Positions 1 through 39,519 of a stretch of DNA of 39,519 nucleotides are shown in pieces. The notes under the pieces are model-generated. The model searched no databases. It saw only the letters and a program-made list of their open reading frames with translations, and was not told the DNA's origin. Numbering within the stretch: position 1 is the first letter of the stretch; every line of letters begins with the position of its first letter. Made by a program: the position numbers and the translations under genes. The DNA is taken from positions 1 to 39,519 of the forward strand of contig NZ_KK211077.1 in assembly GCF_000620125.1 (NCBI RefSeq). Reading direction: 5' to 3'. Source of the DNA: Clostridiisalibacter paucivorans DSM 22131 (GTDB lineage: Bacteria; Bacillota; Clostridia; Tissierellales; Clostridiisalibacteraceae).

Positions 1-152
1 CTCGTAAGTGACACGGGTAATTCCTAGAAGGAAACCCAACCAGCTAAAACATAGAATCTCACTGATGGAATGACACGCTTTTTCACGGATATCGGTTTAT
101 AAAAACCATCCAGGAGGTGTACGTCTAACCTCTATTCAGGAGATATTATATT
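1..152 (+). ncRNA. 3' part of a structured RNA, possibly HEARO/IscB omega-RNA-like
   Basis: No reading frame runs through this stretch, but it is dense in short stems. GGGT-aa-TTCCT/AGGAA-ACCC lies at about 15-37, GGTTT/AAACC at about 93-107, and GGAGGT/ACCTCT at about 114-133. It is richer in G and C than the AT-rich spacer that follows. The layout (an ACCC-closed hairpin, then CTGATG...ATGACACGC, then GTACGTCTAACCTC) reminds me of the 3' half of HEARO RNAs, the omega RNAs of IscB transposons. That is a recollection and not an alignment. The stretch is cut by the window edge. It is followed at 153 by ATGA, a motif reported to flank HEARO insertions. It could instead be the end of another intron or insertion sequence. 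Confidence 0.35.
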
Positions 153-361
153 ATGAATCAGCATGATAACATAGCATTAATTTGCTGAGTTTCCTGCTAA
201 AGATTTATGATAGAAACAATATTTAAAGAAATGATGTTTATAAAGAAAAGCTTTACTAAGTATATGAATATTAATTTGAAATTTTATAAGAATGTTTGCT
301 TGAAAATAGATTTAATTTCTATCAAATGTTCTAACTATATTATACGAGGAGGTAGTAATCA
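153..361. other. AT-rich spacer upstream of ortB
   Basis: No credible gene is present. The ornithine pathway partner gene ortA normally sits directly before ortB, but neither this spacer nor the structured stretch before it encodes an OrtA-like protein. A strong ribosome binding site (GAGGAGG, about 345-351) ends the spacer. I found no clear sigma-54 promoter (GG-N10-GC) here, although a sigma-54 activator gene lies downstream. Confidence 0.5.
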
Positions 362-1768
362 ATGAAAGATATGTCTTATGATGCAGTCATCGGTAGAAAA
401 AATGACATAATGAAAGGGGCAGTAGGCATTGATTATACAGAAATGGAGTATGGTAAGATAGGATTCGATTATGAGGAATTAATGAAAAAAGTACCCTATT
501 CTTTTGAAAAGATTAGAGAAATTCAAAGAGAATCCAAGGTTGGAAATACACCGCTTTTTGAACTTAAAAATTTAACCAGTCTTGTAAGAAGTGTTAGCAA
601 GAAAGGAAAAGGAGCTAGAATTTTTCTTAAGGATGAATCAGCAAATTGCTCAGGGTCTTTTAAAGATAGAAGAGCAGCTCTTTCGGTTTATCATGCAACA
701 AAGATTGGATATAAGGGAGTAATTTCAGCTACTTCAGGAAACTATGGTGCAGCTGTAGCATCTCAAGCTTCTCAACGTGGTATTAAATCCATTGTCGTTC
801 AGGAGGTATTTGATTCAAGAAAAATAGGACAACCAGAGATAGTAGAAAAAGGAAGAAAATGTGAAGCCTTCAATTCTGAAGTTGTACAGCTTACTGCTGG
901 ACCAGAGCTTTTTTATGTATTTTTAACGTTGTTAGAGGAAACAGGGTATTTTAATTCCTCACTTTATTCACCATATGGTATTGCAGGAGTTGAGACTTTA
1001 GGCTATGAAATTGCTGAAGAGGTAATGAATCAAGAGGGTAAATATCCAGATGTAGTTGTAGCAACCCATGCAGGTGGAGGAAATCTTACAGGGACAGCTA
1101 GGGGATTAATAAAGGCTGGTGCTAGCAATACAAAAATAATAGGTGCATCTGTTGATTTGAAAGGACTTCATATGGCTTCTGATAAAGATTTCAATAGGAA
1201 ATCTTTTACGACAGGTCATACAGGATTTGGTATCCCATTTGCTACATTGCCTGATAGATCAGATGTCCCCAGAAATGCAGCTAGAGCATTAAGGTATATG
1301 GATCAATATGTTACAGTAAAACAAGGAGAAGTATTCTATGTTACACAGGCATTGGCAGTTCTTGAAGGGCTTGAAAGGGGACCAGCAGGAAATACATCTT
1401 TAGCTGCAGCGTTATCTATAGCTAGAGATATGGATGAAGATCAAATTATAGTTGTTCAAGAAACAGAATATACTGGAGCTGGTAAGCATCCAACTGCCCA
1501 ATTGACTTTTGCAAAGGAAAATGGAATCAAAATAAAAAGAGGAAATCCAATGAAAGAAATACCAGGGAAAAATATAGTTATACCTGAAAAGTTTAATCAA
1601 ATTAGTGCAAAGAAGATTGATTTGAATAAGCTAAAAAGATCATACATCAAAAATGCAGTGTCAAATATTCAAATCAATGAATTAACAGTGAAAGATATAA
1701 AGTTCTTGGCTGAAGATTGTAATTTGACTGAATCTAAGGTAAAAGAAATTCTGAAAGAAATGAAGTAA
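362..1768 (+). CDS. ortB: 2-amino-4-oxopentanoate thiolase beta subunit-like PLP enzyme (OrtB family)
   Basis: A 468-residue PLP enzyme of the threonine synthase/cysteine synthase fold. The PLP lysine is probably K101 in SGSFKDRR. SATSGNYGAAVASQ (about 122-135) and the phosphate-binding loop HAGGGNLTGTARG (about 237-249) are present. The N-terminal extension starting MKDMSYDAVIGRK and the overall length fit OrtB. OrtB works with the small OrtA subunit to cleave 2-amino-4-oxopentanoate with CoA into acetyl-CoA and D-alanine during ornithine fermentation. The start has GAGGAGG 10 bases upstream. OrtA is not adjacent, which is unusual. The alanine/glycine symporter gene two genes downstream suits an alanine-producing step. 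A threonine-synthase-like enzyme with another substrate cannot be excluded. Confidence 0.8.
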   Translation: MKDMSYDAVIGRKNDIMKGAVGIDYTEMEYGKIGFDYEELMKKVPYSFEKIREIQRESKVGNTPLFELKNLTSLVRSVSKKGKGARIFLKDESANCSGSFKDRRAALSVYHATKIGYKGVISATSGNYGAAVASQASQRGIKSIVVQEVFDSRKIGQPEIVEKGRKCEAFNSEVVQLTAGPELFYVFLTLLEETGYFNSSLYSPYGIAGVETLGYEIAEEVMNQEGKYPDVVVATHAGGGNLTGTARGLIKAGASNTKIIGASVDLKGLHMASDKDFNRKSFTTGHTGFGIPFATLPDRSDVPRNAARALRYMDQYVTVKQGEVFYVTQALAVLEGLERGPAGNTSLAAALSIARDMDEDQIIVVQETEYTGAGKHPTAQLTFAKENGIKIKRGNPMKEIPGKNIVIPEKFNQISAKKIDLNKLKRSYIKNAVSNIQINELTVKDIKFLAEDCNLTESKVKEILKEMK

Positions 1769-1885
1769 GAAATATATAATAGCTTAGATAGATTAAAAGG
1801 ATTGAAGGTAAAGGCTTTAAATAAAATTCGAAATATTCAAATAAATGGTTAATATAATAATTTATACACTGATAGGAGGAGAAAA

Positions 1886-3238
1886 ATGTATGGTCCAATA
1901 ATCACACAGAAAACAAAAAATATTATTGAAAAAGAGAGAAAGTATTTATCCTATACAACGAGGGTTCCATATTATCCATTGGTAGTAGATTATGCAAAAG
2001 GTTGTATAATAAAAGATATAGAAGGAAATGAATTTATAGATTTTTTATCAAGTGCTGCAGTTATTAATACTGGGCATAATCATCCGAGAATTGTAAATGC
2101 TATAAAAAAACAAATTGATAAATTTATTCACTACACACCAGCATATATGTACCATAAGCCACATACAGACTTGGCAGAGAAACTCACTGAAATTACACCT
2201 GGTAATTTTGATAAAAGGGTTGCCTTTGGATTGTCAGGGTCTTCCTCTGTAGATGGAGCAATTAAGGCTGCTCGTTGTTTTACAAAAAGACCTAAAATAG
2301 TATCTTTTTTGAGATCATATCATGGTACTACAATGGGAGCAATTAGTGTATCAGGATATAATATAGGAATGAAAAAGAATCTAGGACCAATGATGCCAGA
2401 TGTTCATTTTATACCTTATCCAGATTCTTATCGAGGTCAATATAATAATGAAGATTTAATTTCAGGGTATATTGGATCATTTAAAGAATTGTTGACAACT
2501 ATTTTGCCTCCTGAAGAAATTGCTGCAGTTATATATGAGCCTATACAAGGCGATGCAGGGGTAATTGTGCCTCCTATAGAATATTGTAAGGAATTAAATA
2601 GGATATGTAAGGAACATGGAATTTTATTGATAGCAGATGAAATCCAAACTGGATTTGGAAGAACTGGTAGAATGTTTGCTTCAGAACATTTTGATATTGA
2701 ACCAGATATTTTAGTCTTTGGAAAGGCTGTGGCATCAGGTATGCCCTTAAGCGGTATAGTAGCTAAAAAGGAAATATTTGAAAGCTGGAATGCACCGGCA
2801 CATTTCTTTAATACTGCTGGAAATCCTATTTCTTGTGTATCAGCTATTGAAACAATAGATATTATTAAAGAGGAAGGATTAATGGAAAATGCAGTTCAGC
2901 GAGGAAAATATATTCAAGATAGATTTAGAGCTTTAATGGATAAATTTGATTGTATTGGAGATGTAAGAGGAAAAGGTTTATTAATTGGTGTAGATATAGT
3001 AAAAGATCCAATTACAAAGGAACGAGATATTAATAAGACTGCTAAAATTTGTTGGCGGTGTTGGGAAAAAGGATTAATTCTTGCTTTCTTTAGTGGTTCA
3101 GTTTTGAGAGTTGCTCCACCTTTGACTTTAAATCAAGGAGAAGCAGAAAGGGCTATGGATATTATTGAGGAATCGATTTATGAAACGGAACAAGGGATGG
3201 TTTCAGATGAAGTTTTAAAAGAAATTAAAGGATGGTAA
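1886..3238 (+). CDS. Class III PLP aminotransferase
   Basis: A 450-residue fold-type I aminotransferase of the ornithine/GABA/alanine-glyoxylate group. GxSGSSSVDGAIKAAR (about 117-130) supplies the PLP phosphate-binding region. DEIQTGFGRTG (251-261) holds the cofactor aspartate. K280 in FGKAVASGMP is the predicted Schiff-base lysine. GNPISC and VRGKGLLIGVD follow as expected. The ribosome binding site GGAGG lies 7 bases before ATG. It lies 117 bp after ortB and 41 bp before the symporter, so it probably belongs to the same transcript. The amino donor may be ornithine, 2,4-diaminopentanoate, alanine or a related omega-amino acid. The sequence alone does not settle the substrate. Confidence 0.85.
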   Translation: MYGPIITQKTKNIIEKERKYLSYTTRVPYYPLVVDYAKGCIIKDIEGNEFIDFLSSAAVINTGHNHPRIVNAIKKQIDKFIHYTPAYMYHKPHTDLAEKLTEITPGNFDKRVAFGLSGSSSVDGAIKAARCFTKRPKIVSFLRSYHGTTMGAISVSGYNIGMKKNLGPMMPDVHFIPYPDSYRGQYNNEDLISGYIGSFKELLTTILPPEEIAAVIYEPIQGDAGVIVPPIEYCKELNRICKEHGILLIADEIQTGFGRTGRMFASEHFDIEPDILVFGKAVASGMPLSGIVAKKEIFESWNAPAHFFNTAGNPISCVSAIETIDIIKEEGLMENAVQRGKYIQDRFRALMDKFDCIGDVRGKGLLIGVDIVKDPITKERDINKTAKICWRCWEKGLILAFFSGSVLRVAPPLTLNQGEAERAMDIIEESIYETEQGMVSDEVLKEIKGW

Positions 3239-3279
3239 ATAAGCATATGTATTAATTTATATTAGTGAGGAGAGATCTT

Positions 3280-4719
3280 ATGGAAAATATAGTAGATTTT
3301 CTAAATGGAATAATTTGGAGTAATGCAATGATTATTTTAGCATTGGGGTCAGGACTATACTATTCTCTAAGAGGCCGTTTTTTACAACTTAGACATATAA
3401 AAGAAATGGCTAGATTATTACTTGTTAGAGGGAAAGTTGATAAAGGAGTGTCTTCTTTTCAGGCATTAGCGCTATCTGTTGCAGGTCGGGTTGGCACAGG
3501 AAATATTGCTGGTGTTGCTACTGCCATAGCATTAGGAGGTCCAGGGTCAATATTTTGGATGTGGGTTATTGCATTTTTAGGTGCTAGTACATCATTTGTA
3601 GAATGTACATTAGGTCAGATTTATAAAGAGGATGATAATGGACAGTATAGAGGTGGACCAGCATACTTTATTGAAAAAGGAATTGGGATAAAATGGTATG
3701 CTTTGGCATTTGCCATTGCCACTGTATTTGCATTTGGATTATGTACACCAGGTGTACAAGCAAATGCCATTGCTGCCAGTTTAAATAATGCCTTTGGAAT
3801 CACACCAATGGTTACTGGTAGTATTTTAGTGGTAGGTATAGCATTAATTATATTTGGTGGCGTAAAGCGTATAAGTAGGGTTGCAGAAATAGTTGTACCA
3901 TTTATGGCAATAGCATATATTTTAATAGCTTTATTGGTAATAGCAATGAATATTACAAAGTTGCCAAGTATTATAGCATTAATAGTAAAAAGTGCATTTG
4001 CTGCTGAATCAGCCTTTGCAGGTATGGTAGGCTCTGCAATTGCTTGGGGTGTAAGGCGTGGAATTTATTCAAATGAATCAGGTATGGGATCAGCGGTACA
4101 GGCCGCAGCTGCTGCAGAAGTATCTCATCCTGCCAAACAGGGCTTAGTTCAAGCATTTTCAGTATATATTGATACATTATTTGTTTGTTCTGCAACTGCA
4201 TTTATGATTTTGATTACAGGTATGTATAATGTAGAAAATCCTGCAGGAGGATTTATAGTAAATAATTTACCGGGTATTGAAATAGGGCCTGTATATACTC
4301 AAAAGGCTATGGAAAGCGTTTTCTCATCTTTTGGAGGTGCATTTGTTGCCATTTCTCTCTTGTTCTTTGCATTTACTACAATACTTGGGAATTATTATGC
4401 AGCTGAAACAAATATGGCATATATAAACAAAAAAATTGGACAAAAGTGGTTAATCACTGTATTGAGAATTGCTACCCTTATAGCTGTATTTACAGGTGCT
4501 TTTAGAACAGCTAAATTGGCATGGGCAATAGGGGATGTAGGTGTTGGAGCTATGACTTGGTTAACTCTAATTGCTATCATGATATTGAGTAATATTGCAT
4601 TTAAGGTTCTTAAAGATTATGAAGAGCAAAAGGCTGCTGGAAAAGATCCAAAATTTGATCCAAAAAAATTGGATATAAAAAATGCTGATATATGGATAGA
4701 AGAAAAGGAAGATGCATAA
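3280..4719 (+). CDS. Sodium:alanine/glycine symporter (AGCS family)
   Basis: A 479-residue polytopic membrane protein. The order of motifs is that of the AGCS (alanine or glycine:cation symporter) family: YYSLRGRFLQLRHI near the N-terminus, then GRVGTGNIAGVATAI, GGPGSIFWMW, YRGGPAYFIEKG, and RRGIYSNESGMGSA. A longer frame opens at GTG 3265, but that codon overlaps the ribosome binding site GAGGAGA, so ATG 3280 is the start. It imports or exports alanine or glycine with Na+. Its position behind an OrtB-like enzyme, whose family product is alanine, suggests alanine export or re-uptake in Stickland-type metabolism. No terminator is seen before the regulator gene, 98 bp downstream. Confidence 0.92.
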   Translation: MENIVDFLNGIIWSNAMIILALGSGLYYSLRGRFLQLRHIKEMARLLLVRGKVDKGVSSFQALALSVAGRVGTGNIAGVATAIALGGPGSIFWMWVIAFLGASTSFVECTLGQIYKEDDNGQYRGGPAYFIEKGIGIKWYALAFAIATVFAFGLCTPGVQANAIAASLNNAFGITPMVTGSILVVGIALIIFGGVKRISRVAEIVVPFMAIAYILIALLVIAMNITKLPSIIALIVKSAFAAESAFAGMVGSAIAWGVRRGIYSNESGMGSAVQAAAAAEVSHPAKQGLVQAFSVYIDTLFVCSATAFMILITGMYNVENPAGGFIVNNLPGIEIGPVYTQKAMESVFSSFGGAFVAISLLFFAFTTILGNYYAAETNMAYINKKIGQKWLITVLRIATLIAVFTGAFRTAKLAWAIGDVGVGAMTWLTLIAIMILSNIAFKVLKDYEEQKAAGKDPKFDPKKLDIKNADIWIEEKEDA

Positions 4720-4817
4720 AAATTCTAAAAAAGATTGAATATTAATTCATTTCTGGCATCAATATGTTATAGTAAAAATAGAAATGGTCTTCAATTAAAA
4801 GAATTTAGGAGGATTAT

Positions 4818-6599
4818 ATGCTTAGCATTCAAGAAGTAAAATTTATTGCTAAAAAAATTGTAAAGGCAACTACCAAAATACTTAATGATGCTCAGGTTCT
4901 TATAGTCGATCAATATGGAAACTATATGGCATTGGATGAATCCTATAGGATAATAAAAGGAACAAACGAATGGAAGCCTTATATTGATGAAATTATACGT
5001 AGAAAAGAAGTAATTGTTATTGATAATCCTGGATTTAATGTATTATGTAAGGGTTGTAGAAATGAAGGCAAATGTCCTCAAACATTAGAGATTACAGTTC
5101 CTTTTAACATGGGAGATGTTTTTATAGGATATATGAGTATTGTGACTTTTTCCGATGAGATGAAGCATGAATATTTACAGAAAAAAGATCAAATTATAGA
5201 TTATTTAAACAGTATGATTGACTTGATGGTTAGTGCAGCTCAAGAACATGTGGCTCGAAGACGATCTGACCAGATGTTTCAAGAATTGAATACAATCATT
5301 AATTCTATGCACTATGGTGTTGTGGATTGTGATTTGGAAGGTCGAATTAAATGTACAAATAATGCATTTCGTGAGCTTCTAGGCATACAGGACTCATTAT
5401 CAAAAAAACGGATTACAGATTTGGTGAAATCAAAGGCTATTGATGCTGTTATTGAAAATCATCAAGAATTGGAAGAACAGGAATCACCAATTATATTTAA
5501 TGGTAAATTATATCGTATGTTAATAAAAGCAAAGGTTATAAAAAATAAAGATGGTGCAACCATAGGCTTTATTTTTAGCATTCGAGATGCTCAAGGAATA
5601 ACAAGTCTAGTTTATGATCAATCTAATAAATATTCCCATAGCACATTGGATTGGATTATAGGACAAAGTGACAGCATGGAAAAACTGAAGAAAGATATTG
5701 CCAATATTGCTACCAGTACATCCACTGTATTGATTAGAGGAGAGACTGGTACAGGAAAAGAACTTGTTGCTAGGGCAATACATAGTTTAAGCGAAAGAAA
5801 AGAGAAGCCTTTCGTAACTATTAATTGTGCTGCAATTCCTGACAATTTATTAGAAAGTGAACTCTTTGGTTATGAAGATGGTGCATTTACTGGGGGTCGC
5901 AAAGGAGGAAAAACAGGACTTTTTGAAATAGCTAATGGTGGTACAATTTTTCTAGATGAAATTGGAGATATGCCATTACACCTACAGGTAAAATTACTTC
6001 GAGTATTACAAGAAAGAGAGATTGTGAGAATTGGAGGATATACTCCAACAGAATTAGATATTCGAGTGATATCTGCCACTCATCAGAATTTAGATGAACT
6101 TATTAAAAATCATCAATTTCGTATGGATTTATATTATCGGTTAAATATTATACCTATTAATATACCACCTTTGAGAAATAGACTAGTTGACTTAAAAGAA
6201 TTAGTTGTATATTTTATTGATAAATATAATATGAAATTAGATAAACATATAGTAGGTGTTGAGTCTTCTTATTTCAAGGCTTTAAATCAATACCCATGGC
6301 CTGGAAACGTACGGGAATTAGAGAATGCAATTGAATATGCCATTAATATAGAAACATCTGAACGGTTAACCGATAAGAGTTTGATTCCTAAAATTGCTGA
6401 ATTTAATGAACGTGTTAAATCTCCCCAGACATTAAAGGAAAGATTGTCACAATGTGAAAATAAAATCATACAAGATACCCTTGAGCAATATAAAAATGAA
6501 AAAAATAACATTATGAAAGTTGCAAATTTACTTGGCATTAGTAGGGCCTCTTTATATCGTAAAGTGAAAAAAATAAATGAGACCAATGAAAATCAATAG
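4818..6599 (+). CDS. Sigma-54-dependent transcriptional activator (sensor-PAS-AAA+-Fis HTH)
   Basis: A 593-residue enhancer-binding protein. Residues 1-145 form an input domain with three close cysteines (C77, C80, C86) that could bind a metal or sense redox. Residues about 153-262 form a PAS domain. Residues about 280-510 form the AAA+ core, with Walker A GETGTGKE (308-315), Walker B GGTIFLDEIGD (374-384) and an arginine-rich sensor II region. The C-terminal Fis-type helix-turn-helix contains VANLLGISRASLYRKVKK. The sigma-54 contact loop reads GAFTGG (355-360) instead of the usual GAFTGA. The gene probably controls the upstream amino-acid genes, as such activators commonly do in Clostridia, but no -24/-12 site was found in the window. 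A weak housekeeping promoter (TTCATT, then TATAGT near 4770) may serve it. Confidence 0.92.
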   Translation: MLSIQEVKFIAKKIVKATTKILNDAQVLIVDQYGNYMALDESYRIIKGTNEWKPYIDEIIRRKEVIVIDNPGFNVLCKGCRNEGKCPQTLEITVPFNMGDVFIGYMSIVTFSDEMKHEYLQKKDQIIDYLNSMIDLMVSAAQEHVARRRSDQMFQELNTIINSMHYGVVDCDLEGRIKCTNNAFRELLGIQDSLSKKRITDLVKSKAIDAVIENHQELEEQESPIIFNGKLYRMLIKAKVIKNKDGATIGFIFSIRDAQGITSLVYDQSNKYSHSTLDWIIGQSDSMEKLKKDIANIATSTSTVLIRGETGTGKELVARAIHSLSERKEKPFVTINCAAIPDNLLESELFGYEDGAFTGGRKGGKTGLFEIANGGTIFLDEIGDMPLHLQVKLLRVLQEREIVRIGGYTPTELDIRVISATHQNLDELIKNHQFRMDLYYRLNIIPINIPPLRNRLVDLKELVVYFIDKYNMKLDKHIVGVESSYFKALNQYPWPGNVRELENAIEYAINIETSERLTDKSLIPKIAEFNERVKSPQTLKERLSQCENKIIQDTLEQYKNEKNNIMKVANLLGISRASLYRKVKKINETNENQ

Positions 6600-6638
6600 T
6601 AATAATCTAATGTAATTGCTTAAGCATAATATCATCTT

Positions 6639-6671
6639 AAAAAAGGATTGGGTTTTGCCCAATCCTTTTTA
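6639..6671. terminator. Bidirectional rho-independent terminator
   Basis: AAAAAGGATTGGG and its complement CCCAATCCTTTTT flank a TTTTG loop. The A and T tails make it work on both strands. It separates the sigma-54 activator from the convergent remnant of the substrate-binding protein gene. Confidence 0.9.
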
Positions 6672-6686
6672 GATATAAAAGTATTT

Positions 6687-6961
6687 TTATTTGATATTTT
6701 CCATAGCTTTTTTAGCAAATTCAGTTGTCACTATCTTTTCATAGGGGGCCCTCTTATCTAATTCTCCTGCCATTTCCATTATATCCATCATATGATTTAA
6801 TCCATCTTCTGTTAATACAGGGTCAGGAGTCCAAGTGTCCTGTTCTTTGTATCTATTGATTAATGATACAAGTATTTCCATGTCTTCTTCTGGGAATTGG
6901 GGTTGGATAGCCTTTGCTATTTCTTCAGCACTATGATTTTGAACCCATAACATGGCTTTAT
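6687..6961 (-). pseudogene. 3' half of interrupted ABC-transporter substrate-binding protein gene
   Basis: This is the C-terminal third of an NMT1/SsuA-like periplasmic-type binding protein. The host-derived part begins with KAM and continues LWVQNHSAEEIAKAIQPQF to the stop at 6687. It lacks its own start and signal peptide. The open frame runs upstream to 6974 only because it reads into the end of the inserted element (MYYID). Its missing N-terminal part is at 14016-14752, also ending ...IYKAM. Joining the two at the shared core ATAAAGC gives an uninterrupted 334-codon gene, the normal length for the family. As it stands, this piece is unlikely to be translated. See the mobile element entry. 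Confidence 0.93.
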
Positions 6962-6983
6962 CTATGTAATACAATTCGTAAAA
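6931..6983 (-). other. attL: left junction of the serine-recombinase element
   Basis: Core GCTTTAT (plus strand 6955-6961; ATAAAGC on the minus strand) is shared with the right junction at 14016-14022. Host sequence lies below 6955. Element sequence lies above 6961, including the arm ATTCGTAAAA at 6974-6983, which is the exact reverse complement of the arm at 13995-14004. The recombinase stop codon (6962-6964) directly touches the core. Confidence 0.88.
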
Positions 6984-8590
6984 TCTATTGCTTTAATATA
7001 TATATGAAGTTTATTTCCATCCCATACAATCTTGTCAATAAGTCTATGTATTATTTGTTGTTTTTCATGAAAGGTATATGCATCAGTATTTTTAATATTA
7101 TCTAATAATGCCAGTTGAATTTCTAAATCTAACTCTTTGATTATATCCATATCATTATATGATTTTATTTCATTGAGCTTGGATATTAGTGCTTGTATTT
7201 CAGTATCTATGTCATTTATTTTGTCCAAAATATATGTAGATGCAGCAGTATTTTTATTGTCAGAAATATACTCAACTAAATTTTCTATTTTTTCTTTTCT
7301 TTTATCAATTTCATTTATTATATTTTTCTTTTTATCTTTTTTAGTTTCTTTGTTGTTGACAAATGACTTTATCTCTTTTTTAAATTTAGACATTAGATAA
7401 TTATTATTAAAGGCAATATTTTTAAGGCTTTCTACTACAATATTATCTGCTTTAATAGCATTGAGGTTTTTCATGGAGCAAAGCCTTCCATTGGTGCGTT
7501 CTTTTCTCCTACATATATAATAAGCATATTTTAAATTGCCTTCTTTATCTCTAGAGACACGGGTAGATTTCATAGTTTCTCCACAGCTGCATTTTAATAG
7601 GGGGGTAATTAAGCTAGTAGTACTGGTGCCAGATTTAATAGATTTGTGTTTATTATTGTCAATAATATTTTGAACCTTAATCCAGTCTTTGGCAGGTATT
7701 ATCCCTATATGTTTTCCTACACCTATAAACCAATTTTCTTTTTTGTTGATAATCCACTTTTTCTCATCTCTTTTGGAATAACCAATCAATCCATTCTTGC
7801 TATTAAACTTCTTATAGTCACATATAGATGACCCAATATTATTAAAATATTCAAAGGATATTGGTTCAGCTGTACAATAAACGGGATTTCTCAGTATGTA
7901 GCTAATAGTAGATTGATTAAAAAAAGTTCCATTTCTTTTGACGTCATTTTGTATGAGATAACTTTCCACCTTTGTAAAGCTTTCTAATTTAAGATATTTT
8001 TTATATATGAGCTTAATTATTTCAATTTCTTTTGGTTCTGGGATTAGTTTATAGGATTTCTTCTTTTTGCCTTCATGGTCAATGGATATTATTTGTTTAG
8101 ATCTAAATCCGTAAGGAGTTTTACCCCCTAGCCATCTTCCACTTAAAGCTAGTCTCTGCATATTATCTCTTATTCTCTCGGCTATAGTTTCCCTTTCTAA
8201 CTGAGCAAAAACAGAGGATATATACATCATGGCTCTACCCATAGGGGTAGAGGTGTCAAACTGTTCTTTTATACTCACAAATGATATATCATATTTACTT
8301 AAAGTTTCAACTATTTGTGAGAAGTCTAATACATTTCTGCTTATACGGTCTAATCTATAACATATCAGTATATCAAATTTTTTCTTTTTAGCATCGTTCA
8401 TCATGATTTTAAATTTAGGTCTTTCAACATTGCCACCAGAAAATCCTTCGTCTTCATAGATAATTATATTGTGATTTACAGAATCAAAATGTTTATAGGC
8501 ATATTCCTTGCACATTTGGATCTGATTCTCTATAGACTCACCTTTGCAAGTAAATTTGGATTTGCGAGAGTATATAGCAACAGTGGACAC
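6962..8590 (-). CDS. Large serine recombinase/integrase
   Basis: A 542-residue recombinase. The N-terminal resolvase domain (about 3-150) has the catalytic serine S11 in YSRKS, then GESIENQ, DEGFSGGNVERP, RLDRISRN and a long helix through LERETIAERIRDNM. A recombinase domain follows (about 155-260). A zinc ribbon has C334, C336, C360 and C371. A coiled coil covers about 395-500. This is the full architecture of large serine integrases, with no visible damage. It starts at GTG with GGAGG 7 bases upstream. The last codon abuts the attachment core, so crossover takes place just beyond its own stop codon. It should integrate and, with a directionality factor, excise the 7-kb element. Such enzymes also drive the sigK skin elements. 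Confidence 0.95.
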   Translation of the reverse strand: MSTVAIYSRKSKFTCKGESIENQIQMCKEYAYKHFDSVNHNIIIYEDEGFSGGNVERPKFKIMMNDAKKKKFDILICYRLDRISRNVLDFSQIVETLSKYDISFVSIKEQFDTSTPMGRAMMYISSVFAQLERETIAERIRDNMQRLALSGRWLGGKTPYGFRSKQIISIDHEGKKKKSYKLIPEPKEIEIIKLIYKKYLKLESFTKVESYLIQNDVKRNGTFFNQSTISYILRNPVYCTAEPISFEYFNNIGSSICDYKKFNSKNGLIGYSKRDEKKWIINKKENWFIGVGKHIGIIPAKDWIKVQNIIDNNKHKSIKSGTSTTSLITPLLKCSCGETMKSTRVSRDKEGNLKYAYYICRRKERTNGRLCSMKNLNAIKADNIVVESLKNIAFNNNYLMSKFKKEIKSFVNNKETKKDKKKNIINEIDKRKEKIENLVEYISDNKNTAASTYILDKINDIDTEIQALISKLNEIKSYNDMDIIKELDLEIQLALLDNIKNTDAYTFHEKQQIIHRLIDKIVWDGNKLHIYIKAIDFTNCIT

Positions 8591-8779
8591 GATAATTCCT
8601 CCTTAATTACTTTATAACTATGTGATTTTATTATATTATCAATTGTTGTCATTTATGAAGGGATTATATATATTGGAACAATAGTTACTCTATTTAATTA
8701 GGATTTTGGAAATAATTATGTATGCTTATTTGGAGATATATGATATATTAAAAATAATCCAAGTTTAAAGGAGGTGAAC

Positions 8780-8839
8780 ACCGTTAAAAATACTACATAA
8801 TTTATGAAAGTTTTAAATGAGTTATGTATTTGAAACGGT
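8780..8839 (+). promoter_or_regulatory. Nested inverted repeat upstream of small membrane protein gene
   Basis: ACCGTT (8780-8785) pairs with AACGGT (8834-8839), AAATAC with GTATTT, and ACATAA (8795-8800) with TTATGT (8822-8827), giving a hairpin of roughly 16 pairs. A perfect ribosome binding site, AAAGGAGGTGA (8767-8777), lies just before it, yet no credible start codon follows at normal spacing. The next gene starts at 8849, after the hairpin. Folding could bring the distant ribosome binding site near that ATG, or the hairpin may bind a regulator. Confidence 0.4.
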
Positions 8840-8848
8840 AGGTTTAAT

Positions 8849-9169
8849 ATGTATACATTTTTTAATATTGTATTAATAGTTATTGCAATCCTATTTTTTA
8901 TAATGGGATATGTCTTTTTAACTGATAAAGAAGAGATTATTATGTGGAGTTACAATGACAAGTTAAAAAAGGTAAAAGATAAAGCAAAGTATAAAAAATA
9001 TCGGGGAAAGTACTCTATAGTGATGGGAACAATATTTCTATTAGTACCAGTATCTGTATATTTCATTGATGTTTTAGAGTTAAATAAAAAATTACTTTAT
9101 ATATGGTATGCTATCTTAGTAATTGTAATAGTGTCAAATATTGTTCAAGAAAAAAAGTATTTTAAATAA
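8849..9169 (+). CDS. Small three-helix membrane protein (possibly DUF3784-like)
   Basis: 106 residues. One transmembrane helix lies at about 5-24, followed by a charged cytoplasmic-type loop rich in lysine (about 25-55), then helices at about 57-75 and 83-99. The shape, with a helix, a soluble loop containing paired lysine and tyrosine residues, and two further helices, resembles the DUF3784 family, but I could not test this. No function can be assigned. It is the only plus-strand gene in the left half of the inserted element and diverges from the recombinase. Its ribosome binding site next to ATG is weak (GGTAGG) and a hairpin lies just upstream. An excision accessory role is conceivable only from its position. 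Confidence 0.65.
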   Translation: MYTFFNIVLIVIAILFFIMGYVFLTDKEEIIMWSYNDKLKKVKDKAKYKKYRGKYSIVMGTIFLLVPVSVYFIDVLELNKKLLYIWYAILVIVIVSNIVQEKKYFK

Positions 9170-9245
9170 GATTTTGTTCTGGACAACAAATTAATAACAG
9201 CACTGTGGACATTTTTGTTGCCAACACAATGGCTTTATTAATTGA

Positions 9246-9279
9246 AAAAACTCCTTACTAGTTTAAGCAAGGAGTTTTT
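9246..9279. terminator. Bidirectional rho-independent terminator
   Basis: AAAAAACTCCTT and AAGGAGTTTTT form the stem around an ACTAGTTTAAGC loop. It lies between the convergent small membrane protein gene and lipoprotein gene. Confidence 0.88.
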
Positions 9280-9299
9280 ATCTAATCTGCAAATAAGTA

Positions 9300-9890
9300 T
9301 TATTGACCTAAATTCATTAGATTTCCAGTGATAGCATTTCCTAATTCATTATCGGCTTTGATTAACCAAGAATCATCTTTTTTAACAAGATTTATGCTTA
9401 CAGTATTTGTAACCATAGGCACATCATCACTATTTACCTTTTCGAGAAGCTTATCTTCCATCATTGCTTCTATGTCGGTGCTGTTACCATCTTCACTTAA
9501 ACCTTCAGACATAGCTATTGAAAGGGACTCTTGCATTAGTTCACCTATTATTTTTGCTAAATCTGGAGCAGTTATTTCTGTATTAACAACTGCAGAATCT
9601 TCATTTACTTCTGAATCGATTATTTTGTATTCAATTTTACTAAACGCTTTTAAGAAAGCTTGACTGGATTTGCTCTCCTTATCTTCCATAAAGCTTTCTT
9701 TCATTTCTTTAATGCTACTATCCGTTTCGCCTTCTAGGTATTTTGTACCTTCTACTAAGTCGCCACTTTTATATAAATCTAGAAAAGCCTCTACAGTGCC
9801 TTCTGGAGTATTTGCTCCACTTCCACCGGAACATGCAACCATAGTAAATACTAAAACTAAACCTAATGCCAAACTTAATAATTTTCTCAC
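9300..9890 (-). CDS. Secreted lipoprotein with NTF2/DUF4878-like domain
   Basis: 196 residues with a classic lipoprotein signal. A basic start and hydrophobic run are followed by the lipobox MVAC, with C20 as the lipidated cysteine. A glycine/serine linker comes next. The mature part begins TPEGTVEAFLDLYKSGDL, the opening helix typical of NTF2-like/DUF4878 lipoproteins, and ends with a strand pattern around DDSWLIKADNELGNAI. This suggests a small extracytoplasmic ligand-binding or scaffold protein, without visible catalytic residues. It begins at GTG with GAGGGGG upstream. It is cargo of the inserted element, upstream of no obvious operon partner. The amidase gene starts about 950 bp away on the same strand and has its own terminator. 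Confidence 0.8.
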   Translation of the reverse strand: MRKLLSLALGLVLVFTMVACSGGSGANTPEGTVEAFLDLYKSGDLVEGTKYLEGETDSSIKEMKESFMEDKESKSSQAFLKAFSKIEYKIIDSEVNEDSAVVNTEITAPDLAKIIGELMQESLSIAMSEGLSEDGNSTDIEAMMEDKLLEKVNSDDVPMVTNTVSINLVKKDDSWLIKADNELGNAITGNLMNLGQ

Positions 9891-10024
9891 GATAAAGCCC
9901 CCTCTTTTAAAGTTATAAAATAGTATATGCTTATATGCAACTACCAGTTAATTATATTACATTGAGATAAAAAAAGGTGTAAAATATTGTCGAAAAGTAA
10001 AAATAAGTATTAGAGATGCATTCT

Positions 10025-10084
10025 AAAAATAGCACCTATTTTCTTACAAGAACAAAGTTCTAGTTGATAAATAGATGCTATTTT
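10025..10084. terminator. Long inverted repeat, probable terminator of the CwlD-like amidase gene
   Basis: On the minus strand AAAATAGCATCTATTT pairs with AAATAGGTGCTATTTT with one G-T pair. The loop contains a second small hairpin, AGAAC-ttt-GTTCT. It begins 18 bp after the amidase stop codon. The T-run at the 3' end is interrupted, so it may act as a cruciform or RNA-stability element rather than a strict terminator. Confidence 0.65.
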
Positions 10085-10102
10085 ATTAAATGACAGATTT
10101 TA

Positions 10103-10837
10103 TTATGCGTCCATTTGTTCTTCTTGTTTTGAATGATAATAATTCATAATCCCTTCAGCTAATGCTTGAGCACATTGCTCTTTGCCTTCTTCTGATGATA
10201 AAAATTCTAGGTCATTATTATTGCTCAGATAACCTAATTCAACCAGTACAGATGTAGCATTTGTATTTTTCAAAACATAAAGTTCTCCATCTTTTTCATA
10301 TCTTAAACCTCTGTTCTTAGTATATCCTATATTTGAAAGGCGATAATTTATTTCTTTTGCAAGGGCTTCATCTTCAGTATTTTCAAACCTACACCACACT
10401 TCAGTACCCTTGACATCACTGGATTCAGTAAAATCATTGGCGTGGATAGATAAAAAAAGGTCGGCATTAGCGTCATTAGAAATTTCACTTCTACCCATCA
10501 GTGATTCTATCTGGGTTGACCAAGGTATTTTATCCTTTTCACGAGTATATACTACTTTTACATCTTGCTCTTCTAATATTTTACCTAATTTTAGAGAGAT
10601 GTCTAAAACCAAATCTTTTTCATTTACTTCGTAGCTTTCATTTGCAGTACCAGGGTCATATCCACCATGGCCAGGGTCTATACAAATAGTAAAAATATAG
10701 TTAGGTGAACATTTTATAAACATAAAAGTAGACATAATAATGATTAATGTAAGGAAAGTAAATAGACGCCTACGTAAACGCCTCTTTCTTCTTCTTTCTC
10801 TTCTAATGGCCGTGAGACTTCTTCTAGAATGTATCAT
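10103..10837 (-). CDS. N-acetylmuramoyl-L-alanine amidase (Amidase_3, CwlD-like)
   Basis: 244 residues. A very basic N-terminus (about 5-24, mostly Arg/Lys) precedes one transmembrane helix (about 26-42), which anchors an extracytoplasmic Amidase_3 domain (about 50-235). Zinc ligands are visible: H57 in DPGHGG, E73 in NEKDL and H132 in SIHAN. The catalytic glutamate lies in LVELGYLSN. The size and single N-terminal anchor match CwlD, the amidase that prepares spore-cortex muramic-delta-lactam, but other anchored amidases look alike. The ribosome binding site AAAGGAG precedes ATG. The gene is cargo of the mobile element, an unusual place for a sporulation enzyme. A host copy of cwlD would show whether this is a second copy. 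Confidence 0.9.
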   Translation of the reverse strand: MIHSRRSLTAIRRERRRKRRLRRRLFTFLTLIIIMSTFMFIKCSPNYIFTICIDPGHGGYDPGTANESYEVNEKDLVLDISLKLGKILEEQDVKVVYTREKDKIPWSTQIESLMGRSEISNDANADLFLSIHANDFTESSDVKGTEVWCRFENTEDEALAKEINYRLSNIGYTKNRGLRYEKDGELYVLKNTNATSVLVELGYLSNNNDLEFLSSEEGKEQCAQALAEGIMNYYHSKQEEQMDA

Positions 10838-11011
10838 TTGACAAACTCCTTTTAATTAATTTTTAAATGGACATGTCTATATGCATAAATTGATTTATAA
10901 TATGTGACAATCTATTATAAAAATCCACATTATATTCAATTATACTACATAAAATTATAGATACATAGTAATTTTTTACCATTAAATATTTGTTAAATAT
11001 ATTTATATATA

Positions 11012-11305
11012 TTATTTAGATTTCAATAGGGAGTTTATGATTAATACATTGATTATAGAAATGATAACTAATCCTATACCAAACATAACGGTAAATCCAG
11101 CACCGACAGGATCTGGATATGACAATCCATAAGGTACAATAGTAGCTCCTACTATTAAAGCAATAACGATTATAGGTAGTATATTTTTCAAGAAGAAACT
11201 ATTGACATCCTTTTTGTGAAAAAAATAGACTAATCCACTTGTTATGCCAATAGTACCAATTATATATAAAGCAACAATAGATATACCTTTCATTTGTGTA
11301 GTCAT
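11012..11305 (-). CDS. Small hydrophobic membrane protein
   Basis: 97 residues with three predicted transmembrane helices (about 7-28, 41-60 and 70-92) and short loops. The loop around 59-68 carries YGLSYPDP. The gene has a good ribosome binding site (AAAGGAGG, 6 bases before ATG) and ends in a basic tail. I do not recognise the family. It follows the stalk-domain gene by about 60 bp on the same strand and is probably cotranscribed with it, so the two may form a membrane-associated pair within the inserted element. Confidence 0.7.
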   Translation of the reverse strand: MTTQMKGISIVALYIIGTIGITSGLVYFFHKKDVNSFFLKNILPIIVIALIVGATIVPYGLSYPDPVGAGFTVMFGIGLVIISIINVLIINSLLKSK

Positions 11306-11366
11306 CTTTTACCTCCTTTATTGTGTAATTCTAAATTTAGTAATATTTATCATGTATCCTAAGATA

Positions 11367-11903
11367 TTAGTTTTTTATATAATCTGATGCATCTTTATGT
11401 TCAGAAGAATTAATATGTTTTGAGTTATATATTTCAACAGCCTTTTTTATAGCATCAGTAGACATATGTGGAAGATATTCTTCAATGTATTTCCAGTTAC
11501 CTGTTTTTTGTACAATATCTAAAGCTTTCATGTCCACTTCATTTTGATTACCAGTAGTTGAAATTGTATTATCATTAGTATATCCATTCATAGTTAAATG
11601 AACTGAATTATCTTCATTATTCCATTTCACATTAAATTGCATATACTCTAACATTTCCCTCATAGGGGCATATAATAGTATCTCAGAATCTTCATTTTTT
11701 TTAATGGCAACTAATGGATTTTCTAAAGATATTTCTTCTTCATAAAAGTACACTTTAGAGCTATTGAAGATTGCTGATTCTATTTTTTCCGATGGAGAGG
11801 CATAAGATACCTCTGAAGTTCTTGAAATCCCCCAGAATATTGATGACCCTACTGTGCCAATCAACAGTCCTAAAATTAAACTTTTAATATGAAATTTTGT
11901 CAT
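11367..11903 (-). CDS. Membrane-anchored protein with copper-amine-oxidase-N-like stalk domain
   Basis: About 178 residues. One N-terminal hydrophobic segment (about 7-24) acts as a signal or anchor. Residues about 55-105 resemble the bacterial stalk domain annotated as copper amine oxidase N-terminal domain, with the pattern VYFYEEEISLENPLVAI, then APMREMLEYM and VKWNNEDNSVHLTM. A Ser/Thr/Asn linker and a helical tail follow. These domains are extracytoplasmic and often wall-associated in Clostridia, without enzyme activity. Three starts compete: TTG 11912, ATG 11909 and ATG 11903. AGGAG lies only 3 bases before 11909 but 9 before 11903, so the last is preferred. It is cargo of the mobile element. 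Confidence 0.72.
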   Translation of the reverse strand: MTKFHIKSLILGLLIGTVGSSIFWGISRTSEVSYASPSEKIESAIFNSSKVYFYEEEISLENPLVAIKKNEDSEILLYAPMREMLEYMQFNVKWNNEDNSVHLTMNGYTNDNTISTTGNQNEVDMKALDIVQKTGNWKYIEEYLPHMSTDAIKKAVEIYNSKHINSSEHKDASDYIKN

Positions 11904-12181
11904 TTGCATCAACTCCTATATTTTATAGACAAATTATATTAAATAGTTTAGGTCATGTCAATTTTTATCAATAGATTTATTTTATGACATAAAATATAGA
12001 TGATAAATACATATAAATAGAATATATAACATTACACAAACGAAGGGTTTTACAACTATTTTACAAAAATCATACAACTTTACCATAGATATAAAGTATA
12101 ATAGAAATGTAGAAAAAGATAGAATTTACGCTATAAATTTGCTATAGTGTATACATAGGATTATACAAATAGAGGTGCTAT

Positions 12182-13690
12182 ATGAAAATAAAAATAATTA
12201 GTGGAATTTTTTTTATTATTTTTCTAATGGGAATAGGTCAATCGGTTTTTGCAGATGGAGATTTTGATATAGGTGATACAGCAAAATGTAGTGCAGATGT
12301 GTTGAATATTAGAGATAAGCCATCAACTATGGCTAATCGTGTGGGAAAATTAAAAGAAGGAGAACGTGTTACTATAAAATCAGGGCCTATTTCTAAGGAT
12401 GGATATCTCTGGTATGAAATAAACAGCGGATGGGTAGTAGGAAAATATTTAGAATTAGATGCAAAGCAATCACAATTTAAGTATGCTTTTGTTGATGTCG
12501 ATTCTAAGTTGATGTTGAGAAGTAAGCCTAGTGTTCAAAGCAAGATTTTAAGTAGGTTAAATAATGGGACAAGGGTTCAAATTTTAGATGAAAGTGTTTT
12601 ATCAAAATCTCATGATTGGATAAAGGTTAATGCTGAAGGAAGTATTGGATATGTGTCAAAAGAGTATTTAAAATTTGAAGGTCAGTTATCTCAGAGGAAA
12701 GAGTCTTTAGAAGAAAAAATACCTAATAATACTCAAAGTATATCTAAAGGTATAGTTGAAGTTAAGGATATTCAGTTTAAACCAAATAAAGATCGTATAT
12801 CAGAGATTGAGATTATAACATCTAACAAGGCAAATTATGAAAAACATATCTTAGAACAAGCTGATAAGAGATTAAAACGTATTGTATTAGATTTAAAGGG
12901 AAGTGAAATTAAAGGTATTATTGACGAAGATTTTGATGGATATCCTGTTGATAAGATTTGGGTAGGCCCATTAAGTGGTAAAAAAGATGTGGTTAGGGTA
13001 GTTGTGACATTAAATCAAGATAAAGATTTTCACATTAATGAGCTAGAGGATAAATATGGGTTACAAATAAACTTTGAAAAAGACAAGAACAGTGGTAAAA
13101 CTATTGTTGTGGATCCTGGACATGGTGGAGATAATAATAAACTTTATAATGGACGCATAGGTGACAGTGGCAGTATATCTCCTTTTACAAATACAAAGGA
13201 AAAGGATTTGGCATTAACTGTTTCATTAAAATTGAGGGAAGTACTAAAGAGTAGAGGCTATAATGTTGTAATGACTAGGGAAAAGGATGAATACATAGAT
13301 CTGTATAAACGATCAGATATTGCCAATGCGGCCAATGCAGATGCATTTGTAAGTATACATTTTAATAGTACTGAGAATATTAGTAGTGCTACAGGGATTG
13401 AAACACTTTATTGTCCAAGTAACAAAAAGACTCAAACCAACCCAAAGGATCAATATGCCTTTGCGAAGATTATGCAGGATACATTGGCCAGTGGGGTAAA
13501 TAGAAAGAATAGAGGACTGTTGAATAAACCGGGGTATGTTGTAGTAAGAGAACCTAATATGCCATCGGTATTAATGGAATTAGGATTTTTGACTAATAAA
13601 GAAGAGGAAAGATTAGTTAGGACAAAGGATTATCAAAATAGGGCTGTTAAAGCAATTGCAGATGGATTGGACAAATATTTTTCTCAATGA
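12182..13690 (+). CDS. Secreted SH3b-AMIN-Amidase_3 N-acetylmuramoyl-L-alanine amidase
   Basis: 502 residues. A Sec signal peptide (about 1-24, ending VFA-DG) is followed by two bacterial SH3 domains (about 35-92 and 102-165), an AMIN-like domain (about 190-300, beginning VEVKDIQFKPN) and an Amidase_3 catalytic domain (about 308-500). Catalytic markers are DPGHGG, the glutamate in TKEKDLAL, the SIHFNS histidine and LMELGFLTN. The enzyme should cut the bond between N-acetylmuramic acid and L-alanine in peptidoglycan, with SH3 and AMIN domains placing it in the wall. GAGGTG lies 6 bases before ATG. The gene is the rightmost cargo of the inserted element and faces the opposite way from the CwlD-like gene. 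A strong terminator follows it. Confidence 0.95.
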   Translation: MKIKIISGIFFIIFLMGIGQSVFADGDFDIGDTAKCSADVLNIRDKPSTMANRVGKLKEGERVTIKSGPISKDGYLWYEINSGWVVGKYLELDAKQSQFKYAFVDVDSKLMLRSKPSVQSKILSRLNNGTRVQILDESVLSKSHDWIKVNAEGSIGYVSKEYLKFEGQLSQRKESLEEKIPNNTQSISKGIVEVKDIQFKPNKDRISEIEIITSNKANYEKHILEQADKRLKRIVLDLKGSEIKGIIDEDFDGYPVDKIWVGPLSGKKDVVRVVVTLNQDKDFHINELEDKYGLQINFEKDKNSGKTIVVDPGHGGDNNKLYNGRIGDSGSISPFTNTKEKDLALTVSLKLREVLKSRGYNVVMTREKDEYIDLYKRSDIANAANADAFVSIHFNSTENISSATGIETLYCPSNKKTQTNPKDQYAFAKIMQDTLASGVNRKNRGLLNKPGYVVVREPNMPSVLMELGFLTNKEEERLVRTKDYQNRAVKAIADGLDKYFSQ

Positions 13691-13718
13691 CTTTTAGATT
13701 GATTTTATAAGGTAAGAT

Positions 13719-13755
13719 AAAAAGCTGTAGGGAGGTGCCTTCCTACAGCTTTTTT
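13719..13755 (+). terminator. Rho-independent terminator after SH3-amidase
   Basis: AAAAAGCTGTAGG and CCTACAGCTTTTTT form a 13-bp stem around GAGGTGCCTT, with a T-run at the 3' side. Confidence 0.92.
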
Positions 13756-13929
13756 AGTATGCCTATGACGGAAGCAGTTTTGTATTATGTTTTAAAATAT
13801 AAAAAGTAAGAAAATGGTATAAAAAAGTTTGAAATTATAAAAAATGGGTAAAATATCTAGTAAGAAAATCAAATGAGAGTAAAAAATATAAAGAAATAAT
13901 CATAACTAATTATAGATAACAGTATTGCT

Positions 13930-13968
13930 TTTATCGTCTACCTATCACCCCCTTAGGTAGGCGATAAA
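13930..13968. repeat. 14-bp inverted repeat near attR
   Basis: TTTATCGTCTACCT (13930-13943) and AGGTAGGCGATAAA (13955-13968) pair along 14 bp with a single G-T pair, around an 11-base loop. It lies inside the element, 48 bp from the right attachment core. There is no T-run on either strand, which argues against an ordinary terminator. A binding site for an excision or regulatory protein is possible. The rest of 13756-13996 is AT-rich and holds no gene. Confidence 0.6.
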
Positions 13969-13994
13969 TATATGTATAAATCTAAAATATGAGT

Positions 13995-14045
13995 TTTTAC
14001 GAATAACAATTCATAGCTTTATATATAGCATTTGTAAAACCTTGA
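13995..14045 (-). other. attR: right junction of the serine-recombinase element
   Basis: Core GCTTTAT (14016-14022) matches attL. The element arm TTTTACGAAT (13995-14004) is the reverse complement of the attL arm at 6974-6983. Beyond 14022 lies the host gene (...FTNAIYKAM). After the core the element adds only NCYS and a stop to the truncated host protein. Confidence 0.88.
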
Positions 14046-14752
14046 ATTGCTTCTGGATTTTCATCCATGAATTTTTTTGTTGCGGAATAGCATGTATATG
14101 GAAGATAGCCTCCTTCCTTTCCTATTGATGCCAATATATGAGCCTTGCCTTCACGTTCAAGGGAAGATGCTACTGGTTCAAATAAAGTAACGTAGTCTCC
14201 TTCTCCGCCAGTGAAAGCGCCTGCCATAACGGCAAATTGTATATCTGTTCTGACAGTCAAATCTTTACCTGGTATTAGTCCATTTTTCTTAAGGACATAC
14301 TCCAATGTCATTTCAGGCATGCCACCTTTTCTACCGCCTATTATAGTTTTTCCCTTCAGTTTATCAAAGGTGAAGTTTGGATCAGGTTCTCTACCTACTA
14401 AGAAGGAACCATCTTTTTGTGTTAATTGAGCAAAATTGATAGCATAATTTTCCCTTCCTTGGTTAAATACATATACAGATGCTTCTGGTCCCATAAACCC
14501 TATATCTGCTTGACCACTTAGTAGTGCAGTCATAGATTTATCGGCACCTTTACCATTGGTTAATTCTACATTTATACCTTCTTCTTCAAAGAATCCTTGA
14601 GTTATAGCTACATATTGAGGGGCATAGAATACAGAGTGGGTTACCTCAACTAATCTTATATTTGTCAATTTGTCATTTTCACATCCTGTAAAGAATATGC
14701 CCACAATAAGTAATATAGCTAAGACTATAGAAATAAGTTTTGTTTTATACAT
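13997..14752 (-). pseudogene. 5' part of interrupted ABC-transporter substrate-binding lipoprotein gene
   Basis: The frame encodes 251 residues, 247 of them host-derived. It has a lipoprotein signal with lipobox FTGC (C24) and an NMT1/SsuA-type binding fold. Typical stretches are FYAPQYVAITQGFFEEEGINVEL-like sequence near 43-65, GQADIGFMGPE, and FDKLKGKTIIGGRKGGMP. The family delivers thiamine precursors, sulfonates, nitrate or related small molecules to an ABC importer. Insertion of the element replaces the last 87 codons with NCYS-stop. The missing C-terminal lobe helps form the hinge and ligand cleft, so the product is probably inactive. The start is ATG 14752 with CGGAGGG upstream. No permease or ATPase genes are adjacent. 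Excision would restore a 334-residue protein. Confidence 0.93.
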
Positions 14753-14898
14753 TGAAATCCCTCCGTAAAGTAGTTTTATAGTATTATATTCACGTCAAAT
14801 AAAAGGGTTACTGATGATAAAATATAACTATTTTGTTATAATAATAATATATGTGAAAATTACATAGAATTGGCCTGAAAGGAGACCATATATCATAA

Positions 14899-15432
14899 AT
14901 GAACATACCAAATACATTGACTATAATTAGATTCTTCCTTATACCTGTATTTTTATATGTATTTTATTCCAATATAGAGAACAATGTACTTTATGGCACA
15001 TATATTTTTCTGTTGGCTGGAGTAACTGATATTTTAGATGGATATATAGCCAGAAAATATGATTTGATTACTAAATGGGGAATAATTCTAGATCCTTTGG
15101 CAGATAAACTTATGTTACTGGTAGTGTTGATAGGATTTACTAGTAAGGGATATTTACCTATTTTTGTAATATTAATTGTAGGAATAAAGGAGATATTAAT
15201 GATAGCAGGAGGTATATTTTTATATTACTTTATGGACAAGACAGTAATACCTGCAAATAAGTTTGGGAAGATAGCCACTGTTAGTTTTTATGTAGCCATA
15301 TTTTCTGTGGCACTTAAGATTAGTGATACAGTTAGTTTTATATCTGTAGGTATTGCTATTACGTTGACATTGATAGCATTTATTAATTATTTTATGGGAT
15401 TTGAATCTATAAAAAACAATAGGGTTAAATAA
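14899..15432 (+). CDS. pgsA: CDP-diacylglycerol-glycerol-3-phosphate 3-phosphatidyltransferase
   Basis: 177 residues with about five transmembrane helices. The CDP-alcohol phosphotransferase signature DGx2ARx8Gx3Dx3D is complete: DILDGYIARKYDL, then KWGIILDPLADK (about 45-70). The N-terminus MNIPNTLTIIRFFLIPVF is characteristic of PgsA. The enzyme makes phosphatidylglycerophosphate, the committed step to phosphatidylglycerol and cardiolipin, at the membrane. The start is fixed by a stop codon immediately upstream in frame. The likely ribosome binding site AAAGGAG is about 14 bases away, longer than usual. The gene stands alone between the disrupted transporter gene and the valS leader. Confidence 0.95.
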   Translation: MNIPNTLTIIRFFLIPVFLYVFYSNIENNVLYGTYIFLLAGVTDILDGYIARKYDLITKWGIILDPLADKLMLLVVLIGFTSKGYLPIFVILIVGIKEILMIAGGIFLYYFMDKTVIPANKFGKIATVSFYVAIFSVALKISDTVSFISVGIAITLTLIAFINYFMGFESIKNNRVK

Positions 15433-15433
15433 G

Positions 15434-15463
15434 TTGACAAAGATAGCAAATAATATGTATAAT
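15434..15463 (+). promoter_or_regulatory. Sigma-A promoter of valS
   Basis: A perfect TTGACA (15434-15439) and a perfect TATAAT (15458-15463) are separated by 18 bp. The T-box leader follows directly. Confidence 0.88.
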
Positions 15464-15481
15464 GATAAATAATTAAATAAT

Positions 15482-15740
15482 CCTATATGCTGAGAAAGAG
15501 AGGAGTAAATAAAATATCTTTAAGAGAGCAGGAGTCCATGGGCTGAGAGACCCTGTAGATAAATTTTATTGAAGGTAGCTCTGGAGCATTTAAGCTGAAT
15601 ATAGTAGTAGGCTTAAACGATTGAGATTCGTTAAATCTATTTGTGAGAGTTAAAGGTGTTAGTTTTACACCTTTAAAAGTAAGGTGGTACCGCGAGAGAA
15701 CTTCGTCCTTATATTGGGATGGAGTTTATTTTTATTTTTG
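15482..15740 (+). promoter_or_regulatory. T-box riboswitch (tRNA-Val) of valS
   Basis: The leader has a Stem I with the AGAGAGGAGTA bulge motif and a probable specifier codon GTA (valine) at 15575-15577, in GAAGGTAGC. The invariant T-box AAGGTGGTACCGCG lies at 15681-15694. The terminator alternative AACTTCGTCC/GGATGGAGTT (15699-15726) is followed by a T-rich run. Uncharged tRNA-Val should pair with the specifier and T-box, favour the antiterminator and allow valS transcription. The GTA specifier agrees with the downstream synthetase. Confidence 0.95.
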
Positions 15741-15744
15741 GGGA

Positions 15745-15924
15745 GTGATTGTCATTTATCAGTTTTCCTTAATATTATTTGCCATAGGTACTCTATTGTT
15801 AATAGGGGGAGATAAGCTATATAAAAAAGGTAAGATAACTACGTTAAAGCACTTGCTTATAGTTAAACTTTCAGGATTGTTTTTGTGCATAATAGCATTG
15901 TTGTTGATGATATATTTCAAATGA
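15745..15924 (+). CDS. Small membrane protein between T-box and valS
   Basis: About 60 residues: two hydrophobic helices (about 5-20 and 39-58) separated by a basic loop ([14 protein letters not shown]). The frame is open further upstream, but that part lies inside the T-box and its terminator, so it is not coding. The GTG at 15745 touches GGGGAG without proper spacing, so the true start is uncertain. The stop is 14 bp before valS, with which it would be cotranscribed under T-box control. I do not recognise the family. It may be a real but poorly translated small gene. Confidence 0.45.
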
Positions 15925-15938
15925 TATGGAGGGATAAA

Positions 15939-18581
15939 ATGGAAAAGAATTTATCAAAAAAATATAATCCAAAGGAATTTGAAACAAGACTATATAAATA
16001 TTGGGAGGAAAATGGATATTTTAAAGCAGATGTAAATGAGGAAAAGACTCCTTTTACTATAATGATGCCTCCTCCAAATGTTACTGGAAATTTGCATATG
16101 GGTCATGCAATCAATCATACGATTCAAGATATACTTATTAGATGGAAGAGGATGCAAGGATTTGAAGCATTATGGCTTCCAGGAACAGATCATGCAAGTA
16201 TATCTACTGAGGCCAAAGTTGTTGCCAGAATAAAAGAAGAGGGTCAGACTAAAGAGGATCTGGGAAGAGAAAAGTTTTTAGAGAAGGCATGGGAATGGAC
16301 GGAAGAATATGGTGGTAATATAAGAAATCAACTTAGAAGACTAGGGGTTTCTTGTGACTGGACAAAGGAAAGATTTACATTAGATGAAGGTCTTAGCAAT
16401 GCTGTTGAAGAGGTCTTTATAAGATTATATAAAAAAGGCCTTATATATAGGGGGGACAGGATTATAAACTGGTGTCCCAGTTGTGGTACTGCAATTTCTG
16501 ATGCAGAAGTAGAACATCATGAGGAAGAAGGACATCTTTGGCATATAAAATATCCATTTAAAGATAGAGACGGATATGTAATAATAGCCACTACAAGACC
16601 AGAGACTATGTTGGGAGATATTGCTGTTGCTGTAAATCCAGAAGATGATAGGTATAAAGGTCTAATTGGAGAGAAGTTAATATTACCGTTGGTCAACAGG
16701 GAAATGGAAATAGTAGCAGATGATTATGTAGATATGGAATTTGGAACAGGGGCAGTAAAGATTACTCCAGCCCATGATCCTAATGACTTTGAGATAGGAT
16801 TGAGGCATGATTTGGATATGATAAAAATCATGAACGATGATGCTACCATAGCTAATGGATATGGACCTTATTCTGGAATGGATAGGTATGAAGCAAGGAA
16901 GGCAGTAGTAAAGGATTTGAAAGAACAGGGGTATTTACTTGAAATAGAGGATCATGACCACAATGTTGGACATTGTGAAAGATGTGATACAACTATAGAG
17001 CCTATTATATCTAAACAATGGTTCGTAGATATGAAGCCACTGGCTAAACCTGCAATAAAGGCATATAAAGAAGGAAAGCTTAAATTTGTACCTGAGAGAT
17101 TTGGAAAGATATATTTACATTGGCTTGAAAATATAAGGGACTGGTGTATATCAAGACAGCTTTGGTGGGGCCATAGATTACCAGTATATTATTGTGAAGA
17201 TTGTGGAGAAATAATGGTATCTAAAACAGAAGTAAAGGAATGTAGCAAATGTGGAAGTGCCAATATATATCAAGATCCTGATACATTAGATACGTGGTTT
17301 TCATCTGCATTATGGCCTTTTTCTACCCTTGGATGGCCTGAAGAAACTGAGGAATTAAAGTATTTTTATCCGACAAATGTATTAGTAACAGGATATGATA
17401 TCATATTCTTTTGGGTTATAAGAATGGTATTCTCTGCTATAGAACAGATGGATGTGATACCCTTTGATGATGTATTTATTACTGGTCTTGTAAGGGATTC
17501 ACAAGGACGAAAGATGAGTAAATCCTTGGGAAATGGTATAGACCCATTGGAGATAATAGAGCAATATGGTTCTGATGCACTGAGATTTTCCCTTATAACA
17601 GGAAATACTCCAGGTAATGATATGAGATTTTACATTGAGAGGGTAGAGGCCAGTAGGAATTTTGCAAATAAATTATGGAATGCATCCAGATTTGTATTGA
17701 TGAACTTTGAAAATAAAAATACTAGAAGTAAAAATATATCAGAATTATTAGAGGAAGAGGATAAGTGGATATTAGCAAGAGTTAATACTGTAACTAAGGA
17801 AGCTACTGAAAATCTTAATAAGTATGAACTAGGTATTGCTGCACAAAAGGTATATGATTTTACATGGAATGAATACTGTGATTGGTATATAGAGATGGTT
17901 AAACCTAGACTATATGGTGATGATTTAGAAAGTAAAGAAGTAGCTCAATGGGTTCTATTAGAAGTACTAAAAGATATATTAAGATTATTACATCCATTTA
18001 TGCCTTTTATAACAGAAGAAATATGGCAGCATCTACCAGAGAACGATACAAGTCTTATTCTATCTGATTGGCCTATATATAAAGAAGAGCATAATTTTAC
18101 TAATGCAGTTAAAAATATAGAATTTATAATGGAAGCAGTCAAGAGTATAAGAAATATTAGGGCGGAGGTAAATGCTGTACCATCTAAAAAGGCGAAGGTT
18201 ATATTTGTTACAAATGAAGACGAGACAATGAAAGTATTAGAGAATGGTAAGCCATATTTTGTTAATCTAGCTTCTGCATCGGATATTGAGATAAGAAATG
18301 AAAAGAAAGATATAGGAGAAGACGCTATGTCAGCAGTAGTCTCAGGGTGTGAGATATTTATGCCTATGGATGATTTGGTTGATATAGAAAAGGAACTAGA
18401 AAGACTAAATAAAGAAAAGGCTAAACTAGAGGGAGAATTAAAAAGGGTAAATGGCAAATTATCCAATGAAGGATTTGTAAGCAAAGCCCCAGAAGCAGTA
18501 GTACAATCTGAAAGGAATAAAAAAATAAAATATCAAGAAATGCTAGAAAAGGTAATGGAGAGGTTAAATAGTCTAAAATAA
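15939..18581 (+). CDS. valS: Valyl-tRNA synthetase
   Basis: 880 residues, the normal length. It is a class I synthetase with the HIGH-type signature HMGH (about 53-56, after PPPNVTGNL), the editing CP1 domain with [11 protein letters not shown], the [12 protein letters not shown] region, and KMSKS (about 525-529). A C-terminal arm-like coiled coil ([20 protein letters not shown] onwards) ends the protein, as in bacterial ValS. A frame opens at 15885, but GGAGGG at 15928-15933 fixes the start at ATG 15939. It charges tRNA-Val in the cytoplasm and is controlled by the T-box upstream. It probably forms a unit with folC downstream, as in many Firmicutes, although a long palindrome separates the two. 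Confidence 0.98.
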
Positions 18582-18588
18582 AAAATAT

Positions 18589-18694
18589 AAAAAAAGTCCG
18601 TAGTTCGTAGCCTGTAGTCCGTAGTACAATGAAGAAATCCCATGGATTTCATCCATTAACTACGAACTATTAACTACTAGCTACGAACTTTTTT
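18589..18694. repeat. Palindromic intergenic repeat between valS and folC, probable terminator
   Basis: The left arm AAAAAAAGTCCGTAGTTCG and the right arm ending CTACGAACTTTTTT are imperfect inverses. Both contain repeated CGTAG/CTACG and TAGT/ACTA words (TAGTTCGTAG, TAGTCCGTAG, CTACGAACTA, CTACTAGCTACG). The closing A-run and T-run make it terminator-like on both strands. It resembles a short mobile palindrome family. Similar words recur near 38041-38100 and 39340-39424. Confidence 0.65.
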
Positions 18695-18719
18695 ATATTC
18701 AAAGATAAGGGGTGAATAC

Positions 18720-20012
18720 ATGGATTATATTGAGGCATTAAATTTTATTCATGGAACAAGGAAATTTGGAAGTAAATTGGGGCTGGAAAATATAAAGATG
18801 TTGTTAGATAAATTGGGTAACCCTCAAAAGGATTTAAAGTTTATACATGTTGCAGGGACTAATGGCAAAGGATCTACCGCAGCATTTATTAGTAATATGC
18901 TTATACAGGAAGGGTATAAAGTAGGTAAATTTACATCTCCTTATCTTGAAAGATTTAATGAAAGAATTGCCATAGGAGAAAAAGATATAGATAGCAATAG
19001 TTTGGCATATATTACAGATAGAGTGAAAGAAAAGGTAGAAGAGATGTTAGATGAAGGCTATAATCATCCCACGGAATTTGAGATAGTTACAGCAATAGGG
19101 TTTGAGTATTTTATTCAGGAGAAGGTTGATTTTGTTGTATTAGAAGTTGGACTGGGTGGGAGGTATGATTCTACTAATATTATAAAAAATCCATTGGCAG
19201 TAGTTATAACTCCAATTTCAATGGATCATATGGATATATTAGGCAATACATTAGAAAAGATAGCATATGAAAAGGCGGGAATTATAAAGCAAAATTCCCT
19301 AGTAATTTCATCCATGCAGGAAAAGCCAGCTAAGGAGACTATACAAGCCGTAGCCAATGAAGAAAACGGAGAGCTTATATTTCTATCTAAGGAAGATATA
19401 AAAATAAAGTCAGCCAATGAGCAAGGAAGTATATTTGACATAAAGTTTGGTGACTATGAATTCAGTGACTTAAAGATAAAATTATTGGGCAAACATCAGG
19501 TATATAATAGTGCGTTGGCAGTATTAGTATTAAATGAGTTGAAAAACAGAGGGATATTAGACATAAGTGAAGATAGTATGAAAAGAGGGCTAGAAAGTGC
19601 TATCTGGAAAGGTAGATTAGAGAAGTTGGGAGATAGGCCTAAATTTATAATAGATGGTGCCCATAATGAAAAAGGGGCTAAGGCGTTAATAGATACTATT
19701 AAAAATATATTTGAATATAAAAAGTTAATATTAGGTATTGGTATGTTAAGAGATAAAGATGTGGATTCAGTTGTATCGGGATTAGCTTCAATGGCAGATC
19801 AGATAGTTATTACTGAGCCGTTATCCCCTAGAAAATTAAAGTCTGAGGCATTGGCAGATATAATTAGGAATTATAATAGCAATATAATAATAGAAAAAGT
19901 GCCTAAAGATGCAGTCAATAAATCTTTAGAGATTGCCAATGAAGGTGATTTAATAATTTTTTCGGGGTCTCTTTATTTGATAGGAGAAATAAGACAATAC
20001 TATATGGAATAA
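18720..20012 (+). CDS. folC: Folylpolyglutamate/dihydrofolate synthase
   Basis: 430 residues, family length. The Mur-ligase-type P-loop reads VAGTNGKGS (44-52). SPYLERFNERI and the motif around LEVGLGGRYDSTN are characteristic of FolC. ITPISMDHMDILG, the carbamylatable lysine in IAYEKAGIIK and IDGAHNEKGAKAL in the C-terminal domain complete the set. It adds glutamate to folates (and glutamate to dihydropteroate) using ATP in the cytoplasm. The start ATG 18720 has AAGGGGTGA upstream. It follows valS, a common clostridial order. Confidence 0.97.
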   Translation: MDYIEALNFIHGTRKFGSKLGLENIKMLLDKLGNPQKDLKFIHVAGTNGKGSTAAFISNMLIQEGYKVGKFTSPYLERFNERIAIGEKDIDSNSLAYITDRVKEKVEEMLDEGYNHPTEFEIVTAIGFEYFIQEKVDFVVLEVGLGGRYDSTNIIKNPLAVVITPISMDHMDILGNTLEKIAYEKAGIIKQNSLVISSMQEKPAKETIQAVANEENGELIFLSKEDIKIKSANEQGSIFDIKFGDYEFSDLKIKLLGKHQVYNSALAVLVLNELKNRGILDISEDSMKRGLESAIWKGRLEKLGDRPKFIIDGAHNEKGAKALIDTIKNIFEYKKLILGIGMLRDKDVDSVVSGLASMADQIVITEPLSPRKLKSEALADIIRNYNSNIIIEKVPKDAVNKSLEIANEGDLIIFSGSLYLIGEIRQYYME

Positions 20013-20117
20013 AGCCAATAATCACCCTTGAGTGTAATAATGCATAAACTGTTATATGTAGAACGTTTAAATGGATTACTTATATTAAGTAAAGAACAAA
20101 AATTCGGGGTGATTTAG

Positions 20118-21038
20118 TTGACAAAAAAAGACAGGATGTTATTGGTTGCAAATGCTGGCAGTGATTCACTTACACTAATAGATCCTATTTCTTTAAGTAG
20201 TGAAGAGATATCTTTAATTTTGGACAACGAAATTGAAGGATCTGTTGGTACCCATGAAATATTTCAATCGAGAAATAAGGCGAAGGTATATACAGTAAAT
20301 GCTCATAATAATAGTGTTTATAGGGTCGATATAGAGGATAAAAAAATAGAAAATGTAGCATATGTAGGTAAAAGCCCAGCCCATATGGATGTGTATCAAA
20401 AATATATTTATGTAACCAATGAAGATTCAAATTCCATATCTGTTGTAGATGAAGAAAAATTTCGTTTAGTAGAAAACATACCCGCAGGGGAAAAACCCCA
20501 TGGCATAAGAATAGATAAAATTAGAAAAAAGATGTATATTGCTAATAGTAATGAATGCAGTATTAGCATATTTGATCTAAATACTTTAAAAGAAAAGAAG
20601 ATATATTTAAGTGAGAGTCCATACCATATATATTTGAGCTATAACAAGGTCTATGTACTTTCTTTTATGCAAGATAATCTTAAAAAGAGTTGTCTGACTT
20701 TTTTTGATAAAGGAACAATGACTGTTATAAAGAAAATATACTTAAATAGTATAGTAGTAGATATGGTACCATTGGACGATGATATAATATTTACCACTGA
20801 TTTAGGAGACGGATACCTATATAAAATCAATCTTAGTAATAATGATACTGTAGATAAATATTATATAGGTGGAATGCCAAATAATATGATTTGGGATGAA
20901 GAAAATATATTATTTATAACAGATATTAAAAAAAATCAATTAATATTTTTTAATTATAAAACAAATGAGATAGAAGAAATAATAAAAACAGGGAAAGAAC
21001 CTTCAGATATTATATTTTATAGAGTTACTATTCCTTAA
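20118..21038 (+). CDS. YVTN-type beta-propeller protein
   Basis: 306 residues made of repeated blades with the pattern YVTNEDSNSISVVD, MYIANSNECSISIFDL and LLVANAGSDSLTLID at roughly 40-residue spacing. This is the signature of YVTN/NHL-like beta-propellers. It has no signal peptide and no membrane segment, so it is probably cytoplasmic and used for binding. The start is a TTG (20118) with GGGGTGA 5 bases upstream. No ATG start lies in a comparable position. It overlaps the convergent DUF4364 gene by 11 bases at the 3' end. Function is unknown. Such proteins occur near spore-related genes in Clostridia, but that is only context. Confidence 0.82.
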   Translation: MTKKDRMLLVANAGSDSLTLIDPISLSSEEISLILDNEIEGSVGTHEIFQSRNKAKVYTVNAHNNSVYRVDIEDKKIENVAYVGKSPAHMDVYQKYIYVTNEDSNSISVVDEEKFRLVENIPAGEKPHGIRIDKIRKKMYIANSNECSISIFDLNTLKEKKIYLSESPYHIYLSYNKVYVLSFMQDNLKKSCLTFFDKGTMTVIKKIYLNSIVVDMVPLDDDIIFTTDLGDGYLYKINLSNNDTVDKYYIGGMPNNMIWDEENILFITDIKKNQLIFFNYKTNEIEEIIKTGKEPSDIIFYRVTIP

Positions 21039-21558
21039 TGAGCATATCAAATATTTCTTTATAAATATACTGGGGATTTTCTTTCCAGTTTTTACATATA
21101 AGCTTTGCTTGTTTATTTGATACCACATTTAAAGATAGGCTAAATAATGTGATATTATTTTCTATGACTTTAAGATTAACTATATATTCAGAATCGTTTT
21201 TTTTATAATAATTACCCTTTATTTGGGTTTCTTTTATTTTTTCTATCTTTCTTTCTTTGTGTTTTTTGTCTATATTCGATTTGATACTAGCAGGTACTCT
21301 ATCCAAGAAATAGTACAAGGTTTTTTTTCCTAAATCAGATAATTTGTAGTTTTCATTATCATCAACAGTAACTACATGTATAAAATTAGCATTAATTAAT
21401 TCACTTAAATATTGTTGAACTAAAAAGTAATTAATATTACTATTTTCCAATATAAACTGAGTAAGTTCGGTATTGGTTATGGGAGGGTCTAATTTATCCA
21501 ATATGTATAATAATATTAATTTATTTTGTGCTAATTCCTTTGGATTTTCAGTAAACAT
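21028..21558 (-). CDS. DUF4364 family winged-helix protein
   Basis: 176 residues. The N-terminal half, starting with NPKELAQNKLILLYILDKL and continuing through FLVQQYLSELINANFI, forms a winged-helix DNA-binding domain (about 5-85). Helix spacing and the closing YKLSDLGKKTLYYFLDRVP match DUF4364 proteins of Firmicutes. The C-terminal half is a mixed alpha/beta domain of unknown role (about 110-175). A start with GAAGGTGAG upstream is acceptable. It converges on the beta-propeller gene with an 11-base overlap of coding ends. It is probably a DNA-binding regulator. The target is unknown. Confidence 0.85.
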   Translation of the reverse strand: MFTENPKELAQNKLILLYILDKLDPPITNTELTQFILENSNINYFLVQQYLSELINANFIHVVTVDDNENYKLSDLGKKTLYYFLDRVPASIKSNIDKKHKERKIEKIKETQIKGNYYKKNDSEYIVNLKVIENNITLFSLSLNVVSNKQAKLICKNWKENPQYIYKEIFDMLIKE

Positions 21559-21639
21559 AAAAACTCACCTTCTTGAAAATTCTATTTTTATTATATATAT
21601 AATTTTACTGTAAAAAGTATACATATAAAATTATAACAT

Positions 21640-21675
21640 AAAAAAGAGAGAGTGGACATCCACTCTCTCTTTTTT
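21640..21675. terminator. Rho-independent terminator of spore protein gene
   Basis: A perfect inverted repeat AAAAAAGAGAGAGTGGA/TCCACTCTCTCTTTTTT with a 2-base centre lies 7 bp beyond the spore protein stop codon. It works in either direction. Confidence 0.93.
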
Positions 21676-21681
21676 ATAAAG

Positions 21682-21885
21682 TTATTTACCAGCCATTTGT
21701 CTTTGAGCTGATTCAACTAACCTTTTAGTTATATATCCGCCAACATAACCATTTTGTCTTGAAGTAAGGGTACCTTTATCTATATTGTCATAATTAGAAA
21801 GGCCCAGTTCATTGGCAATTTCTGTTTTCATTTGGTTCAATGCTTGGCGAGCTTCTGGAACAACTATTTTATTAGTTCTTGCCAT
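21682..21885 (-). CDS. Alpha/beta-type small acid-soluble spore protein
   Basis: 67 residues. The order is VVPEARQALNQMK, then the germination-protease site TEIANELG, then the second conserved block GTLTSRQNGYVGGYITKRLVE-like sequence. This is the classic alpha/beta SASP that coats spore DNA, protects it from UV and heat, and is degraded by GPR at germination. GGAGGG precedes ATG. It is a single-gene unit with a strong terminator. It is expected to be transcribed in the forespore by sigma-G. I could not define the promoter with confidence. Confidence 0.97.
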   Translation of the reverse strand: MARTNKIVVPEARQALNQMKTEIANELGLSNYDNIDKGTLTSRQNGYVGGYITKRLVESAQRQMAGK

Positions 21886-22097
21886 AATTAACCCTCCTAT
21901 ATTTTTTATACAACTTATTTAGTTGTAATATTAATTTAACCACATAAATATTAGTTTATGCTGGTAATAAAAAGGGCATAAAATATATAGTGGAATCATT
22001 ACATATACTTTATAAATTAGGTATAATTTTATATTTTTTATAGATTTAAAATTATATATAATGTATTATAGGTATAGAATAGAAAGGGGAGTAATTT

Positions 22098-23201
22098 ATG
22101 AAGAAAATATTTACAGCAATATTGTCTCTATTTATTGTATTAGGATTATTTGTAGGATGTGGTAACCAGAATACTGACACGACAGATGATTTAAAAGAGA
22201 AAGATCAGAATGAAGTGGAAGTAGTAAAAGAATTAGAGGAGGAAGAGATAGAAGAAGTTGAAGAAGAATCTAATCTCGAAGAAGATATAGATTTATCATT
22301 GAAGCCCAATGAAGCAGGAGAAATAATGGTTCTTATGTATCATGGAATAGGAGAAGAGGAATCAGAATGGGTAAGAAGTGTAGAAAATTTCAAAAAAGAT
22401 TTACAGGTATTATATGATAAGGGATATAGACCTATAAGTTTACAGGATTTTGTAAACAACAATATAGATGTAGAGGCAGGGTTTACTCCTGTTGTAATTA
22501 CATTTGATGATGGAAACAAAAATAACTTTAATATAATAGAAAAAGATGGTGAAAAAATTGTAGATCCAAACAGTGCAGTGAGAATAATGGAGGAATTTCA
22601 TGAAAAACATCCTGATTTTCCATTAAAGGCAACATTCTTTATTTTTGGAACTAATCCATTCAGGCAAAAAGAATTGGTAGAATATAAGCTTAAATATTTA
22701 GTAGACAAGGGATTTGATATAGGAAATCATACAATGGCACATAATGATATGTCTTCTAAGGCCAATCAAGACCCTGATAAAATACAAGAATATATAGCTA
22801 AAGAAGTGGAATTTATAAATACCATACTGCCAGAATATGATGTAAATACCTATGCATTATGCAATGGAGGAAGGCCAAAGGATGAGCTGGAGAAGTATTT
22901 GGAACAAGGTGAATATAATGATGTAGAATACAAAAATATTGCTATATTAAATGTAGGGGCAAGGCCATCGGTATCTCCTATAGATAGAGATTTTAATCCA
23001 TTGTCTATAAAAAGAGTAAGAGCCAGTGAGACAAATGTGGGTAATCTAGGGATGTATAGCTATATAGAAGGATTTGATAAAAATCCTGAAAAGAAATTTA
23101 TTAGTGATGGAGATCCAGAAGTAGTTACTGTACCAAAGAAGTTTGAAGAAAAGGTAGACAAAGATAAAGTGGAAGATAAATATTTATATATATATGAATA
23201 A
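22098..23201 (+). CDS. Polysaccharide deacetylase lipoprotein
   Basis: 367 residues. A lipoprotein signal has lipobox FVGC (C21), followed by an acidic linker (about 30-70) dominated by Glu and Asp. The deacetylase domain (about 75-330) begins IMVLMYHGIGEE. It has TFDDG with both metal/catalytic aspartates and the second NodB motif GNHTMAHNDM with two histidines. It should remove acetyl groups from peptidoglycan or another surface polysaccharide outside the membrane. AAAGGGG precedes ATG. It stands upstream of a second deacetylase and a Mur-type ligase in the same orientation, suggesting an envelope or spore-related group, but each is bounded by its own terminator. Confidence 0.9.
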   Translation: MKKIFTAILSLFIVLGLFVGCGNQNTDTTDDLKEKDQNEVEVVKELEEEEIEEVEEESNLEEDIDLSLKPNEAGEIMVLMYHGIGEEESEWVRSVENFKKDLQVLYDKGYRPISLQDFVNNNIDVEAGFTPVVITFDDGNKNNFNIIEKDGEKIVDPNSAVRIMEEFHEKHPDFPLKATFFIFGTNPFRQKELVEYKLKYLVDKGFDIGNHTMAHNDMSSKANQDPDKIQEYIAKEVEFINTILPEYDVNTYALCNGGRPKDELEKYLEQGEYNDVEYKNIAILNVGARPSVSPIDRDFNPLSIKRVRASETNVGNLGMYSYIEGFDKNPEKKFISDGDPEVVTVPKKFEEKVDKDKVEDKYLYIYE

Positions 23202-23205
23202 GTTA

Positions 23206-23245
23206 TAGGAGTTATGAAATGATTCATTTCATAACTCCTATTTTT
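23206..23245 (+). terminator. Rho-independent terminator
   Basis: TAGGAGTTATGAAATGA and TCATTTCATAACTCCTA form a 17-bp stem with a T-run, 4 bp after the deacetylase stop codon. Confidence 0.93.
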
Positions 23246-23321
23246 AATTATAAGAGTAATAAAAGACGATTATAAAGAATAAATTATATTAATATGGAGT
23301 AATAGTTGGGAGGTATAAAAA

Positions 23322-24092
23322 TTGAGGATATTAATGTTTAAAAGATCTCTTATGAGGAAATTTTTAGTGGTTTTAGTTATAGTATCTATTTCTATAGTAT
23401 GGCAAAAGACATCATTCATAAATAATATAGTTACTGTATTCAATCAAAGTAGAGAATTGCCGGTATATTGTGTAGATACTGATGAAAAAAAGATTGCAAT
23501 AAGTTTTGATGCAGCTTGGGGAGATCAGTATACTGAAAAGATATTGGACATATTAGATGAGTACAATGTAAAAACAACCTTTTTTTTAGTAGAGTTTTGG
23601 GCAGACAAGTATCCAGAAATGGTCAAGAAGATCCATGTAAGGGGACATGAGATAGGGAATCACTCATCAAATCACCCCCATATGTCTAAATTATCAGAGG
23701 AACAAATAATAAAAGAGATAAAAGGTACTGAAAAAAAAGTAGAGAGTATAATAGGAGAAAAAACAGTTTTGTTTAGACCGCCTTTTGGAGATTATAATGA
23801 TAGATTGATAAAGACATGTAGAGATATGGGATACCATGTAATACAATGGGATGTAGATTCATTAGATTGGAAAGAGATGGGCGTAAAACCTGTAGTAGAT
23901 AGGGTTACAAGGAATGTAAAAAAGGGCTCTATAGTATTATTTCACAACAATGCAAAATATGTCCCTGAATATTTACCCATAGTATTAGAAAAATTAACCA
24001 ATGAAGGATATAGTATAGTGCCAGTATCTCAGCTCATATATAAACAAGATTATTATATAGATAGCAGTGGACAACAAAAAAAGGCACAGTAA
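23322..24092 (+). CDS. PdaB-like sporulation polysaccharide deacetylase
   Basis: 256 residues with an N-terminal membrane anchor (about 14-31) and a NodB deacetylase domain (about 45-240). HEIGNHSSNHPHM supplies the histidine pair. RPPFGDYND and WDVDSLDW follow as motifs 3 and 4, and IVLFHN as motif 5. Motif 1 reads SFDAAWGD instead of TFDDG, so the usual second, metal-binding aspartate is an alanine. This variant is familiar in clostridial PdaB-type proteins, where metal use may differ. The start is TTG 23322 with GGGAGG 8 bases before it. ATG 23334 is too far away. A role in spore cortex maturation is likely from family knowledge, not shown here. Confidence 0.87.
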   Translation: MRILMFKRSLMRKFLVVLVIVSISIVWQKTSFINNIVTVFNQSRELPVYCVDTDEKKIAISFDAAWGDQYTEKILDILDEYNVKTTFFLVEFWADKYPEMVKKIHVRGHEIGNHSSNHPHMSKLSEEQIIKEIKGTEKKVESIIGEKTVLFRPPFGDYNDRLIKTCRDMGYHVIQWDVDSLDWKEMGVKPVVDRVTRNVKKGSIVLFHNNAKYVPEYLPIVLEKLTNEGYSIVPVSQLIYKQDYYIDSSGQQKKAQ

Positions 24093-24095
24093 AAC

Positions 24096-24120
24096 AAAGA
24101 GGTTTAATCCTCTTTTTTTT
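24096..24120 (+). terminator. Rho-independent terminator
   Basis: AAAGAGG/CCTCTTT stem with a TTTAAT loop and a run of eight Ts, 4 bp after the PdaB-like gene. Confidence 0.9.
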
Positions 24121-24193
24121 ACATAAAAAATCGATATAAAACAAAACATAGTCATATGAAAGAGATTTAATATAAAACAAAAGGAGAGCCATT

Positions 24194-25648
24194 ATGAAAG
24201 TACAGAACATAAAAATACAAGGAGTTACTGGGGACTCAAGAAAGGTTAAAGATGGCTATGCATTTGTTGCTATAAAAGGTCATAAACTAGATGGGAATGA
24301 TTTTATACACGAGGCCATAGACAATGGTGCAGTAGTAGTATATACAGAAAAAGATATTAGTAGTCAATTAGCTAATAAATACAATGCGTGTAAGTTTATA
24401 AAGACCGAGAATGCTAGAAAAAAGTTGGCTGAATTATTAAATGAGTACTATGGTTTTCCATCAAAAGACATATTTTTAATAGGTGTAACAGGAACTAATG
24501 GAAAAACTACTACTACAAATATGATATACCATATCCTGGAATATAATGGATTTAAACCGGGACTAATAGGAACTACAGGAATAAAATATTTGAATATAAG
24601 GAAAATCACTTCTCTTACCACGCCAGGAGTAGAAGAGATATATGAATTATTAAATGAATTTAATTTATTTGGTATAAAACATGTGATTATAGAGGTATCA
24701 TCTCATGGGCTTAAAGATTATAGAACCTATGGATTAGAATTTGATGTGGCTATTCATACAAATATAGATGAAGACCATATGGATTTTCATCAGGACTTTG
24801 AAGAGTATATAGAGTGTAAAAGACGACTTTTTCAGTGGTTACCATGTGACAAGATGGCAATTTTGAATTGTGATGATCATAATTTTATAAGATTAATTGA
24901 AGGAATGAATAACTTAAATATTTTTACATATGGACTAAATAAAAAGGCTACAGTTACTGCTTCAAGTCTAGTAATTGATGGAGGCATAGAATATAATATC
25001 TGTATTCAAAGGGGAATTAATACAGTAAACGGATTAGAATTGGAACCTCAAGAATATCCTATAAAAATGAAATTGTTAGGGAAACACAATGTCTATAATT
25101 CTTTGGCAGCTATATCGACAGCATTATATCTAGGAATCTCTATTGAAAAAATAGGTAGTTCATTATTGAGTTTTAAAGGAATAAAGAGAAGGCTAGAATT
25201 TTTTTGCAAAAAAAGATTTTTAGCTATAGATGATTTTTGCCATAATCCACTGGGGTACGAAAGTTTATTTGAGACAATACAAAATATAAATTGCAAAGAA
25301 ATAATAATGATAAATGCCATTAGAGGAAATAGGGGCATTGATATAAACAAAAAAAATGCTGAAACTATAGCATGGTGGGCATCTATATTAAAAAATATAA
25401 AAATAATATTGACCCTCAGTAAAGATAATGTTAGCGATAAAGATATAGTGAATAAATTAGAATTGGAATCTTATACTGCGACATTTAATAGAGAAAATAT
25501 AAGCTATGAAATATATGAAAACTTAGAAGATGCTATAAAGTCGGTTTTAGAATATATTTCTGAAGATGATTTACTACTGTTGACGGGATCGCAAGGGATG
25601 GATAAAGGACAAGAAATATTTTTTAAGTATAATCACAATTCTTTTTAA
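24194..25648 (+). CDS. MurE-like Mur ligase lacking the DAP-recognition motif
   Basis: 484 residues in three Mur-ligase domains. The N-terminal UDP-sugar-type domain reads VTGDSRKVKDGYAFVAIKG (about 11-29). The P-loop is GVTGTNGKTTT (about 97-107). The central domain has TTPGVEE, IEVSSHGLKDYR, and the probable carbamylated lysine in ECKRRLF. LLGKHNVYNSLAAI begins the third. The C-terminal domain departs from MurE. Canonical DYAHTPD is DDFCHNPLG, the DNPR signature for meso-diaminopimelate is absent (KDNVSDKD at that place), and GKGHE is replaced by GSQGMDKGQ. It should still join an amino acid or amine to a carboxylate with ATP, but probably not DAP to UMAG. GAAAGGAG-like AAAGGAG precedes ATG 24194. 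Confidence 0.85.
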   Translation: MKVQNIKIQGVTGDSRKVKDGYAFVAIKGHKLDGNDFIHEAIDNGAVVVYTEKDISSQLANKYNACKFIKTENARKKLAELLNEYYGFPSKDIFLIGVTGTNGKTTTTNMIYHILEYNGFKPGLIGTTGIKYLNIRKITSLTTPGVEEIYELLNEFNLFGIKHVIIEVSSHGLKDYRTYGLEFDVAIHTNIDEDHMDFHQDFEEYIECKRRLFQWLPCDKMAILNCDDHNFIRLIEGMNNLNIFTYGLNKKATVTASSLVIDGGIEYNICIQRGINTVNGLELEPQEYPIKMKLLGKHNVYNSLAAISTALYLGISIEKIGSSLLSFKGIKRRLEFFCKKRFLAIDDFCHNPLGYESLFETIQNINCKEIIMINAIRGNRGIDINKKNAETIAWWASILKNIKIILTLSKDNVSDKDIVNKLELESYTATFNRENISYEIYENLEDAIKSVLEYISEDDLLLLTGSQGMDKGQEIFFKYNHNSF

Positions 25649-25671
25649 TTAAAAAGAATTGTGATTATTAG
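25629..25671. terminator. Inverted repeat overlapping the Mur-ligase stop, probable terminator
   Basis: AATCACAATTCTTTTT and AAAAAGAATTGTGATT pair perfectly over 16 bp around AATT. The left arm is part of the coding sequence. The 3' flank is ATTATTAG, with no true T-run, so termination may be inefficient. Confidence 0.6.
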
Positions 25672-25954
25672 ATTAATGAGTCTGTATTTTTTAGAATTTA
25701 TAGAAAATTTAAAATTTATTGAAGGGTTTTTATTTTTTTTGTTTAATTTCTAATATAGAAAATATTTTATTCATAAATTTTGAAATTGATGCTTAAATGA
25801 TCCTTAATAAAAACCTTTGATAGATTGGGAGGTGAAAAAATATTATATCCTTAAGATAAAAAATCACAATTGTATTCATAATAAGGACTATTATTGAATA
25901 GATATAATTGTAGATTAAATAAAGCACATAAGAATAGAAAGGAAGTGGGTCTTT
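25672..25954. other. AT-rich spacer with a large imperfect hairpin
   Basis: No credible gene. A hairpin at 25862-25916 pairs AATC-ACAATT-TTCATAATA with TATTATTGAA-AATTGT-GATT. It begins with the same AATCACAATT decamer as the preceding palindrome. A strong ribosome binding site, GGGAGGTGA (25829-25837), has no useful start codon after it. The spacer leads to the SSB-like gene. Confidence 0.5.
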
Positions 25955-26620
25955 ATGGTAGAAGAGGACTTGATGAGCACTAACTCTGTAAAACTAGTGG
26001 GAAAGATTGTTAGTGACTTGAAATTCAGTCATGAAATGTATGGTGAGGGATTCTATAACTTTACGCTAAAAGTGCCAAGATTAAGCCAGTATTCCGATGT
26101 TTTACCTGTTACTGTATCGGAAAGACTATTGGTAGATTTAAATTTAGATAGGGAATCTTATATTGTTATAGAAGGTCAATTGAGGTCTTATAATCGATAT
26201 ATTAAAGGGAATAATAAATTAATATTGACTATATTTGCAAGGGATATAGATATTCCTGATGCAGATGAACTAGATGATATAATAAAAAAACCCAATGAAA
26301 TCTATTTAGATGGATTTATATGTAAAGAACCTGTATATAGGACTACACCATTTGGCAGAGAAATTACTGATCTCCTTATAGCAGTTAATAGACCCTATAA
26401 TAAGTCAGATTATATTCCAGCTATAGCATGGGGAAGAAATGCAAAGTTTTGCGACAAATTAATAATTGGAGATCACATAAAACTTTGGGGTAGAATACAA
26501 AGTAGAGGATATCAAAAAAAACTATCTGATGGTTCTGTAATAAATAAAACAGCATATGAGGTATCTATATCTAAATTAGAATATATTAAAGATGACAATA
26601 ATAGGGTAGAAGAAGAATAA
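25955..26620 (+). CDS. SSB-like protein with two OB folds
   Basis: 221 residues. Two similar beta-rich segments follow one another: about 10-100, opening NSVKLVGKIVSDLKFSHEMYG, and about 112-210, opening NEIYLDGFICKEPVYRTTPFGRE. Both show the OB-fold strand pattern of single-stranded DNA-binding proteins, for example LLIAVNRPYNKSDYIPAIAWG in the second and FTLKVPRLSQYSDVLPVTV in the first. There is no acidic SSB tail with a terminal phenylalanine. It ends RVEEE. It therefore looks like an accessory, tandem-OB paralogue and not the replicative SSB. It is a single gene with a terminator. The start has AGGAAGTGG upstream. A second in-frame ATG occurs six codons later. Function is unproven. Confidence 0.75.
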   Translation: MVEEDLMSTNSVKLVGKIVSDLKFSHEMYGEGFYNFTLKVPRLSQYSDVLPVTVSERLLVDLNLDRESYIVIEGQLRSYNRYIKGNNKLILTIFARDIDIPDADELDDIIKKPNEIYLDGFICKEPVYRTTPFGREITDLLIAVNRPYNKSDYIPAIAWGRNAKFCDKLIIGDHIKLWGRIQSRGYQKKLSDGSVINKTAYEVSISKLEYIKDDNNRVEEE

Positions 26621-26623
26621 GTA

Positions 26624-26664
26624 TAAAAAAACAGGGTTATAAAATATATAGCCTTGTTTTTTTT
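26624..26664 (+). terminator. Rho-independent terminator
   Basis: AAAAAAACAGGGTTAT pairs with ATAGCCTTGTTTTTTTT (one G-T pair) with a short AT loop, just after the SSB-like gene. Confidence 0.88.
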
Positions 26665-26716
26665 ATATATATAGTTATATCATATATGTAAGAATAAATA
26701 TAAGAGGAGTGATATT

Positions 26717-26848
26717 ATGTATTATGATGTATTTCTTATAGTTATTATACTAATAATACTTATAAGTGTTCAGTATACATTGAATAAAATATTAGTAGAG
26801 TTGAAGAAAATTAGAGGATTATTGTCTAATATAAAATATAAAGAATAG
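26717..26848 (+). CDS. 43-residue single-pass membrane peptide
   Basis: The frame encodes MYYDVFLIVIILIILISVQ at the start, one transmembrane helix, and then a basic amphipathic tail (NKILVELKKIRGLLSNIKYKE). The ribosome binding site GAGGAG lies 8 bases before ATG and a good terminator follows, so it looks like a real small gene. I do not recognise the family. The single helix followed by a lysine-rich helix resembles small membrane regulators and also type I toxin peptides, but there is no second evidence for either. Confidence 0.6.
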   Translation: MYYDVFLIVIILIILISVQYTLNKILVELKKIRGLLSNIKYKE

Positions 26849-26881
26849 ATTATAAGCTAAAGGGAAAATTTAATAAAAATA

Positions 26882-26904
26882 CGGCAAGACTATTGCCGCT
26901 TTTT
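26882..26904 (+). terminator. Rho-independent terminator
   Basis: CGGCAA/TTGCCG stem around GACTA, followed by CTTTTT. It ends the small membrane peptide gene. Confidence 0.9.
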
Positions 26905-26920
26905 CAATATATAAAAGTAA

Positions 26921-27088
26921 TTAACAACTCTTTTTTTGGATATCATCTAAGAATTTTTTCTTGAGTTTTGTGTGTTTAATGTAATCTTCTTCAGTTATAA
27001 TTCCTTGGGATTTTAGTTTATCGAGACACTTAATAATTTCTATACATAAAACTTTTAGATCATCTGAATAAAAACTTGAGTTCTTCAT
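26921..27088 (-). CDS. 55-residue hypothetical protein
   Basis: It encodes MKNSSFYSDDLKVLCIEII and continues KCLDKLKSQGIITEEDYIKH to a basic end, KKFLDDIQKKSC. The pattern of a helix, then LKSQGIITEEDYIKHTKLK, resembles the C-terminal SHOCT-like (short C-terminal) motif, in which a glycine-isoleucine-isoleucine-threonine turn precedes an acidic and a lysine-rich helix. The ribosome binding site GGAGG lies 8 bases before ATG. It faces the convergent membrane-peptide gene across the terminator at 26882. It is probably a genuine small cytoplasmic protein. No function can be given. Confidence 0.65.
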   Translation of the reverse strand: MKNSSFYSDDLKVLCIEIIKCLDKLKSQGIITEEDYIKHTKLKKKFLDDIQKKSC

Positions 27089-27333
27089 ATTTCAATCCTC
27101 CAATAACTAAATTCTGTTAAACACATTTAAATATAATATATAGATATTATATTATACAAATTTTATAATATGACAAAAATATGAAACAAATATATCTTAA
27201 AAATGATAATATATTCTATATTAGACAGAAAAGTAAAAAACTCCTTCAATAAATTTGAAAAAATTCAAAAAATATTAGAAATATTATGTTTTCTTTATAA
27301 AAAATCATTTTTATAAAGAAATATGTAATGATA
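27089..27333. other. AT-rich spacer with one hairpin
   Basis: No gene is visible. CTTTATAAAAAA/TTTTTATAAAG (27293-27318) forms a weak AT-only hairpin. The rest is low-complexity AT sequence leading to the hpt promoter. Confidence 0.5.
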
Positions 27334-27362
27334 TTGACATTAATATAATTATAAAATAAAAT
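27334..27362 (+). promoter_or_regulatory. Sigma-A promoter of hpt
   Basis: TTGACA (27334-27339) and TAAAAT (27357-27362) are separated by exactly 17 bp. A second partial set (TTGACA at 27365, TATAAT at 27384) has only 13 bp spacing. Confidence 0.65.
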
Positions 27363-27408
27363 ATTTGACAAACAATATTGTTATATAATTTGTGAGGGGC
27401 TGAAATAG

Positions 27409-27930
27409 ATGAATAAAAAGAAAAGTGTAGTTATATCTAAAGAAGAGATTAGGGAAAAGACGGTGGAAATAGGCAAAAAAATAACTAAAGAGTATAAAGA
27501 TAAAGAATTATTAGTAGTTTCCCTTTTAAAGGGCAGTTTCATATTTACTGCAGATTTAGTTAGGGAGATAGATTTACCAATTAAGATTGAGTTTATGACC
27601 ACATCCAGTTATGGTAGTGGAGAAACTACTTCTGGCAGTGTACAAATAGTAAGTGATATAAAGGCTGATATAAAGGGAATGGATGTGTTAGTAGTAGATG
27701 ATATAATGGATTCAGGGCTCACTATGAATGTAATAATAGAACATCTTAAGAGTTTAAATCCCAATTCAGTAAAATCTTGTGTGTTATTAGACAAGCCTGA
27801 CAGGAGAAAAGTAGACATAACACCAGATTATTGTGGTTTTAGTATTTCCGATGTATTTATAGTGGGATATGGTCTTAATTATGGAGATTATTATAGAAAC
27901 GTACCTTACATATTTACCTTTGATGATTAA
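27409..27930 (+). CDS. hpt: Hypoxanthine phosphoribosyltransferase
   Basis: 173 residues, family size. The PRPP-binding motif VLVVDDIMDSGLTM is intact. LLKGSFIFTADLVR supplies the purine-PRTase loop. The flexible-loop region TSSYGSGETTSG and the closing motif DVFIVGYGLNYGDYYRNVPYI are characteristic of HPRT. It salvages hypoxanthine and guanine to IMP and GMP with PRPP. The ribosome binding site GAGGGG precedes ATG. It is a single gene sharing a palindromic terminator with the convergent lysine operon. In many Firmicutes it sits by tilS/ftsH, but not here. Confidence 0.96.
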   Translation: MNKKKSVVISKEEIREKTVEIGKKITKEYKDKELLVVSLLKGSFIFTADLVREIDLPIKIEFMTTSSYGSGETTSGSVQIVSDIKADIKGMDVLVVDDIMDSGLTMNVIIEHLKSLNPNSVKSCVLLDKPDRRKVDITPDYCGFSISDVFIVGYGLNYGDYYRNVPYIFTFDD

Positions 27931-27941
27931 TGGCATAATTT

Positions 27942-27967
27942 AAAGAGAAGACATATGTCTTCTCTTT
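27942..27967. terminator. Bidirectional terminator between hpt and the lysine operon
   Basis: AAAGAGAAGACAT/ATGTCTTCTCTTT is a perfect palindrome at the meeting point of the convergent hpt gene and DAP operon. Confidence 0.85.
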
Positions 27968-27987
27968 AATTATTGTAAAATTTACAA

Positions 27988-29193
27988 CTAATAGCTATCG
28001 ATTGCTTTACCATTTATTTGCAAAAGAATATCTTCGAATATATTCAAGAATTTATCAATATCTGTGTTGGAAATATTTAATGGAGGTAAAAGTCTTATAA
28101 CAGTATTATTTGTGACATTTAATAGTAACTGTTTTTTAAAAGCCAAATCCTTTATTTGATGACTGAAGTCACTTACATCTATACCTATCATAAGACCTCT
28201 ACCCCTAATATCTTTAATAATATTAGGGAATTTATTTTGTATTTTTTTAATTTCATTGATTATATAATCTGATTTTTCTTTTATTTCAGCTTTAAAGTCT
28301 TCTTCTAGTACTTTATTAACTAGATATTCTCCTGCAGCACAACATACTGGATTGCCTCCAAAGGTTGAACCATGATCTCCTGTAGTAAGGACATTTTCTA
28401 TGCTTTGGTCTATTAATAAAGCACCTAAAGGTAATCCACCACCTATGGATTTTGCCAATGTTGTCATATGAGGTTTCAATCCAAATTTATCTGAAGCCAA
28501 AAAGTCACCTGTCCTACCGATACCAGTTTGAATTTCATCTACAACTATTAGAAAGTTATATCTTTTAGAAAGCTCTTGTAACTTTGAGATAAAATTACTG
28601 GAAACCTCCCTTATGCCACCTTCTCCTTGTATTATTTCTAAAAATACAGCACATACAGTATTGTCAACTTTATTTTCAAAGTCCTCTATATCATTAAATT
28701 TAAAATAATCTACATTGGGAAGTAGAGGAGAAAAGGCATCTTGATATTTATGTTGTCCTGTTATGGACAAACCTCCCATGGTTCTACCATGAAAGGAATT
28801 AATAGCCGATAATATTTTAGTCTTATTGTTATTATAAGATTTCCCAAATTTACGGGCACATTTTATAGCAGCCTCTATAGATTCAGCACCAGAATTAGTA
28901 AAAAACACCTTAGAAGCAAAAGTGTTTTCTACTAACATCTTGGCAAGGTTTATAACTGGTGGACTGACAAAATAGTTAGATAGATGGGTATATTTTTTTG
29001 ACTGCTCAATAATCTTATCAACTATACCTTGTTGGCTATGACCTAAATTAGTAACAGATATACCGCTGAACATATCCAAGTATTTATTTCCATTTGTATC
29101 GTATATATAAGAACCCTTGCAGTAGTCTATTTCCAAAGGGATTCTATTATATACATTGAGTATATAGCGTTGGTCTTTTTCTAATAAAGACAT
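27988..29193 (-). CDS. Class III aminotransferase, probable N-acetyl-LL-diaminopimelate aminotransferase (ArgD-like)
   Basis: 401 residues. FTNSGAESIEAAIKCARK (PLP phosphate site), SFHGRTMGGLSITG, DEIQTGIGRTG (cofactor aspartate) and LAKSIGGGLPLGA with the Schiff-base lysine show the ArgD/acetylornithine aminotransferase family. Its place as the last gene of a lysC-asd-dapA-dapB-dapH operon, 5 bp after the tetrahydrodipicolinate acetyltransferase, points to transamination of N-acetyl-2-amino-6-oxopimelate with glutamate. The usual enzyme for that step in Bacilli (PatA) is class I, so this would be a class III replacement. It could also serve arginine synthesis. No N-acetyl-DAP deacetylase is seen in the window. 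Confidence 0.85.
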   Translation of the reverse strand: MSLLEKDQRYILNVYNRIPLEIDYCKGSYIYDTNGNKYLDMFSGISVTNLGHSQQGIVDKIIEQSKKYTHLSNYFVSPPVINLAKMLVENTFASKVFFTNSGAESIEAAIKCARKFGKSYNNNKTKILSAINSFHGRTMGGLSITGQHKYQDAFSPLLPNVDYFKFNDIEDFENKVDNTVCAVFLEIIQGEGGIREVSSNFISKLQELSKRYNFLIVVDEIQTGIGRTGDFLASDKFGLKPHMTTLAKSIGGGLPLGALLIDQSIENVLTTGDHGSTFGGNPVCCAAGEYLVNKVLEEDFKAEIKEKSDYIINEIKKIQNKFPNIIKDIRGRGLMIGIDVSDFSHQIKDLAFKKQLLLNVTNNTVIRLLPPLNISNTDIDKFLNIFEDILLQINGKAIDSY

Positions 29194-29198
29194 TTATA

Positions 29199-29936
29199 TC
29201 AGCCCCTTAGTTCGTCTAGAATCTTTACTTTATCAGTAGTTTTGGCATCTTTTTCCTTTAAGATTCTGGCAGGAGTGCCTCCTACTACTGAATTAGGAGG
29301 TACATCTTTAGTGACAATGGAACCAGCAGCTACTACAGCATCTTTTCCAACCTTTACGCCTTCTAAGATGACAGCATTGGCTCCTATAACTACATTGTCT
29401 TCTATTATAACTGGTGTTTTACTTGGTGGCTCTAAAACCCCTGCTATAACTGCACCAGCACCTACATGAACATTTTTTCCTATAATACCTCTAGCTCCAA
29501 CAACTACATTCATATCAATCATTGTATTTTCACCGATTTCAGCACCTATATTTATTACTGCTCCCATCATTATAACAGCATTTTTCCCTATATTCGCCTT
29601 ATCTCTGATTATAGCTCCAGGCTCTATTCTTGCAGGTATTTCTTTATAGTCTAACAATGGTATTGCAGAATTTCTTCTATCCCATTCTAAATGATAATTT
29701 TCAATATTGTCTTTGTACTGTTCTAATATTTTTTTTATATCTTGGAATTCTCCAATAATAATTTTAAAAGAATTATCTCCAAAGGATTTAAGATTACTAT
29801 CTAGTTGAAGTGATTGAAGTTTTCCTTGTACCAATAGCTTTACTGGGGTAGATTTTTTAGCATCTTTGATAAACTTAGCGATTTCATATGCTGATTCAAG
29901 GCTGGCATCATTGTGTTTTTTTGTAGATTTAGTCAT
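29199..29936 (-). CDS. dapH: Tetrahydrodipicolinate N-acetyltransferase
   Basis: About 245 residues. The N-terminal DapH domain (about 1-85) precedes a left-handed parallel beta-helix of hexapeptide repeats (about 95-235: [20 protein letters not shown] and onwards). [28 protein letters not shown]-like sequence is the DapH-specific insertion region. The family transfers acetyl from acetyl-CoA to tetrahydrodipicolinate in the acetylase branch of DAP synthesis, usually as a trimer. Two ATGs compete. The ribosome binding site AAAGGA touches ATG 29945 but lies 9 bases before ATG 29936, which is preferred. It is the fifth gene of the operon. Confidence 0.94.
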
Positions 29937-29952
29937 TAGTTTCATTCCTTTC

Positions 29953-30708
29953 TTAATTTAATAAATCATCCATGGTATAATATCCATATTCTTTATTTTG
30001 TATATATCTTGCTGCTTTTATAGCACCCATAGCAAAAACTTTTTTTGAGGAAGCTGTATGTTTTAGTTCGATAACTTCATCATTTCCAGCAAATAATATT
30101 GTATGCTCTCCAGCTATGGTACCACCTCTTATTGCATGTATTCCAATCTCATTTGATTGTCTTTTATCAGTTTTGGTATGTCTCCCAAAGATAAATGTCT
30201 TAGAATTATCTAATTCTTGGTTTATTTCATTGGCAATCATATATGCAGTTCCACTGGGGGCATCTATTTTTTTATTATGATGTTTTTCAATAATTTCAAT
30301 ATCAAAATCATCTTTTAATATTAATCCTGCTTTTTTTGCCAGATTTATTAAAACGTTTATACCTAAAGACATATTGGATGAATAGAAAATAGGTATTTTT
30401 TCAGATGCCTTTTTTATATCTTTTAGATTTTTGTCCGATAGTCCTGTAGTAGCTATTACTAAAGGTATGTTATTTTCGGTACCATATGCTAATAGATCAT
30501 CTATATATACAGGATGGGAAAAATCTATTATTATATCAACAGTTTCTTTGCATTGAGAAATTTTTTCATAGACTGGATATGGATTATCATATAAATTAGG
30601 ATATCGATCAATTCCTGCTAAAACCTCTATATCATCAAGATTTGATATTTCCTTTGACAAAACTTGCCCCATGGCCCCATTACATCCGTTTATTAGTACA
30701 TTTAACAT
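29953..30708 (-). CDS. dapB: 4-hydroxy-tetrahydrodipicolinate reductase
   Basis: 251 residues. The NAD(P)H-binding start reads [18 protein letters not shown] and ATTGLSD follow in the Rossmann half. [15 protein letters not shown] is the DapB signature with catalytic histidine and lysine. [12 protein letters not shown] belongs to the C-terminal domain. It reduces the DapA product with NAD(P)H. It lies 4 bp after dapA and has GGGGTGA upstream, so it is translationally close-coupled. Confidence 0.96.
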
Positions 30709-30712
30709 ACTC

Positions 30713-31600
30713 TCACCCCTTTATCTTAAGTCCATAATCAGTGATTTCTTTAATCAATAATTGCTTGTTAGATTCTTCCATTTCAGTTAGAGGTAATCTT
30801 AATTTACCCACATTCATACCCAATAAATTCATAGCAGTTTTTATTGGAATAGGATTGGTTTCTATAAACAAAGCATCTATTAATCCTTTCATTTTAAGTT
30901 GTATTTTTCTACTTTCTTCAATATTACCATCTAAATATTCCTGTACCATCATATGGGTGTCCCTTGGTAATATATTTGCTACTACAGATATAACTCCTTT
31001 ACCTCCTAAAGATAGTAGAGGTACTACCATATCATCATTTCCCGAATACATATAAAAATCTTCAGGACATAATCTAGCTATCTCTGCAACTTGACTTATA
31101 TTTCCACTGGCTTCTTTTACTGCACAAATATTTTTGTGTTTTGAAAGCTCTAATAGAGTTTTTGGAAGTACATTTACTCCTGTCCTACCAGGGACATTAT
31201 ATACTATTATAGGTATAGATACTTTATCGGCTATAGCATTATAATGTTCCACAAGGCCTTTTTGAGTAGTTTTATTATAATAGGGAGTAACAACGAGAAG
31301 TCCATCTACTCCAACACTTTCTGCATATTTACTCATTTCTATGGCATGAGCAGTATTATTACTGCCAGTACCAGCTATTACAGGTATTTGACCTTTAACT
31401 GTATTTACTGCAAATTTAATAGCAGCCTTATGTTCCTCAACTGTCATAGTAGAGGCTTCTCCTGTTGTACCACATATGATTATAGCATTAGTTTTTTCTT
31501 TGATGTGCCATTGGATTAATTCCTCAAGTCTATCAAAGTCTATAGCTTTCTCAGTATAGGGTGTAACTATAGCTACACCTGATCCTTGAAATAAAGACAT
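30713..31600 (-). CDS. dapA: 4-hydroxy-tetrahydrodipicolinate synthase
   Basis: 295 residues, a TIM barrel of the DHDPS/NAL family. GTTGEASTM (about 44-52) binds pyruvate. [10 protein letters not shown] has the tyrosine dyad member. [10 protein letters not shown] and the Schiff-base lysine in CAVKEASGN follow. It condenses pyruvate with aspartate semialdehyde. The ribosome binding site GGGAGGG precedes ATG. About 80 bp separate it from asd, the largest gap inside the operon, with a hairpin in it. Confidence 0.97.
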
Positions 31601-31628
31601 AAAAAAACCCTCCCATGTATTTTATTAA

Positions 31629-31652
31629 TAAGGAAATCATATAATTTCCTTA
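31629..31652 (-). repeat. Hairpin in the asd-dapA gap
   Basis: TAAGGAAAT/ATTTCCTTA forms a 9-bp stem around CATATA. No T-run follows on the minus strand, so it more likely affects mRNA processing or stability than termination. Confidence 0.5.
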
Positions 31653-31683
31653 ATGTAATATATGTTATGCAAATAATTTAATA

Positions 31684-32688
31684 TTAGTTAAAATATTTTT
31701 CTAATAATAATTGGGCTATTTGAACAGTATTTGTGGCGGCACCTTTTCTAATATTATCAGCTACAGACCATAGATTTAATCCATTATCTAAGCTGAAGTC
31801 CCTTCTGATTCTCCCAACAAATACTTCATTTTTTCCTTCACAATTAAGTGCTAAAGGATATACATCATTTTTAACATCGTCTTGAACGATAACCCCAGGA
31901 CTGTTTTCAAGTAAGCTCATAACATCTTTTAAGTCAAATTCTTTTTCTAATTCTATATTAATTGAGACGCTGTGTCCATATCTTACAGGGACTCTCACAG
32001 TAGTAGCAGTAATTTTTAGATTATTATCGTTTAGTATTTTTGTAGTTTCATCGATCATCTTCATTTCTTCCTTTGTATACCCATTGTCCATGAATACATC
32101 TATATGGGGCAGACAATTATAAGCTATCGGATGAGGATATTTCTTTAATTCATCTACTCCATTTACACCATTTTCTAAATCCTTTATACCTCCAACGCCA
32201 GAGCCTGAAACGGCTTGATAAGTTGAGTATATAATTCTCTTTATACCATATTTTTCGTGGAGAGGTTTTAATGGAACCACACATTGTATAGTCGAGCAAT
32301 TTGGGTTTGCAATGATACCATTATGTTTTTCTATATCTTCTGGATTGACTTCTGGTACTACTAATGGAACATCTTTATCCATTCTCCAAGCACTACTATT
32401 GTCTACAACAATAACAGATTTACTTTTAGCTATTGGTGCATATTTTTTACTAATATTTCCACCAGCTGAAAATAACGCTATGTCTATATCTTTGTCAAAG
32501 GAATTTTCGGTTAATTCCTCTACAATATATTCTTTTCCTCTAAAGCTAATCTTTTTACCTTTAGATTTTGCTGATGCCAAAAGATAAAGGTTGTTGATTG
32601 GAAAATCTTTCTCTTCTAATACTTCTAAAAAGGTTCTTCCAACCATACCAGTAGCACCAACTATGGCTAAATTTACACTCTTCATCAT
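31684..32688 (-). CDS. asd: Aspartate-semialdehyde dehydrogenase
   Basis: About 334 residues. The N-terminal NADP site reads VGATGMVGRTFLEVL. The active-site cysteine lies in NPNCSTIQ. YQAVSGSG and VRVPVRYGHS (with the catalytic histidine region) match the Gram-positive Asd subgroup. It converts aspartyl phosphate to aspartate semialdehyde. The frame opens at GTG 32694, inside the ribosome binding site. AAAGGAG lies 5 bases before ATG 32688 and 8 before ATG 32685, so either of these is the start. It is the second gene of the lysine operon. Confidence 0.96.
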   Translation of the reverse strand: MMKSVNLAIVGATGMVGRTFLEVLEEKDFPINNLYLLASAKSKGKKISFRGKEYIVEELTENSFDKDIDIALFSAGGNISKKYAPIAKSKSVIVVDNSSAWRMDKDVPLVVPEVNPEDIEKHNGIIANPNCSTIQCVVPLKPLHEKYGIKRIIYSTYQAVSGSGVGGIKDLENGVNGVDELKKYPHPIAYNCLPHIDVFMDNGYTKEEMKMIDETTKILNDNNLKITATTVRVPVRYGHSVSINIELEKEFDLKDVMSLLENSPGVIVQDDVKNDVYPLALNCEGKNEVFVGRIRRDFSLDNGLNLWSVADNIRKGAATNTVQIAQLLLEKYFN

Positions 32689-32750
32689 CAACACTCCTTT
32701 TACATTTATATAGTCTCTAGTAGATTATAACATAATTATTTGGTCAAATA

Positions 32751-33956
32751 TCAAAGATTAAATGCATTAGCAATAGATACTATTGCTTTATCTTTATCTA
32801 TTGTATTAATAGTATATGAAATTCTAATCTCAGATGTAGTTACTTGTTTAAAAGCTATATCATTATCTGCAAATATTTTAAACATTTTAGCAGCTACTCC
32901 TGATTGATTTCTCATACCTAAACCAATTACAGATATTTTTGTTATATCTTCATCTAACTGTATTGTTATATCAGGAAGAGATTCTTTTAATTGGCTAAGG
33001 ATTTTTCTAATGACGCAGATATCTGATTTTGGTGCTGTAAAAGATATATTTACATGATTATTAGCTGGAGCAGTTTGACTTATCATATCAATATTTATAT
33101 CTTTGTCAGATAGAAATTGAAAAATATTAGATACATTTTTAGTATTATAGGGAACTTGGTTGATAGTTACCATTAGGTCTTCATCGCTGGTAGTAAGACC
33201 TGTAATTATTTTTTCTTCCATATTGGCATCAAACTCCTTTATATATGTTCCCTTATATTGCCCAGTATTTAGTGCAACATATATGGGAACATTGTATTTT
33301 TGACCAATTTCTACAGCTCTAGGTTCCATTACAGTAGCACCTAAACTAGCCATTTCAAGCATTTCTTCATAGCTTATGTATTCTAGTTTAGTTGCAGTAG
33401 GGTATATTTTGGGATCTATGGAATATATACCATCTACATCTGTATATATTTCACAATTACAATTGAGTTTTGAGGCCAATGCAACAGCGGTAGTATCAGA
33501 GCCTCCTCTTCCCAAAGTTGTAATGTCACCTCTTTCATTTACACCTTGAAATCCTGTAACTACAACTACCTTTCCATCTTCAAGATAAGATTTAACTTTT
33601 TCTATTTTTATATCTTTAATTTTATTTTTAGTGTGTATACCTTTGGTGTGTATACCTGCTTGAAATCCTGTTAGAGATATTGAATCTTGACCTAATTTTT
33701 TTAAAGCGATGGACAAAAGAGCAGAAGATATCTGTTCTCCTGTTGACATTAACATGTCTAATTCTCTTCCACAAGGATTATCACAAATACTATTGGCCAT
33801 AGATATTAAATTATTAGTGGTTTTACCCATGGCAGACACTACGATAACCATGCTATAACCATCGAGTTTTCTTTGATGAATTTTATTAGCTATAGCCTGG
33901 ATTTTAGATATGTCTTCAAGGGAAGAACCTCCATATTTTTGAATTACAATATCCAT
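32751..33956 (-). CDS. lysC: Aspartate kinase with C-terminal ACT domains
   Basis: 401 residues. The kinase core begins IVIQKYGGSSL with the catalytic lysine. VVSAMGKTTNNL, TGFQGV and TTLGRGGSDTTA follow, then the aspartate-binding YTDVDGIYSIDP. Two ACT domains (about 260-400) provide feedback control. These domains usually bind lysine (with or without threonine) in monofunctional kinases. It phosphorylates aspartate. A frame opens at GTG 33965, but that overlaps the ribosome binding site TAGGTGA, so ATG 33956 is the start. It is the first gene of a lysine-riboswitch operon, which explains its dual control by RNA and by protein. Confidence 0.97.
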   Translation of the reverse strand: MDIVIQKYGGSSLEDISKIQAIANKIHQRKLDGYSMVIVVSAMGKTTNNLISMANSICDNPCGRELDMLMSTGEQISSALLSIALKKLGQDSISLTGFQAGIHTKGIHTKNKIKDIKIEKVKSYLEDGKVVVVTGFQGVNERGDITTLGRGGSDTTAVALASKLNCNCEIYTDVDGIYSIDPKIYPTATKLEYISYEEMLEMASLGATVMEPRAVEIGQKYNVPIYVALNTGQYKGTYIKEFDANMEEKIITGLTTSDEDLMVTINQVPYNTKNVSNIFQFLSDKDINIDMISQTAPANNHVNISFTAPKSDICVIRKILSQLKESLPDITIQLDEDITKISVIGLGMRNQSGVAAKMFKIFADNDIAFKQVTTSEIRISYTINTIDKDKAIVSIANAFNL

Positions 33957-33991
33957 AATTTTCACCTACTTTTATTATATTTATATAAAAC

Positions 33992-34026
33992 AAAAAGCAG
34001 TCATGAGCAAAAGGTCATGACTGCTT
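33992..34026 (-). terminator. Attenuator terminator of the lysine riboswitch
   Basis: Read on the minus strand, AAGCAGTCATGACC pairs with a following GGTCATGA-type complement ending GCTTTTTG. The stem is about 14 bp and is followed by a T-run. It sits between the aptamer and lysC and is the expression platform. Confidence 0.93.
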
Positions 34027-34089
34027 AAATTCAAATGAAATCCAAATAAGATATCATTAATAAACAGATAAATCAATCTTTTGCCCAGC

Positions 34090-34274
34090 ATAATACAGCT
34101 CTCAATTGGAAGACTGGGCAGTCAACCAACGGCAGTACTACACCTATTGGATGTAGTCCCAACAGATATCTTTAGGGGAAGATATCTGTTTCGGCAAAAG
34201 CACCTTTCATATAAACTTATAGTTCCCTAAGCAGAAGTTTATACTACTGATTACAAATGCATCCTCTATATTAC
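34090..34274 (-). promoter_or_regulatory. Lysine riboswitch (L-box) of the lysC operon
   Basis: Read on the minus strand, the aptamer begins AATATAGAGGATGC, continues through TAATCAGTAGT, GAAAGGTGC-TTTTGCCGAA and TCTTCCCC, and closes with CTGTATT pairing to the start. These are the conserved L-box blocks (AGAGG-TGC, AGTA, GAAAGG, GCCGAAG-like). At high lysine the attenuator downstream should form and stop transcription of the aspartate-pathway genes. Confidence 0.93.
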
Positions 34275-34302
34275 ACTTCGATTCTAATATTTATTTTAAC
34301 AG

Positions 34303-34331
34303 ATTGTAACATATAAAACTCATTGTGTCAA
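34303..34331 (-). promoter_or_regulatory. Sigma-A promoter of the lysine operon
   Basis: On the minus strand TTGACA (34331-34326) and TACAAT (34308-34303) are separated by 17 bp, 29 bases ahead of the riboswitch. Confidence 0.88.
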
Positions 34332-34511
34332 AGATATTTAATAAATTTTTTTATTTCATTTTTTTGAAATTTTACCTACAATAATTTTACTCTAAGCAAT
34401 AAAAAAACATATAAATTGAAATCTTGGAAATATAAGTGGACAGATTATTGTTTTAATTATAGATAAAATGGTATACTATTTAGAGTAATTATATCTAAGG
34501 AGTGGATATCA

Positions 34512-35456
34512 ATGGATCGTAAGAAAATAGTACCATCTATTTTTGAAGCAAATATTTTTTACCTTATAATAGCCCTATTATTATTGACATTGGGAGCAAT
34601 GGCCCAACAAAGAGAATTTTATACTGGTATATTAATAACAGAGTATATTATTATACTTCTTCCCACTGTACTATATTTAAAGATAAAAGGTTATTCATTA
34701 AAAAAGGTATTGAGATTAAATAAATTGAATTTGAAGCAAATAATATTAATTCCTTTATTAGTGATATTTTCTTATCCAATAGGGGCATTTTTAAATATTT
34801 TAATGGCAATTATACTTAGTAGATTTGGGCAAATATTGCCCCCACCTTTACCTGTGCCTAGTACAAATATAGAAGTATTATTGGGAGTGTTTGTGGTTGC
34901 CATTACACCAGGCATATGTGAAGAAGTAATGTTTAGGGGATTAATAATGAGGTCATATGAAAGGAAAGGAACTATAAAAGCCATTTTGATCTCTGGATTT
35001 TTATTTGGTATATTTCATTTCAATATACAAAATTTGATGGGGCCAATGTTTTTGGGAATATTATTTGGGTTTATTGTCCATAAAACGAATTCTCTATATG
35101 CAGTTATAATTGCCCATCTATCTAATAATTTGTTTGCATGGATATTAAGTTATTTATTTGGAAGCTCTCAAATACAACAAGAGGCAAACAGTGAGGCAGC
35201 AAATATGATACCTTATACTTTACAGTTAATGATAGGGGCGTCTTTTTTCTTATTTATAGCTATTATAGCAGGGATGATTGCAAGATATATTTATAAGAAA
35301 CTACCTGCAGGACAACAGGATTATTTTGGTGAAGAAATTAGACATTTAACAGAAGAGGGAAACACTGTGTTCAATATAATACCTATAGTTGTAGTAATGG
35401 GTATATTTATATATAAGGTAGTTGAATATATAAGATATATTTCTTCAATTAGTTGA
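34512..35456 (+). CDS. CPBP family intramembrane glutamic endopeptidase
   Basis: 314 residues with about eight hydrophobic segments. The CPBP (Abi/CAAX-type) motifs are in order: EEVMFRG (about 137-143), FGIFHF, and HLSNN near the next helix. This membrane protease family includes prenyl protein processing enzymes and bacteriocin self-immunity proteins. The C-terminus has an additional amphipathic part and a last helix. The start ATG 34512 follows AAGGAGTGG. It diverges from the lysine operon and is a single gene with its own terminator. The substrate is unknown. Confidence 0.93.
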   Translation: MDRKKIVPSIFEANIFYLIIALLLLTLGAMAQQREFYTGILITEYIIILLPTVLYLKIKGYSLKKVLRLNKLNLKQIILIPLLVIFSYPIGAFLNILMAIILSRFGQILPPPLPVPSTNIEVLLGVFVVAITPGICEEVMFRGLIMRSYERKGTIKAILISGFLFGIFHFNIQNLMGPMFLGILFGFIVHKTNSLYAVIIAHLSNNLFAWILSYLFGSSQIQQEANSEAANMIPYTLQLMIGASFFLFIAIIAGMIARYIYKKLPAGQQDYFGEEIRHLTEEGNTVFNIIPIVVVMGIFIYKVVEYIRYISSIS

Positions 35457-35516
35457 TAAATTATTTTAACAATAATTTTATAAAACATATATTTTAAATA
35501 CATACAAAAAATATCA

Positions 35517-35548
35517 AAAGGACCATCCTGGGGGAAGGAGGTCCTTTT
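35517..35548 (+). terminator. Rho-independent terminator
   Basis: AAAAGGACC/GGTCCTTTT stem with a 14-base loop, 61 bp after the CPBP protease gene. Confidence 0.85.
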
Positions 35549-35842
35549 AATATTTAAATTATAAAATTTAAAGGGGGAGTGGGAAAGTAGCATTTTTCCG
35601 ACAGAAAATAGTTTAACATTTTAGGTATTAAAAATCAAGGATTAATTTCAAAAAAAACATTATAGAATTGTAACAATTTAAAGGTTTCTTCTTACTTTTA
35701 TTAAGAAAATGTTTTCCTAACTTTGAAAAGTTTATTTTTTACTTTTAAAATATGTCAATGGGCTCATATATAGGGATTATAGAATAATTATTTCTATTAA
35801 GAAACATAATAGATAAAAAGATAATTATGAGGAGGAGTATAT
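35549..35842. other. AT-rich spacer before a spore protein gene
   Basis: No gene recognised. A CATATATA box near 35766 is a weak match to a sigma-G -10 element, but I find no -35 at good spacing. The spore protein ribosome binding site GAGGAGG is at 35828-35834. Confidence 0.4.
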
Positions 35843-36016
35843 ATGCCTAAAAAAGATGTAGGTTCAATGAAGTATGAAATAGCTAAAGAATTAGGATTGA
35901 TGGATAAAATAAAAGAGGTGGGGTGGGGAGGATTAACGGCTAAGGAAACAGGAAAGATAGGTGGAAAGATAACTGTTAAGAAGAGAGAGGCACGTAAAAA
36001 AAAGAAAGATTGTTAA
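35843..36016 (+). CDS. Small acid-soluble spore protein, alpha/beta-like (SspF-type)
   Basis: 57 residues, easily missed by length cutoffs. It reads MPKKDVGSMKYEIAKELGLM, then DKIKEVGWGGLTAKETGKIG, then a very basic tail (KKREARKKKKD). The block KYEIAKELGL corresponds to the GPR cleavage region and GWGGLTAKETGKIGG to the second conserved SASP block, as in SspF-like proteins. The ribosome binding site GAGGAGG lies 8 bases before ATG. It is probably a forespore DNA-binding protein under sigma-G. The next gene (sirtuin) starts about 100 bp later with its own ribosome binding site. Confidence 0.93.
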   Translation: MPKKDVGSMKYEIAKELGLMDKIKEVGWGGLTAKETGKIGGKITVKKREARKKKKDC

Positions 36017-36119
36017 ATTATTATATTATAGATAAAATTATATAGGGATATTGATTGGCTTTTTAAAAAAATTGATATGATATAATAATCATATAATACT
36101 ATAATTGGGGGATGATTTT

Positions 36120-36848
36120 GTGGATAGGATAAAAATACTTAGAGAATTTGTAAATAGTAGTGATAATATAGTGTTTTTAGGAGGTGCAGGTGTTTCCACA
36201 GAGAGCAATATACCAGACTTTAGATCTAGTAATGGAATATATAGTACTGAGAGCAAATACGGATATTCTCCAGAGGTTATGCTTAGTCATAGCTTTTTTG
36301 TAAATCACACAGAAGAATTCTTTGATTTTTATAGAAACACAATGATATATAAAGATGCTAAACCCAATCTTGCCCATACTGCCCTTGCAGAATTGGAAGA
36401 TATGGGAAAACTTAAAGCAATAGTAACTCAAAATATAGATGGATTACATCAATTGGCGGGATCTAAAAATGTGATAGAACTTCATGGCTCTGTATATAGA
36501 AACTATTGTCAAGACTGTAGAAAATTTTTTGACTTAGATTATGTATTAAATAGTAAAAGTATGATACCAAAATGTGATCAATGTGGAGGAATAGTAAAGC
36601 CTGATGTAGTACTATATGAGGAGCCACTTAAAAGTGATGATATAACGATGGCAATGGAGGCTATAACTAACTGTGATATGTTAATCGTTGGAGGAACTTC
36701 ATTGGTAGTATATCCTGCAGCTAATCTTGTAAGATATTATGAAGGAGATAAACTGGTACTTATTAATAAAGACAGTACTAATTATGATAGATATGCTAAA
36801 TTAGTTATAAACGATAGCATAGGAAAGACATTGAATAATATTTTTTAG
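36120..36848 (+). CDS. cobB: NAD-dependent protein deacetylase (sirtuin, CobB type)
   Basis: 242 residues. The Rossmann start is GGAGVSTESNIPDFRS. TQNIDGLHQLAG holds the NAD/catalytic loop, and the general base histidine lies in ELHGSV. Four zinc cysteines occur as CQDC and CDQC. VYPAANLV follows near the end. It deacetylates lysine residues with NAD. A frame opens at TTG 36105, but GGGGGA at 36107-36112 lies inside it and is 7 bases before GTG 36120, which is the better start. The methyltransferase starts 9 bp after its stop codon, so the two are cotranscribed. Confidence 0.95.
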   Translation: MDRIKILREFVNSSDNIVFLGGAGVSTESNIPDFRSSNGIYSTESKYGYSPEVMLSHSFFVNHTEEFFDFYRNTMIYKDAKPNLAHTALAELEDMGKLKAIVTQNIDGLHQLAGSKNVIELHGSVYRNYCQDCRKFFDLDYVLNSKSMIPKCDQCGGIVKPDVVLYEEPLKSDDITMAMEAITNCDMLIVGGTSLVVYPAANLVRYYEGDKLVLINKDSTNYDRYAKLVINDSIGKTLNNIF

Positions 36849-36857
36849 GGGGTAACT

Positions 36858-37595
36858 ATGCTTCAATATAAAGAATTTGCTTCAATATATGACAAACTTA
36901 TGTGGGATATTGATTATCAACAGTGGTATAAATATATCACAAGGATATTAAAAAAATATGATATTAAAGAAAAAAGATTATTGGAAATGGCCTGTGGCAC
37001 CGGTAGTATGACTAAATTTTTTTCTGAAGATATGTATGATATAACATGTTTTGATATCTCAGAAGAGATGTTAGTAGTGGCCTATGAAAAACTAAGGAAA
37101 TGTAAAAATGTACAGATATTGAATCAAGATATGAGAAATTTTTCTTTGAATAAGAAATTTGACATAGTGTTGAGTTTATGTGACAGCATAAACTATATAA
37201 CAGAAAAAGAGGATTTAATGAATGTATTTAATAATGTATATAAACATTTAGATGAAGATGGGATATTTATTTTTGATATAAATTCATACTTTAAGATAAG
37301 TAATATAATAGGAAATAATACTTTTATAAATGATGAAGAAGATGTTTTTTATACTTGGCAAAGCTTTTTTGATAAAGGAGATAGCTTGGGATATTATGAT
37401 TTAACATTTTTTATTTATAATGGAAGTCTATATGAACGAATAGATGAAGAACATATTCAAAGGGCCTATACAACAGAAGAAATAATGGAACTATTGGACA
37501 AATCAGGGTTCAAAAAAATAGACGTGTATCAGGGCTTTTCTTTTGAAGATATAAGAGAAAAAACAGAAAGAATAAATTTTGTGGCAAGAAAATGA
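36858..37595 (+). CDS. Class I SAM-dependent methyltransferase
   Basis: 245 residues. Motif I reads LLEMACGTGSMTKFF (about 41-55). CFDISEEMLVVA is the acidic loop binding the SAM ribose. NQDMRNFSLNKKFDIVLSLCDSINY covers motifs II-III. The lid and C-terminal part resemble YqeM-type methyltransferases found near ybeY/yqeK in other Firmicutes, so a small-molecule or RNA substrate is possible. The substrate is not determined. The ribosome binding site AGGGGG is at the sirtuin stop, with 9 bp between genes. Confidence 0.88.
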   Translation: MLQYKEFASIYDKLMWDIDYQQWYKYITRILKKYDIKEKRLLEMACGTGSMTKFFSEDMYDITCFDISEEMLVVAYEKLRKCKNVQILNQDMRNFSLNKKFDIVLSLCDSINYITEKEDLMNVFNNVYKHLDEDGIFIFDINSYFKISNIIGNNTFINDEEDVFYTWQSFFDKGDSLGYYDLTFFIYNGSLYERIDEEHIQRAYTTEEIMELLDKSGFKKIDVYQGFSFEDIREKTERINFVARK

Positions 37596-37624
37596 ATTTT
37601 TTTTTAAGTTAGTGGGAATATTAA

Positions 37625-37653
37625 TTGACAGGTGAAAATAAGTGTGATACACT
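37625..37653 (+). promoter_or_regulatory. Sigma-A promoter of the cold-shock gene
   Basis: A perfect TTGACA (37625-37630) and TACACT (37648-37653) are separated by 17 bp. It leaves a roughly 65-base untranslated leader, which is typical for cold-shock mRNAs. Confidence 0.8.
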
Positions 37654-37723
37654 AATCAAAGAGTAGGTGATACATAGATAGTAACATCTGCAAATTTATT
37701 GAAGTACAGGAGGAATGTTTTAA

Positions 37724-37924
37724 ATGGAAAAAGGAACAGTTAAATGGTTTAATGCATCTAAAGGATATGGCTTTATAACAAGAGAAAATGGTGATGATGT
37801 ATTCGTACATTATTCAGCTATCCAAACAGATGGATTCAAAACATTAGATGAAGGACAAGAAGTTGAATTTGAAATAGTTGAAGGAGACAAAGGTCCTCAA
37901 GCAACTAATGTTGTAAAACTATAA
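37724..37924 (+). CDS. Cold-shock protein (CspA family)
   Basis: 66 residues, a single OB fold. RNP-1 reads KGYGFITRE and RNP-2 reads [18 protein letters not shown] is the usual N-terminal strand, and [10 protein letters not shown] the C-terminus. It binds single-stranded RNA and DNA and acts as an RNA chaperone. AGGAGG precedes ATG. It has its own promoter and terminator. Confidence 0.97.
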
Positions 37925-37969
37925 TAACAACAATCTAATATAGATTTTATATAGTTTTATAAAAAGCAA

Positions 37970-38009
37970 TTAAGGCCCCATATTTTATGGGGCTTTAAAT
38001 AATTTTTGA
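37970..38009 (+). terminator. Rho-independent terminator of the csp gene
   Basis: AAGGCCCCATA/TATGGGGCTTT stem around TTTT, followed by AAATAATTTTT. Confidence 0.88.
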
Positions 38010-38060
38010 CTAAATATATAATAATATAGATAGAAAGTTAGTAGTAATTAGTTAATATTG

Positions 38061-38089
38061 ATTAAGGACAGTAATGGACTGTCCTTAAT
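38061..38089. repeat. Inverted repeat in the csp-hslO gap
   Basis: ATTAAGGACAG (38061-38071) pairs with CTGTCCTTAAT (38079-38089) around TAATGGA. It is flanked by TAGTAATTAG (left) and TTACTAATAATT (right), which extend the palindrome weakly. The flanks resemble words in the repeats at 18589-18694 and 39340-39424. Confidence 0.7.
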
Positions 38090-38125
38090 TACTAATAATT
38101 GATTTAAAAGGGAGGTAGAAGAATA

Positions 38126-39007
38126 GTGAATGATTATATAATCAGAGCAGTGGATAAAGATAGAAAGCTAAGGGCTTTTATTGCTACTACTACTCATATG
38201 GCAAATGAAGCCCATAAAATTCACAAAACACTTCCCATTGCTACTGCTGCTTTAGGTAGAACTTTAACAGCAGCATCTATAATGGGAATTATGTTAAAGG
38301 GAGAAAAAGATAAAATAACATTAAATTTTAAAGGATCTGGAAAAATAAAATCTATATTGGCAGTAGCCAATAGTTATGGCAAGGTCAAAGGATATATATC
38401 TGATCCTTTTGTAGAGCTACCATTGAGAGAAGATGGAAAGCTAGACGTAGGTGGGGCAGTGGGAAGCGATGGTAGATTGGTTGTGATAAAGGATTTGGGA
38501 TTAAAGGAACCCTATGTAGGACAGTCAAAACTAGTGAATGGAGAGATAGCCCAAGATCTAACCCATTATTTTGCTTATTCAGAGCAACAACCTTCTTCTG
38601 TAGCGTTGGGTGTATTAGTGGATAGAGATTTATCTGTAAAGGCCTCAGGAGGATTTATTATACAAGTATTACCAGGGATTACTGAGGAAGAAATAAATAA
38701 ATTGGAAAATAACCTAATGAAAATAGGTTCAATATCTTCACTAATAGATGAAGGAAATTCACCAGAGGATATATTGAATAAAATATTGGGAGATTTCCAT
38801 ATGGACATACTTGACAAAGTGCCAGTGGAATTTTCATGTGATTGTAGTATAGAGAGGATAAAAAAAGCTTTATCTACAGTTGGAAAAGAGGAATTACAAG
38901 ATATGATAGATAAAGACAAAGGTGCAGAGTTATTATGTCATTTTTGTAATACTAAATATAATTTTACAGATAAAGAATTAGAGGAGATTAAGGAATCTTT
39001 AGAGTAA
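38126..39007 (+). CDS. hslO: Hsp33 redox-regulated chaperone
   Basis: 293 residues. The N-terminal core starts NDYIIRAVDKDRKLRAF and includes GRTLTAASIMG and the GxGSDGRLVVIKDLG-type region. The C-terminal zinc switch has CDC and CHFC, the four redox cysteines. It holds unfolded proteins under oxidative and heat stress after disulfide formation. The start is GTG 38126 with GGGAGG 10 bases upstream. Confidence 0.96.
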   Translation: MNDYIIRAVDKDRKLRAFIATTTHMANEAHKIHKTLPIATAALGRTLTAASIMGIMLKGEKDKITLNFKGSGKIKSILAVANSYGKVKGYISDPFVELPLREDGKLDVGGAVGSDGRLVVIKDLGLKEPYVGQSKLVNGEIAQDLTHYFAYSEQQPSSVALGVLVDRDLSVKASGGFIIQVLPGITEEEINKLENNLMKIGSISSLIDEGNSPEDILNKILGDFHMDILDKVPVEFSCDCSIERIKKALSTVGKEELQDMIDKDKGAELLCHFCNTKYNFTDKELEEIKESLE

Positions 39008-39103
39008 AATTGCATATAATGTATTGTTTGACATTTAGTGAATGTTAAAATTATTTCTTAATATTTCTAAAATTTTGCATGTAAAGTTTTTGTTAAAATA
39101 TTG

Positions 39104-39132
39104 TTGACTTTAAAATGAAAATATTGTATACT
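39104..39132 (+). promoter_or_regulatory. Promoter of the tRNA pair
   Basis: TTGACT (39104-39109) and TATACT (39127-39132) at exactly 17 bp, 33 bases before tRNA-Phe. Confidence 0.8.
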
Positions 39133-39164
39133 AGACAATGTCATGAGGGTAAGATGTGGCATTG

Positions 39165-39240
39165 GCCCAGATAGCTCAGTCGGTAGAGCAGGGGACTGAA
39201 AATCCCCGTGTCGGTGGTTCGATTCCGCCTCTGGGCACCA
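39165..39240 (+). tRNA. tRNA-Phe (GAA)
   Basis: 76 bases with encoded CCA. The acceptor stem GCCCAGA/TCTGGGC, D-arm, anticodon stem GGGGA...TCCCC with loop CTGAAAA (anticodon GAA) and T-arm GGTTCGATTCC are all complete. Confidence 0.98.
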
Positions 39241-39243
39241 AGT

Positions 39244-39318
39244 GCGGAAGTGGCTCAGTGGTAGAGCATCGCCTTGCCAAGGCGAGGGTCGCGGGTTCGA
39301 ATCCCGTCTTCCGCTCCA
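39244..39318 (+). tRNA. tRNA-Gly (GCC)
   Basis: 75 bases with encoded CCA. The acceptor stem GCGGAAG/CTTCCGC, anticodon stem CGCCT/AGGCG with loop TTGCCAA-like (anticodon GCC) and T-arm GGTTCGAATCC are complete. It lies 3 bp after tRNA-Phe and is cotranscribed with it. Confidence 0.97.
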
Positions 39319-39368
39319 GTAATTATTATTATATAATTAGTAATCTATAGTAATTAGTTCATATCTAA

Positions 39369-39424
39369 CCAAGAACTAAGAACCAAGAACTAAGAGCCAA
39401 GAACTAAGAACCAAGAACTAATAA
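39369..39424 (+). repeat. Tandem 14-bp repeat, four copies
   Basis: The unit CCAAGAACTAAGAA starts at 39369, 39383, 39397 and 39411. The second copy has one change and the fourth ends CTAATAA. It is preceded by TAGTAATTAGTTC-like sequence (about 39350). There is no spacer diversity, so this is not a CRISPR array. Confidence 0.85.
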
Positions 39425-39519
39425 GGCCAAGTGGTAAGGCATAAGCAGAGAACCCAAATCTTCATTGTGATTTGGTGTGAATCGCTTAGTCGGAGTAGCA
39501 AATAAAAGCACTTGGGAAT
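39425..39519 (+). ncRNA. 5' part of a structured RNA cut by the window edge
   Basis: It begins GGCCAAGTGGTAAGGC, a D-arm-like hairpin, followed by CCAAATC/GATTTGG as a 7-bp hairpin (about 39454-39477) and GCTTAGTCGGAGTAGC. The final GCACTT could pair with AAGTG near the window start. No tRNA anticodon or T-arm fits. It may be the 5' half of the same RNA family as positions 1-152. Homology to omega RNA is a guess. Confidence 0.35.

Follow-up and report, generated by a model that had tools for sequence, protein, structure and literature searches.

The 50-bp sequence that forms when the two inner ends of a 7,061-bp element of Clostridiisalibacter paucivorans DSM 22131 are joined is almost certainly the attP of the large serine integrase encoded in the same DNA, and the element as a whole is probably a skin-type intervening element, inserted in a sporulation gene and excised in the mother cell. 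The DNA analyzed was a stretch of 39,519 nucleotides (the window), in which the element ends in two copies of the 7-bp core GCTTTAT (Table 1) and interrupts the gene of an ABC substrate-binding protein. The biology of the case lies in this interrupted gene and in the skin-type relationships of the integrase; the palindrome is ordinary.

Table 1. Features of the element, its attachment sites and the split genes (window positions, except in the last row).
Feature	Position	Strand	Basis or remark
attP half-site 1, TTTTACGAAT-TGTATTA-CATAG-ATA	6959..6983	-	recomputed, DNA search
Outer 10-mer (ZD-type motif) of attP half-site 1	6974-6983	-	recomputed, DNA search
attP half-site 2, AAG-CTATG-AATTGTT-ATTCGTAAAA	13995..14019	-	recomputed
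Outer 10-mer of attP half-site 2	13995-14004	-	recomputed
Core copy 1, GCTTTAT (ATAAAGC on -)	6955..6961	.	central AA 6959-6958
Core copy 2, GCTTTAT	14016..14022	.	central AA 14020-14019
attB outer motif, half 1, TTTTACAAAT	14030..14039	-	9/10 to attP outer motif, 5 bp nearer center
attB outer motif, half 2, ATGGGTTCAA	6939..6948	-	6/10 to ATTCGTAAAA, 5 bp nearer center
Large serine recombinase, 542 aa	6962..8590	-	Pfam domains, conserved residues, model, fold matches
Element body	6962..14015	.	ORF annotation, profile searches
DUF3784 protein	8849-9169	+	element cargo
Lipoprotein	9300-9890	-	element cargo
CwlD-like amidase	10103-10837	-	element cargo
97-aa membrane-like ORF	11012-11305	-	element cargo
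Cu-amine-oxidase-N protein	11367-11912	-	element cargo
SH3 amidase	12182-13690	+	element cargo
5' part (residues 1-247) of split SsuA/NMT1-type substrate-binding protein gene	13997..14752	-	profile and frame
3' part of split substrate-binding protein gene	6687..6961	-	joins 5' part in frame
Sigma-K-like promoter of split gene, AACC-N15-AATATAATA	14782..14809	-	relaxed pattern in 19/21 orthologues
Split sigK, same genome (L177, contig C5:56500-69500)	5' part 11418-11858, 3' part 1473-1868	-	9,681-bp insert

The joined inner ends have the minus-strand sequence TTTTACGAAT-TGTATTA-CATAG-ATAAAG-CTATG-AATTGTT-ATTCGTAAAA, a 50-bp pseudo-palindrome in which each half-site contains two motifs. An earlier sequence-only reading of this DNA had described such a palindrome, centered on AA within the core and invisible at either junction alone, and recomputation bore it out: 18 of the 25 paired positions match, including 10/10 in the outer and 5/5 in the inner arms, and the symmetry axis runs between the two A's of the core (6959/6958 and 14020/14019, plus-strand numbering), placing AA/TT on the axis. 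The two halves lie 7 kb apart and the symmetry appears only once they are joined. The interval quoted in that reading, 6962-7000, has to be amended, as it covers only one half-site (6959-6983), which falls within the final codons of the recombinase gene, the other half lying at 13995-14019; the stop codon of that gene (6962-6964) does abut the core, as had been noticed.

Palindromic attP sites with a central dinucleotide are the norm for serine integrases (PMC3783163; PMC5595907), and the palindrome itself is therefore not unusual. In the structure of the Listeria innocua (LI) integrase the zinc-ribbon domain reads positions 16-24 of the attP half-site, and the rule for serine integrases is that the zinc-ribbon motif lies 5 bp closer to the center in attB than in attP (PMC3783163). 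Comparing the outer 10-mer of attP with the reconstructed attB at successive offsets gave a match count that peaked at an inward shift of 5 bp on both sides, with at most 5/10 at other shifts. The attB outer motifs together score 15/20 at this shift, a value that 4 of the 78,938 positions in the window reach; once the inner motifs are counted too, the true attB scores 22 and the rest of the window at most 20. Because attB repeats the outer motif at the 5-bp shift, we conclude that the site is attP, that the joint is right and that the AA at the core center is the likely exchange dinucleotide, the cut position being predicted from the sequence. The same shift is seen when the window element is pooled with five other well-bounded ones, three inserted in an ABC-ATPase gene and two in a subtilase gene: over these six the outer motif matches at 61/108 positions at shift 5 versus 19-39 at shifts 0-4 and 6-10, in a statistic in which the three ATPase-gene elements have one target in common and are not independent. 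To enter it, an element had to be tied to a homologous split gene and to have a core of 7 bp or more; most sigK elements, whose core could not be placed, were left out. An automated att search via short shared cores at 22 related loci returned mostly noise where the core was 4-7 bp.

The two readings that would deny the site its function are both very improbable. One holds that the palindrome arose by chance from the joining of two AT-rich ends and that the boundaries are wrong; the low GC content (29%) does raise the background to 0.29 matches per pair, but a score of 18/25 at a fixed center was reached by 2 of 200,000 joins between randomly drawn window positions (binomial 9e-6, i.e. ~1e-5), its chance is still ~1e-4 when some 10-20 centers are allowed, and the 10/10 outer arms alone have a chance of 4e-6. 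The symmetry statistics and the independent attB shift match led us to reject it, and the exact restoration of the host frame and the recurrence of the same architecture in related elements also speak against it; it was on the attB shift, the frame and the related attP sites that the earlier assignment to a serine integrase, with its boundaries, held up. The other, no more credible, takes the symmetry for a transcription terminator or regulator-binding site at a gene end. Half of the site does lie at the end of the recombinase gene, but in the integrated state the palindrome is absent from both junctions, arising only when ends 7 kb apart are joined, and the terminator reading was rejected as neither junction gave a terminator-like match.

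The recombinase harbors the Pfam domains Resolvase (PF00239), Recombinase (PF07508) and Zn_ribbon_recom (PF13408) in this order, all above their cut-offs. Its catalytic Ser11, in a YSRKS motif, and the R/D residues occupy invariant columns, and the four zinc cysteines (334/336/360/371) are present and invariant in 16 homologues. The predicted model has two long helices (398-444 and 449-499, pLDDT ~70-90) that make up a coiled-coil hairpin (398-499) in the C-terminal domain, and its best fold matches are the SPbeta, phiC31, Bxb1 and LI integrases, with TM-scores that are low because domain placement is uncertain. Identity to characterized recombinases is at most ~50%. In the integrase tree the enzyme is related to the skin recombinases, forming a long lone branch inside the skin-related family, and its position is uncertain owing to the length of that branch. 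Among 109 relatives examined, 69 adjoin a split sigK, a proportion that is not an unbiased census, the relatives having been collected by likeness to sigK-type integrases. Others split ABC ATPase, subtilase, oxidoreductase, comM or pilB genes, and the last three show that the family also targets genes outside sporulation. No sigma-E or sigma-K motif was found upstream of the window integrase gene, and three sigma-E-like matches upstream of the relatives' integrase genes are at chance level; such a promoter region is compatible with C. difficile, where the recombinase gene CD1231 is constitutive (PMC5025042).

Joining the flanks of the element restores an intact in-frame SsuA/NMT1-type substrate-binding protein of 334 aa, which is undecayed and has kept its conserved residues. 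The gene is present in 89 of 249 genomes of the order (Sporosalibacterium faouarense included), spoIVA in 91, and the two occur together in 87 (Fisher p 2e-59, uncorrected for phylogeny); they were also gained or lost together within two families (f5 and f16). Upstream of the gene a relaxed promoter pattern, (A/C)AC(A/C)-N15-17-(C/A)ATAnnnT(A/G), occurs in 19 of 21 orthologues versus 0.41 expected and at most 3 in shuffles. It resembles the sigma-K promoters of C. difficile, with -35 AC and -10 CATATAAT (PMC3789822); the -10 of the split gene (TATAAT) fits sigma-A too, whereas the conserved -35 does not. The C. difficile sigma-K regulon contains an ABC ATPase (ytlC), a permease and an ABC transporter fragment (PMC3789822). 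The distribution of the substrate-binding gene, which follows that of spoIVA, and its conserved sigma-K-like promoter make a role in sporulation probable, and the element thus appears to lie within a sporulation gene. In four relatives (L081, L082, L083 and L084) the 3' end of the uncut gene is duplicated 0.8-14 kb downstream, at 71-99% identity, which looks as though this end of the gene had served other insertions or duplications.

Further genes are split in the same genome. On contig C20 (L077: 304-5125) a 3,240-bp element with a 19-bp core splits an SsuB-like ABC-ATPase gene beside its permease gene; its integrase is 47% identical to the window integrase and its attP symmetry is 18/25. Several families of the order have the ABC-ATPase gene cut at an identical residue. 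A 17.9-kb element in another genome (G023; attP 19/25) and a 6.9-kb element in Alkaliphilus sp. NP8 (attP 16/25) lie in this gene too, and two further bounded elements split a subtilase gene. All these elements were bounded by way of the genes they split, and comparison with their attP sites, which the earlier reading had proposed, revealed palindromic sites of the same build. The split ABC-ATPase gene has a sigma-K-like promoter in 6/6 cases and occurs in 87 genomes, 85 of them in common with the 89 that have the substrate-binding gene. A third related integrase, on contig C36 (L078/L003, 1-2657), abuts the 3' part of a subtilase gene whose 5' part is not on that contig.

The sigK gene of this genome is also split, by an insert with the core CATAGATAAT whose removal restores the full SigK frame. 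The insert holds chemotaxis-receptor-like, MATE-type and phospholipase-D-like genes; no serine recombinase was found among its ORFs, and it may need a recombinase encoded elsewhere, acting in trans. The inner motif CATAG-N6-CTAT(G/A) is found in three attP sites, those of the window element, of the C20 element and of this split sigK, while the outer motif differs among them, a pattern that would follow, as we infer, from a conserved recombinase domain combined with a zinc ribbon that dictates site specificity.

No phage structural or replication gene was found in the element, where PHROGs matches are restricted to the integrase and amidase families. Two cargo proteins (10103-10837 and 12182-13690) are Amidase_3 members, CwlD-like and below the family cut-off, and the 502-aa amidase starts with a signal-peptide-like stretch. 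Sigma-K-controlled amidases exist in C. difficile; no sigma-K motif was found upstream of either cargo amidase gene. Nor was a recombination directionality factor recognized among the element ORFs, and this is the main weakness of the skin-type reading. To our knowledge, such factors share no common sequence. Because none was recognized, excision via a factor encoded elsewhere, excision via an unassigned cargo protein and loss of the ability to excise are all possible, and the factor may act in trans. A 72-aa ORF next to the C20 integrase gene (L077:3093-3311) has homologues near the integrases of other elements, which makes it a candidate directionality factor; the window element contains no homologue of it.

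The explanation to be taken most seriously beside a skin-type element, though we regard it as unlikely, is that the gene was inactivated by a plain mobile element, or by the remnant of a defective prophage, that entered through a normal serine integrase, and that any excision is not tied to sporulation. The substrate-binding gene is split at this site in one genome only, and nearly all of the 88 same-order genomes have an uncut orthologue. A gene broken by a recent, fortuitous insertion would therefore fit too; the lack of a recognized directionality factor, the integrase relatives in comM, pilB and oxidoreductase genes, and the integrase of Terrisporobacter phage TPELB_ph1, 42% identical to the window recombinase, point the same way. 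A broken gene, however, is not what the joined frame looks like, intact and with its conserved residues; moreover, the target is linked to sporulation, this genome has two more split genes linked to sporulation, and the element is without phage structural genes.

Among known systems, the A118/LI integrase also has a 50-bp pseudo-palindromic attP with a central dinucleotide, the same domain order, and a zinc-ribbon motif at half-site positions 16-24 that lies 5 bp inward in attB (PMC3783163), but its outer motif is TTTAGTATC rather than TTTTACGAAT and its target is not a substrate-binding protein gene. Like the skin elements in sigK (C. difficile CD1231/CD1234 and B. subtilis SpoIVCA; PMC5025042), the window element has a large serine recombinase at one end and splits its gene in frame, but the host gene is not sigK and no directionality factor is recognized. 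The gin element in gerE of Bacillus cereus shares the non-phage cargo, a short core (9 bp versus 7 bp) and AA as the predicted exchange dinucleotide, set within an inverted repeat; unlike the window element, it measures 28.6 kb, has three recombinase genes and undergoes demonstrated sporulation-specific excision with GirC and GirX (PMC5595907). The yin element in yabG, a sigma-K-controlled gene of Clostridium botulinum, is likewise strain-specific, with one serine recombinase bearing the same three Pfam domains, but it is prophage-like, and its excision and circle have been seen by PCR (PMC10747680). Sporulation genes known to be split are sigK, spsM, spoVFB, gerE and yabG (PMC10747680); no earlier report of a split ABC substrate-binding gene was found in the literature searched.

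From the computed site anatomy, boundaries and frame restoration, together with the class and family context of the integrase and the association of the host gene with sporulating genomes, we propose the following course. Two integrase dimer halves would bind the two 25-bp attP half-sites, the recombinase domain reading the inner CATAG/CTATG and the zinc-ribbon domain the outer motif, and strands would be exchanged at the central AA. Integration into the attB inside the substrate-binding gene, a step that needs the integrase alone, would have split the gene and inserted the 7.06-kb element. By analogy with skin elements, the integrase and a directionality factor would then excise the element in the sporulating mother cell; excision should need such a factor, as it does in the C. 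difficile skin (PMC5025042). Excision would rejoin the substrate-binding frame exactly, and the sigma-K-type promoter would express the transporter protein late in sporulation. That this excision is developmentally programmed we hold to be rather likely by the same analogy, with somewhat less confidence than the skin-type explanation as a whole.

The attP is ordinary for its enzyme class, and the host gene is new for skin-type elements. The finding provides a clean attP/attB pair for a recombinase only distantly matched by characterized ones, and a skin-type element in a substrate-binding gene that is found almost only in the spore formers of the order. The split substrate-binding gene and the split ATPase gene point to a conserved, uncharacterized sporulation transporter, of which the ATPase and the substrate-binding protein may both be part; the two loci are non-adjacent, and co-occurrence and matching promoters are what suggests that ATPase, substrate-binding protein and permease form one transporter. 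More tentatively, sigK, the ABC ATPase, the substrate-binding gene and possibly the subtilase gene could all be split by one recombinase family, so that late-sporulation proteins are assembled through coordinated excision. Whether gene-splitting elements are scattered accidents or reflect a shared timing of mother-cell genes thereby becomes testable. Lastly, the window element probably marks a new case of gene-reassembling DNA excision in spore formers.
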